A stretch of 64,000 bases of DNA. Origin: an uncultured Sphingomonadaceae bacterium. GTDB taxonomy: Bacteria > Pseudomonadota > Alphaproteobacteria > Sphingomonadales > Sphingomonadaceae. A program made the translations under genes and the position numbers. Position 1 is the stretch's first letter. Every line of letters starts with the position of its first letter. The DNA lies in contig CANLUL010000002.1 in assembly GCA_947494305.1 (NCBI GenBank), positions 62,001 to 126,000 on the forward strand, written 5' to 3'. Under the pieces are notes generated by a model. The model worked only from the letters and a program-made list of their open reading frames with translations. It did not search any database and was not told the DNA's origin. This document shows positions 1 to 64,000 of the stretch, piece after piece.

Positions 1-607
1 CCTCATGCGTAATCACACCGTAAGTCGGTTTATGACCCCAAATGCCGCAATAATGAGCCGGCACACGGATTGATCCGCCAATATCGCTACCATATTCGCA
101 GGCAACCATCCCACTGGCAACCGCCGCTGCTGCGCCGCCGGATGAACCGCCAGGCGACCGGTTCAGATCATGGGGATTGTTAGTCTGACCATAGACCGGA
201 TTGTCCGCAAACCAGTCCGTCAGCAAAGTGGGTATATTGGTCTTTCCAAGGATTACCGCACCCGCCGCTTTTAGACGCTTAACCACCGCTGCATCATCGT
301 CAGCAATGTTATTTGCTGTTCCCTTAATACCCCAGGTTGTCGGGAGGCCGGCGATATTGAAACTTTCCTTCACAGTCATCGGTACACCGAGAAGTGGGGC
401 ACTATCTCCTCTCGCCAATCGAGCATCGGCGTCCCGTGCTTGTTGTCTTGCGGACTTAAAATCAAGCACGACCACTGCATTGATTGCTTCATTCAATTCT
501 TCAATCCGGGCAATGGCAGCCTCGGTTGCTTCAATCGCTGAAAGCTTGTTGGCGGCAATATCGGTCGCGGTTTGAGTTGCTGAGGGTTCGTTGGTTAGCC
601 TAGTCAT
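1..607 (-). CDS. Amidase signature family protein, N-terminal part (cut by window edge)
   Basis: The N-terminal ~202 residues of an amidase-signature hydrolase, which cleaves C-N amide bonds with a Ser-cisSer-Lys triad. Visible are the Lys-bearing segment (GVPMTVKES), the glycine/serine-rich signature ([17 protein letters not shown]) and the nucleophile region ([12 protein letters not shown]). The frame runs off the left end of the window, so the C-terminal half is missing here. The ATG at 607-605 follows a strong Shine-Dalgarno (AAGGAAGAG) and lies 14 bases after the stop of the channel gene, so it is probably the last or a late gene of the TCA operon. The substrate cannot be told: GatA-like, fatty-acid amide and aryl amidases share these motifs, but the loose, non-GatA context favours a general amidase. 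Confidence 0.9.
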
Positions 608-621
608 CGCTCTTCCTTCAC

Positions 622-1269
622 TCAAGTGTCCCTGTTCTTATCGGGCAAAGTCCAGTTATAAGCCGGCAGACGCAGATTGTAACAGATAGCTGCTCCCCGC
701 AACGCAAAACCCGCAAGCGCTCCAATCACCGCTGCAACCGATATCTGAACCTGCAGAACGGTAAGTATAATGAAGGAAGCCGATGCAAGAAAACCGGCTG
801 AGATGTAGATGTTCTCCCCCATGACCAGCGTTGTTTCTCCCACGATAATGTCACGCAATATACCGCCTGCAACAGCAGCTATACAGCCAATCAGAATTGC
901 AGGAGCCGGATTGACACCAAATTCCAAAGCTTTTGCAGCTCCATAAACCGCATAAGCAGCCAGCCCGACAGCATCGAACCAGTCAATCATGTTGTCGCGC
1001 CACCAGTTCGAGGGAACAAACCAAACCAACATGGAGGCAATGATTGCAATTATCGGCAATGCGTTGGATTGCGTCCAGAAAAGTGGGGCATCGATCATAA
1101 TATCGCGCACTGTTCCACCACCCATTCCGACAACAAGGCCCAGAAAAACGAACGTTACAATGGTTTGGTTCTTTCGTGCCGCGGCCAAAGCACCTGTTGC
1201 AGCGAAAAAAGCAATCGCAATATAACTCAGTGCAACAAGCACCGGCTCAAGGGAGAGATCAATATTCAC
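622..1269 (-). CDS. TRIC-type cation channel / UPF0126 membrane protein
   Basis: A ~215-residue inner-membrane protein with about seven hydrophobic segments. It carries the two family repeats, each a TM segment followed by a Gly-rich RD motif ([10 protein letters not shown] and [11 protein letters not shown]), typical of the YicG/YadS family now grouped with bacterial trimeric intracellular cation channels. Length fits the family (~205-220). The frame is open upstream into lpd, but that extension lacks hydrophobic family sequence and overlaps lpd. I take GTG at 1269; TTG at 1293 is the alternative, and neither has a clear Shine-Dalgarno. It sits right behind lpd on the same strand. Any link to central metabolism is only positional. 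Confidence 0.85.
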
Positions 1270-1294
1270 TCCAGTATTCGGCAATTCAATCAAG

Positions 1295-2701
1295 CTAAAT
1301 ATGAATAGGCTTGCCCTGCACACCCATAGCAGCCTCTTTAATCGCCTCACTATGCGTGGGATGCGCGTGACAGGTATAGGCGATATCTTCAGATGTCGCG
1401 CCAAATTCCATTGCCTGAACGACCTGCGCAATCATCGTACCGGCGAGTGATGAAATGATATGCGCGCCAAGCACACGATCGGTTTTCGCATCGGCAATGA
1501 TCTTTACATAACCATCTGTATCCCGATTGGTTTTGGCGCGGCTGTTTCCGGCAAAGGGAAACTTGCCGACTTTATAGTCGATACCGCTTTCCTTCACCTC
1601 TTCTTCGGTCTTGCCGATATTGGCGATCTCGGGATGGGTATAGACAACACCGGGGATCAGGTCGTGGTTCACGATACCTTGTTGCCCGGCAATAAATTCT
1701 GCCGCGGCAACGCCTTCATCTTCGGCTTTGTGCGCGAGCATTGGACCAGGTGTTACATCACCAATCGCATAAACACCGGGAACATTGGTTTGGAAATCAT
1801 GACCAACTTCGATTTGACCGCGATCATTGGCGGTGATGCCAGCCTTGTCGAGCGCCAGACCATCGGTATTGGGTTTGCGTCCAATAGCGACCAGCACAGC
1901 ATCAGCCTCAATAGTCGAAGCATCGCCACCTTTGGCTGGCTCGACAGTGAGTGTCGCTTTTTTGCCTTTGACTGTGCAGCCAGTAACCTTGGTTGATGCT
2001 TGAATTTTGAAGCCTTGCTTCTTGAAAATACGCGCGCTGTCTTTGCGAACATCGCCGTCCATGCCCGGCAGGATTTTGTCGAGAAATTCCACGACCGTGA
2101 CTTCTGCGCCCAGACGCCGCCAGACGCTTCCCAGTTCCAACCCGATCACACCGCCGCCGATCACGACCATGTGCTTCGGCACTTTCGGCAGTTCAAGCGC
2201 GCCGGTGCTATCCACCACGATATGCTTGCTGTTGTCGATATCAACACCGGGCAATGGCGTAACCGACGAACCAGTCGCGATGATGATGTTCTTCGCAGTG
2301 ACCGTTTTGTCGCCCACTTTGACGGTGTTCGCGCTTTCAAAAGAGCCATGTCCTTTGAGCCAATCGACCTTGTTCTTCTTGAACAGAAATTCAATCCCGC
2401 CGGTGAGTTCACCCACCGCCTTGGTCTTCTCCGCCATCATCTGCTTCAGATCGAGCTTTGCCCCGGTTAGCTTGACGCCGAATTTTTCCAGCGCGCCCGA
2501 ATGTGCTTCTTCATAGATTTCTGAAGCATGAAGCAGAGCCTTGGACGGGATACAACCCACATTGAGGCAGGTGCCTCCCAGTGTCTCACGACTCTCTGCA
2601 CAGGCGGTTTTTAGGCCCAGCTGTGCGGCACGAATAGCCGCGACATAACCGCCCGGACCGGAGCCGATTACCAAAACATCATAGTCAAAATTGTCGGTCA
2701 T
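1295..2701 (-). CDS. lpd: Dihydrolipoyl dehydrogenase (E3)
   Basis: The E3 subunit of 2-oxo acid dehydrogenase complexes; it reoxidises dihydrolipoyl groups and reduces NAD+. It is 468 residues, as usual. It shows the FAD-binding GSGPGGYVAA motif (res ~13-22), the redox disulfide GGTCLNVGC (Cys45/Cys50), the NAD site VIGGGVIGLELGSV, the second FAD motif YAIGDV and the catalytic HAHPTHSE near the C-terminus (His447, Glu452). The ATG follows AGAGG by a few bases. It lies downstream of sucA and sucB, so it is most likely the E3 of 2-oxoglutarate dehydrogenase, although a GIY-YIG gene and two hairpin-forming repeats lie between sucB and this gene and may alter its expression. Confidence 0.97.
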   Translation of the reverse strand: MTDNFDYDVLVIGSGPGGYVAAIRAAQLGLKTACAESRETLGGTCLNVGCIPSKALLHASEIYEEAHSGALEKFGVKLTGAKLDLKQMMAEKTKAVGELTGGIEFLFKKNKVDWLKGHGSFESANTVKVGDKTVTAKNIIIATGSSVTPLPGVDIDNSKHIVVDSTGALELPKVPKHMVVIGGGVIGLELGSVWRRLGAEVTVVEFLDKILPGMDGDVRKDSARIFKKQGFKIQASTKVTGCTVKGKKATLTVEPAKGGDASTIEADAVLVAIGRKPNTDGLALDKAGITANDRGQIEVGHDFQTNVPGVYAIGDVTPGPMLAHKAEDEGVAAAEFIAGQQGIVNHDLIPGVVYTHPEIANIGKTEEEVKESGIDYKVGKFPFAGNSRAKTNRDTDGYVKIIADAKTDRVLGAHIISSLAGTMIAQVVQAMEFGATSEDIAYTCHAHPTHSEAIKEAAMGVQGKPIHI

Positions 2702-2722
2702 AACTTACCTCTTTGTAATCCC

Positions 2723-2752
2723 ATGTGCTCCGGGCGAAGACCCGGAGCCCTG
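2723..2752 (+). repeat. Left 30-bp arm of a perfect inverted repeat around the GIY-YIG gene
   Basis: These 30 bases are the exact reverse complement of 3086-3115. The arm contains its own 8-bp stem (GCTCCGGG / CCCGGAGC, 2727-2734 and 2741-2748) with a six-base loop CGAAGA. It lies between the GIY-YIG stop and the lpd start, about 20 bases upstream of the lpd ATG. Confidence 0.95.
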
Positions 2753-2771
2753 CGGTCCAAGCGCAATATTT

Positions 2772-3065
2772 CTAAAATAATGTATCAAACAAGTCTTCCC
2801 ACTCCGGGTTGTCCCACTCAATCAACTCAATCTTCCAATCCCGGTGCCACTTTTTCATTTGGCGTTCCTTGTTGCGAGCATCCTGAATATCGTCAAATGC
2901 CTCATACCAAACCAGCGATTTGCATCCATGTTCCTTGGAATGCCCCTCAATCAAACCGTTGCGATGTTCATAAGTTCGCTTCGGCAAGTCGCTGGTTACT
3001 CCCAGATAGGTTTTGCCCCGTCGGCGGTTAGCCATCAGATAGACGAAACCGGGTTTTTGTTGCAT
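2772..3065 (-). CDS. Small GIY-YIG family endonuclease
   Basis: A 97-residue stand-alone GIY-YIG domain of the UvrC-N/YhbQ-like type. Key family positions are present: Tyr9 (FVYLM), Tyr20 in the YLG variant of YIG, Arg30 (SDLPKRTYEH) and the metal-binding Glu67 in the NKERQMKKW stretch, followed by the usual WKIELIEWDNPEW tail. Such domains make nicks or double-strand cuts in DNA; the target is unknown. The ATG follows AGAAGG. The gene lies on the operon strand between sucB and lpd and is closely flanked on both sides by 30-bp inverted repeats, which suggests it came in as a unit rather than serving the dehydrogenase complex. Confidence 0.9.
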   Translation of the reverse strand: MQQKPGFVYLMANRRRGKTYLGVTSDLPKRTYEHRNGLIEGHSKEHGCKSLVWYEAFDDIQDARNKERQMKKWHRDWKIELIEWDNPEWEDLFDTLF

Positions 3066-3085
3066 ATCCTTCTAGTTATTGCCTC

Positions 3086-3115
3086 CAGGGCTCCGGGTCT
3101 TCGCCCGGAGCACAT
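3086..3115 (+). repeat. Right 30-bp arm of the inverted repeat around the GIY-YIG gene
   Basis: Exact reverse complement of 2723-2752, starting four bases past the sucB stop. It holds the same 8-bp stem and would form a stable hairpin in the operon transcript right after sucB, without a following U-run, so it looks more REP-like than like an intrinsic terminator. Confidence 0.95.
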
Positions 3116-3119
3116 ATTT

Positions 3120-4346
3120 CTACAAATCAATCAAAAGCCGTGTCGGATCCTCAATCGCTTCCTTGATACGAACAAGGAAGGTCACAGCTTCGCGGCCATC
3201 AATCAAACGATGATCATAGCTGAGCGCCAGATACATCATCGGGCGTGCCTCAATGGACCCGTCGGGCATCACAACAGGACGCTGCTCAATCCGGTGCAAC
3301 CCGAGCACAGCACTCTGTGGTGGATTGATAATCGGCGTCGACATCAACGACCCGAAGACACCGCCATTGGAAATGGTGAAGGTACCGCCTTCCATATCAG
3401 CCATGGTCAGCGAGCCGTCTTTGGCGCGCTTGCCAAAATCGCCAATAGTATTTTCAACATCAGCAAAGCTCATCTGTTCGGCGTTGCGAATAACGGGAAC
3501 GACCAAGCCATTGGGAGCGCTTACAGCAACCGAGATATCGACATAGTCATGATAGACAATTTCATCGCCATCAATTTGCCCGTTAACCGAAGGCACGTCC
3601 TTCAGAGCCAGACAAGCAGCCTTGGCAAAGAAGCCCATGAAGCCAAGCTTTACGCCATGTTTCTTAGCGAACAGGTCTTTATATTTTTTGCGTGTTTCAA
3701 TAACAGCCGTCATGTCGACATCGTTGAATGTCGTCAGCAATGCGGCTGTGTCCTGTGCAGATTTGAGGCGTTTAGCGATGGTCTGACGCAGGCGTGTCAT
3801 GCGAACACGTTCTTCATTGCGGTTACCGCCAGCGGGTGCGGCTGCCTGTGCTTCCCCGCCTTTCGCTTCACCTTTTTCGGCGAGTGGGGATGACGTACTC
3901 GCTCCGGACTTCACAAATTTCTCAACATCATCCTTGGTAAGACGGCCGTCTTTACCGGTACCGGCAATCTGACTGGGATCAACACCATGTTCTAGCACCA
4001 GACGCCGCACCGCAGGAGATAATGTGATCGAAGACGCGGTATCATCTGCTGGTTCCGATTTCGCTTCCTTGGCAGCAGGAGCCGGGGCCGCCTTGGTCGC
4101 AGAACCACCACCAGCCTCAATCGTCGCAATCACGGCGCCAACCTCAACCGTATCACCCACCTCAACCTGAAGCGCGCCCATCGTGCCGGCCTCTGGTGCC
4201 GGGACTTCGAGTGCCACCTTGTCAGTTTCCAAACTCGCAATCGGTTCATCCATCGCCACTGCATCGCCAGGTTGCTTCAACCACTCGCCCAAAGTCGCCT
4301 CTGTAATGGACTCGCCGAGAACCGGAACTTTTACTTCTGTTGCCAT
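3120..4346 (-). CDS. sucB: Dihydrolipoyllysine-residue succinyltransferase (E2 of 2-oxoglutarate dehydrogenase)
   Basis: The core of the 2-oxoglutarate dehydrogenase complex; it passes the succinyl group from E1 to CoA. It is 408 residues, standard for SucB. Domains in order: one lipoyl domain (res 1-77; lipoyl Lys43 in ETDKVALEV), an Ala/Pro-rich linker, the peripheral subunit-binding domain (~109-145, [12 protein letters not shown] to GRLTKDDV), a second linker and the catalytic acyltransferase domain ending with [13 protein letters not shown] (His379, Asp383). A single lipoyl domain and the order sucA-sucB-lpd support SucB rather than the pyruvate dehydrogenase E2. The ATG lies 17 bases after the sucA stop. 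Confidence 0.97.
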
Positions 4347-4363
4347 TGTCTATCGCTCTCTTT

Positions 4364-7153
4364 TCAATTCTTCACCGGATGGCCGAGTGCTTCTGCGACC
4401 AGCCGTTCCTGTTGTTCCTTGTGACGGGATGCCAAGCCGGTGGCCGGAGAAGCCGCCGGATTGCGTCCCGCATATTCCAAAATCCCGCGGTCCATTCCTG
4501 CCACATCCAAAGTTTCTTCCAAATAAGGCCGGGCAAATTGCCATGCGCCATTATTCTTTGGTTCTTCCTGTGCCCAGATAACCGTCTGCAGATTTTTCAT
4601 GCGCTTGAGCCGGATGGCGAGCGGTTCGCCGGGGAACGGATACAGTTGCTCGATCCGGACGATGGATGTGTTCTTATCCTTCGCGGCATCGCGCGCTTCG
4701 ATCAGATCATAGGCGACCTTACCCGAGCATAGCACAAGCCGTTTGATATCCTTGTCCGCCGGCGGACTGGTATCGGATTTGATTCGCATAAAATGGCGAT
4801 CGCCCTGAAATTCATCGGCGTTGGACACGGCCATTTTGTGACGTAGTAAGGATTTCGGCGTCATGATGATGAGCGGCTTGCGGAAAGGACGCATCATCTG
4901 TCGGCGCAAAATATGAAAGTAATTGGCCGGGGTTGTGAGGTTCGCAACCTGTATATTATCCTGTGCGCAAAGCTGCAGGAAGCGTTCAAGCCGGGCGGAA
5001 CTATGTTCCGGACCCTGCCCTTCATAACCATGTGGCAATAGCATAACGAGACCATTGGCGCGCAGCCATTTTGCCTCACCCGAAGCAATAAACTGGTCGA
5101 TCATGATCTGCGCACCATTGGCGAAATCGCCAAATTGCGCTTCCCACATTACCAGTGTTTTCGGATCCGCACCGGCAAAGCCATATTCAAATCCCAGCAC
5201 GCCATATTCACTAAGCGAACTATCCCATACCACAAACCGGCCGTGCGGTAGTGACTGTAAAGGGATGAACTTTTCGCCATTGGTCTGATCAACCCAAACA
5301 GCATGCCGTTGGCTGAAGGTACCGCGCCCGCTATCTTGTCCGGACAAGCGAACATCATAACCCTGTGATAGTAACGAACCAAAGGCCAAAGCCTCTCCTG
5401 TTGCCCAATCGAAATTTTCGCCCGTTTTAAACATTTTCTCTTTGGCATCGAGCACACGTTGCAATGTCTTGTGAATTTTATGCGCAGGCGGCACATCCGT
5501 TAGCGTCTTGCCCAAACTATCGAACAGCTTTTTATCAATCGCCGTATCGACATTGCGCCGGGCGGTTTCCGGATCAGCGGGGGCATGTAGACCCGACCAG
5601 CGACCGCCGAACCAGTCGGCCTTATCGGGTTCATAATCGGCCGCCTTCTCAAATTCCTGCTCAAGCATATTGTTGAATCGCATCCGGGTTTCATTGCCCC
5701 AATTCTCATCAATCACACCTTCATCAATCAGCCGTTGTTCAAACACCCTGCTGACCTTGGGATGCTTCTTAATCTTGGCGTACATCAGCGGTTGTGTGAA
5801 GCTTGGCTCATCGCCTTCATTGTGGCCAAAGCGGCGATAGCACCACATATCGATCACGATATCACGGTGGAATTGCTGGCGGAATTCTATCGCTATCTTA
5901 CAGGCAAAGGTCACCGCTTCCGGATCATCTCCGTTCACGTGGAAAATCGGAGCCTGAACGCCTTTTGCTACATCGGATGGGTAAGGCGAAGATCGCGCAA
6001 ATTGAGGTGAGGTTGTGAAGCCAATCTGGTTGTTAATGACAAAATGTACACAGCCGCCCGTATTATAACCGGGCAATCCCGAGAAACCGAGGCATTCCCA
6101 GACAATGCCTTGTCCCGCAAAGGCTGCATCGCCGTGGATCAATACAGGCAAGACCTGTTTATGCTGGTCCAAATCGTCACGAGCAACTTGCTGCGCGCGC
6201 ACTTTACCGAGCACGACCGGGTCCACCGCTTCCAGATGTGAAGGGTTTGGCATCAGGCTCATATGCACATTGTGACCATCAAATTCGCGGTCGCTGGATG
6301 TGCCCAGATGATATTTCACATCACCTGAACCGCCAACTTCATCGGGGGTCGCCGAACCGCCATGAAATTCGTGAAAAATGATGCGGTAAGGCTTGGCCAT
6401 CACATTGGCCAATATGTTCAACCGGCCGCGATGGGCCATGCCATAGACAATTTCCTCCACCCCGGCAGCACCGCCATTTTTGATAATATTTTCAAGCGCG
6501 GGCAGCATCGATTCCCCGCCATCCAAACCAAAACGCTTGGTGCCGACATATTTTTTGCCAAGGAAGTTCTCAAACTCCTCTCCCTCGATGACCTTGTTGA
6601 GGATGGCTTTTTTGCCTTCGGGCGTAAACTGGATCGCGGCGTCCTTGCCCTCCATCCGGTCTTGCAGAAAGCGCCGTTCTTCGGTGTCGGCAATGTGCAT
6701 ATATTCCAAGCCAACCGTACCGCAATAATTGGCGCGAAGAACTGATTCTATCTCGCGGATAGTGGAGGTCTCGAAACCCAATACACCGCCCAGATAGACA
6801 GGCTCATCCATATCCGCGGCGGTAAAGCCATGATATTCAGGATTGAGATCGGCGGGCTCCTCCAACTTCGCGAGGCCTAGCGGATCAAGGTTTGCTCCGA
6901 GATGTCCCCGCACACGATAGGTACGGATCAGCATCATCGCGCGGATCGATTTCTCAGCCGCCAGCGCGACTTCTGCATCGGACAGTGCCTTGCCCGACTT
7001 GGCAGCCGCCGCCTTGATCTCAACACCCATTTGTGTGGGATCAAGCGCGCTATTCAGCTCATCGGCATCGTCAATCGGCCAATGCTTTTTCTGCCAGCTT
7101 GGGCCTTGCTCTTTTTCCGAACCTATTCCGAATTCTTGACCTTCTACGCCCAT
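4364..7153 (-). CDS. sucA: 2-oxoglutarate dehydrogenase E1 component
   Basis: The thiamine-diphosphate enzyme that decarboxylates 2-oxoglutarate and succinylates the lipoyl group of SucB. It is 929 residues, typical for OdhA/SucA of alphaproteobacteria. It shows the N-terminal E1 segment, the substrate-site RFGLDGGES (~207-215), GMAHRGRLNILAN (~239-250), the ThDP/Mg motif starting GDAAFAGQG (~341-349) and the C-terminal transketolase-like domain with LLPHGYEGQGPEHSSARLERFLQL. The first 25 residues (Gly/Glu/Lys-rich) are not conserved sequence I can assign. The ATG follows AAGGAAATTGAT and lies 27 bases after the sucD stop. Confidence 0.97.
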   Translation of the reverse strand: MGVEGQEFGIGSEKEQGPSWQKKHWPIDDADELNSALDPTQMGVEIKAAAAKSGKALSDAEVALAAEKSIRAMMLIRTYRVRGHLGANLDPLGLAKLEEPADLNPEYHGFTAADMDEPVYLGGVLGFETSTIREIESVLRANYCGTVGLEYMHIADTEERRFLQDRMEGKDAAIQFTPEGKKAILNKVIEGEEFENFLGKKYVGTKRFGLDGGESMLPALENIIKNGGAAGVEEIVYGMAHRGRLNILANVMAKPYRIIFHEFHGGSATPDEVGGSGDVKYHLGTSSDREFDGHNVHMSLMPNPSHLEAVDPVVLGKVRAQQVARDDLDQHKQVLPVLIHGDAAFAGQGIVWECLGFSGLPGYNTGGCVHFVINNQIGFTTSPQFARSSPYPSDVAKGVQAPIFHVNGDDPEAVTFACKIAIEFRQQFHRDIVIDMWCYRRFGHNEGDEPSFTQPLMYAKIKKHPKVSRVFEQRLIDEGVIDENWGNETRMRFNNMLEQEFEKAADYEPDKADWFGGRWSGLHAPADPETARRNVDTAIDKKLFDSLGKTLTDVPPAHKIHKTLQRVLDAKEKMFKTGENFDWATGEALAFGSLLSQGYDVRLSGQDSGRGTFSQRHAVWVDQTNGEKFIPLQSLPHGRFVVWDSSLSEYGVLGFEYGFAGADPKTLVMWEAQFGDFANGAQIMIDQFIASGEAKWLRANGLVMLLPHGYEGQGPEHSSARLERFLQLCAQDNIQVANLTTPANYFHILRRQMMRPFRKPLIIMTPKSLLRHKMAVSNADEFQGDRHFMRIKSDTSPPADKDIKRLVLCSGKVAYDLIEARDAAKDKNTSIVRIEQLYPFPGEPLAIRLKRMKNLQTVIWAQEEPKNNGAWQFARPYLEETLDVAGMDRGILEYAGRNPAASPATGLASRHKEQQERLVAEALGHPVKN

Positions 7154-7180
7154 ATCAATTTCCTTGGGGAGGGGGTGGGG

Positions 7181-8071
7181 TTAAACCGTTTCTTTCAACA
7201 TTGCATCCAGTGTGGTGCCCAGTTCCGACGGTGATGGTGACACACGAATGCCCGCCGCTTCCATCGCCGCGATCTTGTCTTCCGCGCCGCCTTTACCGCC
7301 GGATACAATCGCACCAGCATGACCCATGCGACGTCCCGGAGGCGCTGTGAGGCCCGCGATAAAGCCAACGGTCGGTTTACTACGACCCGCCTTGGCTTCG
7401 TCGGCCAGGAATTGCGCCGCTTCTTCTTCAGCACTGCCGCCGATTTCACCGATCATGATCATTGACTTGGTTTCATCATCGGCCAGGAACAGTTCCAGCA
7501 CATCGATGAAATTGGTACCGTTTACCGGATCACCGCCAATGCCAACTGCCGTGGTTTGGCCAAGACCAACCGCTGTAGTCTGATGCACGGCTTCATAAGT
7601 CAATGTTCCGGAACGAGAAACTACGCCGACCGAACCTTTTTGAAAGATATTGCCGGGCATGATGCCAATCTTGCATTCCTCAGGAGTCAGAACACCGGGG
7701 CAGTTCGGACCGATAAGGCGCGATTTGCTACCCTGCAATGCGCGCTTTACGCGGACCATATCGAGTACAGGGACGCCTTCGGTAATCGCAACAATCAGTT
7801 CGATCTCGGCATCAATAGCTTCGAGGATTGAATCCGCAGCGAACGGTGGTGGCACATAGACCACAGATGCGGTTGCACCGGTTGCGTCTTTCGCTTCGGC
7901 AACCGTATCGTAGTTTGGCAGACCGATATGGGTCGTGCCGCCCTTACCCGGCGTCACACCAGCAACCATTTGCGTGCCATAGGCAAGCGCCTGTTCGGTG
8001 TGGAACGTGCCGGTATTGCCGGTCATGCCCTGGGTAATAACCTTGGTGTTTTTATCGATTAAAATGCTCAT
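7181..8071 (-). CDS. sucD: Succinate-CoA ligase, ADP/GDP-forming, alpha subunit
   Basis: The alpha subunit of succinyl-CoA synthetase, making ATP or GTP from succinyl-CoA in the TCA cycle. It is 296 residues. It shows the CoA-binding Rossmann domain ([22 protein letters not shown]), GPNCPGVL and the phosphohistidine loop with His251 in [18 protein letters not shown]. The ATG overlaps the stop of the upstream gene by four bases (ATGA), so translation is probably coupled. The beta subunit gene sucC, often directly upstream in other bacteria, is not present here: two secreted-protein genes fill the space up to mdh. Confidence 0.97.
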
Positions 8072-8661
8072 TCTTCAATCTCTCCAACAAAATCTGCTTT
8101 TAGTGCGATGCCATTAAATGTGGTCAATTCGATTACCGGGCTTCCGGCGGGTACATAAAATATCTCAAAACTGTCATGGGGTGCGTGATATCCCGGCGAC
8201 CAGCTTGCAATTGTCAATTCAGCGCGATCAATTGATTTGTCTGGATCCCGGCCAATCCACCTTTGTGCATCCGCTGTTTCCAATTGCCGTGTTTCGGCGA
8301 CGTCATACATACGGCAACCATTTACGAATGTGCCGTTCGATTCAATGCTCGATAAAATGATGTCCAATCGCTCACCAGCAATAGTTTTCGTATACACTCG
8401 CGTATCCGACATTTTGTCATCCGGATCATCAAGGATCTCTGCTGCTTGTGACCGGCCTTTAGCCAGTAACTGGCCAAGCGGGCTATCGGGTGGCGGAATT
8501 TCCGCTGTCCATTGCTGTTTGATCAAATCGGTTTCGACGGTCTTCAAATTTTCAACATTTCGGCAGGCATCGCCAAATGCCTCCAAAACTGCAATCGTCG
8601 GATATGGCTCCGGTGTGGAGGCTGCAATTGCCGGACTGGCCAAGAGGAGTAGGGTCAACAT
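8068..8661 (-). CDS. Secreted protein of unknown function
   Basis: A 197-residue protein I cannot assign to a named family. It begins with a short hydrophobic segment ([14 protein letters not shown]) that looks like a Sec signal peptide cleaved after AIA or nearby, so the mature protein is probably periplasmic. Two Cys remain in the mature part (DACRNVENL and NGCRMYD), compatible with one disulfide. The start is ATG at 8661, two bases after the AGGA of an otherwise weak site that includes the upstream stop. The stop overlaps the sucD ATG by four bases. It resembles its upstream neighbour in size, export and an early alpha segment ending in Cys, so the two may be distant paralogues. Confidence 0.75.
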
Positions 8662-8664
8662 ATC

Positions 8665-9330
8665 CTAGGAAGGTATTCTTTGCTCAGGATTATCAGATGA
8701 ATATTCATCCACCGCTCCACGATCAGGCATTGCCACCACCTCCAAACGCAGATTTTTGGTCTCGTTTACCGTCAGGTAGACATCATGCTGCTGCATGGCC
8801 CAATAATATCCGGTAGACGGTTTGTCGAAACGGGGCGTCAGGAAATCACCACCTCTAGGAAGCGTTCCAGAGCGGTCCGGTTTACGGTCAAATTTGGTTT
8901 CTAGTGCATCAAGAACCGCTTCAATGTCCTTGTCGCTATTCACATGGGCGACCAAGTCACAACTATCCGCCAATCTCAGGTTTGATTTTTCATCCCAACG
9001 CACCAACGAAAGATCGTACTTGTGATCCTTATGCTTCCAAGTCGTCGCTTCATATTCACTGTCCGCAAGCTCCGGATAGCTATCCAGGGGAAGGTCACGG
9101 TCTTCGCCGCCTAAGCGCGATGTCCGCTCGGTCACTTTCCAACCCGTCGCTGCCAATGCCTTTTGATCGATCAATCCAGTCTCTGTCAAACCGGCGGTGC
9201 AGCCCGCAATGGCGCCGTTAAATGATTCCATCACGACATCCACGCTTCCGGTTGGCGCGCTGCCCCCTCCGCCATATTCACATGCGGACAGGGTTGCCAA
9301 AGCGAGGAGGAAGAAAGGCAGGGCACGCAT
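8665..9330 (-). CDS. Putative lipoprotein of unknown function
   Basis: A 221-residue protein with a lipoprotein signal peptide: hydrophobic MRALPFFLLALATLSAC with lipobox LSAC (Cys17) followed by a Gly-rich spacer, so it is probably anchored in an envelope membrane. The mature part has two further Cys and a basic/aromatic middle (TTWKHKDHKYDL); no known domain is apparent. The ATG at 9330 is preferred over the adjacent TTG at 9333. It starts 10 bases after the mdh stop and ends three bases before the next gene, so it is an integral part of the mdh-suc operon. Confidence 0.75.
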   Translation of the reverse strand: MRALPFFLLALATLSACEYGGGGSAPTGSVDVVMESFNGAIAGCTAGLTETGLIDQKALAATGWKVTERTSRLGGEDRDLPLDSYPELADSEYEATTWKHKDHKYDLSLVRWDEKSNLRLADSCDLVAHVNSDKDIEAVLDALETKFDRKPDRSGTLPRGGDFLTPRFDKPSTGYYWAMQQHDVYLTVNETKNLRLEVVAMPDRGAVDEYSSDNPEQRIPS

Positions 9331-9340
9331 CAATCCGGGG

Positions 9341-10324
<984 letters not shown>

Positions 10325-10343
10325 TTAGAGTCGTGAGCGTTAA

Positions 10344-10358
10344 ATTCCGCTGCGGAAT
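10344..10358. promoter_or_regulatory. 15-bp perfect palindrome in the mdh leader
   Basis: ATTCCGC-T-GCGGAAT lies about 40 bases upstream of the mdh start. It could be a repressor operator for the TCA operon or a small mRNA hairpin. No protein can be assigned to it. Confidence 0.4.
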
Positions 10359-10519
10359 ACGCCTGTTGACCACCAATTTCAACCGCAGAAGATCGCATTT
10401 TACACACTATCTTTGCAATTTGTTCGCAATAGCAATAACTACTTTCTAAAAATAGCCAATGAGGGTTCCATCTATTCCCACTTTGAGTGCTTCAACACCG
10501 CCAAATCGTTGTCGGCAGT

Positions 10520-10696
10520 TCAATGCAGCCGCTTTGCAATTGCCCAACTTATCGGACCAGCCAAAACGAATGCGATCAGAGCGCCAGCCAATATGCTCAT
10601 CAAAGATGCCTGATCGACGACCAGCAATGCGGTCACAACAACACCCATGAACACGCTGCCTATAAATATATGAAACATCATGGTTTTCAAAAACAT
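10520..10696 (-). CDS. Small two-helix membrane protein
   Basis: A 58-residue protein with two membrane segments (roughly res 8-24 and 31-50), ending in the pattern IAFVLAGPISWAIAKRL. It matches a short alphaproteobacterial protein family that databases often mislabel as CTP synthetase; true function unknown. ATG at 10696 is taken as the start; a GTG at 10702, better spaced from the AGGGGA, is possible. The DNA from here to the mdh leader (10304-10519) holds no other gene that I can support. Confidence 0.65.
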   Translation of the reverse strand: MFLKTMMFHIFIGSVFMGVVVTALLVVDQASLMSILAGALIAFVLAGPISWAIAKRLH

Positions 10697-10880
10697 CGAC
10701 ACAGCTTTCCCCTTCAATAGAAGCAACCTGACATCTAGCCGTCAGATATAGCGATTGATAATTGCTGTTGTCGGGCCATCCGCTGTGACTTGCCTTGATC
10801 TCGGTCAAAAATTGCAGGATTGCCCTTATAGCCTGAATTGCATTACACATTAATTTTGGGATGGAGCGGAGAGACAAGAA

Positions 10881-11975
10881 ATGCTGACAAAAGGTGACGA
10901 TTATCCACTGCATCAAACACCCGAACCCATGGCAGTGTCTGGTGGCAATCGTAATTTCTACGATCGCTATTTTTTCAACGGTTATGCGGCCGATGGCAGT
11001 GTCTTCTTTGCAGCAGCCCTGGGCGTTTATCCGCAACTCGACATTATGGATGCTGCCTTTTGTGTTTCCATTGACGGGAAACAATATAATCTGCGGGCTT
11101 CAAAGAGAATGTCTAGCGAACGGCTGGACCTGACCGTTGGCCCGATCCGGATTGAAATTGTTGAGCCGCTTCAGCAGCTCCGGCTGATCATTTCTGACAA
11201 TGACGGTCCAGTCACAGCCGACGTTACATTGACCACCCGCCACAACCCTATCGAGGAGCCACGTTTCATCCGCCGCGAAGGACCGCGCTTGATGATGGAC
11301 TATACCCGGTTGACCCAGAATGGGGATTGGGCCGGCGAGATTGCGGTCGATGGCACAGCCATCGATGTCGCGGGCTGCCGTGGTACGCGAGACCGCAGCT
11401 GGGGCATCCGCCCGATCGGCGCGGCGGAATCGCAACCCCCACCAGCCGGCGCATTCCCACAATTCTGGTGGCTCTGGACACCGCTCAACTTCAATGATCA
11501 TTGCTGCTTCTTTCACAGCAATGACGACGGAGAAGGCGCACCCTGGAACCGGCGTGGAGTTGTGGACAATATTGGCGGCACAGCACTCGAATTCGAACCC
11601 AAGGACATCGACTTCAGCTATCATTCCGGCTCCCGCCGGATAAAACAGGCTTCGCTTCAGACTGGCAATGGATCACTAACCATCACCCCGCGCACCGGCG
11701 ATCAATCACTGACATTCTATATGTCCGGCCTGGGCTATATGCATCCCGAATGGGGCCATGGGATGGATCATGGTGCGCTTGAAGTGGCGCATGATGTGAT
11801 TGATCTCAATCCTGAGCCGGCGATCGACATGACAACGATTCATATCCAAGCACTCAGCGATGCCGTGCTGGTTGTTGATGGCCAGGAGCATCACGGCATG
11901 GGTATTGTTGAGCAACTATTTGTCGGCCCCCATAAAACAAGCGGCCTAACCGGAATCATGGATCCAGCCTCATGA
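10881..11975 (+). CDS. Uncharacterised lipocalin/CrtC-like protein with RDRSWG motif
   Basis: A 364-residue soluble protein without signal peptide. It is rich in beta-strand-like sequence and contains the motif GTRDRSWGIRP near the middle, seen in a family of uncharacterised proteins (DUF7064/7065-like, related in fold to AttH and hydroxyneurosporene synthase). Function unknown. In actinobacteria and sphingomonads such genes often neighbour acyl-CoA and APH-type kinase genes, and here the next gene, overlapping by four bases, is exactly such a kinase. The ATG follows GGAGCGGAGAG. It is divergent from the small membrane protein and the mdh operon. Confidence 0.7.
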   Translation: MLTKGDDYPLHQTPEPMAVSGGNRNFYDRYFFNGYAADGSVFFAAALGVYPQLDIMDAAFCVSIDGKQYNLRASKRMSSERLDLTVGPIRIEIVEPLQQLRLIISDNDGPVTADVTLTTRHNPIEEPRFIRREGPRLMMDYTRLTQNGDWAGEIAVDGTAIDVAGCRGTRDRSWGIRPIGAAESQPPPAGAFPQFWWLWTPLNFNDHCCFFHSNDDGEGAPWNRRGVVDNIGGTALEFEPKDIDFSYHSGSRRIKQASLQTGNGSLTITPRTGDQSLTFYMSGLGYMHPEWGHGMDHGALEVAHDVIDLNPEPAIDMTTIHIQALSDAVLVVDGQEHHGMGIVEQLFVGPHKTSGLTGIMDPAS

Positions 11976-13012
11976 GCGCCCAATTCCCGCTTCGTCCGGA
12001 AGAATTTGAGAAGGCCTTTGTCGAGGAAGTTTTCGGCGCGGCGGCAGGGTCGCTCAGATCGTTGACACACAAACCTGTCGGCACCGGGCAGGTATGCGAT
12101 AGCTATCGCTTTTCATGCCAATGGAACGAAGGAGATTTGCCCAAGACCTTCGTCGCCAAATGCCCAAGCGCTGACGAAATTTCCCGCAATGCGGCCGCGA
12201 TTTTTCATCTCTATGACATGGAGGTCGGCTGGTACCGAGACGTGGCCGATGATTGTGATGCACTTTGCCCCAAATGCTATCATGCTGATATCGCCGACAA
12301 TGAGCAGGAATTTGTCCTAATGCTCGAAGATATGGCGCCCGCCAACCAGGGCGACCAGCTTGCGGGTGCCAGCCTGCTGCAGGTAGAAACAACCCTTCGT
12401 GAAGCTGCAAATCTCCACAACTTCAAACCCGATGGTGGCTTCGAAAACCTCCGCTGGTTGCATCATGGAGAAGGCAATGGCGAGTTTTCCAAGAACACGC
12501 TGATCAACGGCTATCCCGTTTTTCGCGAACGGTTTAGCGCACTGCTCTCGTCCGAAGTGCTCGACCTGGGGCAAAAGCTCGTCGACAAAATGGGTGACTA
12601 TATCGCGCATGAACCGCCAGAACGGACGATTACCCATGGCGATATGCGGCTCGATAATATCTTGTACCATGATGATGGACGGATAGCCGCTCTCGTTGAT
12701 TGGCAGACATGTTCGCTGGGCAATCCGGCCAATGACGTCGCCTATATGATTGGAACCAGTTTTGCGGATCCGGATGAACGCCGTTCTGAAGAAAAACGAC
12801 TGGTCGAGGAATATCTGGCGCAACGAAAAGCACCACTGGCATTTGACCGCTTTTGGGAAGAATATCGGCGTCATGCGTTTTCGGGATTTATCATGGCAAT
12901 CAATGCCTCTCTGCATGTGGAACAGACCGAACGAGGAGATAGAATGTTCGCCGCTATGGCTGCGCGACCCGCGCAAATGGCAATGGACCTCGACAGCCTA
13001 AGTCTGATCTAG
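11972..13012 (+). CDS. Aminoglycoside phosphotransferase-fold kinase (APH family)
   Basis: A 346-residue kinase-like protein of the APH/choline-kinase fold. It has the catalytic loop ITHGDMRLDNIL (catalytic Asp and Asn) and the metal-binding IAALVDWQTCSLGNPANDVAYM. The family that sits with acyl-CoA metabolism (ACAD10-like) phosphorylates small hydroxylated molecules rather than antibiotics, and nothing here points to resistance. The start ATG overlaps the stop of the upstream lipocalin-like gene (ATGA), a sign of coupled translation and joint function. It is convergent with zapE with a 22-base gap and no visible terminator. Confidence 0.85.
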   Translation: MSAQFPLRPEEFEKAFVEEVFGAAAGSLRSLTHKPVGTGQVCDSYRFSCQWNEGDLPKTFVAKCPSADEISRNAAAIFHLYDMEVGWYRDVADDCDALCPKCYHADIADNEQEFVLMLEDMAPANQGDQLAGASLLQVETTLREAANLHNFKPDGGFENLRWLHHGEGNGEFSKNTLINGYPVFRERFSALLSSEVLDLGQKLVDKMGDYIAHEPPERTITHGDMRLDNILYHDDGRIAALVDWQTCSLGNPANDVAYMIGTSFADPDERRSEEKRLVEEYLAQRKAPLAFDRFWEEYRRHAFSGFIMAINASLHVEQTERGDRMFAAMAARPAQMAMDLDSLSLI

Positions 13013-13034
13013 TTCCCTCGCCAAACACAAAATT

Positions 13035-14162
13035 TTACTGATCGGCCTGTTCTTCCGTGCCATGGCCAAGCGCGAGATAATCATCCGATTGCATTTCTAC
13101 CAATCGCGATGCGGTGCGTTCAAATTCGAAGGAACCGTCACCCTCTGTATACAGCACATCGGGCTCGGCATCGGCGGATGCCAGCAATTTGACCTTATAT
13201 TCGTACAGCGCATCAATCAGGGTGACAAATCGCGCCGCTTCGTTCCGGTTTTCCTTAGTCAGCTTTGGTATACCGACAATCAAAACACTATGAAAGTGCC
13301 GTGCTATACACAGATAATCCTGCGCACCTCGCGCTTCTGCGCATAACCGTTTGAAAGAAAAAACCGCCACGCCCTTCAACGATTTTGGCACATGCAAAGT
13401 CCGGCCTCCGGGCACCTGCAATTCCTCCGAAGGCACATGCTCTGCATCATCAGGAGAATAATCAGTCAACCGAAAGAAAGCGTTTCGCAACGCGCTGGTT
13501 GCAGCATCCCCATTGGGTACATGCCACAAGTCCACACCGCCCAGGCGCTCGCGACGATAGTCGGTGGGACCATTTAAAGAAAGAACATCCAAACGATTAT
13601 TGAGCAGATCGATGAAGGGCAGGAAATGTTCGCGGTTCAGCCCATCCTTGTAAAGATCCGCCGGTGGCCGGTTCGAGGTTGTGATAATCGTGACCCCTTG
13701 TTCGACCAGACCGGTAAACAACCGGGACATGATCATTGCATCGGCACTGTTGTTGACCACCATCTCATCAAAACAAAGGCAGCGGGCATCCTGCGCCAGG
13801 TCAAGGGCAACTTTGGGTATCGGGTCGCCCGGATCTTTTTCACGCCAGGCGCGGATCATGTCATGCACCCGCAGCATGAATTCATGAAAATGCGCGCGCT
13901 CCTTACGATGGATATCCAGATTTTCGTAGAACAGGTCCATCAGCATCGACTTGCCGCGTCCAACCCCGCCCCACATGTAGACACCGCGCGGCGGCTCTGG
14001 CTTCTTGCCAAAGGCGCGCCACAAGATGCTTCCCTTGGGCGGCACCGCCTCGAGCTCTTCCTGCACAGCAGCTAGCCTTTGTGCACACCGATCCTGATCG
14101 GCATCGGGTTGCAATTCGTCCTGCGCGATCATCTGTTGATAGCGCTGGTAGAAACTGCTCAT
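13035..14162 (-). CDS. zapE: Cell division protein ZapE / AFG1-like ATPase
   Basis: A 375-residue AAA-like ATPase. It has Walker A GGVGRGKSMLMDLF (~res 66-78), Walker B LCFDEMVV, and the family segments YMWGGVGRGKS, TSNRPPADLYKDGLNR and ERTASRLVEMQSDDYL at the C-terminus. In E. coli, ZapE acts on the FtsZ ring; mitochondrial AFG1/LACE1 acts in protein quality control. The stop codon region is convergent with the APH kinase. Its start overlaps the stop of the upstream thioesterase gene by four bases. Confidence 0.95.
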   Translation of the reverse strand: MSSFYQRYQQMIAQDELQPDADQDRCAQRLAAVQEELEAVPPKGSILWRAFGKKPEPPRGVYMWGGVGRGKSMLMDLFYENLDIHRKERAHFHEFMLRVHDMIRAWREKDPGDPIPKVALDLAQDARCLCFDEMVVNNSADAMIMSRLFTGLVEQGVTIITTSNRPPADLYKDGLNREHFLPFIDLLNNRLDVLSLNGPTDYRRERLGGVDLWHVPNGDAATSALRNAFFRLTDYSPDDAEHVPSEELQVPGGRTLHVPKSLKGVAVFSFKRLCAEARGAQDYLCIARHFHSVLIVGIPKLTKENRNEAARFVTLIDALYEYKVKLLASADAEPDVLYTEGDGSFEFERTASRLVEMQSDDYLALGHGTEEQADQ

Positions 14163-14650
14163 GCGTCTGGGTTTTTCGGGCGTAGTGCTTTTTTGACAAT
14201 AGCCGTAAACGAAGCAACATTGTTCACTGCATCGCCCTGCACAACCAAACCGCGCATGAAAAGAAAACGGCCTGTTTCCCTGGTCACTTCAACCCGCGCT
14301 TCCAGTGGCTCATCCATATTGGCCGCTCCGGTAAAATGGGTCTGCAATTCAAGCGTTACCGATGGGCCAGCTGGTCCGATATCAAAAACTCGCATCGCGG
14401 CAAAAAGCGAACAGTCGATAAAACCCATCATCGTACCGCCATGGACGACATCGCCCATATTGCGATGACGCCGTTCGGGGAACATTCTGACCCGGCCTAT
14501 GTCATCACCCAGTCCGTCGCCGCCGCGCCGAATGATAATTGGACCCAGAAAACTGTTATAGCATTCCGGATCGCGCAGCACCCATTGGAACCAACCGGGA
14601 TTATCCGGGTCCGGGTTGCTGGTGTAATATTCGTCGTCCAGATTCGCCAT
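14159..14650 (-). CDS. PaaI-type hotdog thioesterase
   Basis: A 163-residue single hotdog domain. The central helix segment NMGDVVHGGTMMGFIDCSLFAA has the HGG motif of the PaaI/YdiI acyl-CoA thioesterases. The C-terminal half has the usual strand pattern ending in FTAIVKKALRP. It probably hydrolyses acyl- or aryl-CoA esters; the substrate is unknown. It is co-transcribed with zapE (ATGA overlap) and starts 19 bases after sdhB. Confidence 0.88.
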   Translation of the reverse strand: MANLDDEYYTSNPDPDNPGWFQWVLRDPECYNSFLGPIIIRRGGDGLGDDIGRVRMFPERRHRNMGDVVHGGTMMGFIDCSLFAAMRVFDIGPAGPSVTLELQTHFTGAANMDEPLEARVEVTRETGRFLFMRGLVVQGDAVNNVASFTAIVKKALRPKNPDA

Positions 14651-14669
14651 TGGGATCAGACGCCTGCGC

Positions 14670-15452
14670 TCAAATCACTCTGGCGGCGGTCATCTTCTTG
14701 ATTTCAGCAATGGCCTTGGCGGGTGACAATCCTTTCGGACAGGCATTGGCACAGTTCATAATGGTATGACAACGATAGAGGCGGAATGGGTCTTCCAAAT
14801 CATCCAGCCGCTCACCGGTCATTTCGTCACGACTATCGGCAAGCCAGCGATAAGCCTGTAGCAAGATCGCCGGCCCAAGAAACTTGTCTGAATTCCACCA
14901 GTAGCTGGGGCAACTGGTCTGGCAGCAAGCACATAAAATGCACTCATACAGCCCATCCAATTTGTTTCGATCTTCCGGCGATTGCAGCCGTTCCTTACCG
15001 GATGGTTCTGGCGTAACCGTTTTCAGCCAAGGCTCAATCGCGGCATATTGCGCGTAAAAATGTGTGAAATCAGGAACCAAATCCTTGATTACTTCCATGT
15101 GGGGCAGCGGCGTAATGGTAACCTTATTGCCGCAATCTTCAATCGCGGTTGTGCAGGCAAGCCCATTCTTGCCATTGATATTCATGGCGCATGACCCGCA
15201 AATGCCTTCGCGGCAGGAACGACGGAATGTCAATGTGCTATCTTGCTCTGACTTCGCTTTGATCAGTGCATCGAGCACCATCGGACCGCATTCATCCAGA
15301 TCCACCTCAAATGTGTCATAGTGCGGGTTTTCGCCGCTGTCCGGATCATAGCGATAGATTTTGAAATTGCGCTTTTTGCCGCCTGTCAGCGCCTTGTGCA
15401 TTTCACCGGTCTTGCGGATCTTGCTATTTTTGGGGAGCGTGAAAGTCGCCAT
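14670..15452 (-). CDS. sdhB: Succinate dehydrogenase iron-sulfur subunit
   Basis: The electron-transfer subunit of complex II. It is 260 residues. It has the 2Fe-2S ligands Cys80, 85, 88 ([15 protein letters not shown]) and Cys100, the 4Fe-4S motif [13 protein letters not shown] (Cys171, 174, 177) and the 3Fe-4S region [15 protein letters not shown]. All expected Cys are present. The sdhC, sdhD and sdhA genes are not next to it: the upstream neighbour is an ATP-grasp gene after a 155-base gap, so sdhB has its own leader, which carries an inverted repeat. In most relatives I know of, the four sdh genes are joined, so this separation is worth noting. Confidence 0.97.
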
Positions 15453-15472
15453 GTTATTTCCCTTGTTTCAAT

Positions 15473-15488
15473 TTCCTGCGTGCAGGAA
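15473..15488. promoter_or_regulatory. Inverted repeat in the sdhB leader
   Basis: TTCCTGC and GCAGGAA are separated by two bases, starting about 20 bases upstream of the sdhB ATG. It may fold as a 6-bp hairpin with a four-base loop or serve as an operator. Function unknown. Confidence 0.35.
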
Positions 15489-15607
15489 GGCGGCCCGTTC
15501 GAAGAATCGGCTATAGGCCTACAAAATTAGTGCGTCAGACTCAATGATTTAAGTTCCTAAGGCTATAAGATCATAGGAAGTTTGAGCCGATCAAACCTTT
15601 TGAGCAA

Positions 15608-16633
15608 CTAACTGGTCTGGATCAATCCGTTACGACGCAACCCTTCGGCAATAATTGTCTCTAGCAATTGCGCATGACTTAAGCCCGCCGCCGCAGCTGA
15701 TTTTGCAACAACCTTTTCGGACCAGAGGTTGCAATTGAGATTGATCTCAATGAAGTTAATATCGCCGGTATTGCGATCCAAACGAAACTCGATCCTGCCA
15801 TAGTCGAACGGTTCAAACTCCCGTGCAATAGCCTCAGCCATTTTTTGCACCTTGGGGGCAAATTCCGGGTCATCAAATTGCTTTAACGTCGCCTTCTCTG
15901 TGTTGGGCACCAAATCGCGCTTCTCATAATAGGTCCATAGCTTTTGCGTATCTTCGCGTTCATAGATCAGCATCGGCAAAGCCTTTGGTCCATTAGCGCT
16001 TATAAAGGCGGCCTGCACATCATAACCATCCAAATAGGGCTCCACAATCGCATCGTGACCCTGCCCATGAATGCCCGCGACAGCATTGGCTACGCCAGCC
16101 CAATCATGCGCGTCGGATATAGCCCAGCTGGCGGAGGAAGCGTTCGGTTTGATAACCCAGCGTTCGGCCTTTGGGGCATCACTTTCATTAACTGGCGCGC
16201 CGCGGCGAAAACAGAACCAAGGCGCTGTCGGTACACCCGCCTTTTCGGCAACCAACTTGGAAACAGACTTGTCATCGCCAACACCGCGAACGAACGGCAT
16301 CGCACCGACATAAGCAATCCGGTGCATATTACACAGCAACGGGATCAGCATTTCGCTATTCACAAAACCGCCGCGATTGAGAAGCGGAAACACGAAATCC
16401 ACATCTGGCCGCTCAAACAGGACATTATAATTGTCCGCGACTTCCAGGTTGATGCCTAAACTTTCTAGACTAGTGCGCACCTCATGATGATAGATCGCGT
16501 GATTGCCGTCTTCGGGATGCATACCCCCGCCCCACAGCGCATGCTTGGCCATGAACAGGAACTTGAGCCTTTCTTTGGCCTCGGCTGGGATAGTGAGCGG
16601 TTCAATTTGAATACCCGAAGCCGAATTGGCCAT
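15608..16633 (-). CDS. ATP-grasp enzyme, D-alanine-D-alanine ligase-like
   Basis: A 341-residue ATP-grasp ligase. Visible are the N-terminal preATP-grasp part with DFVFPLLNRGGFVNSE, a GVGDDKSVSKLVAEKAGVP segment, the ATP-binding ERWVIKPNASSAS and the metal-binding end RIEFRLDRNTGDINFIEINLNC (Glu/Asn ligands). The order of motifs matches the Ddl superfamily, but it is too divergent to be the cell-wall Ddl and lies outside any murein cluster. It forms a co-directional pair with the nucleotidyltransferase gene 50 bases upstream, divergent from a flippase, so a role in making a cell-surface molecule is inferred. The acceptor and amino acid are unknown. Confidence 0.8.
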   Translation of the reverse strand: MANSASGIQIEPLTIPAEAKERLKFLFMAKHALWGGGMHPEDGNHAIYHHEVRTSLESLGINLEVADNYNVLFERPDVDFVFPLLNRGGFVNSEMLIPLLCNMHRIAYVGAMPFVRGVGDDKSVSKLVAEKAGVPTAPWFCFRRGAPVNESDAPKAERWVIKPNASSASWAISDAHDWAGVANAVAGIHGQGHDAIVEPYLDGYDVQAAFISANGPKALPMLIYEREDTQKLWTYYEKRDLVPNTEKATLKQFDDPEFAPKVQKMAEAIAREFEPFDYGRIEFRLDRNTGDINFIEINLNCNLWSEKVVAKSAAAAGLSHAQLLETIIAEGLRRNGLIQTS

Positions 16634-16683
16634 ATATAGTGCTCCCTCAAAAAATTTGACTGCTGATCATTGAAATAGTCGTT

Positions 16684-17520
16684 TTAAGATTTGGCTTCGC
16701 TTGTCCTATTGAGCTCATCAAAATCCAGTTTATCAACAGCATCGTTTAAAACCGCTTCAACCACTTTGTAGGTACGTTCATTGTCTACGTCGATGGCCTG
16801 CGTTCCATCGCTTAGAGGCACTCGCCGCATGGTCACACCAAATCGTTTTGACATCCGCTGAAATGCACCGTCAATTGTCACGAGTTTGAAACGCATCAAC
16901 AAAATATTGAACAAACCAAAAGCATTGATTAACCGTTGCGGGTTGCCCATAAACTGGCCCCCTTCCTTGAAAATATTTGCCGCATTCAAGGCCTGCCGGT
17001 TCTTAAGACCATAAAGATTGCAATTGGCATATCCACCATCTCGAAAGTCATAAAAGCCTCTTTGTGCGAGAGGATGCACAGCGTGAATATCGGTCTTTTC
17101 GGCCAATCCAGCAACTGCATCGGCTCCATCAGCCATGACAGTCAGCGCGCGATCGATACTGTCATGTTTCAACAACACATTGTCGGCAGTGGTAATCAGA
17201 TAAGGCGCATCGGCCTGCTCACAGCCTTTGATAACGCTGGCTGCAATATTATCATCCGACGTAATGAAAGTGATCGGCAGGTTGTCACGCATATAGGCTT
17301 CTGCAACCGGACGGATCTTTTCTTCACCATCTGGTTCAATCAAGATGTGGATGGCACGACAGCCTTTGTGACTGCTTAATATTTGCAATATCCGGTCAAT
17401 CAATGTCTTGCCAGCAATCGGAATCAAGCATTTGTGACTCACATCATGCGCTTTGGCGAGCGGGTTGACAACGCCGGTACGCTGGGCAGCCAGCAAAATT
17501 ACATCAAATAAATCATCCAT
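16684..17520 (-). CDS. MobA/GlmU-like nucleotidyltransferase, divergent
   Basis: A 278-residue NTP-transferase domain of GT-A-like fold. The usual start LAAGxGTRL is replaced by LLAAQRTGVVNPLA, followed by a conserved SHKCLIPIAGKTLIDRIL and TTADNVLL (metal-binding Asp). The changed nucleotide-binding loop sets it apart from GlmU, RfbA and MobA types. It probably activates a phosphorylated sugar or polyol as a nucleotide-diphosphate, but the substrate cannot be read from the sequence. It is in tandem with the ATP-grasp gene and divergent from the flippase across 157 bases. Confidence 0.75.
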   Translation of the reverse strand: MDDLFDVILLAAQRTGVVNPLAKAHDVSHKCLIPIAGKTLIDRILQILSSHKGCRAIHILIEPDGEEKIRPVAEAYMRDNLPITFITSDDNIAASVIKGCEQADAPYLITTADNVLLKHDSIDRALTVMADGADAVAGLAEKTDIHAVHPLAQRGFYDFRDGGYANCNLYGLKNRQALNAANIFKEGGQFMGNPQRLINAFGLFNILLMRFKLVTIDGAFQRMSKRFGVTMRRVPLSDGTQAIDVDNERTYKVVEAVLNDAVDKLDFDELNRTSEAKS

Positions 17521-17677
17521 CTGTCATTCCTTGGCAAAGCTATCAAAAATATCAAGCTTGATCGACCGTTCCGCCACTCTCATAATTCCGATGTTGAAAA
17601 AATTTGCTATAGCATCCTTAGAGAGTTAGCCAAATTGTCAGCATGCAAACCGCCCTAAAATCAGGATAGAACCAGAA

Positions 17678-19021
17678 TTGCTAAACCGGCTGGTCCATAA
17701 ATTCAGAACAAGCAACGATACGCTGGCGCGGGTTGGCCGCAACAGCGTCTGGCTGTTTTCGAGCAAAGGTGTCAGTGCTGTTCTAAGTCTTTTCTATTTG
17801 GCAATAGTCACACGGACTCTGGGCCCGGCTGGCTTTGGCACGTTCATTCTGATTGTTAGCTCCGGTCAGATTATCGCAGCTCTATTTCGCATTCAGACCT
17901 GGCAAGCCATCGTCCAATTTGGAACCCCGCTGCTCGCAAAGAGAGACCATGCCGCCTTCAATGTAATTGCAAGGCAAGGTTTTTTGATTGAGTTCATTGG
18001 CGGCATAGTGGCCTGTGTTTTACTATACATGTTGCTGCCATCGGCAGCAGAACAATTCTCATTGGCACTAGAAGTCGAACAAGGGTTGCTCATTTATGGA
18101 TTGCTGGTCCTGTTAGCCATACGTTCAACGCCAACCGGTATTTTGCGTGCCCATGATCGCTTTCGTGATAGTGCAATAGGTGAAGTAGCGGTCCCGGTAA
18201 CCCGCATGATCGGTGCTTTGATGCTGTTAGCCGTTGGCCCAAGCATAATTGGATTCTTGATTGTTTGGGGTTTATCTGAACTGGCCTGTGCTGGGCTGCT
18301 ATGGGTATTGGTATGGCACAATGGACGCTCAATGGGTGAGCAAAGCAGCACGGAGAATATATTAGGCGATTTGCAGCCCGCTCCCAAGGCAAGTGAAAAG
18401 AGCTTCTACGGCTTTCTGGCTGCAACGAATTTCTCTTACCTACTCACGATTATCCGTGAACGGTTTGTCGTTATCATCGTTGGGCTGTTCGTTGGTGCGG
18501 CGGCGGCCGGTCTGTTTCGCCTCGCAGACCAGTTGGCCAACAGCATCAATCGTCTAACGGAGGTTTTTGCACGACCCATGTTTGCCGAGCTTTCGCGGCT
18601 TTACGGACAAAGTGAAAATAGCAAGTTACGTAGTCTGTTTTTGCGATCTCTGCGACTTTCCGCGATATCGGGGCTGACAATGTTTGGCATTCTCATATTG
18701 TTCGGTGAACATATCCTCTTGCTGATGTCCGGCCCGGAGTTTGTGGCCGCTTATCCGCTTTTGTTACTGCTTGCCGGAGCCACAATTATCGGCCTGATTG
18801 TGGTAGGCCTTGAACCGCTTTTACAGGCGGCGGATCGCGCCACCACTGCCTTTATCACTCGCTTACTGTCGCTGGTTTTTCTGGCTGCATTATTAGTCTG
18901 GCTATTGCCCGCGTACGGCGTATTTGGCGCAGCTCTGGCTATGTTGATGTCGGCCATCGCAACAGCATTACTGTTAATGCTAATTGGTTGGCGGTTGTTG
19001 CAGGTACTCCGCAAAAATTGA
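17678..19021 (+). CDS. Polysaccharide flippase (MOP/Wzx-like)
   Basis: A 447-residue membrane protein with about 12-14 hydrophobic segments. The N-terminus has NSVWLFSSKGVSAVLSLFYLAIVTRTLGPAGFG, the typical first repeat of the Wzx/MOP lipid-linked oligosaccharide flippases. A TTG at 17678 is the only sensible start; CAGGATAG lies about nine bases upstream, and the next Met would remove several helices. It is divergent from the ATP-grasp/nucleotidyltransferase pair, which suggests that the three genes make and export one surface glycan or glycoconjugate. The 3' end is convergent with an esterase gene, three bases apart. Confidence 0.85.
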   Translation: MLNRLVHKFRTSNDTLARVGRNSVWLFSSKGVSAVLSLFYLAIVTRTLGPAGFGTFILIVSSGQIIAALFRIQTWQAIVQFGTPLLAKRDHAAFNVIARQGFLIEFIGGIVACVLLYMLLPSAAEQFSLALEVEQGLLIYGLLVLLAIRSTPTGILRAHDRFRDSAIGEVAVPVTRMIGALMLLAVGPSIIGFLIVWGLSELACAGLLWVLVWHNGRSMGEQSSTENILGDLQPAPKASEKSFYGFLAATNFSYLLTIIRERFVVIIVGLFVGAAAAGLFRLADQLANSINRLTEVFARPMFAELSRLYGQSENSKLRSLFLRSLRLSAISGLTMFGILILFGEHILLLMSGPEFVAAYPLLLLLAGATIIGLIVVGLEPLLQAADRATTAFITRLLSLVFLAALLVWLLPAYGVFGAALAMLMSAIATALLLMLIGWRLLQVLRKN

Positions 19022-19023
19022 AG

Positions 19024-19920
19024 TTAAGGTTTTGGTTGCTGCATTCGTTCAAAAAAGGCGACCATGTCATCAAGCACCGGCCCTTTGTGACGAAATGGTT
19101 TGGCCACCGCCATCATAATCTCGAGGTGATCCATGTCCGGGTATTCGACATATTCCACTTCTCCGCCGACTGCGAGAATCTTATCTCGGAGGGTTCGGCT
19201 GTTGCGCGGTTCCACCTGTGTATCATCAATTCCGGTCGACAGCCAAAGCGGCGGCGCATCGGCGCGCACAAAATTGACTGGTTGAGTCATTTCCGGTTTC
19301 GGATAATCGCCAAAGCTCTGCTTTGTGGTTTCCGAGGATAAAGGGTAGAAATCAGCGGGACCAGCTAAAACAGCCACACCTTTGATAAAGTCTGGCGCCT
19401 TACCTTCGCGACCCAACCACTGCCGATCAAGGGCCAACATCGTGACGTTATAGGCGCCGGCAGATTGACCGGACAAGAAGATACGATCCGGGTCGCCGCC
19501 GGACTCGTGAATATTGTCGCGAACCCAAGAAACCGCTTTCGCACTATCTTCCAGAAAACCAGGGAATTTTGTGTCGGGATACAGACGATAGTCGGGTAAA
19601 ACCGCAACATATCCTCGATTGGCCAATGCGCGCCCAGCAAAGGCATATTCATCCTTTGAACCAGCACGCCAGCCTCCGCCGTAGATAAAGACAACCACCG
19701 GCAAAGGTTTGTTCGAAGCTTCTTTCGGAACCCAGATATTGAGGCCCAAACCGAGTTCTTCATCATAGATCTGGTCTTTGACGAGCATCTTGGCATTGCC
19801 ATCACCGGGAAAAACATTGTTCACCATATCCAGTTGTCTGGGACCAGTGTGTGACAAAAACCAAAAGGCAAAGCCGCCAATTGCAAAAATCAGCAGACCA
19901 AGAATAAGAAACCATTTCAT
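19024..19920 (-). CDS. Alpha/beta hydrolase, BD-FAE/carboxylesterase type
   Basis: A 298-residue membrane-anchored or exported esterase. Residues ~3-22 form one hydrophobic segment (signal anchor). The catalytic domain has the oxyanion segment FIYGGGWRAGSKDEY, the nucleophile elbow SGQSAGAYN, the acid in STGIDDTQVEPRNS and the His in YPDMDHLEI. It belongs to the hormone-sensitive-lipase-like/BD-FAE group acting on acetylated sugars or small esters; the substrate is unknown. It lies 22 bases downstream of the threonine synthase gene. Confidence 0.85.
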   Translation of the reverse strand: MKWFLILGLLIFAIGGFAFWFLSHTGPRQLDMVNNVFPGDGNAKMLVKDQIYDEELGLGLNIWVPKEASNKPLPVVVFIYGGGWRAGSKDEYAFAGRALANRGYVAVLPDYRLYPDTKFPGFLEDSAKAVSWVRDNIHESGGDPDRIFLSGQSAGAYNVTMLALDRQWLGREGKAPDFIKGVAVLAGPADFYPLSSETTKQSFGDYPKPEMTQPVNFVRADAPPLWLSTGIDDTQVEPRNSRTLRDKILAVGGEVEYVEYPDMDHLEIMMAVAKPFRHKGPVLDDMVAFFERMQQPKP

Positions 19921-19942
19921 TTAAGCGCCTTTATGCAGTCCA

Positions 19943-21178
19943 TCAGGCGTTGGCAACAGCATCCCAATCGATGGGTTGATGACGATCAAGAAAACTATCG
20001 GCCCGTGGCATCGGATATTTCAAGCCGTTACCACAGTTAAACAGCACTGCGCGGTCAGTCTTGCCTATCAACCCCTCATCCAGTGCTTTGAGATAGGCTG
20101 CAGCGGTTGCAGCGCCTTCCGGGCAGAGCAGCAGGCCGTCCTCCTGGCCAATCCTAACCTGCGTTTCGACAATCGCATCGTCATCGACCGCTATGGCAAA
20201 TCCGTTCGATTCACGCACGGCGCGCAGAATCAGAAAATCACCAACTGCAACCGGAACGCGAATACCGGCCGCCACCGTATGCGCATTTTCCCAAAGCGGT
20301 GCATGTTCCGCACCCTCTTCCCAAGCTTTGACTATGGGCGCGCAACCGGTTGCCTGTACCGCCACCATTTTCGGGCGTTTGGAACCGATGAAACCGATTT
20401 CTGCCAGTTCGTTAAAGGCCTTCCACATACCGATCAAACCGGTACCGCCGCCGGTGGGATAGAAAATAACGTCTGGCATTTCCCAACCCAATTGCTCTGC
20501 CAATTCCAACCCCATCGTTTTCTTGCCCTCGATGCGATACGGTTCTTTCAAGGTTGAGAGATTGAACCAGCTCATTTCTTTTTCACCGTCGGCTACGATT
20601 TTACCGCAATCATTGATCAGGCCGTTCACCCGCCAAACCTTGCCCCCCTGAAGCGCGATTTCCCTTACATTGATCTCTGGCGTATCATCCGGACAGAAAA
20701 CAAATGCTTCCATACCAGCGCGCCTTGCATAGGCTGCCATCGCAGCGCCAGCATTGCCGTTGGTCGGCATAGCCAGTCGAGTCAGGCCCAACTCCTTTGC
20801 CATGGTGACCGCCATAACGAGACCGCGCGCTTTGAAAGAACCAGTGGGCAAGCGCCCTTCGTCTTTGACGATCACATTTTCACCCAGCGAATTGTTGAGC
20901 GGTATAAGAGGTGTCATTTCTTCACCCAACGAGACAATATTGTCAGCTTTCTGTACTGGCAATAATTCCCGGTAGCGCCAAAGATCGGCAGACCTCTTGG
21001 CCAGTTTCTCTTTGGTTAGTTCTGCTTTGACGCCATCCAGATCATAACGAATCAATATTGGCATACCGGCCGGCGAAAGATTCTGCACTTCTCCAACTGG
21101 CAAATGCTCACCTGTCTTCGAGCATTCATGATGGGTGACGAAATTTTTGCGCACGGCAGTGATGTTATTTTCAAGCAT
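19943..21178 (-). CDS. Threonine synthase-like PLP enzyme
   Basis: A 411-residue PLP-dependent fold-type II enzyme. The PLP lysine lies in LPTGSFKARGLVMAV; the Gly-rich phosphate loop is YPTGGGTGLIG. The N-terminus has one CSKTG motif resembling the first half of the zinc-ribbon-like start of plant/archaeal-type threonine synthases, but not the second Cys pair. It converts O-phosphohomoserine to threonine if a true ThrC; a related dehydratase or an unlinked paralogue cannot be excluded, because no other threonine gene is near. Start ATG at 21178; the divergent transporter gene begins about 165 bases away. Confidence 0.85.
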   Translation of the reverse strand: MLENNITAVRKNFVTHHECSKTGEHLPVGEVQNLSPAGMPILIRYDLDGVKAELTKEKLAKRSADLWRYRELLPVQKADNIVSLGEEMTPLIPLNNSLGENVIVKDEGRLPTGSFKARGLVMAVTMAKELGLTRLAMPTNGNAGAAMAAYARRAGMEAFVFCPDDTPEINVREIALQGGKVWRVNGLINDCGKIVADGEKEMSWFNLSTLKEPYRIEGKKTMGLELAEQLGWEMPDVIFYPTGGGTGLIGMWKAFNELAEIGFIGSKRPKMVAVQATGCAPIVKAWEEGAEHAPLWENAHTVAAGIRVPVAVGDFLILRAVRESNGFAIAVDDDAIVETQVRIGQEDGLLLCPEGAATAAAYLKALDEGLIGKTDRAVLFNCGNGLKYPMPRADSFLDRHQPIDWDAVANA

Positions 21179-21343
21179 GTATCGTTTCTATCCTATCATG
21201 GTCGCGCAGCAAAGCGCTCGATATTCATTGATTTTATTCATCGGTTTTGCGGAAAAATTAGGGGTCGCCATTGCCCATATGTTGTGCAAGGATCACATTG
21301 TGTTCAGATTGCCATCCCCCGCTCTCTCGATTGTGATAACCAT

Positions 21344-22774
21344 TTGTCGCTAACATCCATTGATCGTGTATCATTTGGCATGGGCGGCGCGGTCTACGCC
21401 GTCAAAGAAGCGGCTTACATTATGTTTGTCCTGTTGTTTTACACACAGGTCCTTGGCTTAAGCGGAACCGCAACGGGTATTGTCCTGTTCATAGCGATTG
21501 TGTGGGATGCGATTTCAGATCCGCTCATGGGCTCTTGGTCGGACCGGCTTAAAAGTCGCTGGGGACGCCGCCATCCGTTCATGGTCTTGAGCATAGTACC
21601 GCTGGCCGGTGGTTTTTTGGCGCTGTTCAACCCACCTGAAATCGTTCTTTCCAACATGAGCTATTTGGCCGGTTGGCTATTATTCTGGTCGCTGTGGATT
21701 CGCACCGCCCTCACCATGTTCGCTATCCCACATCTCTCGATGACGGCGGAAATCACTCAGGACTATCATGAGCGTAGCAAATTGTTATCGATGCGTACTG
21801 GGTTTTTATTTTTGTTCGCCTTGCTGCTTCCAGCGCTTAGCCTGTTCACTTTTTTTGGCGAAGAAGATGGTATAGATGGGCGGTTTGTAGCTGGTAACTA
21901 TGTTACCTACGGATGGATATCGGCATTGATTGTTTGCCTCGCTGCAATGATAGCAATTGGCGGCACATGGAAATTCGTCGGTAGGACCACAATATCGCCG
22001 GAAAGAATGCCCTCCAGCGCCGGACTGCGGGGTATGTGGCGCGATTTTTTGTCGACTTTTCGAAACGTCAACTTTCGCAACGTCCTATATTATGATCTGG
22101 GCGCAACCGCATCATATGGTATCACCATTTCGCTCAATATCATCATCTGGACATATTTTTGGGAATTGGATGCGGATCAGACGGGACTGACCCTTGGCCT
22201 GTCAGTCGTGATCGCCGTACCTTTGGCTTGGCTAACCCTCGGGTGTATCAGTCGGCGCTGGCCCAAACATCAGATTATCAGATATGCAGTTGTCATCATG
22301 CTCATCGATTTGAGTTGGCTGTTTCCGCTAAGAATATTCGACATCATTCCAGCCAATGGCCATCCGATGATATTCGCATTGATCATCTTGCAAAATACCA
22401 TCTTCATGTATTTTTTCATTCTGCGCATCGTCAGTATCTCGTCAATTACCGCCGACCTAACTGACGAGCATGAAGTTGATTCGGGCAAAAGACAGGAAGG
22501 CGGTTTTTATTCCGTGCTGCTTTTCACCACCAAATTGGGAACAGCCGTAGGGCCTCTTTATGGAGGAATTGCGCTCGATCTCGTTGGTTTAACCGAAGAA
22601 ATGCGGCCCGGTGAAGTCGGGCAAAACACATTGAACAATCTGATGTGGGCAAAGCTACTGGCCATTGCTCCCTTGATGACAATTGCATGGTATTTCACCT
22701 TCCGCTTCTCGATGACCGAGGAACGGCTACAAGCAATCCAGAAAGATCTGCACGCACGCCGCAAACGTAGCTGA
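21344..22774 (+). CDS. GPH-type MFS transporter
   Basis: A ~476-residue, 12-helix major facilitator of the glycoside-pentoside-hexuronide:cation symporter type. Early motifs are SFGMGGAVYAVKEAAYIMF and DAISDPLMGSWSDRLKSRWGRRHPFM, the signature of this family. The reading frame is open to 21104 but that part overlaps the 5' end of the threonine synthase gene and has no family sequence. TTG at 21344 gives the N-terminus M-SLTSIDRVSFGMGG, which fits relatives; ATG at 21380 is the alternative. The substrate is probably a sugar or glycoside. Confidence 0.85.
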   Translation: MSLTSIDRVSFGMGGAVYAVKEAAYIMFVLLFYTQVLGLSGTATGIVLFIAIVWDAISDPLMGSWSDRLKSRWGRRHPFMVLSIVPLAGGFLALFNPPEIVLSNMSYLAGWLLFWSLWIRTALTMFAIPHLSMTAEITQDYHERSKLLSMRTGFLFLFALLLPALSLFTFFGEEDGIDGRFVAGNYVTYGWISALIVCLAAMIAIGGTWKFVGRTTISPERMPSSAGLRGMWRDFLSTFRNVNFRNVLYYDLGATASYGITISLNIIIWTYFWELDADQTGLTLGLSVVIAVPLAWLTLGCISRRWPKHQIIRYAVVIMLIDLSWLFPLRIFDIIPANGHPMIFALIILQNTIFMYFFILRIVSISSITADLTDEHEVDSGKRQEGGFYSVLLFTTKLGTAVGPLYGGIALDLVGLTEEMRPGEVGQNTLNNLMWAKLLAIAPLMTIAWYFTFRFSMTEERLQAIQKDLHARRKRS

Positions 22775-22839
22775 TTAAACATGTGCGCAAAAAAAGGGCG
22801 ACACTTTGGCCGCCCTTTGAAATCTGTATGGAAAGCAAT

Positions 22840-23370
22840 TTAGCGCTTGGAGAACTGGAAGCTCTTACGCGCTTTTGCCCGGCCGTATTTCTTACGTTCA
22901 ACCTTACGGCTATCACGGGTCAGGAAGCCTGCCGCTTTCACCGTGGCACGCAATTTCGGTTCATATTTGGTGAGTGCCTGTGAAATACCGTGCTTCACCG
23001 CACCAGCTTGTCCAGATAGCCCGCCGCCTTTTACAGTAACGTCGACATCATATTGGCCTTCACGCTCGGTGATTGCAAAAACCTGATTGAGAACCAAACG
23101 TAATGTTGGGCGAGCAAAATAGGTTTCCTGATCACGGCCATTGACTGTGATCTTGCCTTTGCCAGGTTTAAGCCAAACGCGGGCAACCGCATCTTTACGG
23201 CGACCGGTTGCATAAGCGCGACCATATTGATCCAGCTCTTGCTCGCGCAAAGGCATGGTCGATACGGGAGGTTCAACAACAGTTGCTTCGCCATCTGCCG
23301 CAACAGGAGTTTCGGTAGCGATATCGCCAGCGATTTCTTTCAAATCGGAAAGATCTTTTGTGTCAGCCAT
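22840..23370 (-). CDS. rpsI: 30S ribosomal protein S9
   Basis: Ribosomal protein S9 of 176 residues. The conserved core starts at about residue 48 ([20 protein letters not shown]) and ends in the strongly basic tail [11 protein letters not shown] that reaches the P-site tRNA. The acidic N-terminal extension of ~45 residues is normal for alphaproteobacteria. Its ATG overlaps the rplM stop (TAATG), so the two proteins are translated together. Confidence 0.98.
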
Positions 23371-23849
23371 TATGCGCCCACCTTATTCTTACGGTTCATG
23401 GAAGCGATATCTAGTGCCACTGGGGCCTGTCCATCATAGGGATGTTCGGTTCCAGCAAAGACATGCAAGTTACGCATCTGGGCGAAACCCAAGGGGCCTT
23501 TTGGAATCATCCGCTCAACAGCTTTTTCAATCACGCGCTCTGGGAATCGGCCTTCGAGAACCTTTTCCGCGGTTGTTCCACTGATACCACCAGGATATCC
23601 AGAGTGCTTGTAATAAGTTTTCTTTGCTGCCTTACCACCGGTAAACTTCACCTTGTCAGCATTGATGATTACAACATGGTCACCGCAATCAACGTGGGGG
23701 GTGTAGCTTGGCTTATGCTTGCCGCGAACGATATTGGCGACAATCGATGCCATGCGGCCGACAACCAGATCGGTGGCGTCAATGATGTGCCATTTTTTTT
23801 CAACCTCAGCGGGTTTCGCCGCCTGGGTTTGTTTACTGATACCCTTCAT
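23370..23849 (-). CDS. rplM: 50S ribosomal protein L13
   Basis: Ribosomal protein L13, 159 residues from the ATG at 23849. That start is chosen because AAGGAG stands seven bases ahead of it, and it gives the family N-terminus (MKGISKQTQ). The core has [30 protein letters not shown] and [21 protein letters not shown]. It forms a two-gene operon with rpsI; the ~90-base leader carries a terminator-like hairpin. Confidence 0.98.
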
Positions 23850-23890
23850 TGGGTTGCTCCTTTGAAATCTCAATTAGTGAGATGATTCAG

Positions 23891-23921
23891 AAATAACAAA
23901 AGCCGAACCTGTTGGTCCGGC
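23891..23921 (-). terminator. Terminator-like hairpin in the rplM leader
   Basis: On the minus strand GCCGGACC-AACA-GGTTCGGC forms an 8-bp stem (one G-U pair) with a four-base loop, followed by TTTTGTTATTT. It is a good intrinsic terminator by shape. It lies between a candidate promoter and the rplM start, about 40 bases before the ATG, so it may be an attenuator of rplM-rpsI rather than, or as well as, the terminator of ctaA. Confidence 0.65.
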
Positions 23922-23933
23922 GTTCTGGGAGGG

Positions 23934-23962
23934 CTATTGGCGATCTTTCGGTAGCAAGTCAA
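23934..23962 (-). promoter_or_regulatory. Candidate sigma-70 promoter of rplM-rpsI
   Basis: Minus strand: TTGACT (23962-23957), 17-base spacer, CAATAG (23939-23934). The -35 box is close to the alphaproteobacterial CTTGAC consensus; the -10 box is weak. Transcription from here would include the leader hairpin. Confidence 0.45.
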
Positions 23963-24008
23963 GAAAAACTGCGGGTTATAAAACGGGTATTATTGTACCA
24001 TGGTCCGT

Positions 24009-25094
24009 TCAGCAGATGGAACGATGCCCATTTCCTGTCAATCTTTGACCTTGCCGACCGAGCAGGTGAATTCCCCAAACGGTTGAAGCCACAACCAATG
24101 CACCCACCGCCTGATGCAGGACCGCCATGATGATATTCATATCCATCATCACTGTCGCGATGCCGAGGATAATTTGTGTGCCGAAGGCGCTATGGATAGC
24201 AATGGAAACCTTGCGGTCCATGTGTCGCACCTTACGGGATAGAATCACCAAGAACCCAACGACAACCCAAGCCCACCAACGGTGCATGAAATGAATCAGA
24301 TAGGGATCATTGTTGAACGCGATCCAAGCACCCATCGTCCAATCAATACCGCCTGGAACAAAAAAATCATTCATGAGAGGCCAGGTGTTGGATATGTAAC
24401 CGGCATTCAGGCCCGCCGTGTAAGCACCGAATAACAATTGAATGAACAGGACAACAATTGTGATCAATGCAAAACCAGTGAGTTTTGCTGGCTGGACATT
24501 TCCTTTGTACAGCTGACGGAGATCCAAAGCCGTCCAAATGAGACCACCCAGAATAAATAATGCCGTCAGCAAATGTACAGCCAGACGAAAATGGCTAACA
24601 TCGGTTCGTTCCGTCAGCCCGCTGCTCACCATCCACCAGCCGATTGCACCTTGTAATCCGCCCAATGCAAGAAGCGCTAGCAAGCGCCAATTATACCCTG
24701 ATGGAATAGCGCGTTTAACTGCAAACCAAAACAGCGGCAGCGCAAATGCCAATCCAATCAAACGCCCTAGCAGGCGGTGGATCCACTCCCAAAAATAGAT
24801 ATATTTGAAATCAGCAAGTGTCATCCCCGCCGGGCCGTTTATCTCCAAATATTCCGGTATCTGCTTATATTTTTCAAATTCCGATAACCAAGCCGCTTCG
24901 TTTAGCGGTGGCAGCGCGCCCGTCACAGGCTTCCATTCCGTTATCGAAAGCCCCGATTCAGTGAGCCGCGTTATCCCGCCAACGACAACCATGATGAACA
25001 CCAATATCGCAACACCAAAAAGCCAGTTTGCTATTGCTATGGGCTGTATTGTCCGCTGCGCTTCTGTTGTGCTTAAGGCGTTAGAGTCGGTCAT
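24009..25094 (-). CDS. ctaA: Heme A synthase (COX15/CtaA)
   Basis: An eight-helix inner-membrane enzyme oxidising the C8 methyl of heme O to the formyl of heme A for aa3-type cytochrome oxidase. It is 361 residues. Family motifs: VVVGGITRLTESGLSITEWKPV, EFEKYKQIPEY, EWIHRLLGR and later NDPYLIHFMHRWWAW and HQAVGALVVAS with the heme-ligand His. ATG at 25094 is preferred; the longer frame starts with a poor TTG. It is a single gene, divergent from merC-zur. Confidence 0.96.
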   Translation of the reverse strand: MTDSNALSTTEAQRTIQPIAIANWLFGVAILVFIMVVVGGITRLTESGLSITEWKPVTGALPPLNEAAWLSEFEKYKQIPEYLEINGPAGMTLADFKYIYFWEWIHRLLGRLIGLAFALPLFWFAVKRAIPSGYNWRLLALLALGGLQGAIGWWMVSSGLTERTDVSHFRLAVHLLTALFILGGLIWTALDLRQLYKGNVQPAKLTGFALITIVVLFIQLLFGAYTAGLNAGYISNTWPLMNDFFVPGGIDWTMGAWIAFNNDPYLIHFMHRWWAWVVVGFLVILSRKVRHMDRKVSIAIHSAFGTQIILGIATVMMDMNIIMAVLHQAVGALVVASTVWGIHLLGRQGQRLTGNGHRSIC

Positions 25095-25163
25095 TTGGCG
25101 GCTATGTGATATCAAAACCCCAATTGGGCAAGAAAAAAGCCAAAAAATTGAACTTTAACACAA

Positions 25164-25180
25164 ATGATATGTTGTATCTT
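25164..25180. promoter_or_regulatory. Candidate metal-regulator operator (GATA-N5-TATC dyad)
   Basis: The dyad GATA-TGTTG-TATC (25166-25178) in an AT-rich setting, between ctaA and merC, about 55 bases before the merC start. It loosely resembles Zur/Fur boxes, and a Fur-family gene lies just downstream. A guess from position and symmetry. Confidence 0.3.
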
Positions 25181-25234
25181 AACACCTGTTCGCCTATCTA
25201 GGCTGCATCTAACCGAAAAGTGAGAACGTGAGTC

Positions 25235-25642
25235 GTGTTTACGACAGCAAATTTCTGGAAGAAAGACGGCATATTGGACAGAGATGGTCTCTGGGACCGA
25301 ATTGCTGTTCTGATTTCCGGCCTTTGTGTTGTCCATTGCATTGGTACCATGATCTTTGTCGCTCTTTTGTCCTCTGCGGGAGGAATACTGCTCGATCCGC
25401 TAGTCCATGAAATTGGCCTCGGTATCGCGATAGCGCTGGGTATGTTTACCTTGGGTCGAGGTGTACTGGACCATGGCTATATTATGCCTGCAGCTGTTGG
25501 CGGACTTGGCCTTGGCATGATGATGGGCGCCATCACTTTAGGTCATGAAAGCGGTCATGGCGGCGCTGAAATACTCTTCACGATTTTGGGTGTTGCTGTA
25601 CTCGCATTTGCGCATGACTTAAACTACCGCGCCACTCACTAA
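25235..25642 (+). CDS. MerC-domain membrane protein
   Basis: A 135-residue protein with four hydrophobic segments and the paired Cys motif CVVHC (Cys31, Cys35) in the first helix, as in MerC mercury/metal transporters. A His-rich loop (GHESGHGGAE) lies near the end. No mer genes are near; MerC-domain proteins in this group are usually next to a Fur-family regulator, as here, so zinc or another metal is more likely than mercury. It uses GTG at 25235; no in-frame ATG is near. Confidence 0.8.
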   Translation: MFTTANFWKKDGILDRDGLWDRIAVLISGLCVVHCIGTMIFVALLSSAGGILLDPLVHEIGLGIAIALGMFTLGRGVLDHGYIMPAAVGGLGLGMMMGAITLGHESGHGGAEILFTILGVAVLAFAHDLNYRATH

Positions 25643-25687
25643 TCTCTCACCATTGCCCTTGCAGCAAAATATCCCTAAATCACTTAT

Positions 25688-26146
25688 ATGGGAAAACATG
25701 ATCATCATGAACATCATGGCGAATCGCTTGCAGATGCGGCGCGCGCCAATCTGGAAAAATCTGGCGAGAAATGGACAGAAACTCGGGCCGCCATATTTGA
25801 AGCCCTTTCGGGATTTTCACGACCGGCTTCCGCCTATGACATAGCAGAGCTCGTTTCGGCCGCGCGCGGAAAACGTGTTGCACCGAATAGCGTCTATCGA
25901 ATTCTTGACCTGTTTGTCGCCAAGAACCTGGCGATGCGGGTGGAAAGCGCCAATGCCTATATCGCCAACAGCCACCCAGGCTGCGAGCATGATTGCATCT
26001 TTCTGGTTTGTGATACCTGCGGAGAAGCGACTCATGTCGATGATGACCCGGTATCGCAACAAGTCCGCAATGTTGCGCTGGAACAGGGCTTTAACTCCAT
26101 TCGCCCCGTGATCGAAGTTCGCGGCGTTTGCCAAAAGTGCAGTTAA
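25688..26146 (+). CDS. zur: Fur-family transcriptional regulator, Zur-like
   Basis: A 152-residue metal-sensing repressor. It has the winged-helix part (ETRAAIFEAL to NSVYRILDLFV) and the C-terminal dimer domain with the structural-zinc pairs CDTC (Cys108/111) and CQKC (Cys148/151) and the sensor region SHPGCEHDC (His96, Cys99, His101, Cys103). The N-terminus is unusually His-rich (HDHHEHH), which may add metal binding. Cys in the sensor region favours Zur over Fur or PerR. It lies 45 bases downstream of merC, probably in one transcript. Confidence 0.85.
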   Translation: MGKHDHHEHHGESLADAARANLEKSGEKWTETRAAIFEALSGFSRPASAYDIAELVSAARGKRVAPNSVYRILDLFVAKNLAMRVESANAYIANSHPGCEHDCIFLVCDTCGEATHVDDDPVSQQVRNVALEQGFNSIRPVIEVRGVCQKCS

Positions 26147-26243
26147 TAGAACGCATTCGTCAGCATTTATTCAGCCTGATTCTGTTGAGTGATCGACAGA
26201 AGGTGGCAGTGCCGCTAATATATTCGCGAAATACGGAGTAACT

Positions 26244-28172
26244 ATGTCGGGTCCCAATACACCGCTTCTGGACAAAGTGCCTTATCCAGAAGATTTAAGA
26301 AAACTGAAACCCGAGCAACTCCGCCAATTTGCAGACGAATTGCGCGCTGAGGTTATCGATACGGTCTCTTCAACCGGCGGGCATTTGGGCGCAGGCCTGG
26401 GCGTGGTCGAACTGACCACCGCAATCCACTATGTTTTCAATACTCCAGATGACCGGTTGATCTGGGATGTTGGACATCAATGCTATCCGCACAAAATACT
26501 CACCGGTCGCCGCGATCAGATTCGTACCTTGCGTCAGGGCGGCGGGCTTTCCGGCTTCACCAAGCGCGCCGAGAGCGAATATGATCCTTTTGGCGCAGCA
26601 CATAGCTCTACTTCTATTAGCGCGGCACTGGGGTTTGCGATTGCCAATAAGTTAAATGACAAACCAGGACGCGGAATCGCCGTTATCGGCGACGGCGCGA
26701 TGAGCGCCGGCATGGCCTATGAGGCGATGAACAATGCCGAAGCGGCTGGGAATCGATTGATTGTCATTCTCAACGACAATGACATGTCTATCGCGCCGCC
26801 GGTCGGTGGCCTTTCCGCCTATCTGGCGCGCATTGTTTCTTCTCGTGAATTTTTGGGTGTCCGCGAACTAGCCCGGCGCATTGCGCGCAAACTGCCCAAA
26901 CCGCTCCATGATGCTGCACGCAAGACGGATGAATATGCCCGCGGCATGACAATGGGCGGGACGTTGTTTGAGGAACTAGGATTCTACTATGTCGGCCCAA
27001 TCGACGGCCACAATATGGAGCATCTGGTTCCCGTGCTTGAAAATGTGCGCGATGCTGCTGAGGGTCCATGCCTGATCCATGTCGTGACTGAAAAAGGCAA
27101 AGGTTATAAATATGCCGAGGAAGCCGCGGACAAATATCACGGCGTTGCCAAATTCGATGTGGTTTCGGGGAAACAGGATAAGGGCGCGGGCGGCGGACCA
27201 CCTGCCTACCAAAATGTTTTTGGTGAAACGCTCGCCAAACTAGCTGACAAAGATTCGCGCATTTGCGCAATCACTGCTGCCATGCCGTCCGGCACCGGGG
27301 TCGACAAATTTGCAAAAGCCCATCCCGAAAAATCATTCGATGTCGGAATTGCAGAACAGCATGGCGTGACCTTTGCTGCTGGACTGGCGGCACAGGGCAT
27401 GCGTCCCTTTGCTGCGATCTATTCCACTTTCCTGCAGAGGGCCTATGATCAGGTCGTGCATGATGTAGCCATTCAAAACCTGCCGGTGCGTTTTGCCATA
27501 GACCGCGCTGGCCTGGTCGGGGCCGATGGTTGCACCCATGCCGGATCGTTTGACATTACCTATCTGGCTACGCTTCCCAATATGGTCGTCATGGCTGCCG
27601 CGGACGAAGCGGAGCTGGCGCATATGACCTATACCGCCGCCGAATATGACGACGGTCCCATTGCCTTTCGCTATCCACGCGGCAATGGCACCGGCGTTGA
27701 AATTCCTGCCGTTCTGGAGAAACTGGAAATTGGCAAAGGACGTATTGTCAAAGAAGGCAGCAAGGTTGCCATCCTGTCACTCGGCGCCCGCCTGGAAGAA
27801 GCGAAAAAGGCAGCTGAGCGCCTTGAAGCCAAAGGACTTAGCACCACTGTGGCCGATCTGCGTTTCGCCAAGCCGTTGGATGAAGAGTTGATCCGCAAGC
27901 TGCTGACCACACATGAAGTGGCTGTGACCGTTGAGGAAGCAGCAGTTGGAGGCCTCGGCGCACATGTGCTTACCTATGCTTCAGATAGTGGTCTTACGGA
28001 TGCGGGCCTAAAAATCCGCACCCTGCGCTTACCAGATGTTTTTCAGGATCATGACAAGCCGGAATTGCAGTATAAGGAAGCGGGTCTGGACGCAGATGGC
28101 ATTGTCGAAACGGTGCTCAAGGCATTGCGCCACAACAGCGCCAATGTAGAGGATGCTGGGGCGCGGGCTTAA
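26244..28172 (+). CDS. dxs: 1-deoxy-D-xylulose-5-phosphate synthase
   Basis: The first enzyme of the MEP isoprenoid pathway; condenses pyruvate and glyceraldehyde 3-phosphate with thiamine diphosphate. It is 642 residues. Motifs: [29 protein letters not shown], the ThDP motif [17 protein letters not shown]...[19 protein letters not shown] and the transketolase C-domain with [16 protein letters not shown]. The ATG follows ACGGAGTAACT. In sphingomonads it supplies carotenoid and quinone precursors; a carotenoid oxygenase lies three genes downstream on the same strand. Confidence 0.98.
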
Positions 28173-28218
28173 GCTATTTAAGAACTAACTTGTTATCGGC
28201 GATTCCTGCGCTTAAGCG

Positions 28219-28908
28219 ATGCTAATGTCTCCCGAATTCTCCCATATCGACCACTGGATATTTGATCTCGATAACGTGCTATATCCTGCCGAATGCGATC
28301 TGTTCGCGCTGATTGACATCAAGATGGGTGAGTATATCGCCAAAACGCTGGACTGCGATTATGCCGAAGCGCGTAAGGTCCAGAAGGCTTTTTTTCATGA
28401 CCATGGTACGACGCTGGCCGGGCTGATGCATCACCATGGTACCGACCCCTCGGACTTTCTCAACTATGTGCACGATATTGACATGAGCCGCTTGTCACCA
28501 GCGCCCGCAGTACGTGCCGCCATCGAAGCCTTGCCGGGTGAAAAACTGGTCTTCACCAATGCCGATCGCCCCTATGCCAGGCGTGTTCTTGAAAAGCGGG
28601 GACTGGCCGATCTTTTTGACCAGATGCACGACATACTGGATACCGAACTGATCCCCAAGCCTCAGAAACCGGCTTATGACAGCATGGTTGCCGCTACCGG
28701 AATTAACCCGGCCCGCGCCCTATTTGTCGAAGATATGGCGCGTAATTTGCGTCCAGCAAAGGATTTGGGCATGACAACCGTGTGGATCAACACGGGCGCA
28801 GAATGGGCTGGTCGTGAGCATGATCCAAGTTATATTGATATTGAGATACCCGATTTGGAAAGCTGGGTCACCGGCCTCCACACAGCCAAGGAAACACAGA
28901 CATTATGA
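28219..28908 (+). CDS. Pyrimidine 5'-nucleotidase-type HAD hydrolase
   Basis: A 229-residue HAD phosphatase of the Sdt1/YjjG-like group. Motif I is [10 protein letters not shown] (nucleophile Asp and general acid Asp), motif II VFTNAD, motif III Lys in [12 protein letters not shown] and motif [14 protein letters not shown]. It probably dephosphorylates pyrimidine nucleotides or similar compounds. ATG at 28219 or the ATG two codons later may start. Its stop overlaps the dapD ATG (ATGA), so it is coupled to dapD, an arrangement seen often in alphaproteobacteria. Confidence 0.9.
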
Positions 28909-29741
28909 CCGCAGCATTGCAATCCACCATCGAAACCGCATGGGAAAAACGAGAATCGCTTAGTATTACTTCACAAGGTGAAGAGCGAGATGCAGTGAAC
29001 GCAGCTCTGGAAATGCTGGACAACGGAACAGCCCGCGTCGCCGAAAAACAGGGTGACGAATGGGTGGTCAATCAATGGCTCAAGAAGGCCGTTTTGCTCT
29101 CTTTTCGCCTGAACGATAACGAGGTGATGGAAGGCGTTGCTGGTGGCAACCATTGGGACAAAGTGCCCAGCAAGTTTAAGGATTGGGGCGAAAACCGCTT
29201 TCGTGAAGCCGGCTTTCGGTCAGTGCCAGGCTCTATCGTTCGGCAGGGTTCGTTTATCGGTAAAGGTGTCGTGTTGATGCCAAGCTTCGTCAATATTGGC
29301 GCCTATGTTGATGAAGGATCAATGATCGATGGCTGGGCCACAGTGGGTAGCTGTGCACAAATAGGCAAAAATGTTCATATCTCTGGCGGCGCAGGGATTG
29401 GCGGTGTTCTCGAACCATTACAGGCTGGACCCGTTATTATTGAGGACGGCGCATTTATTGGCGCGCGCGCTGAGGTTGCAGAAGGGGTCAGGGTCGGTGA
29501 AGGTGCTGTGCTATCCATGGGTGTCTATCTGGGCGCTTCCACCAAGATTGTTGACCGGATAACCGGTAAGATCTGGATCGGTGAAGTGCCACCTTATGCC
29601 GTGGTTGTACCGGGTACTTTGCCGCCAAAAGCAAATGTCGACGGCGTTCCGGGTCCCGCACTTTACTGTGCGGTGATTGTAAAAACAGTCGACGCCCAGA
29701 CTCGTTCGAAAACCGGCATCAATGATCTGTTGCGCGACTAA
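28905..29741 (+). CDS. dapD: 2,3,4,5-tetrahydropyridine-2,6-dicarboxylate N-succinyltransferase
   Basis: Succinylates tetrahydrodipicolinate in the lysine/meso-diaminopimelate pathway. It is 278 residues, with a helical N-domain and the left-handed beta-helix hexapeptide repeats ([30 protein letters not shown]) that form the trimer. Substrate/CoA region [21 protein letters not shown] and C-terminal [10 protein letters not shown] are typical. It overlaps the upstream HAD gene by four bases and the downstream oxygenase by one base (TAATG). Confidence 0.97.
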
Positions 29742-31204
29742 TGGGTGTAGAAGGCAAACCGATTAAAATAACGCTGGGTGAAAATGATCACCCCTATCGC
29801 AACGGTGCGTGGACTCCCAATTTTGAAGAGGTCATCGCTGATGATATGGAGATCATCGGAACAATTCCTTCCGACATTGACGGGATTTATGTTCGCAATA
29901 CTGAAAACCCGATCCATGACTCGATAGGCCGCTATCATCCATTTGACGGCGACGGGATGATCCACACGATCCGGATCAAAGACGGTGCGGCGATCTATCG
30001 AAACCGCTTTGTCCGTACCGAAGGCTTTGCCGCCGAACAGGAAGTAAGCGGTCCGCTATGGGCCGGGATTATGGGCAAACCGGGCGCCTCCAAACGACCT
30101 GGCTGGGGGGCGCATGGCGCGGTCAAGGACAGTAGTTCAACCGATGTCGTTGTTCATGCCGGAAAGATTCTCTCGACCTTTTACCAATGCGGCGAAGGTT
30201 ACCAGCTCGATCCGGAAACTTTGGATACATTAGGTACCGCCGATTGGGTCCCCGAAGATGGCATTTCCGCGCACCCCAAAGTCGATGAAAAAACCGGCGA
30301 ATTGCTGTTTTTTAACTATTCTACCAAAGCACCATTCCTACATTACGGCGTTGTTGGAGCAGATGATAAGCTAAAGCATCTAGTTCCTATCGACATACCC
30401 GGCCCGCGTTTGCCGCATGACATGGCCTTCTCCGAAAATTATGCAATCTTCAACGATTGTCCGATGTTCTGGAAAGAGGATTTGCTCGATCACGGCCTGC
30501 GCATTCCCTCTTATCATGATGATATGCCCACGCGGTTTGGAATCATCCCGCGCATGGGTCAGCCCGAGGACATAAAATGGTTTGATGCCAAACCGACCTA
30601 TGTACTGCATTGGGCCAATGCGTTTGAAGATGGCGACGAAGTGGTTCTCGATGGTTATTTCCAGAATGATCCCGTCCCGCCGCCGCTGACCGATTTTCCG
30701 TCAGGCTATGAAAGCATGGGTGCCAGTATTGATCTGCATAGCTTCAAACCCGAATTGCATCGCTGGCGTTTCAACATGAAAACCGGTGAGACAATCGAAG
30801 AAACATTATTCGACGAATATCCGGTCGAGTTTGGCATGTTCAACCAGCAGATCGCTGGTTTACCCTATCGATACGCCTATAGCGTGACCGGCCATCCCGG
30901 ATGGTTCCTGTTCAACGGACTGGTCAAACACGATTTGGAAACTGGCAAGGCGGAACGCTACTATTTTGGTGATGACCGCTTTGGTTCCGAGGCTCCATTC
31001 ATACCGCGCACAAACGCGCAATCCGAAGACGACGGCTATTTGATCAGCTTCATAACGGACATGGCGCAGGATCGTAGCGAATGTATCATCGTGGACGCGA
31101 AGGATGTTGCTGCCGGTCCGGTTTGCCAGATTATCTTACCGCACCGCATTTGCAGCGGCACCCATGCGACATGGGCCAGCGCAGAACAGATCGGGGAAGG
31201 TTAA
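29741..31204 (+). CDS. Carotenoid cleavage oxygenase family protein
   Basis: A 487-residue seven-blade propeller dioxygenase. The four iron-ligand His are visible in order: AHPKVDEKTGE, LPHDMAFSEN, LHWANAFED and SGTHATW near the C-terminus, so the enzyme should be active. The family cleaves carotenoids, apocarotenoids or stilbenes such as lignostilbene; sphingomonads have both types and I cannot decide between them. The ATG shares one base with the dapD stop, so it is translationally coupled to dapD although the pathways differ. The stop overlaps the convergent agmatine-deiminase-like gene by four bases. Confidence 0.9.
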   Translation: MGVEGKPIKITLGENDHPYRNGAWTPNFEEVIADDMEIIGTIPSDIDGIYVRNTENPIHDSIGRYHPFDGDGMIHTIRIKDGAAIYRNRFVRTEGFAAEQEVSGPLWAGIMGKPGASKRPGWGAHGAVKDSSSTDVVVHAGKILSTFYQCGEGYQLDPETLDTLGTADWVPEDGISAHPKVDEKTGELLFFNYSTKAPFLHYGVVGADDKLKHLVPIDIPGPRLPHDMAFSENYAIFNDCPMFWKEDLLDHGLRIPSYHDDMPTRFGIIPRMGQPEDIKWFDAKPTYVLHWANAFEDGDEVVLDGYFQNDPVPPPLTDFPSGYESMGASIDLHSFKPELHRWRFNMKTGETIEETLFDEYPVEFGMFNQQIAGLPYRYAYSVTGHPGWFLFNGLVKHDLETGKAERYYFGDDRFGSEAPFIPRTNAQSEDDGYLISFITDMAQDRSECIIVDAKDVAAGPVCQIILPHRICSGTHATWASAEQIGEG

Positions 31205-32310
31205 ACTTTCGGCTGCTGCTGCGTGGCGCAATGTATACCACCGCCGCATTCGCCTATAGGGTCCACATTGAGCATCACGATTTCGCGATCTGGGTATAGT
31301 TCGCTCAGCGTTTCCTTCGCTTCTGCGTCGACTTCCCGATCACCAAATTGAGCGGCAATAACCGCACCGTTGCAGACATAATAATTTACATAGGACGCCA
31401 CAAAGTCTTCCGCTTCTACGCGAATGTCATAGGGCTGGGGCAGCACGATGATCTCAAATTTCTTCCCATTGGTATCACTGGCCGCCGCCAGTATGTCGTG
31501 CGTTTCATAGGCCGACGCTGCAAAAGGGTCACCTCTGACATCTTCTTCGTCCGGCAGTTGGATCAGGATCGTACCCGGCTCGGTAAAACGGGCCAATGCG
31601 TCGATATGATAATCGGTAATGTCCAGAGCCTTGACGCCCGGTGCCCAGATCATCTTTTTCCCGCCAACCGCCTCCAGAATTTTCGCCTCTATGTCTGCGC
31701 GCGTTCCCATGTTGCGATTATCAATCACCCAGCTTGATTCATGTGCGATGACGGTGCCTTCGCCGTCGGATTCCAGCCCGCCCGGCTCGCCAACCAAACC
31801 GTTGTCGCGCAGTGGCAATCCCATACGCCTGGCGATGGCGGCAGCAATCTTTCCGTCATTGCCATGCACCTGTTTGTCTCCCCAGCCGTTAAAGTTAAAA
31901 TGGCTGATGGCGAGATCACCGGCTTCATTGCGGACAAAACAGGGGCCCGCATCGCGGCACCACAGATCATCGGTCGGGATATCCCAGACTTCGACGCCAT
32001 CGGATAGCTTTTTGCGAGCGGCGCTCTCAAACTGCTTGTCCATCAGCATCACGACCGGTTCAAATTCGGCAATCGCATTGGCAACGTCGGCGATACTCTG
32101 TTGCAGCATGTCCAGAAACACAGGATCGGGATGCACGACTGTGCTGACCGGCCATTGCATGAAGGTCCGTTCATGCGGGTCGCGTTCTTCGGGCATCCAG
32201 AATTTTGGATTTGTCATGTCAGCGGGCGCTGCACAGGCGGTAAATGATGGTAAAGCGGCCAGCGTACCCAGCATCCCCGCTCGTTTGGTGAAGGTTCGCC
32301 GCGAGATCAA
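31201..32310 (-). CDS. Tat-exported agmatine deiminase / peptidylarginine deiminase family enzyme
   Basis: A 369-residue guanidino-modifying enzyme. The N-terminus is a Tat-like signal ([23 protein letters not shown]) with a possible lipobox around TAC. The catalytic set is seen in [11 protein letters not shown] (Asp), [10 protein letters not shown] (His) and [15 protein letters not shown] (nucleophile Cys). It should release ammonia from agmatine or a related compound in the periplasm. Cytosolic agmatine deiminases lack such a leader. The ATG overlaps the ruvB stop by four bases, so it is the last gene of the ruv operon, an unexpected place. Confidence 0.88.
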
Positions 32311-33332
32311 TCAAACAGCTCGCCATCAATTTCTTTGCCCGCGGGAGGTTTCAACCCCAGATGTTGCCAACCGCGATCATTCAAGGTTCGTCCTCTCGCG
32401 GTGCGGGCAAGAAGACCGAGCTGAATAAGATACGGCTCGATCACTTCTTCAATCGTATCACGCGGTTCGCTGAGACCGGCCGCGAGAGTTTCCACCCCGA
32501 CCGGACCGCCCTTATAAATATCTGCAATCATATGCAGATAGCGCCGGTCTATCGCATCCAGGCCGATGCTGTCTACTTCCAGCCGCGTAAGCGATTCATC
32601 CGCGGTTTTCTTATCGACGGTCGGCGAACCTGCAACATTGGCAAAATCCCGCACTCGGCGGAGCAAGCGGCCAGCAATTCGCGGCGTGCCACGAGCGCGG
32701 CGGGCAACCTCGGTAGCACCATCGGGTGCAATGGCCAGATCGAGTAATTTCGCGGCGCGGTGGACGACTTTTTCCAGTTCTTCGGTTGTGTAAAAGTTTA
32801 ATCGTACCGGTATGCCGAAACGATCGCGCAACGGCGTGGTGAGCAAACCTTGCCGCGTGGTCGCGCCGATCAATGTAAATTGCGGTAGGTCGATGCGCAC
32901 CGATCTTGCCGATGGCCCTTCACCGATAATCAGGTCCAGCGCGCGGTCTTCCATTGCAGGATAGAGCACTTCTTCCACCACGGGATTAAGGCGGTGAATT
33001 TCGTCAATGAAAAGCACATCGCCCTCTTCAAGGTTGGTGAGCAAAGCTGCGAGATCTCCCGATTTGGCAATAACCGGGCCGGATGTCGCGCGAAAACCAA
33101 CACCTAGTTCGCGCGCAATAATCTGCGCCAGCGTGGTCTTGCCCAATCCCGGCGGGCCGAAGAACAATACGTGGTCGAGTGCTTCGCTACGTTTCTTCGC
33201 CGCCTCGATAAACACACGAAGATTGCCGCGCGCCGCTTCCTGCCCGATAAATTCGTCGAGCGTTTTTGGACGCAGGGCAGCGTCGACGTCTTCGACTTTG
33301 CGTTCGGGTGATTGGAGGCGATCTTCCATCAC
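32307..33332 (-). CDS. ruvB: Holliday junction branch migration helicase RuvB
   Basis: The hexameric AAA+ motor that drives branch migration with RuvA. It is 341 residues: Walker [16 protein letters not shown], Walker [10 protein letters not shown], sensor-1 [12 protein letters not shown], Arg finger region [13 protein letters not shown] and the C-terminal winged helix ending at GLKPP. It overlaps ruvA (4 bases) upstream and the agmatine-deiminase-like gene (4 bases) downstream. Confidence 0.98.
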
Positions 33333-33934
33333 TTCGCCGCCTTCTTCAACGCCAACCGCACAAGTGCATCCAGCGTCACCCCATCTCCCGCCTCGGCATC
33401 TGCCGCAGCCACTGCCGCGCTCGCATCCGCCGGTTTGAAGCCGAGATTTTGTAGCGCACTGACCGCATCGGCGCTGTTGGTTGAGGGCGCGTGGGCCGCT
33501 CCGCCTGCGCCGACAATAGGATCGGTCACCAGCCCGCCGACCTTATCTTTGAGTTCGTTGACAATCCGCAGCGCCAGTTTCGGCCCCACGCCATTGGCCC
33601 GCGACACCATCGCCTTGTCGCCGGTCGCTACGGCGCGGGAAATTTCTCCAGGTTCAAGAGCCGATAGGATTGCCAGTGCTACCTTCCCGCCAACGCCCTG
33701 GACCGAAATCAGCAGCCGGAACCAGTCGCGTTCGCTGGCCGAGGCAAAACCCATCAGCCGCATGTCGGTCTCGCTCACCTGCATTTCTGTATAGATGGTC
33801 GCGCCATCGCCAACACCGCCGATGGCAGTGATGGTCCGCGAAGAGGCAAAAACCAGATAGCCGACACCCTGCACATCCAACACGATATTATCAGTGCCGA
33901 TTTCGTCGATTATTCCAGTCAGTTTTGCGATCAT
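33329..33934 (-). CDS. ruvA: Holliday junction DNA-binding protein RuvA
   Basis: Tetrameric four-way-junction binding subunit of RuvAB, 201 residues. It has the N-terminal OB domain ([21 protein letters not shown]), two helix-hairpin-helix motifs ([37 protein letters not shown]), an Ala-rich linker and the small C-terminal domain III that contacts RuvB ([13 protein letters not shown]). Its stop overlaps ruvB by four bases; 92 bases separate it from ruvC. Confidence 0.98.
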
Positions 33935-33992
33935 GAAAGTGTTTTAGCGTGACAGGCGAATCTGTCGAGTTTTTGTTTTGTTCTAACTCATT

Positions 33993-34019
33993 GTTCGCTA
34001 GCGCTCACTGCGAGCGAAC
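33993..34019. repeat. Hairpin-forming inverted repeat between ruvC and ruvA
   Basis: GTTCGCT and AGCGAAC, 13 bases apart, with further GC-rich pairing inside. It starts seven bases after the ruvC stop. No U-run follows on the minus strand, so it is more likely an RNA-processing or stability element than a terminator. Confidence 0.5.
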
Positions 34020-34026
34020 TTAAAAA

Positions 34027-34497
34027 TCAACGCTTCCGGTGATGCGCGTGGGTAATCGCAACCGCCAAGGCATCGGCCGCATCTGCACCTGCCAGCTTTA
34101 CGCCCGGAAGCAAGATTTTGATCATCGCCTGCACCTGATCCTTGTCCGCCTTGCCCACACCAACGACTGATTTTTTCACTGCGCGAGCCGCATATTCGCC
34201 GACCTCAATACCGGTCCGTGAAGCGCCGAGTAAAACAACCCCGCGTGCCTGACCCAGCTTCAACGTGCTCTGCGGGTTGGAGTTGACAAACACCTCCTCC
34301 ACCGCCGCTGCGTCCGGTCTATACTCGAGCATCAGGTCGGTCAGCTCCAGATCGAGCTTCAACAATCGGTTCGCCAGCGCCATTTTCGGGTCGGTCTTTA
34401 TCTGACCATTGGCAATATGGGAAAGTCTGTTGCCTTCGGAACTGATAACACCCCAGCCCGTTGTACCCAGACCGGGATCAAGACCCAATATAATCAT
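34027..34497 (-). CDS. ruvC: Crossover junction endodeoxyribonuclease RuvC
   Basis: The Holliday junction resolvase, 156 residues. The RNase H-like active site is complete: Asp in [16 protein letters not shown], Glu in AAVEEVFVN and the C-terminal acidic/His set in [17 protein letters not shown]. It starts 10 bases after the yebC stop, so the likely transcript is yebC-ruvC-ruvA-ruvB. Confidence 0.98.
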
Positions 34498-34507
34498 GCC
34501 CCCATGA

Positions 34508-35257
34508 TCATTCGGCGTTCAGTTTTTCCATGATCTCGTCGGATACGGAAAAATTGCCCCAAACGGTCTGGACATCATCATCCTCTTCAAGCGCGTCGAT
34601 GAGGCCCAAGATGGCAACTGCCTGTGCTTCATCTACTTCTACCTCAACTGTCGGGCGCCAGGCCAATTTCACACTCTCGGCTTCACCAAGCGTCTTTTCG
34701 AGTGCGCCAGACACTTCATGCAAGTCTTCCATCGCGGTCCAGATTTCATGACCGTCTTCAGAGGATGCGATATCATCTCCACCCGCTTCCATAACCGCTT
34801 CCATAACGGTGTCTTCGTCACCTGCACTGGCCGGATATTGAATGTAGCCCACATGATCAAAGCCGTGGGATACCGAACCGGTCTCCCCAATATTACCGCC
34901 ATTGCGTGAGATTATCGTCCGCACATTGGTGAAAGTACGATTGGTATTGTCGGTCAGCGTTTCGATGATCAAAGAGACACCGCCGGGCCCAAAGCCTTCA
35001 TAGCGCACTTCATTGTAATCATCGCCTTCATTGGCAGAAGCCTTATCGATCGCGCGTTGAATACCATCCTTCGGCATCGACACGGCTTTGGCGTTATTCA
35101 CTGCAAGACGCAGGCGGGGATTCATATCCGGATCAGGCATTCCCGATTTCGCAGCCACCGTGATCTCACGACTCAGCTTTGAAAATTGAGCAGAACGTTT
35201 TTTGTCCTGCGCACCTTTGCGATGCTTGATATTGTTGAATTTACTATGGCCTGCCAT
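34508..35257 (-). CDS. yebC: YebC/PmpR-family DNA-binding regulator (TACO1)
   Basis: A 249-residue protein with the family start [18 protein letters not shown], acidic middle domain and the [12 protein letters not shown] segment. YebC proteins have been reported as transcription factors and as helpers for translation of proline stretches. Genomic position next to ruvC is widely conserved and fits that here. Confidence 0.97.
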
Positions 35258-35350
35258 GCGATCTATCCGTTGCTATATTAATAGTATTTGAGGCTCTTTG
35301 CCGTATGTTGTTGACCAACTCAACCATTGGATCGACCGAAAAGGCTGACG

Positions 35351-36088
35351 ATGAACCGATTAAAACAAACTGCTGGTGAATGGATCGCCTTTATTAAGGC
35401 GCCAACACTGAATTTACCGATGTCGGAACAATCGGCCATAAAAGACGTTGCATGGCTTTTCGCGCTTAACTGCTTAATCGTCACGGCAATTGCTGCCGTT
35501 CTTTTTCCGGCAATGATGCTGCTCGATATCGAAATGTCCAGTGATATGTCGGAATTGTTCAAACGCCCTGTTTGGCAGATTCTGGGCATTGTCGTGATTG
35601 TCGGTCCAATAATGGAAGAAATAATATTTCGTTCGTGGATCAATGGAAATCCAAGACTATTGATCATTTTTGGCGCTATTGTTGCATGGTTTGGCGGATC
35701 CCATTTACTGGCACTGTCAGGAATAACGGCTGACACTATGGTATCCACAATCGCTGTCGCGACGGTAATAGCGCTGGCGGCCCTATTCGGGGTTTTTCGC
35801 TGTTGGAAGGCGCCGGTGCCGAATTGGTACGCCCGAATATTCCCGATCATCTTTTGGATTCAAGCGCTGTTTTTCGGCTTCATTCATGTCTTCAACTATG
35901 CCGGGGATAATCCGCTCGCTTTGCTCCCATTTGTGCTGCCGCAGCTGATCGGTGGACTAATCTGGGGCTATGCGCGGGTACGATATGGCTGGTGGTCAAA
36001 TATCATCATGCATATGGCCTACAACATGATTGCTACCAGCGGGTTGCTCTACATGCTTTTCACTGGCGGTGATTTAATCAGTTCATAG
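35351..36088 (+). CDS. CPBP family intramembrane metalloprotease
   Basis: A 245-residue membrane protein with about six to eight helices. It contains the abortive-infection/CAAX protease motifs: EEIIFRSW (paired Glu and Arg), FGFIHVFNY (His) and HMAYNM (His, Asn). These are the expected catalytic residues of the Rce1-like glutamate proteases. Substrate unknown; relatives process or protect against peptides and some act as bacteriocin immunity proteins. ATG at 35351 follows AAAAGG; the upstream TTG at 35327 is less likely. It is convergent with the GNAT gene, overlapping by six bases. Confidence 0.85.
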   Translation: MNRLKQTAGEWIAFIKAPTLNLPMSEQSAIKDVAWLFALNCLIVTAIAAVLFPAMMLLDIEMSSDMSELFKRPVWQILGIVVIVGPIMEEIIFRSWINGNPRLLIIFGAIVAWFGGSHLLALSGITADTMVSTIAVATVIALAALFGVFRCWKAPVPNWYARIFPIIFWIQALFFGFIHVFNYAGDNPLALLPFVLPQLIGGLIWGYARVRYGWWSNIIMHMAYNMIATSGLLYMLFTGGDLISS

Positions 36089-36568
36089 CAACCGCTGCAT
36101 CCATTGCACATCGCGCCATGCACCCAGTTTCCGGCCAACTTGTTGATAAACTCCGACGGGTTTGAACCCAAGTGAGTGATGCAATCCCAAGCTGGCGTCA
36201 TTGGGAAGGGCAATACCAGCAAACAGGGCGTGAAACTCTCGTTTCTTCAGACGCTCGAACAAATCGATATATAATGCGCGACCAATGCCCCGCCGCGAGA
36301 ATGAAGGATCAACATATACAGTCACGTCACAGCTGCTTTTATAAGCTTCTCGCGAACGATGTTCAGACCCATAGGCATATCCAGCAACATGTCCGTCCAC
36401 TTCGGAAACCAGCTACTCATGAGATGCCAAAGTCCGTTCGATTCTGCGACCCATTTCGGTCACATCAGGCGGTGTAGACTCAAAACTGACCCAGCTATCG
36501 GTAACAAACGGTGCATAGATCGAAGCGCATTGATCGGCATCTTGAACAGTTGCCAATCGTATTTGCAT
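36083..36568 (-). pseudogene. GNAT N-acetyltransferase interrupted by an in-frame TAG
   Basis: Read through, this is a 161-codon GNAT enzyme of the phosphinothricin acetyltransferase type. The first half runs from ATG at 36568 ([20 protein letters not shown]) to residue 51 (RTLASHE); codon 52 at 36415-36413 is TAG; the frame then continues LVSEVDGHVAGYAYG and RRGIGRALY (acetyl-CoA site) to the end. Relatives have Trp (WLV) at this point, so TGG to TAG is a likely single change. The DNA around it shows no other damage. The start codon overlaps the gapR stop (TAATG). It is a recent pseudogene, a sequencing error, or less likely a suppressed codon. Confidence 0.8.
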
Positions 36569-36816
36569 TAAGCGATCCCTAGTGCCGATTTATACGTGTC
36601 GAGAATGGCTTCCATTTCCTGACGGTCATGGGTCTCCATTTTACGGAGGCGTACGATTTGCCGCATGATTTTTGGATCATAGCCTTGCGATTTTGCTTCG
36701 GCGTAAACATCCCGAATATCGTCGGCGATGCCCTTTTTCTCTTCTTCCAAGCGCTCTACCCGTTCGATAAATAGACGCAGCTGATCTGCGGCAACATTGC
36801 CTTCGCTCATATTCAT
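36568..36816 (-). CDS. gapR: GapR-like DUF2312 nucleoid protein
   Basis: An 82-residue coiled-coil protein matching GapR/DUF2312: [31 protein letters not shown] then RQIVRLRKM. In Caulobacter, GapR binds overtwisted AT-rich DNA ahead of replication and transcription forks. It is well conserved in alphaproteobacteria. ATG at 36816 has AAGGG just upstream; the Met two codons later may also start. It is translationally coupled to the broken GNAT gene. Confidence 0.88.
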
Positions 36817-36854
36817 ATTCCCTTGAAAATCTATATTGGATTCGGTCGCTGTCC

Positions 36855-37163
36855 TTACGCTGGTGCTGCGTTTTTGGCCATGCTTTCCTTCATCTTTTTC
36901 AATCGTTCAGGCGTCGCTTCCGTTTGGTACTTTCTCTTCCAGTCTTTCGAAGGCATGCCGTGTATCGCTTCTCGCGCCTCGTCCTTGGACATTGTGCCAC
37001 CTGCGTCGTTGGTGGCCTCCATCACCCAGTCGGCCAAACAGTTGCGGCAAAATCCGGACAGACCCATCAGATCAATATTTTCGGCATCATGACGGTGTTG
37101 AAGGTGGCTTACTAGGCGGCGAAACGCTGCTGCCGCTGCGACATCTGAAATTTCTTTTGTCAT
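36855..37163 (-). CDS. DUF1244 family protein
   Basis: A 102-residue protein of the DUF1244 family, recognised by [33 protein letters not shown] and [17 protein letters not shown]. The paired Cys in GFCRNC may bind metal. Function unknown. ATG at 37163 (MTKEISD) fits relatives better than a Met three codons earlier. It lies upstream of gapR on the same strand with a 38-base gap, and is divergent from pyk. Confidence 0.85.
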
Positions 37164-37255
37164 CCTGTTCACTTCCGTTGCATTTTGTTTTTATCCTGTC
37201 ATGAAATGGGGATAAGCCGCACAATGTAAAGCGCGAAACGACAGGAAATTCACCC

Positions 37256-38707
37256 ATGGCATCGCATAAATTCTCTCGCGAACGCAAAGTAAAAGTGTTG
37301 GCTACACTAGGTCCTGCAAGTGGCAGCCCGGAAATGATTGAAAAAATGTTCCATGCGGGTGTCGATGCCTTTCGCATGAATATGAGCCACGGACAGCACA
37401 AAGCGCATGCAGAAAATGTGAAATCCATCCGGGCGTTGGAAAAGAAAGCCGGGCGACCAATTGCAATATTGGCAGACCTGCAGGGTCCAAAGTTGCGGAT
37501 AGGAGCCTTTGCCAAAGGGCCAGTTGAGTTAGAGGTCGGCAAACAATTCGTTCTAGACAATCAACGAAAAAAAGGTGACGTCAATCGCGTAAATCTGCCG
37601 CATAGAGAGATACTCGAGACGTTGCAACCGGAACAAATGCTTTTGCTTGATGACGGCAAAATCCGTCTCAAAGTAACGGAAAGCGATGGCAAGTCGATCA
37701 TCACCGAAGTTTTGACCGGCGGTCAGTTGTCCGATCGCAAAGGTGTCAATGTTCCAGATGTTGTTTTACCCGTAACCGCACTTACCGAGAAGGATCGTAA
37801 AGACCTTACCTTTGCACTGGAACAGGATGTAGACTGGATTGCTCTGAGTTTTGTGCAGCGCCCAGAAGATGTCGCCGAGGCCAGACGTTTGATTAACGGC
37901 AAAGCAGCGCTGCTCTCAAAAATCGAAAAACCGGCGGCCATTGAAAGGTTGGACGAAATTCTCGAACTCTCCGACGCTGTTATGGTGGCGCGCGGAGATC
38001 TGGGTGTGGAGCTGCGTCCCGAGCATGTTCCACCGCTACAAAAAGAGATTGTGTCAAAGGCGCGGAAAATGGGCCGCCCCGTCGTAGTCGCCACTCAAAT
38101 GCTCGAATCAATGATCACATCGCCGACACCGACGCGAGCCGAAGTATCCGATGTTGCAACCGCAATCTATGATGGCGCGGATGCCATCATGCTTTCTGCT
38201 GAATCAGCCGTTGGTCAATGGCCAATTGAATCTGCAACGATGATGGACCGGATTGCCGAACGGGTAGAAAACGACGAGTCCTATGCTCGCCGCGTGCATT
38301 TTACGGAGACATTGCCCGATGAAACCACTGCCGATGCGCTGGCCGCCGCTAGTTACAACATCGCGCGAACGGTGGAAACATCGGCGATTGTCTGTTTCAC
38401 CACCTCAGGATCCACTGCCCGCCGCATGGCCCGTGAACGCCCTTCCGTGCCATTGTTGGTGCTGACACCGAATCGGAAAACCGCTCGGCGAGTAGGCTTA
38501 CTATGGGGTGCACATGCCGTTGTAACCCGCGACGTTTCCAATTTTGAAGAAATGATTGAGAAAGCCAAACGCATGGCTCTGCGGCACAGATTGGGGGAAG
38601 CTGGTTCACGGTTAATTGTTTGCGCTGGCGTTCCGTTTGGAACACCTGGATCCACCAACCTTCTACACGTCGTCAGATTAACTGGAAACGAGCTGAAACG
38701 CAGTTAG
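37256..38707 (+). CDS. pyk: Pyruvate kinase
   Basis: Converts phosphoenolpyruvate and ADP to pyruvate and ATP. It is 483 residues. Motifs: ATLGPASGSPEMIEKM, FRMNMSHGQHKAHAENV, ILADLQGPKLRIG, the active-site IEKPAAIERLDEIL with MVARGDLGVEL, and ATQMLESM. The C-terminal allosteric domain is present. It is divergent from the DUF1244/gapR genes; its stop overlaps the convergent HAD gene by three bases. Confidence 0.97.
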   Translation: MASHKFSRERKVKVLATLGPASGSPEMIEKMFHAGVDAFRMNMSHGQHKAHAENVKSIRALEKKAGRPIAILADLQGPKLRIGAFAKGPVELEVGKQFVLDNQRKKGDVNRVNLPHREILETLQPEQMLLLDDGKIRLKVTESDGKSIITEVLTGGQLSDRKGVNVPDVVLPVTALTEKDRKDLTFALEQDVDWIALSFVQRPEDVAEARRLINGKAALLSKIEKPAAIERLDEILELSDAVMVARGDLGVELRPEHVPPLQKEIVSKARKMGRPVVVATQMLESMITSPTPTRAEVSDVATAIYDGADAIMLSAESAVGQWPIESATMMDRIAERVENDESYARRVHFTETLPDETTADALAAASYNIARTVETSAIVCFTTSGSTARRMARERPSVPLLVLTPNRKTARRVGLLWGAHAVVTRDVSNFEEMIEKAKRMALRHRLGEAGSRLIVCAGVPFGTPGSTNLLHVVRLTGNELKRS

Positions 38708-39312
38708 AGCAATCCCAAATCGACTAGATCAGATTCAAGCAGCGAGGCGTTTTGAAACAAATGTCCCCGGATACCAACACCTTCGCAACCATCAATATTC
38801 TCTAGTCTGTCGTCGATGAACAGGCATTGTTCGGCTGCTCGGTCAAAGCGTTTTAAAGCAAGTCGATAAATATCCGGGTCAGGCTTTACCATCTTCTCTT
38901 CACCAGAAATCAATATGTCCTCAAAATGGTCAAAAACAGCCTTGCCTGCGCGGAAAGGAGGCCAGAATTCCGCGGAAAAATTGGAAAGCCCAAACAATGG
39001 CACCCCCGCTTCCGACAAGCGTGCAACTAGTGGAGTGATGCCATCAATCTCACCGGGATTGGTTTCGTTAAACCGATGCTGAAACAGAGCGATGCGTTTT
39101 GCTTGTTCCGGATATTCCGCAATAAGTTCTGCACTAGTGTCTGCAAATGCTCTGCCCGCATCATGTTGAAAATGCCATTCGGGGGTCACGACATTTGTCA
39201 GAAACCAGTCGAGCTCGTCGGCATTGTCGATGATTTTTTCGTATAGAAACCGAATATCCCACCGGGAAATCACATTTCCGATGTCAAATATTACGGTGTC
39301 AATTTTCGAGAT
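38704..39312 (-). CDS. HAD-IA family hydrolase with apparent ATC start
   Basis: A HAD phosphatase of about 202 residues. Motif I (VIFDIGNVISRWD, with nucleophile Asp) is encoded upstream of the first standard start, the GTG at 39273, so that start would delete the active site. The open frame begins after TAG at 39327-39325. The only good start position is ATC at 39312, giving the family-like N-terminus (M)SKIDTVIFDIGNV, nine bases after GAGG. Motif II is FGLSNFSAEF, the Lys is in EKMVKPDPDIYR and motif IV is CLFIDDRLENI. Substrate unknown. It is 29 bases downstream of rpmJ and may be co-transcribed with it. Confidence 0.8.
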   Translation of the reverse strand: MSKIDTVIFDIGNVISRWDIRFLYEKIIDNADELDWFLTNVVTPEWHFQHDAGRAFADTSAELIAEYPEQAKRIALFQHRFNETNPGEIDGITPLVARLSEAGVPLFGLSNFSAEFWPPFRAGKAVFDHFEDILISGEEKMVKPDPDIYRLALKRFDRAAEQCLFIDDRLENIDGCEGVGIRGHLFQNASLLESDLVDLGLL

Positions 39313-39341
39313 GGTAGTTCGCCTCTACCGAACAGGCGTGA

Positions 39342-39467
39342 TTAGCCCTGGCGCGCTTTAAACCGGCGATTCGTTTTATTGATCACGTAGGTGCGACCAT
39401 GACGACGAATAACGCGGCAATCACGGTGGCGGTTTTTAAGCGACTTCAAAGAGTTGCGGACTTTCAT
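39342..39467 (-). CDS. rpmJ: 50S ribosomal protein L36
   Basis: A 41-residue L36 too short to stand out by length. It begins [17 protein letters not shown] and ends [12 protein letters not shown]. One Cys remains in [16 protein letters not shown], so the four-residue zinc site of classical L36 is lost; this zinc-free form is usual in alphaproteobacteria. It has its own promoter candidate upstream. Confidence 0.96.
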
Positions 39468-39530
39468 TTTGGTACCACGCCTTAATCTATAAAATTTCTT
39501 GAGAACGGCCGAAACCGTTTGCAGACGGTG

Positions 39531-39559
39531 CAGTTAGGGTCGATTCTGGTTAAAGTCAA
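39531..39559 (-). promoter_or_regulatory. Candidate sigma-70 promoter of rpmJ
   Basis: Minus strand: TTGACT (39559-39554), 17-base spacer, TAACTG (39536-39531), about 65 bases before the rpmJ start and downstream of galE. Confidence 0.45.
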
Positions 39560-39572
39560 GCAGGGTAAGAAC

Positions 39573-40577
39573 CTATTCTCCGCGAATTTCGCCCAATTTC
39601 CGCTCCCACGCCAAAGCATGGGTAACAATTTTGTCTAGGTCTGCGTGTTTTGGCTGCCAGGGAAAGCGCTCCATGATGGCGCCATTGTTGGAAATCAGCG
39701 AATCAGGGTCCCCGGCACGACGCGCATCCATGATGCGATTGATCTTTAGATTTGTGACTCGGTCAACTGCATCCAAAACCTCCAAAACAGAAAAACCACG
39801 CCCATAACCGCAATTTAGCAAGTGATTCTGTTCGGGTTCTGCGATCAGAGCTTCAAGCGCCAACACATGCGCTGCTGCTAGATCAGAAACATGGATATAA
39901 TCGCGGACTCCAGTACCGTCGGGAGTGTCATAGTCTGTGCCGAAGACGGCAACGCTATCGCGTTTGCCCAATGCGGCTTCTACGGCAACTTTAATCAAAT
40001 GCGTCGCGCCAGCGGTCGATTGTCCGGTTCGAGCTTCCGGGTCAGCGCCCGCCACGTTGAAATAGCGAAGCGCACAAAAATTGAACGCATGCGCTGCGGA
40101 CACATCTCGCAACATATGCTCAGTCATCAATTTGGACATACCATAGGGATTGATCGGCAGCTGAGGCGTTTCCTCTGTCACCGGGCTTTCCTCAGGAATG
40201 CCGTAAGTGGCGGCGGTAGATGAAAAAATAAAGTGTTTCACTCCACCTTCGACAGCTGATTCGATGAGGCTGCGGCTTTTGGCGCTGTTGTTATGATAAT
40301 ATTTCAGTGGATTCTCGACAGATTCCGGTACGATAATTGAGCCGGCGAAGTGCATGATCGCAGCGATATTCTGCTCTTCTATGATCCGCGCAACGAGCTC
40401 ACTGTCTTCGATGTCGCCTTCATAAAAGGCCACTTCATCAGGCACCGCCCAGCGAAATCCGGTGGTTAAATTGTCAATGACCGCTACTTTCCAGTCATTG
40501 TCTAGCAGCGCCAGCACCGCATGGCTGCCGATATAGCCGGCTCCTCCAGTCACAAGGATAGTAAAACGATCCGCCAT
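39573..40577 (-). CDS. galE: UDP-glucose 4-epimerase
   Basis: Interconverts UDP-glucose and UDP-galactose (or the GlcNAc/GalNAc pair). It is 334 residues: NAD site VTGGAGYIGSHAVLAL, catalytic Ser in FSSTAATYG, Tyr-Lys in NPYGMSKLMTE, then VRDYIHVSDLAAAHVLAL and LNCGYGRGFSVLEV. Not in the main polysaccharide locus of this window, but it may feed it with UDP-galactose. Confidence 0.95.
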   Translation of the reverse strand: MADRFTILVTGGAGYIGSHAVLALLDNDWKVAVIDNLTTGFRWAVPDEVAFYEGDIEDSELVARIIEEQNIAAIMHFAGSIIVPESVENPLKYYHNNSAKSRSLIESAVEGGVKHFIFSSTAATYGIPEESPVTEETPQLPINPYGMSKLMTEHMLRDVSAAHAFNFCALRYFNVAGADPEARTGQSTAGATHLIKVAVEAALGKRDSVAVFGTDYDTPDGTGVRDYIHVSDLAAAHVLALEALIAEPEQNHLLNCGYGRGFSVLEVLDAVDRVTNLKINRIMDARRAGDPDSLISNNGAIMERFPWQPKHADLDKIVTHALAWERKLGEIRGE

Positions 40578-40730
40578 GTTCAGGCTCCTGAAAAGATTGC
40601 TAATTTATCGTCCGGATAGCTTAAAAATCTAACTATCCCACTAACTTTACACATGGTTAGATGCAATTTTTTACCCGCCAGTGTGAAAATTTCAGCTACT
40701 GTTACTAAAATTCGATGCGGAGTAAGGCTT

Positions 40731-41339
40731 ATGAAACAATTTCAAAGAGTTATCGCGATGGCACTGTTGGCAAGCGGGCTAAGCGCTTGCATGGCCACAA
40801 CACCACCTGTTGAGGTTACACGCTTCCACACCGCGCAAGATCAGCAATTTGCCTTTGGCTCGGTAGAGGTTGTTTCAGCGCAGAACGAGGCAGACAGCAA
40901 TAGCCTCGAGCAAGGAACTTACACAGCGGCAGTGATGCGTGAGTTACAGACAGCCGGCTTTGCTGATGCAGGCAATTTGTCGGCCGCTAGTGAATATGTC
41001 GCACGAATGTCGGTTGACCGCTTTAAGATCGACGCAGCTGGTAGTCGGCGCTCTCCGGTCTCCGTTGGAGTCGGCGGCAGCACTGGCAGCTATAGATCCG
41101 GTATTGGGCTGGGCATTGGCATCAACCTAGGGGGGCGTCCAAAGGACAAGGTTGGTTCGGAACTGTCCGTTCGTATTTCTCGCCGTTCAGATGACACCGT
41201 GGTTTGGGAAGGGCGCTCTTACGTCGAAGCAAAAGAAAATTCTCCGGCCGCGCAACCTGGTCTCGCTGCATCAAAACTTGCGGAAGCTCTATTCAGGGAC
41301 TTCCCCGGGCAGTCAGGAGAGACTATCAGGGTGCCATGA
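40731..41339 (+). CDS. DUF4136-like lipoprotein
   Basis: A 202-residue lipoprotein. The signal peptide [20 protein letters not shown] ends in lipobox LSAC. The mature part has the beta-rich DUF4136-like layout and a Gly-rich middle ([12 protein letters not shown]). The function of the family is unknown; an outer-membrane attachment is likely, as residue +2 after Cys is Met rather than Asp. The ATG at 40731 follows GGAGTAAGGC; the frame is open further upstream without signal character. Its stop overlaps the next gene (ATGA). Confidence 0.8.
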
Positions 41340-42460
41340 GCATTCAGATAAACAGCGCCTTCGATAGCGGCAATATCGAGATTCACACGATTGACGGCAC
41401 AAAGGCCGAATTATCCATCCGCAAAGACAAGGATAGTGATTTTTTTCAATGGTTCCATTTTCGCGTCACCTGCGAAATCGGCGATGAACTGGAACTCCGC
41501 ATCACTGGCCTGAAAGATTCCGCCTATCCACAAGGTTGGCCGAACTATAATGCCTGCGTCAGTGAAGATCGCGACTATTGGGGCCGCGCCGAAAGTGACT
41601 ATGATGAAAGCACCGGAACGCTATCAATCACTTACACAGCCTCCAGCAATATTGTTTGGTTCGCCTATTTTGCTCCCTATAGCATCGACCGACACCATGA
41701 TTTAATCTCCGAAGTCGCGGCCGTCGAAGGCGTTACGTGCCGAACTTTGGGATATAGTCTTCAGGGGCAACCTATTGATTGCCTGACGATGGGCAATGGC
41801 GAAAAGCAGGTCTGGTTATACGCACGTCAGCATCCGGGCGAATCGATGGCCGAATGGTGGGCGGAAGGCGCGCTGGAGATGCTAACCGATTCAGCTGATC
41901 CCCATGCACGACTATTGCTCGATAAATGTACATTGCATATTGTTCCCAATATGAACCCAGATGGGTCGTTTCGGGGCCATTTGCGGACAAACCATGTGGG
42001 TACCAACCTCAATCGGGAATGGGCTGAACCGACTGCTGAAAAATCTCCCGAGGTGCTATGCGTTCGCAATGCGATGGACAAAAGCGGCGTTGATTTTGCA
42101 ATGGATGTCCACGGCGACGAAGCCATTCCGGCGGTGTTCATTGCGGGATTTGAAGGCATTCCATCGATCACTGGTGAACAGTTGGAAAAATACCATATCT
42201 ATCGCAACCGTCTAGCCCAGCGGACTCCTGATTTTCAGACCGAACTCGGATATCCAACGGCTTCACCCGGAAAGGCCAATCTGACCATGTCGACCAATCA
42301 GGTCGCTGAACGTTTTGGTGCAGTGGCCATGACGCTGGAGATGCCATTCAAGGACAATCGCGATTTGCCGGACCCGGAACAGGGATGGTCACCCGAGCGT
42401 TGCAAACTATTAGCTCGTGATTGCCTAGCAACATTGGCGGAACAGATCGAAACCATCTAG
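41336..42460 (+). CDS. M14 family zinc carboxypeptidase
   Basis: A 374-residue carboxypeptidase of the cytosolic (Nna1/CCP6-like) M14 type. An N-terminal beta domain (~res 1-125) is followed by the catalytic domain with zinc ligands in [15 protein letters not shown] (His, Glu) and FAMDVHGDE (His), substrate Arg/Asn in [10 protein letters not shown] and the catalytic Glu in AMTLEMPFK. No signal peptide, so it acts in the cytoplasm. ATG at 41336 overlaps the lipoprotein stop; an open extension upstream lies within that gene. Confidence 0.9.
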
Positions 42461-42529
42461 TCAGTTTCGCTAAGCGGTGCCCAATCGCAAGTTTGCTAAA
42501 GACCTCAAGTCTATTTCCAAGGTGACTCC

Positions 42530-43684
42530 ATGACCATCAACAACCATTCCGAAATCCGAGAAGAAGTTGCAAAGCTATGCTCCAAATTCCCTGGCCCCTA
42601 TTGGCAGGAAAAGGATCGCAATCGGGACTATCCAACCGAATTTGTGCAGGCATTGACGGATGCTGGCTATTTATCAGTTCTAATCCCGGAAGCCTTTGGC
42701 GGTGCAGGGCTTCAGCTTTCTGCTGCCGCCGCGATTTTGGAGGAAGTACAAGCGCAAGGATGCAATGGTAGCGCCTGTCACGCGCAAATGTATACCATGG
42801 GGACGGTACTCCGCCATGGATCAGATGCGCAAAAAGCAGAATATCTGCCAAAAGTCGCCGCCGGAGAGCTCCGCCTCCAGGCCTTTGGCGTAACCGAGCC
42901 GACCAGCGGCACTGATACTCTCTCGCTCAAAACTACCGCAAAGCGTGACGGTGATGATTATATAATAAACGGTCAAAAAATATGGACCAGCCGCGCAGAA
43001 CATAGCGATCTGATGATCCTGCTTGCGCGTACTACGCCTAAGGAAGAAGTTAAAAAACGAACCGAAGGTTTGTCAGTTTTCATCGTTGATATGCAGCGAG
43101 CCAAAGATAATGGCATGACAATCTGCCCTATCGAAACGATGATGAATCACAATTCGACGGAGATTTTTTTTGACAATGTGCGCGTGCCTGCATCGAACCT
43201 GATTGGCGAAGAAGGAATGGGGTTTCGCTACATTCTATCCGGCATGAATGCAGAGCGGATCCTGATTGCGGCGGAATGTATCGGCGATGCCAAATGGTTC
43301 ATCCAAAAGGCAAGTGATTATGCCCGCGATCGCACGGTTTTTCAGAAACCCATCGGGCAGAATCAGGGTGTGCAATTTCCCATTGCCAAAGCTTACGCCC
43401 AGATGAAGGCAGCGGAACTCATGGTGCACGATGCCATTACCAAATATGAGGCTGGTGAAAATTGTGGGGCAGAAGCCAACATGGCCAAGATGCTTGCCGC
43501 CGATGCCAGCTGGGCAGCCGGAGAAGCCTGTGTACAGACCCACGGAGGATTTGGTTTTGCAACAGAGTATGATGTGGAGCGCAAGTTCCGGGAAACGCGG
43601 CTTTATCAAGTTGCCCCGATTTCAACCAACCTCATATTATCATTCCTTTCCGAGCATGTGCTCGATTTGCCGCGGTCCTATTGA
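42530..43684 (+). CDS. Acyl-CoA dehydrogenase
   Basis: A 384-residue flavin acyl-CoA dehydrogenase. Motifs: LIPEAFGGAGLQLSAAAAIL, FGVTEPTSGTDTLSLKTTA, INGQKIWTSRAEHSDLM, and the C-terminal region CVQTHGGFGFATEYDVERKFRETRLY. The family's catalytic base is likely the Glu in GFATEYDVE. It makes trans-2-enoyl-CoA and passes electrons to ETF. It opens the acyl-CoA gene island; a branched-chain or special acyl substrate is possible. Confidence 0.95.
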   Translation: MTINNHSEIREEVAKLCSKFPGPYWQEKDRNRDYPTEFVQALTDAGYLSVLIPEAFGGAGLQLSAAAAILEEVQAQGCNGSACHAQMYTMGTVLRHGSDAQKAEYLPKVAAGELRLQAFGVTEPTSGTDTLSLKTTAKRDGDDYIINGQKIWTSRAEHSDLMILLARTTPKEEVKKRTEGLSVFIVDMQRAKDNGMTICPIETMMNHNSTEIFFDNVRVPASNLIGEEGMGFRYILSGMNAERILIAAECIGDAKWFIQKASDYARDRTVFQKPIGQNQGVQFPIAKAYAQMKAAELMVHDAITKYEAGENCGAEANMAKMLAADASWAAGEACVQTHGGFGFATEYDVERKFRETRLYQVAPISTNLILSFLSEHVLDLPRSY

Positions 43685-43749
43685 GCATCGCCTTTATTGA
43701 CGCTCCCTAATTTTGCGCATAGGCATGCGCGAAATTAAGGAGAAAAATC

Positions 43750-44922
43750 ATGCGTGAAGCAGTCATCGTATCTTATGCCCGCACGGGTCTTGCCAAAGCT
43801 GGACGGGGTGGTTTCAATATTACGCCGCCCATGACGATGGCCGCTCACGCTATTAAGCATGCCGTCGGAAAATCCGGTGTAGAGGCGGATTTTGTCGATG
43901 ACAGCTTTATGGGCAATGTTGCACATGGCGCCCCCAATATCGGACGCAATGCGGCGCTTCTCGCCGGACTGCCAAAAACCACTGCTGGCGTAACCATAAA
44001 CCGCTTCTGCTCTTCGGGCATGCAGGCCATTGCGATGGCCGCCCATCATGTAAAAGTCGATGGCGCGGATTGTGTTGTTGCTGGCGGCGTCGAGAGCATC
44101 TCGATGCAGGGGCAACGCGCACCAGAGGGCTCCATTGATAACGAAATTTTGAAAATCGCTCCTGCGATCTTCATGCCTATGATTGATACCGCTGACATCG
44201 TTGCCGACCGATACAATGTCAGCCGCGAGTATCAGGATGAATATTCGCTGCAATCTCAACAGCGGATGGCTGCGGCTCAGGAAGCCGGTTTGTTTGCGGA
44301 TGAAATCGTACCGATGCAGACGAAGATGAAGGTCGTCGACAAAGAAACCAAGGAAGAGTCTATTGTAGACTACACGGTCGATCGCGACGAATGTAATCGG
44401 CCCACTACCACGCTAGAAGGCCTCGCAAAATTGCAGCCGGTGATGGGCGAAGGTAAGTTTATTACCGCTGGCAATGCCAGCCAGCTATCCGACGGTGCGG
44501 CGGCTGTTGTTGTTATGGAAGCGAAGGAAGCAGAAAAACGCGGCCTCGAACCACTCGGGCGTTTTGTTTCATGGGCTGTCGCTGGGTGCGAACCAGATGA
44601 AATGGGTATCGGACCTGTATTCGCAGTTCCCAAATTGCTCGAACGTCAAGGCCTGACGGTTGATGATATCGACATCTGGGAACTCAACGAAGCCTTCGCC
44701 AGCCAGTGCTTGTACAGCCGTGATCGCCTAGGCATCGATCCCGAAAAATATAACGTCAATGGCGGTTCGATCTCCATTGGCCATCCATTTGGAATGACCG
44801 GCGCCCGTTGTGCCGGTCATCTGTTGCAGGAGGGCAAGCGCCGCGGCGCAAAATGGGGCGTAGTCACCATGTGTATTGGCGGGGGTCAAGGTGGCGCTGG
44901 TCTGTTCGAGATATTTTCCTGA
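43750..44922 (+). CDS. Acetyl-CoA C-acyltransferase (thiolase)
   Basis: A 390-residue thiolase cleaving 3-ketoacyl-CoA, or condensing acetyl-CoA. The catalytic residues are all present: Cys87 (NRFCSSGMQ), His345 (GHPFGMTGAR) and Cys375 (CIGGGQGGAG). The ATG follows AAGGAG. The pairing with acyl-CoA dehydrogenase, acyl-CoA synthetase and FadB/J-like enzyme suggests beta-oxidation rather than polyhydroxybutyrate synthesis, since no phaB is next to it. Confidence 0.96.
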   Translation: MREAVIVSYARTGLAKAGRGGFNITPPMTMAAHAIKHAVGKSGVEADFVDDSFMGNVAHGAPNIGRNAALLAGLPKTTAGVTINRFCSSGMQAIAMAAHHVKVDGADCVVAGGVESISMQGQRAPEGSIDNEILKIAPAIFMPMIDTADIVADRYNVSREYQDEYSLQSQQRMAAAQEAGLFADEIVPMQTKMKVVDKETKEESIVDYTVDRDECNRPTTTLEGLAKLQPVMGEGKFITAGNASQLSDGAAAVVVMEAKEAEKRGLEPLGRFVSWAVAGCEPDEMGIGPVFAVPKLLERQGLTVDDIDIWELNEAFASQCLYSRDRLGIDPEKYNVNGGSISIGHPFGMTGARCAGHLLQEGKRRGAKWGVVTMCIGGGQGGAGLFEIFS

Positions 44923-44936
44923 CAGCAGAAACAGGC

Positions 44937-45872
44937 ATGCCAGTATTAGATGATAACCATGTCCAGCGGCGGCTGGATGAAGCGCTCGCGCACCGGGATT
45001 CCGTATCTCCGGAGAAACTGATCCGCGGCCTGATGGGCACTTTTGACCTGACCGTCGATGGTCCGGACGAATTTACCTTTCCGGCAAAAGAAACCACCGC
45101 TCGCGAGCGCATCTTTGGCGGACAGGTTATCGCGCAAGCTCTGGTGGCGGCCGACCATACGGTTGATGACGAAAAAAGCATCCACTCGCTGCACAGCTAC
45201 TTTTTGCGCGCTGGCGATGAGACCAAACCTTTGCATTTTCGGGTTCACCGGGACTTTGACGGCCGCAGTATATCCAACCGCCGGGTAGTCGTGCGGCAGG
45301 ATGAAAAGGTGATATTCAATCTGACCGCATCGTTCCAGAAAGCGGCCGAGGGATTGGCGCATCAAACCGATTTGCCGGATCTGCTCCTGCCCGAAGATTG
45401 TGTGGGCGATATGGAGGCCATTGCGCGCAACCCCCAAATTGCAGATGAGAATATCAAGCGGATGAGCAACCCATGGCCGTTCGAGATGCGGCGTCATCGC
45501 GAAAAAGACGGGTCATCGGGGTCGCGCCAATATGAATGGCTGAAAGCGGTAGCACCGTTGCCAGATGATCCCCTGATGCACCGGGCCGCGCTTGGTTTTG
45601 CCTCGGATATGGGATTGCTCTCTACGTCTATGATCCCTCACAATCTGCACTGGTCGACGCCTGGCATGTTCTCAACCAGTCTGGATCACGCCATGTGGTT
45701 CCATGACGATTTTCGCGTCGACGAATGGTTTGTCTATGTCATGGACTGCGACTGGACCGGCCATGCGCGCGGTCTCAATCGCGGTACCATTTACACACAG
45801 GACGGCCGGATGATTGCCTCAGCAGTGCAAGAGGGCATGATACGTTTCAATCGGCCGACCCAACAGACCTAG
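44937..45872 (+). CDS. tesB: Acyl-CoA thioesterase II (TesB family)
   Basis: A 311-residue double-hotdog thioesterase. Motifs: ERIFGGQVIAQALVAADHTV and SIHSLHSYFLRAGDETKPL in the first domain, MWFHDDFRVDEWFVYVMDCDW and RGTIYTQDGRMIASAVQEGMIR in the second, including the family Asp/Thr/Gln positions. It frees CoA from acyl chains. The frame is open into the thiolase gene, but ATG at 44937, 12 bases after the thiolase stop, gives the family length. It is convergent with the SDR gene by four bases. Confidence 0.94.
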   Translation: MPVLDDNHVQRRLDEALAHRDSVSPEKLIRGLMGTFDLTVDGPDEFTFPAKETTARERIFGGQVIAQALVAADHTVDDEKSIHSLHSYFLRAGDETKPLHFRVHRDFDGRSISNRRVVVRQDEKVIFNLTASFQKAAEGLAHQTDLPDLLLPEDCVGDMEAIARNPQIADENIKRMSNPWPFEMRRHREKDGSSGSRQYEWLKAVAPLPDDPLMHRAALGFASDMGLLSTSMIPHNLHWSTPGMFSTSLDHAMWFHDDFRVDEWFVYVMDCDWTGHARGLNRGTIYTQDGRMIASAVQEGMIRFNRPTQQT

Positions 45873-46633
45873 TGATCAAAACGCTCCTGTAATTTTTGCA
45901 TGCCGCCGATCCAGCGGTCATAATTATTGGCTTTGGCTTTGAGATAGTCACCCACTTCCGGATGTGGCAGAACCAGAAACTCTTTCTTGGCGATGGCTTC
46001 AACACAGGCATCGGCCACCACTTCGGGTTCGAGCATGCCGTTCATTGCAACGACCGAGTCTTTCAAGCCAGCGGTCATCGCCGTCGCCACGCCTTGAGGA
46101 CATAGAACCGAAACGCCGAGTCCCTGACGGCCATGGGTTAATGCCAACCACTCGGCAAAGGAAACCGCAGCATGTTTTGTAACGGCATAGGGGGCCGATC
46201 CGATCTGACTCAGCAATCCCGCAGCTGATGCAGTGTTAAGCAGATAGCCACCACCGCGATCGAGCATTTTGGGCACCAGATGTCGTGCCGCCCAGATATG
46301 GCTCATGACATTGATTTCCCATATATTCTGCCAGACATCGTCCGGTGCTTCGGCGCCACCCGGTGCACCGATGCCCGCATTAGAACAGAACAGATCGATC
46401 GGGCCAATATCCTTCTCGACTGTATCGATCAGGTTGATGATATCACTTTCCTTACCAACGTTGCAGACAATAGCCGTTCCGCCAACATTGCTTGCTACTT
46501 TTTGCAATGCGTCTTCCGTAATATCGGCACAGACAACCGCTTTTGCACCGCCGTCAGCGAAGCGTTTTGCCAAAGCCGCACCAATACCGCTGGCAGCACC
46601 GGTTACGACGATAATCTTGTCTTGAATTTCCAT
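45869..46633 (-). CDS. Short-chain dehydrogenase/reductase
   Basis: A 254-residue classical SDR. Cofactor motif VTGAASGIGAALAKRFA, NAG in CSNAGIGAPGG, catalytic Ser (TASAAGL) and Tyr-Lys in APYAVTKHAAV. The Asp after the second strand (CADITED) suggests NAD+. It may oxidise a 3-hydroxyacyl or other hydroxyl group. Starts 30 bases downstream of the acyl-CoA synthetase gene. Confidence 0.92.
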   Translation of the reverse strand: MEIQDKIIVVTGAASGIGAALAKRFADGGAKAVVCADITEDALQKVASNVGGTAIVCNVGKESDIINLIDTVEKDIGPIDLFCSNAGIGAPGGAEAPDDVWQNIWEINVMSHIWAARHLVPKMLDRGGGYLLNTASAAGLLSQIGSAPYAVTKHAAVSFAEWLALTHGRQGLGVSVLCPQGVATAMTAGLKDSVVAMNGMLEPEVVADACVEAIAKKEFLVLPHPEVGDYLKAKANNYDRWIGGMQKLQERFDH

Positions 46634-46662
46634 TATTGGTCCTTTGAATCAGAATAGGGTGT

Positions 46663-48405
46663 TTAAAATAGATCTTTCAGATCGCGTTTCATGATCTTGC
46701 CATTGGGATTGCGCGGAAGGCTATCATCGCTGAACAGAATTTTCACCGGCACTTTAAAGGCGGCCAATCGCTCGCGCACCCAATCTTGTAATTCCTGTTC
46801 AGTGGCCGTTTGACCTGCACTCAAATGCACCACAGCTGCTGGTTCTTCACCCAATGTGCGATGATCAATGCCAATCAGGGCCGCATCAATAACAGCCGGA
46901 TGATCATAGAGAACATTTTCAACCTCGGATGAATAGATATTCTCACCACCCCGGATAATCATATCCTTTGCACGATCGGCAATATAGCAGAAGCCTTCCT
47001 CATCCAGATAGGCAAGATCACCAGTGCGTACCCAACCATCAACAAAAGTCTCGGCAGTGGCTTCTGGCCGATTCCAATAGCCTTTGACAATCATGGGGCC
47101 GCGTGCCCAAAGCTCTCCGACCTCACCGACTGGTAGCTCGCTTGTAGCGTCTTCTGTCATTATCTTAAGATCAGCAGACGCCATCGGAGGTCCACAACTG
47201 GTGGGCTTATTCAGATAGTCCTCGGCCAGATTGGTGGTCACGGTCGCCATGGTTTCTGTCATACCCCAGCCATTGCTGGGCAGCGCGCCAAAGGTTTCAA
47301 AGATTTTCTCTGCCAATTCTGGAGCAGATGGAGCCCCGCCATAGCCAATGGACTCTAGCGAGCTCAGGTCATAATTCTCTCGCTCGGGATGCTCGATCAA
47401 CTGCCAGGCGATGAAAGGAACACCGCCGGTTTGGTTGACCTTCTCACGCTCGATAATCTGCATGGCTTCCAACGTATCCCATTTGTGCATGAAGATCATT
47501 TTATGCCCGGAATGCACGGTGATCATCATGCCTGCGGAACAGGCGGTGCAGTGGAACATCGGAACAACCGTCAAACCGACACGCTTAGTAGGTTCAGGTA
47601 ATGCTTCGCCGCGCCGAACATAAGAAGCCGCCCCAGCATAAGCAGATGTTACCGCGTTACTGGTAATGTTTCGATGGCTTCCCAAAGCACCCTTGGGTTG
47701 GCCGGTTGTGCCGCTGGTGTAAAAGATCGTCGAAGCATCATCCGGTGCGATATCAACTTTTGGAAGATCTGTTTCCGGAAGATTTTTATAGTCGTTGGGG
47801 CTGCCGATCACGTCTTCCAGTCTTTTCGCAGGAGCAGCCGGTTCACCATCTTCGCGCGAGACAAGTATATGTTGAAGATCAGGCATTTCCGCAAGATGGG
47901 GCGATAACCGCGCCCAACGTTCATAATCGCAAAGCAGAACCTTGCTGCCCGAATTAGCCATGCCAAAGGTCAGTTCCTGATCTGTCCACCAGGCATTGAG
48001 CGGAACAACAATCGCGCCAACACAGGCTCCGGCAAAAAAGATAACCGGCCATTCCGGGAGATTGCGCATCGCCAAGGCCACGCGATCACCCTTTTCAACG
48101 CCGAGCGATTGCAGATGATGGGCCAATGTCGCAACCACTTTGTACCAGTCAGTGTAAGTAACCCGCTCATCCTGATAAACCAGAAACTCGGAATCACCAT
48201 GTCCCCGCGCGTGTTCTGCCAGCGCAGCCAGGCTGGGATGTGCGTTCTTCCACACCCGTGTGGACACGCCATCAATTTCGACTTGCTCCATTTCAAAAGG
48301 CAGGCCAGGTGCGCATAACGTGTCGCGCACCTCCGCCAGGGATTTCGCCGGCCAGCCTTCTGGCGGTGCCCAGTTGTCGAGCGAAAGGGTTTGCTGATCA
48401 GCCAT
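46663..48405 (-). CDS. Fatty-acid/aryl-CoA synthetase (AMP-forming)
   Basis: A 580-residue class I adenylate-forming ligase. Motifs: P-loop IFYTSGTTGQPKGALG, YGGAPSAPE, NGWGMTETMATV, RTGDLAYLDEEGFCYIADRAKDMIIRGGENIYSSEVE and the C-terminal Lys in PRNPNGKIMKRDL. It activates a carboxylic acid to acyl-CoA for the neighbouring oxidation enzymes. Chain length cannot be told. The start is 11 bases after the stop of the FadB/J gene. Confidence 0.95.
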   Translation of the reverse strand: MADQQTLSLDNWAPPEGWPAKSLAEVRDTLCAPGLPFEMEQVEIDGVSTRVWKNAHPSLAALAEHARGHGDSEFLVYQDERVTYTDWYKVVATLAHHLQSLGVEKGDRVALAMRNLPEWPVIFFAGACVGAIVVPLNAWWTDQELTFGMANSGSKVLLCDYERWARLSPHLAEMPDLQHILVSREDGEPAAPAKRLEDVIGSPNDYKNLPETDLPKVDIAPDDASTIFYTSGTTGQPKGALGSHRNITSNAVTSAYAGAASYVRRGEALPEPTKRVGLTVVPMFHCTACSAGMMITVHSGHKMIFMHKWDTLEAMQIIEREKVNQTGGVPFIAWQLIEHPERENYDLSSLESIGYGGAPSAPELAEKIFETFGALPSNGWGMTETMATVTTNLAEDYLNKPTSCGPPMASADLKIMTEDATSELPVGEVGELWARGPMIVKGYWNRPEATAETFVDGWVRTGDLAYLDEEGFCYIADRAKDMIIRGGENIYSSEVENVLYDHPAVIDAALIGIDHRTLGEEPAAVVHLSAGQTATEQELQDWVRERLAAFKVPVKILFSDDSLPRNPNGKIMKRDLKDLF

Positions 48406-48416
48406 ATATTTCGCTC

Positions 48417-50453
48417 CTAACCGTTAAACTTTTCGCCAGCCTCGGCCTTCTTACGGAGCAAATCACAAACGGGAAGGGCATGCTTCTCCAGTCCTGCTAC
48501 AACATTATCGAGACCGACTGTATCAGCCCAGAACATCGGACCGCCCGTGTAAAGCGGCCAGCCATAGCCATTGATCCAGACAACATCGATATCGCTTGCA
48601 CGCTGCGCCATACCCTCTTCCAGGATCATCGCTCCTTCATTGACCATTGGATAGAGCATACGTTCACGCATTTCGTCGGTGGAAATTTCGCGTTGTTCTT
48701 TGCCTTCCTTTGCGCCCCATTCAGCGATAAGTTCCTTTACCTCATCAGATGGCACGCGCTGGCGTGCTTCGTCATAGTCATAAAAGCCCTTGCCGACTTT
48801 CTGACCCCAGCGCCCTTTGGCACAAAGCGCATCGCGCATGGTTTCAATCCGGGTTTCATCGCGATGCCAGCCAATGTCGATACCGGCAAGATCACTCATC
48901 TGGAACGGCCCCATCGGGAAACCAAAGTCGAGCAGCACATCATCCACTTCCCAATAATTCGCGCCTTCCATCAGCATGGCATTGGCCTGCTGCTGACGCG
49001 GGCTAAGCATCCGGTTGCCAATAAAGCCGTCACAAACACCCGATACGGCTGCAACCTTACCAATTTTCTTAGAGAGCTTCATCGCCGTTACCAGCACATC
49101 ATCAGCCGTTTTCTCGCCGCGCACCACTTCCAGCAATTTCATGATATTGGCTGGTGAGAAGAAATGCATACCCAGCACATATTCCGGCCGTTTGGTTGCT
49201 GATGCAATTTCATCGACATTCAAATAGCTGGTATTGGAAGCCAAGATCGCACCTTGTTTGACAGTCTCATCAAGCTTGCCAAACACTTCCTTTTTCACAT
49301 CCATATTCTCAAACACCGCCTCGATCACCAGATCGCAATCAGCCAGATCATCATAGCTCAGGCTGGGCGTCAAAATGCCCATCGCGCCTTCAACCTGTTC
49401 GGTGGTCATGCGGCCGCGCTTGGCTGTGTTTTCGTAATTTTTGCGAATGGTCGCAACGCCGCGGTCCAAGGCCTCCTGCTTCATCTCCAGGATTGTGACC
49501 GGAATGCCGGCGGAGAGGAAATTCATCGAGATCCCACCACCCATTGTGCCAGCACCAATCACACCCACCTTTTTGATCGGGATCAGGTCGATCTTGGGGT
49601 CGACACCGTCAACCTTGTTGGCCGCTCGTTCGGCAAAGAAATAGTGCCGCATGGCAGCGGACTGGGTGCCTGTCATCAGCTTGGTGAACAGTTCCCGTTC
49701 CTTGGCAACACCATCTTCATAGGACATTTCGCCCGCCGCCTTGACCGCTTCTATGCCGGCTTGCGGCGCATCAAAACCCCGGATCTTGCGCGCCATTTTC
49801 TGACGGAATTCATCGAAGATTGCCGGGTTTTTGACGCCATCTTCATTGGCGGTTCCTTGTGACGAGCGAGGTGGTTCCTTGCCAATTTGCTCTCGCGCAA
49901 AGGCGATTGCATCATCGGCCAGACTGTCTTCGCCAACGATTTTGTCAACCAGGCCGATGTTCTCTGCCTTCTTGGCGGAAATTGGATTTCCAACCACGAC
50001 CATCGGAAGCGCTGCTTCTGCGCCCACAACCCTTGGCAGACGCTGTGTTCCAGCCGCTCCTGGTATCAGACCCAGTTTTACTTCCGGCAAACCCATTTTT
50101 GCGGACGGTACAGCCACACGGTAGTGACAGGCCAGTGCAACTTCGCAGCCACCGCCCAGCGCTGTGCCGTGAATCGCTGCCACGACAGGTTTATCGCTAG
50201 CCTCCATCCGATCGATCGCTTCGCCGAGATTGGGACCCTGCATCGGCTTACCGAATTCAGTAATATCCGCACCGGCAAAAAACGTCCGACCGTCACAGCG
50301 AATGACCACCGCCTTCACACCATCATCACCCAGAGCTTCCTCTATGCCATCAACCAGACCTTGCCGCACCGCCGCTCCAAGCGCATTAACCGGAGGGTTG
50401 TTGGAAATGATGACAAGCACGTCATCATGCTTTTCTGTGGTTATTACGGACAT
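48417..50453 (-). CDS. Enoyl-CoA hydratase / 3-hydroxyacyl-CoA dehydrogenase fusion (FadB/FadJ-like)
   Basis: A 678-residue bifunctional beta-oxidation enzyme. N-terminal crotonase domain: [33 protein letters not shown] and [22 protein letters not shown]-terminal dehydrogenase: NAD site [36 protein letters not shown], then the helical domains. The second crotonase Glu of the hydratase is LPEVKLGL; the first catalytic Glu is [10 protein letters not shown] at 50453 follows AGGAG; the longer frame to 50537 is not supported. It heads a minus-strand operon with the acyl-CoA synthetase and SDR. Confidence 0.95.
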
Positions 50454-50620
50454 GGTTTTCTCCTGATCATTTTTTATTTTGATTCGCACAATGCTATAGA
50501 ATGAAAATGACCGTGAGAGGAACCGGTAGTTCATCAAAGATTGTGCTTACCGCGTTCAGGACGGGAAACCGTAGGGTCAAGCGGCGGCAATCGGCTTCTA
50601 TAGTTCGAAAGAACCATGCG

Positions 50621-51601
50621 TCATATTGAGAGCTTTTGGCCCAATCCAAGTCTTTTGGCTTCGTTGGCCGTGAATTGCGCAGCCACTATGTCTTGAGCAG
50701 CAATACCAAGCGACTTATAAATTGTGATGTCTTCTGCTGATGTCCTGCCTGTTTTTCGCTCCAAAAAAATGTCGCCAATCTCATAGACTTCCTCAACGTT
50801 TGATAAGTGACCCTGCTTCAAAGCAGTGATCATTTCTCCAGCCTGATCCAAAGCGGATGGCAAATGGTCAACGACTATGCGTGCATTGGCTAGTGCGTCT
50901 GGTGCTATTTCCATCACACCCCTGTGACTTGCGCCAACTGCATTGATATGCACACCGGGCTCGATATGACTGGTGTCCAAAATTGGAGTGGGAGAAGCAG
51001 TAACCGTAGTGATGATATCTGCGCCAATCACCGCCATTTCCAGAATTTCTACAGCGGTCATTTTTGTAGATACTATCGATTGCATCCTTTCAGCCAAAAC
51101 CTGCGCTTTATTGAAATCTCGTCCCCAAATTCGAATTTCATCAAACTCACGAATTGCACATAGTGCGTGGATATGACTTTGTGCTTGTTCACCGGTTCCG
51201 ACAACAAGCATGATCCGTGCATTTTTTCGTGACAGCACATCGGTGGCGGCGGCGGTGGCACTGGCAGTTCGAATAGCGGTCAGGGCATTGGCATCCATTA
51301 ACGCGATAGGTTGTCCAAATTCCGCATCGAACAGAATGTAAAGACCCATATGCGACGGGAATCCCGCATCGGCATTGCCAGGATAAAGACTAAGCAATTT
51401 CACACCGGAGGATTGCGTATCACCGCCCACGTACCCCGGCATGATACCCATTTTATTGTTGCTATCCGGAAGTGACATGGCCTGCCGTAAAGGCATAACA
51501 CTGTTACCTAGTGCAACCATTTCCCCAGCACTCCGCATCAATTCTATGCATTTTGGATATGATAATATCGCCCGTATCTCATCTGCAGAAATGAAGCGCA
51601 T
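50621..51601 (-). CDS. Ornithine cyclodeaminase / mu-crystallin family protein
   Basis: A 326-residue NAD(P)-dependent enzyme of the OCD family. N-terminal substrate domain with VMPLRQAMSLPDSNNKMGIMPGYVGG, Rossmann motif VVGTGEQAQSHIHALCAI, then IGADIITTVTAS. Family members act as ornithine cyclodeaminases, ketimine reductases or alanine/lysine dehydrogenases; exact substrate unknown. It is the last gene of a four-gene minus-strand set with a transporter and two exported hydrolases, so a role in amino-acid or imine breakdown is inferred. Confidence 0.88.
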   Translation of the reverse strand: MRFISADEIRAILSYPKCIELMRSAGEMVALGNSVMPLRQAMSLPDSNNKMGIMPGYVGGDTQSSGVKLLSLYPGNADAGFPSHMGLYILFDAEFGQPIALMDANALTAIRTASATAAATDVLSRKNARIMLVVGTGEQAQSHIHALCAIREFDEIRIWGRDFNKAQVLAERMQSIVSTKMTAVEILEMAVIGADIITTVTASPTPILDTSHIEPGVHINAVGASHRGVMEIAPDALANARIVVDHLPSALDQAGEMITALKQGHLSNVEEVYEIGDIFLERKTGRTSAEDITIYKSLGIAAQDIVAAQFTANEAKRLGLGQKLSI

Positions 51602-51607
51602 GATGAG

Positions 51608-52519
51608 TTAAACCTGCCCTGTTGCCGAGCTTGACTGACCAAACAACCAGGGTAGCTTTTTGGATCGCCATAGCTGAGCAAAGAGGAACGCATTCGCCAG
51701 CATTATCACTCCATAGAGCGTCGGGATCACCGCCAATATGATGTCGTTCATCACAGCCATTGTAAGAAACGTTGCAACCGTGGCGTTTTGTATACCAACC
51801 TCAATACCAATGGTAACGGAATCTCGCTCGCCTAGTCGGAATATCCGAGCCAACCCGAGACCAAGGGCCATTGCGAGTATGTTCAGCGCAAATACCGCAG
51901 GGCCAGCTTTAGCAATATTCTGCCATACCAGATCTGCGCTGACATAGATTGAGAACCCTATGACGCAAATCAGCACAATCAATGCAGCGGGCCGTAGCCA
52001 ATGAACTAGGCGAAGCGCAAAATCAGGGATGAAATGATGAATGATCATACCTATTGTCACTGGCAAAACCGTCATCTGAAACAATCGCTTAATCGTATCA
52101 ATAACTGAAAATTGGGGTGCTGTTGCATCGGTCATGAAATAGTCCAGCGACAAGCCGATAAGATATGGAGTAGACAAAACGGTAATAAGGCTGGCGACAG
52201 ATGTCAGAACGACAGACAGGGCAACATTGCCTCTGACGGCGAATACAACCGCATTGGAAGTGATTCCGCCAGGCGAGAATGCCAATATCAGCAAGCCTAT
52301 GGCAAGTGTAGGCGGCAACCCAAAAACAAGCACCACTGCCGCACCCAAAATCGGAAGTAAAATTAATTGACCAAGCAGGCCAGCACCAACACTCTGCCAT
52401 TTTTGTACAGCATAGGTAAAATCACGAATCGCCAGCGATAGGCCGAGGCTGAACATAACCGCGATCAATCCCCAACTGATAATGACCGTGTTTACATATG
52501 TGATTTGATCCTGTGTGAT
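51608..52519 (-). CDS. Bile acid:sodium symporter family transporter with apparent ATC start
   Basis: A membrane protein of the BASS/SBF type with about nine helices; family segments ISWGLIAVMFSLGLSL, AFSPGGITSNAVVFAVRGN and ERDSVTIGIEVGIQNATVA are clear. The first standard start is TTG at 52468, which cuts into helix 1. The frame stays open to the stop of the dipeptidase gene. An ATC at 52519-52517, eight bases after GGAG, gives 303 residues with N-terminus (M)TQDQITYVNTVIISWG, a complete first helix. ATC is therefore the likely start or a mutated ATG. It may import an organic anion linked to the neighbouring hydrolases. Confidence 0.85.
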   Translation of the reverse strand: MTQDQITYVNTVIISWGLIAVMFSLGLSLAIRDFTYAVQKWQSVGAGLLGQLILLPILGAAVVLVFGLPPTLAIGLLILAFSPGGITSNAVVFAVRGNVALSVVLTSVASLITVLSTPYLIGLSLDYFMTDATAPQFSVIDTIKRLFQMTVLPVTIGMIIHHFIPDFALRLVHWLRPAALIVLICVIGFSIYVSADLVWQNIAKAGPAVFALNILAMALGLGLARIFRLGERDSVTIGIEVGIQNATVATFLTMAVMNDIILAVIPTLYGVIMLANAFLFAQLWRSKKLPWLFGQSSSATGQV

Positions 52520-52522
52520 CGA

Positions 52523-53737
52523 CTAAACTCCGGTCCAAATATCATCCATTAGACGAAGGAAATTTCCACCCAGAATCTTGTCTACACGTGCTGCCTTATG
52601 CCCTCTTGCGGACAACATATCTGCCAATTTCCAATATTTACTGGGACCTTGTAGATCGGGAAGCATGGGGACAATATCGGCGGTCTCGCCTTTGGCGCCT
52701 ATGCCTGCTGCACGGCGTGCGGCTACTTCCTTGCGAATTTCAGCACGATAAGCCAGCATATCGTCAACGGCAGTTATACCGTTGTCGCTGCCAATGCCGA
52801 CATGATCTTCGCCGCAAATATTTATCGCATGTTCCATATGGGCGATCAGGTCCCCGGAATGCGCCTGACGTCCCGAGGCCAGAAAAGGCATATAATATAA
52901 TCCCGCAACACCACCCTTATCGGCAAGCAGTTTGAGTTCTTTGTCACTCTTGTTGCGCGGTAAATCGGTCACCGCACGGCAACCGGTATGGGTGATTGCA
53001 ATCGGTTTATCAGAACCAGCAAGAGCGTCTAAACAAGTCTGTTCACCGCTATGGCTCAGATCCACCAAGATATTATTTGCATTAAGCTGCGCGACGACAG
53101 CGCGACCAAAATCGGTAAGGCCTTGATTGTCTGGTACCATCGAACCGTCGCCCAATTGATTTCGGATATTGTATGTTAGTTGAATGACCCGCACACCTAG
53201 ATTGGCGAATAGTTTTACGCGACCTGCATCATCACCCATCATTGCTGCATTTTGAAAACCAAAAATAATGCCGCATTTGCCAGATTGGTGCGCGTCACGA
53301 ATGTCCTGTGCAGTCAACACTTTGGAGAGATGTTCAGATTGATTTCTGATCAGAGCATCCCACTCACCAATTTCTCCCACGCTATGTTCAAATGGCTCCA
53401 TATCTCCGGCGACATAGCCCAGAGTGATATTGGTGGCACTGAGACCCGAGGAGGTCAAATCAGCAAGTGCTCTTGCATCGACGCCTTTGTCTTGACGTTC
53501 TCTCAGATTGGATCGCGCGCCTCCTTGTAAACGTAGATTAACATTTGATATCCCGCCAAGAGCATCGATGAGAACCGGTTTACGCAACTGTGCGGGCGCA
53601 GAGTCGCTCTTGTCGCTGCTGGCCTTTGCAACATAACCTGTCGTGCCAAATGACAAACCGGCGGCGATGGCTCCAGCGCCAAATTGCAAAACATGTCTGC
53701 GCGGCAGAGCGTTGGTAGACGATCGGAATTCAGACAC
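52523..53737 (-). CDS. Tat-exported M19 dipeptidase-like protein with altered metal site
   Basis: A ~404-residue renal-dipeptidase family protein. The N-terminus has a Tat-like signal (PRRHVLQFGAGAIAAGL). The second metal site and substrate residues are kept: His in VDLSHSGEQT, His in AITHTGCRAV, Asp in GIGSDNGI. The first site is changed: where active members have a His-x-Asp after the first strand, this one reads VLIDALGGISNVN, and the bridging Glu is replaced (FGFQNAAM). It may bind one metal, use another chemistry, or have lost activity. GTG at 53737 (AGGAG upstream) is chosen; TTG at 53782 is the alternative. It is tightly linked to the transporter gene. Confidence 0.88.
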   Translation of the reverse strand: MSEFRSSTNALPRRHVLQFGAGAIAAGLSFGTTGYVAKASSDKSDSAPAQLRKPVLIDALGGISNVNLRLQGGARSNLRERQDKGVDARALADLTSSGLSATNITLGYVAGDMEPFEHSVGEIGEWDALIRNQSEHLSKVLTAQDIRDAHQSGKCGIIFGFQNAAMMGDDAGRVKLFANLGVRVIQLTYNIRNQLGDGSMVPDNQGLTDFGRAVVAQLNANNILVDLSHSGEQTCLDALAGSDKPIAITHTGCRAVTDLPRNKSDKELKLLADKGGVAGLYYMPFLASGRQAHSGDLIAHMEHAINICGEDHVGIGSDNGITAVDDMLAYRAEIRKEVAARRAAGIGAKGETADIVPMLPDLQGPSKYWKLADMLSARGHKAARVDKILGGNFLRLMDDIWTGV

Positions 53738-53785
53738 TATATTTGTAACTCCTATGCCGATTGTAGATCCAAATATCCGCAAGCA

Positions 53786-55291
53786 TCACTCGGGGAAAAC
53801 TAGCTCTGGTATTGTTTTATGCCGGTATTCACTTCGCTGAAATCGATGCCCGCGTTTGACGGTCAGACTGATGGTCCGCAGTGCAGAGATATCGGTTAGC
53901 GGATTCTCTTTCACAAATACGATATTTGCGTATTTACCTGGCTCCAATGTTCCAATTTGATCGTCCTTACCTAGACCTCTTGCAGCAATGGATGTTGCGG
54001 ACATAATCGCCTGTTGCGGGGTCAAACCTGCATTGTCGACCAGCACGTTCAGTTCCTCGTAGAGTTTCGGGAATGGATCAGCCGCCTGAGCAGCCCCGTC
54101 TGTTCCCGCCATGATTGGCACACCCGCTTTATTCATTGCACGCGTGATGTCCGCCGCCAGTGTCATAGGGCAACGCGGGCGGCGAGGTGATGATTCATTT
54201 GCTGCCAATGCTGCCGCTTTGTCCTCTGCAGCCAAATCTCGATACAAAATGAGCGTTGCATCCATAATCGTGCCCGATGCAGCCAAAGCTTTGATATACT
54301 TTTGAATTTCCGGGTGGTCCGCCGTGATTCCGTCATATGATGGTGGGTCGTCGTGCCCATATCGCTGTTTGTTCCGTTCACCGGCATAGCGCGCAATCAT
54401 GCACACATGGGAAACAACGGTCGCACCCAAAGAATCATATGGTGTTGCCGGATATACTTGCAGATGAGACCAAACAGGAAAATCCTGCCGCTTACCCTCT
54501 TCGATAATCGTCTGCACCAGCTGACCAGGCAGGTTTGCATAGATCTTTATGCCCGTTGCCCAGGTCCCTTTTGCTTGTGCAACCATTAACGGTATTTGAG
54601 AATTCTCATCAATTGCTTGCATCCACGGGAGCTTCCCTGGAACACCGCCGAGACCAGATGTAATCGTCCGTGGATCCGAAAAGAAATCAGGGCCCGCCAT
54701 CAGTGAGGCATAATAAATGTCAGGTGCCGGGATCTCGTTCACTAGCGAAGCCCGAGAAAGATCGGCCAAAGAGCGGACGTCTCCAGCCATATCACGGACA
54801 CCTGTAATGCCGCCGTAAACATAGCGTTTCAAATATGCACTAGCAATTTCCCGGTGCGGAAGCGTGGCCAAATGGACATGGGAATCTATCAGGCCTGGTA
54901 GAGCGTATTGACCACCCATGTCATGAATTGCGGCACCATCCAACATCTGTGGTGTTAAGTCAGTCACTGACACAATAGCTGCAATACGATCATCACTAAC
55001 CAAAATTGCCATTCCTGAACGCGCGCTGCTCTCAGTTCCGTCGATTAACACCAAGTTTCGATAAATGGTTTTTTGTTCAGCAAGGCCGGCCGCCTCTGCA
55101 ACAGATTTTTTTTGAACTTGATCAGACCATCTGAGTTCGTTTTGAGATGGCTCCACAGAAAAATTTTCATCCAATCGCTGGACAAGAGTCCCAGCAGAAC
55201 CGGATATAGGCGTTGCCAGAATCCATGAGAGACAAATCAAAACAGCAACCGTTTTTTGGATTTTCACCCATGACATATTTTTTGAGCTCAT
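53786..55291 (-). CDS. Exported metal-dependent amidohydrolase (imidazolonepropionase-like)
   Basis: A 501-residue amidohydrolase. Residues ~12-32 form a Sec signal (VAVLICLSWILATPISGSA). Metal ligands: GLIDSHVHLAT (His-x-His), a Lys/Glu region KIYANLPGQL, SHVCMIARYA (His) and MAGTDGAAQ (Asp). The C-terminal beta domain has DDQIGTLEPGKYANIVFV. It hydrolyses amide, imide or peptide bonds; exported relatives include prolidase-like and Xaa-Arg dipeptidases. It lies upstream of the dipeptidase with a gap of ~50 bases, same strand. Confidence 0.92.
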   Translation of the reverse strand: MSSKNMSWVKIQKTVAVLICLSWILATPISGSAGTLVQRLDENFSVEPSQNELRWSDQVQKKSVAEAAGLAEQKTIYRNLVLIDGTESSARSGMAILVSDDRIAAIVSVTDLTPQMLDGAAIHDMGGQYALPGLIDSHVHLATLPHREIASAYLKRYVYGGITGVRDMAGDVRSLADLSRASLVNEIPAPDIYYASLMAGPDFFSDPRTITSGLGGVPGKLPWMQAIDENSQIPLMVAQAKGTWATGIKIYANLPGQLVQTIIEEGKRQDFPVWSHLQVYPATPYDSLGATVVSHVCMIARYAGERNKQRYGHDDPPSYDGITADHPEIQKYIKALAASGTIMDATLILYRDLAAEDKAAALAANESSPRRPRCPMTLAADITRAMNKAGVPIMAGTDGAAQAADPFPKLYEELNVLVDNAGLTPQQAIMSATSIAARGLGKDDQIGTLEPGKYANIVFVKENPLTDISALRTISLTVKRGHRFQRSEYRHKTIPELVFPE

Positions 55292-55392
55292 CAGCCCATA
55301 TTGCCAAATAAGTCCAGTAACGCAAACTATGTATTGCAGGATAAATTGAAAACTGACTTAGACATCACAATCATCTTTTGAAATTGTTTAAA

Positions 55393-55440
55393 CGAGCATA
55401 TCCGGTTCTCGATCAACAATGGAAATCGGACTTATGCTCG
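55393..55440 (-). terminator. Candidate terminator hairpin downstream of the CapD-like gene
   Basis: CGAGCATA (55393-55400) and TATGCTCG (55433-55440) form a long-loop stem with extra TCCG/CGGA pairing inside, followed on the minus strand by TTTAAACAATTTC. It would end the polysaccharide transcript before the amidohydrolase gene. The long loop lowers confidence. Confidence 0.45.
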
Positions 55441-55470
55441 AAGTTGAATTCGGTAATTTTCGGGCACGAG

Positions 55471-57429
55471 TCAGGAGGCTTCTTCAATTTTATTATTGTC
55501 CCTCCGGTGTTCAAACTCCGGCACTAATTTTTGAACCAAGGCGATAGCTTTGTGATGATCGCGACAGTTTCGCATTTCATGCAATATTTCAACTATGCCT
55601 TCCCAATCAACAAATTTCTCATGCGCCATCATGATACGATCATGGATAGTTTGGGTAGGATTGTTGCCGATAATCAATTCTTCATAGAGCTTTTCACCGG
55701 GCCTTAGACCTACTTCCACAATCTCAATGTCACCGTCCGGGTTATCGTCGCTACGGACAGTCAACCCGGACAGCTGCACCATTGTTCTCGCCAAATCTAT
55801 GATCCGCACGGATTTACCCATATCCAGAACGAATACTTCGCCGCCCTTGGCCAGTCCTCCAGCTTGAATAACCAATTGAGATGCTTCTGGTATTGTCATA
55901 AAATACCGCGTTACATCCTTATGGGTCAAAGTGATCGGCCCACCCATCTCTATCTGTTGACGGAATAATGGTACAACAGACCCGCTTGATCCCAAAACAT
56001 TGCCAAAACGTACCATCGAAAATTTGGTTGTCCCGTCTTTTTCGGCGAAAGCCTGAACAACCTGCTCAGCGCACCTTTTTGTTGCGCCCATCATATTGGT
56101 TGGACGAACCGCCTTATCAGTGCTAATTAGTATGAAATCGGAAATTTGGGATTGATAAGAGGCGTTCGCAACTTCGAAAGTGCCTAGAACATTGTTGCGC
56201 ATCCCTTCCACTGGGTTTGCTTCGACTAGCGGGACATGTTTGTAAGCAGCTGCGTGAAAGACCGTGTCTGGTTGCCAAAGCTCGAACACCTCCATCAGTC
56301 TATTGGGATCCGAAACCGACCCAAGAATCGGAACAACTTCTATCCCTTGCAAACCATTTTCCGAATGCAGTTTCTTGAGCTCTTTCTCGATTTGGTAGAG
56401 TGAAAATTCCGAAAGTTCAAACAGTAACAACTTGCTCGCGCCAGACAGGACAATCTGCCGACACAGCTCGCTACCGATTGATCCGCCGGCTCCTGTGACC
56501 ATCACTGTCTTGCCCACTATTGTGCGTCCTAAGAGAAGTTCATTTGGAGTCACGGGTTCCCGGCCAAGCAGATCTTCGATGTCTAGTTCACGAATATCGT
56601 TGAAAGACACCTGACCGTCCACGATGTCCTTCATATTGGGCAGTGTTTGAACGTGCACTTTAAATCGCTGAATCTGGTCAACGATCAATCTCCGTTTTTT
56701 GCGTGAAATATTGGGTAGTGCCAACAGAATGTCTGTGACGGCGTATTTTTCAATCAGGTTTGGAAGGTTACCGCTCCAGAATACTTTGTCGCCATCCAAT
56801 TTCTGTCCATTTAACCGTTTGTCGTCATCGACAAACCCGCGCATCTGCATAGTCGGCTCGGAACGCATTGATGTAGCGACCTGCTGACCTGCGCTTCCGG
56901 CGCCATATATCAAAAAACTTTTGCGCTCGCCGCCAAATTTGTTCCTACCAAGAACATCCACCATCAAATACCGGGCTGTTACTCGGGAAAAACCAACCAT
57001 GATGAAAAATATAATCGGCTGGATTATGCCAATGGTCCGGGGGACGCCCGATAAACCGATTATCGCAAAAATAACTACCGTTGGAACCGAGTACACCATA
57101 AACGCTCGAACAAGCGTTTTCATCATACCCGAACCAGCATAGCGGAAGATTGCATTATAAACGCCGACAAAATAGAATACCGGCAACATCGTCAAGATCG
57201 CTACCAATACAACCTTTTGCACGGCAATATCCCAATATACCCAAACGCCGATTCGAAGCGAGTAAGCGATCCAGATCGATTGAACACAAAGGATAATATC
57301 CAAAAACAAAACAATCGCTTGTTTTTGCCACCGGGACAAACCGGCAATTTTTTCAAGTATGGAAGTAATAAAAGCGGTCATAGACAGACTTATACTCCGA
57401 AAGTCGCGACTTTGCGAAACCTTTAGCAT
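55471..57429 (-). CDS. Membrane-bound nucleotide-sugar 4,6-dehydratase (CapD/WbpM/FlaA1-like)
   Basis: A 652-residue long-form dehydratase. Four N-terminal helices (~res 36-150), a first Rossmann domain (FLIYGAGSAGQQVA, ~172-184) and the catalytic SDR domain (VTGAGGSIGSEL, ~311-322) with STDKAVRPTNMMGATKR at the active site, where the Tyr of classical SDRs is Met, as in WbpM/PglF. It makes UDP-4-keto-6-deoxy-hexNAc, the precursor for 4-amino sugars in surface glycans; the DegT aminotransferases in this locus could use the product. ATG at 57429 or 57381 may start. A 112-base gap separates it from the dehydrogenase gene. Confidence 0.94.
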   Translation of the reverse strand: MLKVSQSRDFRSISLSMTAFITSILEKIAGLSRWQKQAIVLFLDIILCVQSIWIAYSLRIGVWVYWDIAVQKVVLVAILTMLPVFYFVGVYNAIFRYAGSGMMKTLVRAFMVYSVPTVVIFAIIGLSGVPRTIGIIQPIIFFIMVGFSRVTARYLMVDVLGRNKFGGERKSFLIYGAGSAGQQVATSMRSEPTMQMRGFVDDDKRLNGQKLDGDKVFWSGNLPNLIEKYAVTDILLALPNISRKKRRLIVDQIQRFKVHVQTLPNMKDIVDGQVSFNDIRELDIEDLLGREPVTPNELLLGRTIVGKTVMVTGAGGSIGSELCRQIVLSGASKLLLFELSEFSLYQIEKELKKLHSENGLQGIEVVPILGSVSDPNRLMEVFELWQPDTVFHAAAYKHVPLVEANPVEGMRNNVLGTFEVANASYQSQISDFILISTDKAVRPTNMMGATKRCAEQVVQAFAEKDGTTKFSMVRFGNVLGSSGSVVPLFRQQIEMGGPITLTHKDVTRYFMTIPEASQLVIQAGGLAKGGEVFVLDMGKSVRIIDLARTMVQLSGLTVRSDDNPDGDIEIVEVGLRPGEKLYEELIIGNNPTQTIHDRIMMAHEKFVDWEGIVEILHEMRNCRDHHKAIALVQKLVPEFEHRRDNNKIEEAS

Positions 57430-57541
57430 TTTTGACAGAGTAGATTGTCAAATGAAGAGATTTCCCTAAAAAACCTTGTCTCAATAAAACAATAATGGTT
57501 TTCCGAATTTCATCTAACACTTTTCGAACACTGAAACCAGA

Positions 57542-58838
57542 TCAGCTCGCCAGTCGGAGATCAGTCGCAGCTTGAAGGTTATCCGGCTGATCCGGCCATC
57601 TTCCGCGCGTGTCGTAAACGACCTTGTTGGCCCGCTCGTCCAGAGGAATGGATCTGAACATGTCATGGTCAGTTAGTGTAATCATCACCGGACAACGTTC
57701 CAATGCCTGATCAATATCGATCAATTCGGCACCAGTACCTTCAAATTCTTCGGGAAGCGTACTGGCATATGGCTCAACAATTTTTATCCTGCCGCCATAT
57801 CGCCTCGCCAACTTGGCAGCGATTTTCAACGCCGGGCTTTCTCGAAAATCGTCGATGTTGGCTTTGAATGCCAGACCGAAACAAGCAATCGGTACACCTG
57901 GCAATTCGTCAATCAGAAGCGAAGCCTGTTCAAGGACGTGACCCGTTTTGCCGTCATTGACCTCGCGGGCAATGCGAATAAGCGGTGTCTGCTCAGGGGC
58001 CCCATGAATGATGAACCATGGATCCACCGCGATGCAATGCCCACCAACTCCCGGGCCAGGTTGCAATATGTTTACGCGCGGGTGTCGGTTAGCGAGGCTA
58101 ATAACCTCCCAGACATCTAGATCCATTTCATCCGAAACTATAGAAAGCTCGTTAGCAAAAGCGATGTTAACATCCCGGTAGCTGTTTTCGACAAGCTTTG
58201 TCATTTCAGCAGCGCGCGCGGATGTCGTTACGCATTCACCGCGCACAAAACGACGATAGAATCCCAAAGCCTTACGCGCGCAACGCGGTGTAATGCCGCC
58301 GATGCAGCGATCGTTATTGGTGAGTTCCTCAAGAATTTTTCCAGGCAGAACGCGTTCCGGACAATAGGCAATGGCGATATCTGGTATATCGTTCGCTAGT
58401 CCAGGGATTTTCAAATCAGGACGTAATTTTGCGATCAAATCTCGCATTTTTTCTGTTGTCCCAACAGGGGACGTCGATTCCAGAATGATAGTGTCGCCTA
58501 TTTTCAGGGCCGCCGCTATGTTGGTTGCAGCTTCCATAACGTAGCTGGTGTCCGGCACATGATCATCGCCAAATGGCGTTGGCACAGCGATGACAAATAC
58601 ATCCGCCGGTTCAACTTGCAGAGAAGCACGCAAAACCACGCGAGACCACTCCTTGAACCAAGCCGTCCAGATCAACCTCTTCTATATGAATCTTGCCACT
58701 GTTAATTATATCCACAACATGGTCAGTTACATCGACCCCTAGGACCCGACATCCAGAACGGGCGATTACCGCCGCAGTTGGTAAACCAATATAGCCGAGG
58801 CTCAAAACACAGACATTTGGTTTTTCGTCAGACAACAT
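57542..58838 (-). pseudogene. wecC: UDP-N-acetyl-D-mannosamine dehydrogenase (WecC/WbpA-like), frameshifted
   Basis: Read across a one-base shift, this is a ~431-residue UDP-sugar 6-dehydrogenase. The N-terminus from ATG at 58838 (MLSDEKPNVCVLSLGYIGLPTAAVIARSG) is in one frame and runs to GLVQGVVSRGF; the rest (LRASLQVEPADVFVIAVPTPF, catalytic Cys in GPGVGGHCIAVDPW, KANIDDFRESPALK) is in another. Removing one T from the T4 at 58632-58635 (minus-strand GGTTTTGCG) restores ...SRGLRASLQ.... The gene length, 1297 bases, is one more than a multiple of three. It is a homopolymer sequencing error or a recent inactivation. The 245 bases upstream hold no gene I can support. Confidence 0.88.
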
Positions 58839-59083
58839 AACCCGAATGCTCCTATTAAACCGCTTTTGGCGCAGAATTCCAAGTGTTGTCATACTTAGAC
58901 ATCGTAAATAATTTGGTAATGGCCGTGAAAATTAGTGTTCTTTTTTAATCAGATCCTGCTCGATGACAGCAGCTTTGAAGTCTTTCGGAGAGGGTTGAGA
59001 TATAGGTAATTTCCGTTTCCACTTGAAGTAGAAGAATATGTCCACATTTTACTCCACATTGCCGGGCTAGCCCAGCATATGCT

Positions 59084-59775
59084 TCATATTTGATTGCCTT
59101 TGACGAAGGCAACTGAACCCGCAGTATCGCACAATGGTAGATAGGGAGCACCGGTTTCTTCTGAGAATTTTCGAACGGCGGCTTTGGCTCCTTGAAATTT
59201 CACCGTACCAAAATCATGGACAAGAATAACTCCGCTAGGCACCATTTGAGGCCAAAACCATTTAAGCCCCTCATATATCGGTTGATACAAATCAACGTCG
59301 ATAATTGCGAATGCAAAGCTGTCGCTAATCCCAGACGCGCTTTCTGGGAAAAACCCTTTTACAACTTTACAGTTTTCTCTTTTTGGCATCAACTTTAAGA
59401 CCGATTCAACAGACGTATCGGCAAACTCAAATTTACCCGCCGAATATCCCTCTTCGTTTTCAACATCTAAATCACGCTGATCAAAGCCTTCAAATGTGTC
59501 CATCAAGTAGAGTGTACGGTTCGGAGACCATCCGTTCATCAGGGCCGATGTACGCCCCTTATAAACACCAAGCTCTGCGATTGCGCCCTCAATCTCGCGC
59601 TCGTCAATCTCCTTCAGCGTTTCCCGAATTGTTGCAGCACGAATAAATCATAAGAGTGCTCGGCCAACTCCAAAGAATGACCTTGAGATCTCTGAAACAG
59701 GCTCGGTGTCAATACAACATTTTTCCTGAGCAAAATCCTGTTGACTAGATTAAATACTCTATAAGTTAATCTCAT
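59084..59775 (-). pseudogene. TylF/MycF-like O-methyltransferase, frameshifted
   Basis: A TylF-type SAM methyltransferase split by a missing base. ATG at 59775 (after AGAGGAAG) starts MRLTYRVFNLVNRILLR up to SLELAEHSYDLF in one frame; IRAATIRETLKEIDERE, IAELGVYKGRTSALM (SAM site), LYLMDTFEGFDQRD, AFAIIDVDLYQPIYEGL and VILVHDFGTVKF follow in another. The break lies near 59641-59652 (minus-strand TATGATTTATTCG); one more T in the T3 gives YDFIRAAT, as in relatives. The length is one base short of a multiple of three. It would methylate a sugar hydroxyl of the surface polysaccharide. Confidence 0.85.
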
Positions 59776-60182
59776 TTTCTTCCTCTGGCGTAAATTCGGA
59801 TAAATCAGCAATTCAAAGCGAACACTATATAATTGACTATCTTTCGTGAGAATAAATTCCGCTTTCGAAAGTGTTAGTGGAACGGCTCTAAAATTGAAAA
59901 CGCTTTTTTACTCCTACCAAACTCAACAATTTCGGACAATCGACGTTGGAAACGGGATTTATCTTCGGTCTATGCAGGTGTGAATTTAACCCGCACAAAT
60001 TCCTCGTGGTCAAACAACTTAAGGTTGCAACACGGAGCAAAATTGTTAAACGGCCCTACGAGGGTGCGGTCCTGGGAATAACATTGTTAGGCAGTTCGCC
60101 CTTTTTTTGAGATCAGGCTTTTACCATTAGTAGCGAGTGCGAAATTTGCAAGCATTGCAACCCTTAATGAGGTGCTATCGAC
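59776..60182. promoter_or_regulatory. Divergent intergenic region of the polysaccharide locus (no gene seen)
   Basis: 407 AT-rich bases between the divergent methyltransferase and DegT genes, presumably holding both promoters. It has a 10-bp palindrome CTTTCGAAAG (59862-59871). I found no ORF with family support, no RNA gene and no clear -35/-10 pair that I would trust. Confidence 0.4.
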
Positions 60183-61298
60183 ATGTTAGACGGTGTTCCG
60201 TTTTTTAACTATAAAGAATTATTCCTTAGTCAAGAAGAGAAGTTTATTGAAATAATCCGTGACGTGCTGTCGCGCGGCGCCTTTATTATGCAGCGCGACC
60301 TAGAAGAATTTGAACAGAAGCTTGCCAAATTCACGGGAGCTAAGCATGCGATCGGCGTGTCAGATGGCACCAACGCCATTACGCTCGGCCTACGGGCATC
60401 AGGGATCGGACCAGGCGATGAAGTGATATTTTCTAGCCATACCATGGTAGCAACCCCAGGTGCGATCGTGATGGCCGGAGCGACTCCCGTTCCATGTGAT
60501 GTAGACGAAGACGGTCTAATGGATGCCACGCAGGCGGAAAAACTCATTACCTCAAAAACCAAGATGCTGATGCCGACAGATTTGAACGGTCGCGTTGCGG
60601 ATATGATGGCGATACGAAAACTGGCTGACAAAGCAGGCCTCTTGATCGCAGAAGATGCAGCTCAATCCCTTGGCGCACGTTATCATGGAGAAAGTGCCGG
60701 CCTGTTTGGCGCTTTTGGTACTTTTTCTTTTTATCCCGCTAAATCGCTAGGCTGTTTCGGCGATGGCGGCGGTTTTATAACCAACGATGATGATATTGCA
60801 GCGCATGTACATGCGCAACGTGATCATGGCCGTGGCGGCCTTGGTTCATCCGAAGTAACGGTGTGGGGCACAAATTCGCGCCTCGACAATATGCAAGCGG
60901 CAATCTTGTCCTACCTGATCGACAGCTTTGACGAGAACATCGCACGGCGGCGCGAGATAGCAGCAAAATATGATGCTGCATTCTCTGGAATCAGTGAATT
61001 AACACTCCCACCCAAGCCAGGTATTAATCCAGACCGATTTGATACCTTCCAAAATTACGAAATTCGTAGTCCGCGGCGCGATGAATTGCAAAAGTTCCTA
61101 GCTGATAAAAAAGTGGGTACCATAATCCAATGGGGCGGTAAGGCAGTACACCAATTCGAAACGCTCGGATTTTCGACTAATTTGCCTCAGACTGATAGAT
61201 TCTTTGAAGAGTGCCTTATGATTCCAATGAATCACCTGTTGACTGATGATGAGGTGAGCTACGTAATTGAATCGGTGCTCGCGTTTCACAACCTTTGA
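60183..61298 (+). CDS. DegT/DnrJ/EryC1/StrS sugar aminotransferase
   Basis: A 371-residue PLP-dependent aminotransferase acting on keto sugars bound to a nucleotide. PLP Lys187 is in FSFYPAKSLG; the Asp-x-x-Gln that holds the PLP ring is in IAEDAAQSLGA (Asp158, Gln161). With the CapD/FlaA1-like dehydratase it could make a UDP-4-amino-4,6-dideoxy-HexNAc or, with the WecC-like enzyme, a 3-amino uronic acid. The ATG follows GAGGTG by eight bases. It begins a plus-strand run with short gaps. Confidence 0.95.
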   Translation: MLDGVPFFNYKELFLSQEEKFIEIIRDVLSRGAFIMQRDLEEFEQKLAKFTGAKHAIGVSDGTNAITLGLRASGIGPGDEVIFSSHTMVATPGAIVMAGATPVPCDVDEDGLMDATQAEKLITSKTKMLMPTDLNGRVADMMAIRKLADKAGLLIAEDAAQSLGARYHGESAGLFGAFGTFSFYPAKSLGCFGDGGGFITNDDDIAAHVHAQRDHGRGGLGSSEVTVWGTNSRLDNMQAAILSYLIDSFDENIARRREIAAKYDAAFSGISELTLPPKPGINPDRFDTFQNYEIRSPRRDELQKFLADKKVGTIIQWGGKAVHQFETLGFSTNLPQTDRFFEECLMIPMNHLLTDDEVSYVIESVLAFHNL

Positions 61299-61317
61299 TA
61301 GCTAAGGTATAATCACC

Positions 61318-62052
61318 ATGTTCATCCTCGTGCTCGACAAGCTCATCACTGTCATCGTTTTAGTGCTCGCTTCTCCGGTTCTAATACCAGTGCTGATTCT
61401 CGTTTGGTTACAGGACAGACAGAGTCCAATGTACATCGGCCAGCGTGTGGCCCAGAATGGAGTTGGAACTTTTGGCATGCGCAAGGTTCGCTCGATGGTT
61501 GCAAACGCCGACAAAAGCGGCCTAGCGTCCACCTCATCTCAGGACAATCGAATTACGCCAATTGGACGTTTTGTAAGACGCGCAAAGATAGATGAACTGG
61601 GACAGCTGTTCAACGTGCTGGGCGGTGAAATGAGTCTTGTGGGCCCGCGACCACAAGTAGAGCATGATGTAAATCTCTATACTGATGTAGAGAAGACACT
61701 GTTGACAGTAAGGCCTGGCATAACTGACCTCGCCTCCATCGTTTTTTCGGACGAAGGTGATATTCTCGCTCCGTTTGAAGATCCGGACTTAGCCTATAAC
61801 CAGCGCATTCGCCCTTGGAAGAGCCGTCTGGCTATGGTTTGGGTCCACAACCAGTCGGTTTCGCTCTATTTTCGGTGTCTTTATCTGACTTTTCTAGCCG
61901 TCGTGAACAAACCGCGGGCGCGTGATGGAGTAGTTGCTACTTTGAAAAAATTGAACGCTGATGTCGAATTGATCAGGATCGCCAAACGCGAAGCGCCATT
62001 GGAACCCAGCGCACCTCCGGGCACAACCGAAATATTTCAAGGTCGGCAGTAA
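61318..62052 (+). CDS. Initiating sugar-phosphate transferase (PglC/WcaJ-type)
   Basis: A 244-residue bacterial sugar transferase that links sugar-1-phosphate to undecaprenyl phosphate at the membrane. One N-terminal membrane segment (LDKLITVIVLVLASPVLIPVLIL), then FGMRKVRSM, the catalytic Asp-Glu in RRAKIDELGQLFNVL and SLVGPRPQVEHDV. A C-terminal tail of ~30 residues goes beyond the PglC core. It probably starts assembly of the glycan made by this locus. Confidence 0.95.
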   Translation: MFILVLDKLITVIVLVLASPVLIPVLILVWLQDRQSPMYIGQRVAQNGVGTFGMRKVRSMVANADKSGLASTSSQDNRITPIGRFVRRAKIDELGQLFNVLGGEMSLVGPRPQVEHDVNLYTDVEKTLLTVRPGITDLASIVFSDEGDILAPFEDPDLAYNQRIRPWKSRLAMVWVHNQSVSLYFRCLYLTFLAVVNKPRARDGVVATLKKLNADVELIRIAKREAPLEPSAPPGTTEIFQGRQ

Positions 62053-62085
62053 TAAATCGTCAGCAATCACGACAAGAAGGATATT

Positions 62086-62901
62086 ATGGATAAATCAAGC
62101 AAAAGCCAAGATATGGCGCTTGCGATCCGACGTAAGGCAATTGAGATGACCAGCGCCTCAGGGGCAAGCCATGTCGGATCATGTCTCTCTATCGCAGACA
62201 TACTTGCCGTTCTATACGGAGGAGTGCTGAAAGTGGATTCGGAATTTCCGGATTCGCCCGATCGCGACCGCTTCATTCTATCCAAGGGCCATGCAGCTGC
62301 TGCACTTTATGCGGTGCTTTCAGAAGTTGGCTTCATATCGGATAACGAGGTGCTAACGCATTGCGGCGATGGATCCCGCTTGATGGGTCATGCTTCACAC
62401 CACCTACCTGGCATCGAATTTTCTACCGGGTCGCTTGGCCATGGACTGCCAGTCGGAGGCGGAATGGCGCTTGCTGATGTTTTGGATGGCAAAGACCGCC
62501 GAATGGTAGTTCTACTTTCAGATGGCGAATGCGACGAAGGCTCCAATTGGGAAGCCATAATGTTTGCGGGCCATCAAAAACTAAAAAATTTAATGGCGAT
62601 TGTAGATTATAATAAGATCCAAAGCTTAAAATCCACGCATGATACATTGGACCTCGAGCCCTTTGTTGATAAATGGCAGGCGTTCGGTTGGGCCGTCACG
62701 GAAGTTGATGGCCATGATCATGAGGCGTTGTTGGATGCCTTCACGGCACCGACTGATTCAAAGAACCGGCCACGCGTGGTCATCTGTCACACAACCAAAG
62801 GCAAGGGTGTGTCGTTTATGGAAAACTCCGTTCTCTGGCATTATCGATCTCCGCAAGGAGAAGAATATGATGCAGCTGTTGCTGAGCTGAACGCGAACTA
62901 A
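62086..62901 (+). CDS. Transketolase, N-terminal subunit
   Basis: A 271-residue thiamine-diphosphate-binding half of a split transketolase. It has SGASHVGSCLSIADILAVLYGG, SKGHAAAALYAVLSEVGF, GSLGHGLPVGGGMALA and the ThDP motif LLSDGECDEGSNWEAIMFAGH...DYNKIQS. The C-terminal half is the next gene, 11 bases on. In the middle of a polysaccharide locus it more likely moves a ketol or acetyl unit for a special sugar than serving the pentose phosphate pathway. Confidence 0.95.
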   Translation: MDKSSKSQDMALAIRRKAIEMTSASGASHVGSCLSIADILAVLYGGVLKVDSEFPDSPDRDRFILSKGHAAAALYAVLSEVGFISDNEVLTHCGDGSRLMGHASHHLPGIEFSTGSLGHGLPVGGGMALADVLDGKDRRMVVLLSDGECDEGSNWEAIMFAGHQKLKNLMAIVDYNKIQSLKSTHDTLDLEPFVDKWQAFGWAVTEVDGHDHEALLDAFTAPTDSKNRPRVVICHTTKGKGVSFMENSVLWHYRSPQGEEYDAAVAELNAN

Positions 62902-62912
62902 CGGAGATTATC

Positions 62913-63839
62913 ATGCGCGACGTATTCATTGCTACCCTCATGGATCTTGCTGCCAAAGATCCGAATATCATTCTGATCACCGGCGATTTGGGCTTTGGCG
63001 TACTTGGCCAGTTCGAAGAAAAATTTCCAAATCAATATTTCAATTCGGGTGTTGCCGAGCAAAATATGACAGCTCTCGCCGCCGGATTGGCACTATCCGG
63101 AAAAACCGTGTTCACATATTCTATTGCCAACTTCCCTACGCTTCGATGCCTTGAGCAACTGCGCAATGACGTTTGTTATCACAAGGCAAACGTGATCGCT
63201 GTTTCGATCGGCGGTGGGTTTTCCTACGGCGGTCTCGGCGCTTCCCATCATGCCACCGAAGATTTAGCAATCATGCGGGCCCTGCCCAACATGCATGCAC
63301 TTGTGCCATCCGACACATGGGAAGTGGAGGAGACAACCAAGTTTCTATCGAAAGGTGTCGGGCCGGGCTTTTTGCGGCTGGACAAAACATTACCCAAAAC
63401 CCTCGGCGATACTCCTGATAGTTTTTCATATGGCCGAGCGAGGCAACTCCGGAATGGTAGTGATGCAACAATCGTTGTTGCTGGCGGAATTCTTGAGGAT
63501 GCTATTGTCGCGTCCCAACTGTTGGACGAACGGGGGATTTCTGTACGACTTCTGACCATGCCTTCTCTGTCTTCCATTGACATGGAAGCAATATCGGACG
63601 CAATCAATGATACTGGAGCACTTTTTACTGTTGAGGAACATCGTGTTGTCGGAGGCCTTGGCTCCGCGATAGCGGAAGAGGCTTTGGAGGCCGGTCTTCG
63701 TCCAAAGATTTTCCGCCGTTTTGGGATCAGGGGCAACGATTTCGTCACGGACGTGGGCACACAAGCCTATATGAAAAAGGCAATCGGTATCGACGGACAG
63801 CAACTGGCTAATGATATTTATGAAGCGCTGGCCCAATAA
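62913..63839 (+). CDS. Transketolase, C-terminal subunit
   Basis: A 308-residue partner with the pyrimidine-binding domain (GVAEQNMTALAAGLALSGKTVF with the key Glu; SYGGLGASHHATEDLAIMRALPN) and the C-terminal domain (VEEHRVVGGLGSAIAEEAL). Start ATG follows GGAG. With the upstream gene it forms one split enzyme. A DegT aminotransferase gene follows 9 bases later. Confidence 0.95.
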   Translation: MRDVFIATLMDLAAKDPNIILITGDLGFGVLGQFEEKFPNQYFNSGVAEQNMTALAAGLALSGKTVFTYSIANFPTLRCLEQLRNDVCYHKANVIAVSIGGGFSYGGLGASHHATEDLAIMRALPNMHALVPSDTWEVEETTKFLSKGVGPGFLRLDKTLPKTLGDTPDSFSYGRARQLRNGSDATIVVAGGILEDAIVASQLLDERGISVRLLTMPSLSSIDMEAISDAINDTGALFTVEEHRVVGGLGSAIAEEALEAGLRPKIFRRFGIRGNDFVTDVGTQAYMKKAIGIDGQQLANDIYEALAQ

Positions 63840-63848
63840 GGCTCCGCC

Positions 63849-64000
63849 ATGTCCGTGATAGCTGATCAAATTTCGCGATTTACCTATTTTAGAGGCAGGG
63901 TCGCCCTCGCTGAAATTCTTAGAGGTCTGGGAGTCGAGCCTGGAGATTTAGTTGCTGTCCAGGCATTTACGTGCGTGGCAGTGCCAGAGGCGATCATGGC
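63849..64000 (+). CDS. DegT/DnrJ/EryC1 aminotransferase family, N-terminal part (cut by window end)
   Basis: The first ~50 residues of a second DegT-like protein. The pattern FRGRVALAEILRGLGVEPGD and VAVQAFTCVAVPEAIM is the usual beginning of this family. The PLP lysine region lies outside the window. It follows the split transketolase directly, hinting that the amino group is added to the transketolase product. Confidence 0.85.
   Translation, partial: MSVIADQISRFTYFRGRVALAEILRGLGVEPGDLVAVQAFTCVAVPEAIM

What the first reader, a model, noticed from the sequence alone, without database searches (positions are those of the whole stretch)
2723..3115. GIY-YIG nuclease gene boxed by perfect 30-bp inverted repeats inside the 2-oxoglutarate dehydrogenase operon
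The arms are exact reverse complements, each with an 8-bp hairpin, and enclose only one 97-residue nuclease gene. The unit begins 4 bases after the sucB stop and ends about 20 bases before the lpd start. This looks like a minimal mobile unit in which the nuclease might act on its own repeats, similar in idea to REP/RAYT or homing systems but with GIY-YIG chemistry. In the transcript, the arms can form local hairpins or a 30-bp stem closing off the gene, which may tune lpd expression.
Basis: partly seen in the sequence, partly recalled or inferred. Interest (0 to 1): 0.75.

Follow-up and report, generated by a model that had tools for sequence, protein, structure and literature searches.

The report
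Nuclease gene paired with DNA palindromes
A tiny gene for a likely DNA-cutting enzyme, boxed by mirrored hairpin repeats, belongs to a family of small mobile units in proteobacteria and looks like the missing partner enzyme of a common class of bacterial palindromic repeats.

Summary
In this genome the arm occurs only there. Across relatives the layout is general: of 89 homologous units 65 have a perfect hairpin on both sides, 16 on one, 8 on neither; 146/178 flanks, against 2/92 beside other window genes and 2/40 beside a sister GIY-YIG subfamily. Many palindromes carry the tags of CGTC REPs, a superfamily said in 2013 to lack a dedicated transposase. Palindrome class follows the nuclease tree (23 changes, shuffled mean 58.3). 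Some copies at unrelated sites are alike from about one CGTC end to the other. Of 30 congeneric sucB-lpd junctions 4 hold full units, 2 gene-less doublets of this class, 23 another class, 1 another palindrome. Best reading: the nuclease is the dedicated enzyme of CGTC REPs and the unit their autonomous mobile form. Cutting, mechanism and any effect on lpd are inferred. Ten paper searches found no report of the link.

The parts
3086..3115 (-). arm on the 5' side of the gene: outward end ATGT, hairpin GCTCCGGG-CGAAGA-CCCGGAGC (3090-3111), inward end CCTG; CGTC-REP-like
2772..3065 (-). 97-aa GIY-YIG nuclease gene; Y8, G16, Y19, G21, R29, H33, E54 and E66 are invariant or nearly so in family alignments
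2723..2752 (+). arm on the 3' side of the gene, exact reverse complement of 3086-3115; hairpin 2727-2748, inward end CCTG 2749-2752
2723..3115 (-). whole unit (REP-like arm, nuclease gene, REP-like arm), 393 bp; inferred mobile unit
3120..4346 (-). sucB, host gene upstream in transcription
1295..2701 (-). lpd, host gene downstream in transcription

Best explanation
The unit is an autonomous mobile element made of two REP-type palindromes in inverted orientation and the gene of a small GIY-YIG nuclease. The nuclease is the dedicated enzyme of the CGTC-tagged REP superfamily, each nuclease clade serving its own palindrome class; gene-less doublets and single palindromes scattered in genomes are its non-autonomous products or remnants. 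SHOWN by comparison: flanking, usual orientation, class specificity, copies of whole units at unrelated sites in some relatives, with likeness ending at or near the CGTC ends. INFERRED: the enzyme recognises the extruded hairpin or cruciform plus the unpaired end (its nearest solved folds include Slx1, solved as a branched-DNA nuclease) and cuts near the CGTC/stem boundary. A GIY-YIG enzyme hydrolyses DNA and is not expected to join strands itself (general knowledge), so the likeliest route is cutting at REPs followed by host repair that copies in a unit or doublet. This would be homing-like spread between REPs, giving the turnover of classes seen between sucB and lpd. The window copy looks isolated: it has no dispersed progeny in its genome.
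For: Hairpins in 146/178 flanks of 89 units against 59/856 distal pieces, 2/92 flanks of other window genes and 26/890 shuffles, and 2/40 flanks of a sister GIY-YIG subfamily in genomes of the same set. Class sample: 29 of 29 loci have a hairpin on at least one side, 17 on both, within 200 nt. Outside Alphaproteobacteria 15 of 26 units carry a strict CGTC REP. Relaxed tagged motif: 183/326 flanks against 38/636 distal, 15/326 shuffled and 1/40 sister flanks; the nearest copy has its CGTC-type end outward 135 times, inward 48. Palindrome class on the nuclease tree: 23 changes, shuffled mean 58.3, 0 of 200 as low. Non-syntenic between-genome pairs: r=0.220, within-genome permutation maximum 0.210, 0 of 2000. 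Copies at unrelated sites alike from about one CGTC end to the other: L044/L071 inside G037 and L081/L077 (2 of 7 pairs compared); L236 of G297 with L238, L239, L240 of G393. C-class REPs outside the genus: 5 of 5 genomes with a C-flanked nuclease, 0 of 23 without. dN/dS 0.07-0.19 in 13 of 15 hand-picked pairs. HH orientation (tags outside) is that reported for CGTC dimers.
Against: No cutting or binding data. REP-rich genomes without a found cognate exist: G044 has 46 B-class copies and no nuclease match; for A, C and D, 10, 12 and 11 genomes have 5 or more REPs but no cognate-flanked nuclease found, and the B association is weak (Fisher 0.051 over all 60). 8 of 89 units had no perfect hairpin on either side; 5 of these are a class with imperfect stems, and one (L092) fits none of my classes. 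10 of 26 non-alpha and 9 of 20 further alpha units lacked perfect hairpins. Borders are not always clean: the three G393 copies share 581-743 bp among themselves, beyond the CGTC ends, and 5 of the 7 pairs were syntenic or aligned only in part. Some pairs have the tags inside (two in G053). The window arm departs from the strict CGTC definition (ATGT end, 6-nt loop, CCT end). No target-site duplication was tested.
Confidence: 0.76

Rival explanations
1. The nuclease gene is a parasite of CGTC REPs: it homes into REP doublets, while the REPs themselves are spread by something else.
For: Some REP-rich genomes lack a found nuclease (G044; others). The same sucB-lpd junction holds gene-less doublets or remnants in 25 of 30 congeners. 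GIY-YIG enzymes are classical homing nucleases (general knowledge).
Against: Class-specific pairing on the tree and within genomes. The 2013 survey found no transposase associated with CGTC REPs. REP presence tracks the cognate unit for C and D.
Confidence: 0.25
2. The hairpins are transcriptional or mRNA-stability elements of the sucAB-lpd operon and the nuclease is an ordinary host gene.
For: The transcript can form a long stem (-154.5 kcal/mol, z -6.2). Palindromes or their remnants occupy this operon gap in all 30 junctions read in the genus (by eye).
Against: The same gene-palindrome layout occurs at many unrelated places. Palindrome class varies at one junction, and 18 of the 20 junctions read outside the genus show no REP of this kind. 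The sister subfamily lacks the layout.
Confidence: 0.06
3. A tyrosine (RAYT-type) or other transposase supplied in trans moves both REPs and units, and the nuclease is cargo.
For: REP units elsewhere are proposed to be RAYT-driven (abstract). A GIY-YIG enzyme alone is not known to join strands (general knowledge).
Against: In the 2013 survey no RAYT gene was flanked by CGTC REPs (passages). The nuclease evolves under strong constraint and matches its palindrome class, odd for cargo. I did not search these genomes for RAYT genes.
Confidence: 0.12

Closest known systems
REP/RAYT system (REP-associated tyrosine transposases, REPtrons; Nunvar 2010, PMC2817692, abstract and outline seen)
   Same: [quoted passage not shown] enzyme and REP evolve together; gene-less REP doublets dispersed in genomes.
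   Different: The enzyme is a 97-aa GIY-YIG nuclease, not an HUH tyrosine transposase; repeats are CGTC-type, not GTAG; cleavage untested.
CGTC-tagged REPs (Di Nocera 2013, PMC3733652; abstract, sections 6 and 14, part 1 of section 17, and passages read)
   Same: CGTC or TGTC end, 8-9 bp stem almost always starting AT, CCA end, pairs mostly with the tags outside (HH).
   Different: The survey found no associated transposase; here many units of this nuclease family carry such palindromes. The window arm is a variant (ATGT end, stem starting GC, loop 6).
Free-standing GIY-YIG homing endonucleases (recalled)
   Same: A selfish gene whose only product is a GIY-YIG nuclease; possible spread by cut and repair.
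   Different: Bounded by its own palindromes, in intergenic DNA, several copies and classes in some genomes.
UPF0213-type GIY-YIG proteins (PDB 1zg2, 1ywl)
   Same: Closest solved relatives by sequence; 1zg2 is also the best fold match.
   Different: The sister subfamily in these genomes (its UPF0213 likeness is my reading, not tested) has hairpins in only 2 of 40 flanks.

Membership tests
GIY-YIG nuclease superfamily | GIY-YIG domain | tested here: met
   PF01541 E 2.3e-13, 50.7 bits against cut-off 22.6; model pLDDT 94.5, best fold matches UPF0213 (E 6.4e-4) and, weaker, Slx1 and UvrC domains
GIY-YIG nuclease superfamily | conserved Y, Y, R, H, E positions (which are catalytic is recalled) | tested here: met
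   R29, H33, E66 invariant and Y8, Y19 nearly so in 25 sequences
GIY-YIG nuclease superfamily | DNA cleavage | not testable with these tools
   needs protein
CGTC REP superfamily (window arm) | CGTC (or TGTC, CCTC) unpaired end | tested here: not met
   window end reads ATGT before the stem; the definition is
CGTC REP superfamily (window arm) | stem 8-9 bp, loop 4-5, CCA end | tested here: inconclusive
   stem 8 met; loop 6 and CCT end not met
CGTC REP superfamily (family-wide) | strict [CT]GTC end, stem, C[CT][ACT] end | tested here: met
   class sample: upstream 19 of 29, downstream 18 of 29; non-alpha 15 of 26 units, further alpha 6 of 20. So met in many units, not in all
CGTC REP superfamily (family-wide) | dispersed copies, pairs mostly with tags outside | tested here: met
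   pattern counts up to 113 per genome; reversed-pattern controls 0. Pairs listed for G032 and G022 (9 and 8) have the tags outside; two in G053 have them inside
RAYT / REPtron | HUH tyrosine transposase | tested here: not met
   the protein is GIY-YIG
RAYT / REPtron | gene flanked by two inverted REPs | tested here: met
RAYT / REPtron | presence of the enzyme tracks abundance of its REP | tested here: inconclusive
   clear for C and D, weak for A and B, with many REP-rich genomes lacking a found cognate
Insertion sequence / transposon | several copies at unrelated sites with fixed ends | tested here: inconclusive
   met for L044/L071 in G037 and for L236 against G393 copies; G393 copies share more sequence outside among themselves; no second copy in the window's own genome
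Insertion sequence / transposon | target-site duplication | not tested
   no near-identical filled and empty site was held
Homing endonuclease | insertion into its own cut site, intron or intein | tested here: inconclusive
   intergenic; sister junctions hold REPs but the cut site is unknown

The most novel reading that the evidence does not exclude
A new class of transposable element in which a lone GIY-YIG nuclease of about 100 residues replaces the transposase: it cuts at CGTC REP hairpins and host repair copies the unit or its gene-less doublets, and it has created the CGTC repeats of proteobacteria, possibly including dRS3 of Neisseria and RPE-4/6 of Rickettsia (neither examined here).
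Probability: 0.45. Interest if true: 0.92.

Novelty: new variant of a known kind. Interest (0 to 1): 0.82.

Why it matters
CGTC REPs are a large repeat superfamily, mostly in Alphaproteobacteria, whose survey stated that they apparently lack a dedicated transposase. A small single-domain enzyme that is genomically tied to them, class by class, makes this open question directly testable with short DNA hairpins in vitro, and would add GIY-YIG chemistry to the enzymes known to drive mobile DNA in bacteria.

Tried and rejected
Considered and set aside: a lone oddity of this genome (rejected); plain intrinsic terminators (rejected by the layout at many sites and by the sister control); an effect of genome-wide palindrome density (distal pieces 59/856). 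The window's own genome gave no second copy of the arm, so mobility had to be argued from relatives. Its two paralogues were checked: L015 is flanked by CATTGCGAG-class repeats; L016 shows no inverted repeat by tool but has a decayed C-class palindrome upstream.

A first dN/dS script gave impossible values for some pairs (frame slip in my codon alignment); it was redone with pairwise alignment (13 of 15 hand-picked pairs 0.07-0.19, one 0.93 with dS 0.033, one saturated). The label A for L013 in the tree is a chance regex match. The tag test is loose (161/207 against 181/4140 shuffled), and its letter counts are partly circular because palindromes were oriented by their tags. Correlations of REP counts with the cognate nuclease are mixed; the class regexes also miss variants (G013 and G016 count as lacking an A-flanked unit, though their TGTTCC arms are close).

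Rows left out: L008 was dropped as the same record as L027. Of the matches stronger than 1e-10, five short or broken ones were not fetched (G007:C67, G022:C1:1236815, G030, G031:C1:2980026, G003:C2:1870104); weaker ones served as the sister control (20 fetched). 93 tblastn hits were reduced to 89 distinct units. One search used the 72 units with a hairpin and a genome handle and dropped 165 syntenic pairs. Of 28 non-alpha genomes with a match, 26 loci were examined (G323 and G325 not). The class sample is the 29 loci the tool supplied, of the 56 genomes other than the window's own with a match. Of the 20 further alpha loci, 12 were supplied and 8 chosen by me for their multiple copies. Junctions were classed by eye: in the genus 30 of 32 (G001 and G004 not read), outside it 20 of 27 with a sucB match; of the 7 not read, G050 has a B-class doublet just after sucB by its coordinates.

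Full report
OBSERVATION. The 30-bp arms 2723-2752 and 3086-3115 are exact reverse complements. Each carries GCTCCGGG-CGAAGA-CCCGGAGC. Between them is a 97-aa ORF on the minus strand, 2772-3065, a GIY-YIG protein (PF01541, E 2.3e-13; no NCBIfam model reaches its cut-off). The unit lies in the sucA-sucB-lpd operon, 4 nt after the sucB stop and 21 nt before the lpd start. In the window's own genome (3.35 Mb, 11 contigs) the arm was found only at these two places.

RELATIVES. A scan of public genomes gave 10 loci that encode relatives. Five Sphingopyxis contigs hold the unit at the same sucB-lpd place with other arms (GCTCCTGCGAACGCAGGAGC and GTTCC variants); Sphingorhabdus sp. 109 has it elsewhere; a Caulobacterales bin and a Flavivirga contig also have hairpins beside the gene. 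Among 60 relatives (own genome included) 39 have a match, often several per genome.

FLANKS. 93 tblastn hits in 90 loci gave 89 distinct units. A perfect hairpin (stem 7 or more, loop 3-6) lies within 160 nt on both sides in 65, on one side in 16, on neither in 8. By flank this is 146/178, against 59/856 pieces 500-1460 nt away, 2/92 flanks of other genes of the window and 26/890 shuffled flanks. As a negative control I took 20 weak hits (fetched), a different GIY-YIG subfamily: 2 of 40 flanks, none on both sides. Five of the 8 exceptions belong to a class with imperfect stems (TCATTGCGAG...GCAATCCAG), seen by eye.

TAGS AND ORIENTATION. The listing of palindromes shows a recurrent frame under many stems: outward end (C/T)GTC, a stem of about 8-9 bp often starting AT, a short loop, inward end CC(A/T). 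After orienting the palindromes by their tags (so partly circular) the commonest letters at -3, -2, -1 are G, T, C, and C 160/194, C 158/194, A 99/192 at +1 to +3. This is the definition of CGTC REPs in Di Nocera 2013 (PMC3733652; abstract, sections 6 and 14, part 1 of section 17, and passages). [quoted passage not shown] The window arm is a variant: ATGT, stem starting GC, 6-nt loop, CCT. In its clade the inward CCA is present in several relatives.

BREADTH. A 25-row profile matches 57 of 192 Alphaproteobacteria (own genome included); in the 29 loci supplied, hairpins within 200 nt are on both sides in 17, on one in 12, on neither in 0, with a strict CGTC tag upstream in 19 and downstream in 18. 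In the phylum it matches 81 of 299 genomes. Of 26 non-alpha loci 7 have hairpins on both sides, 9 on one, 10 on neither, and 15 carry at least one strict CGTC REP; of 20 further alpha loci the figures are 5, 6, 9 and 6. Of 28 loci re-read by eye (chosen because hairpins were missing), several carry longer imperfect palindromes with the same ends, for example CGTCATTCTAGGG...CCCTAGAATCCA, while a few (for example L224, L231) show nothing clear. A relaxed motif test gives 183/326 flanks against 38/636 distal, 15/326 shuffled and 1/40 sister flanks; the nearest motif has its CGTC-type end outward in 135 and inward in 48.

SPECIFICITY. Palindrome identity rises with nuclease identity between genomes (r=0.415 over 2497 pairs). 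After dropping 165 syntenic pairs r=0.220 over 2332 pairs; shuffling palindromes only among paralogues of one genome never reached this in 2000 trials (maximum 0.210). On a maximum-likelihood tree of 88 rows the palindrome classes need 23 changes (shuffled mean 58.3, 0 of 200 as low); 16 rows of the window's class form one group (the 17th label, L013, is a chance match), as do 5 of class G. The tree has few columns and many weak forks, as the tool warns; near-copies add to the clustering; class H is not clustered at all, and B needs 10 changes for 17 rows.

MOBILITY. I compared seven pairs of units. In G037 two units at unrelated sites are 90% identical over 420 bp, and likeness stops within about 30 nt outside the CGTC ends. 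L081 (G013) and L077 (G006) behave likewise over 485 bp. L085/L088 start exactly at CGTC but align only into the gene; two pairs align in the gene alone, with arms apart; two are syntenic. In G297 and G393, L236 aligns with L238, L239 and L240 over 513-514 bp from CTTCGTC to GACGAAG and not beyond. Against clean borders, the three G393 copies share 581-743 bp among themselves, so some of their surroundings were copied too or are alike. Genes are under constraint: dN/dS 0.07-0.19 in 13 of 15 pairs that I chose. Some homologues have in-frame stops, as decaying copies would.

THE sucB-lpd JUNCTION. By eye, 30 junctions in the genus: full unit 4 (G000, G012, G027, G031), gene-less doublet of the window's class 2 (G005, G014), C-class doublet or remnant 23, another palindrome 1 (G018). 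G012 has two different arms. Outside the genus 2 of 20 read show a palindrome of this kind (G032, G038); G050, not read, has a B-class doublet there by coordinates. So the site is repeatedly occupied, by different classes.

DISPERSED COPIES. The window-class pattern occurs in 27 of 60 genomes (26 of the 32 of the genus plus one non-palindromic hit), up to 23 hits per genome, reversed-pattern controls 0-2 per strand. The C-class pattern occurs in 36 of 60, controls 0; in the listing of G032 and G022 I count 9 (one is the unit itself) and 8 close pairs, all with tags outside, but two in G053 have tags inside. B-class 25 of 60, D-class 23 of 60. Presence of 2 or more REPs beyond those at units, with versus without a cognate-flanked nuclease: C 18/18 against 17/42; D 6/6 against 14/54; A 6/8 against 17/52; B 6/16 against 6/44; outside the genus C 5/5 against 0/23, D 2/2 against 3/26, B 5/8 against 3/20. 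Counter-examples are many inside the genus, and G044 has 46 B-class REPs with no nuclease match. These genomes share ancestry, so the Fisher values are not independent evidence.

ENZYME. AlphaFold2 model pLDDT 94.5, pTM 0.85. Foldseek: UPF0213 BH0048 (E 6.4e-4, the only match below 0.001), then Slx1 (0.018) and UvrC domains (0.19 and weaker); by sequence UPF0213 (1e-9) and, weakly, an SLX1 homologue and UvrC (0.02-0.03). R29, H33 and E66 are invariant and Y8 and Y19 nearly so; their catalytic roles are recalled from the superfamily. Slx1 is known to act on branched DNA (entry titles), which suits a cruciform substrate.

MECHANISM. I commit to: the nuclease reads the hairpin and its unpaired end, cuts close to the CGTC/stem border, and host repair copies a unit or doublet into the cut (homing-like), or less likely uses an excised copy. 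Only the comparative steps are shown. In RNA the unit can fold into a long closed stem (-154.5 kcal/mol, z -6.2); an effect on lpd is possible and untested.

LITERATURE. Ten full-text searches of an open-licence PMC library (no bioRxiv, few subscription journals) returned, in the listings seen, no title or abstract opening that links GIY-YIG proteins to REPs. Two listed papers were checked by passages: PMC9465073 names a RayT and a GIY-YIG endonuclease only as separate rows of a gene table; PMC4046053 mentions one GIY-YIG nuclease as a casposon gene. RepRanger 2025 (PMC12306157) was searched for six terms: transposase, nuclease and RAYT absent, CGTC once, in a reference title. Nunvar 2010 (PMC2817692) was seen as abstract and outline. 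The other listed papers were not opened, and a report outside that library cannot be excluded.

Noticed in passing
G044 (relatives set), whole genome: 46 B-class CGTC REPs but no nuclease match at E 1e-3, while its congener G050 has 68 copies and one unit: REPs can outlive the enzyme, or another enzyme serves them.
   Followed up: no
L235-L240 (G297, G393): About 513-bp multi-copy elements with CTTCGTC ends and roughly 60-nt imperfect palindromes around the same nuclease family; good candidates for active copies.
   Followed up: partly
L015 (G000:C1:1053679-1053945): A paralogue in the window's own genome boxed by CATTGCGAG...CAATCCAG palindromes; 11 copies of that repeat pattern occur in the genome.
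   Followed up: partly
L020 (G012 sucB-lpd junction): One unit with two different arm stems (TGCGAAAGCA and GGGCGAAGACCC), suggesting exchange of single arms between REPs.
   Followed up: no
L013 (Flavivirga contig): A Bacteroidota homologue with CCCACGAAAGTGGG- and CCCGTTTTCACGGG-type hairpins beside it; hints at spread beyond Pseudomonadota.
   Followed up: no
L067 and L043 (G057:C5): Tandem duplicate of a unit with identical match scores 578 bp apart.
   Followed up: no
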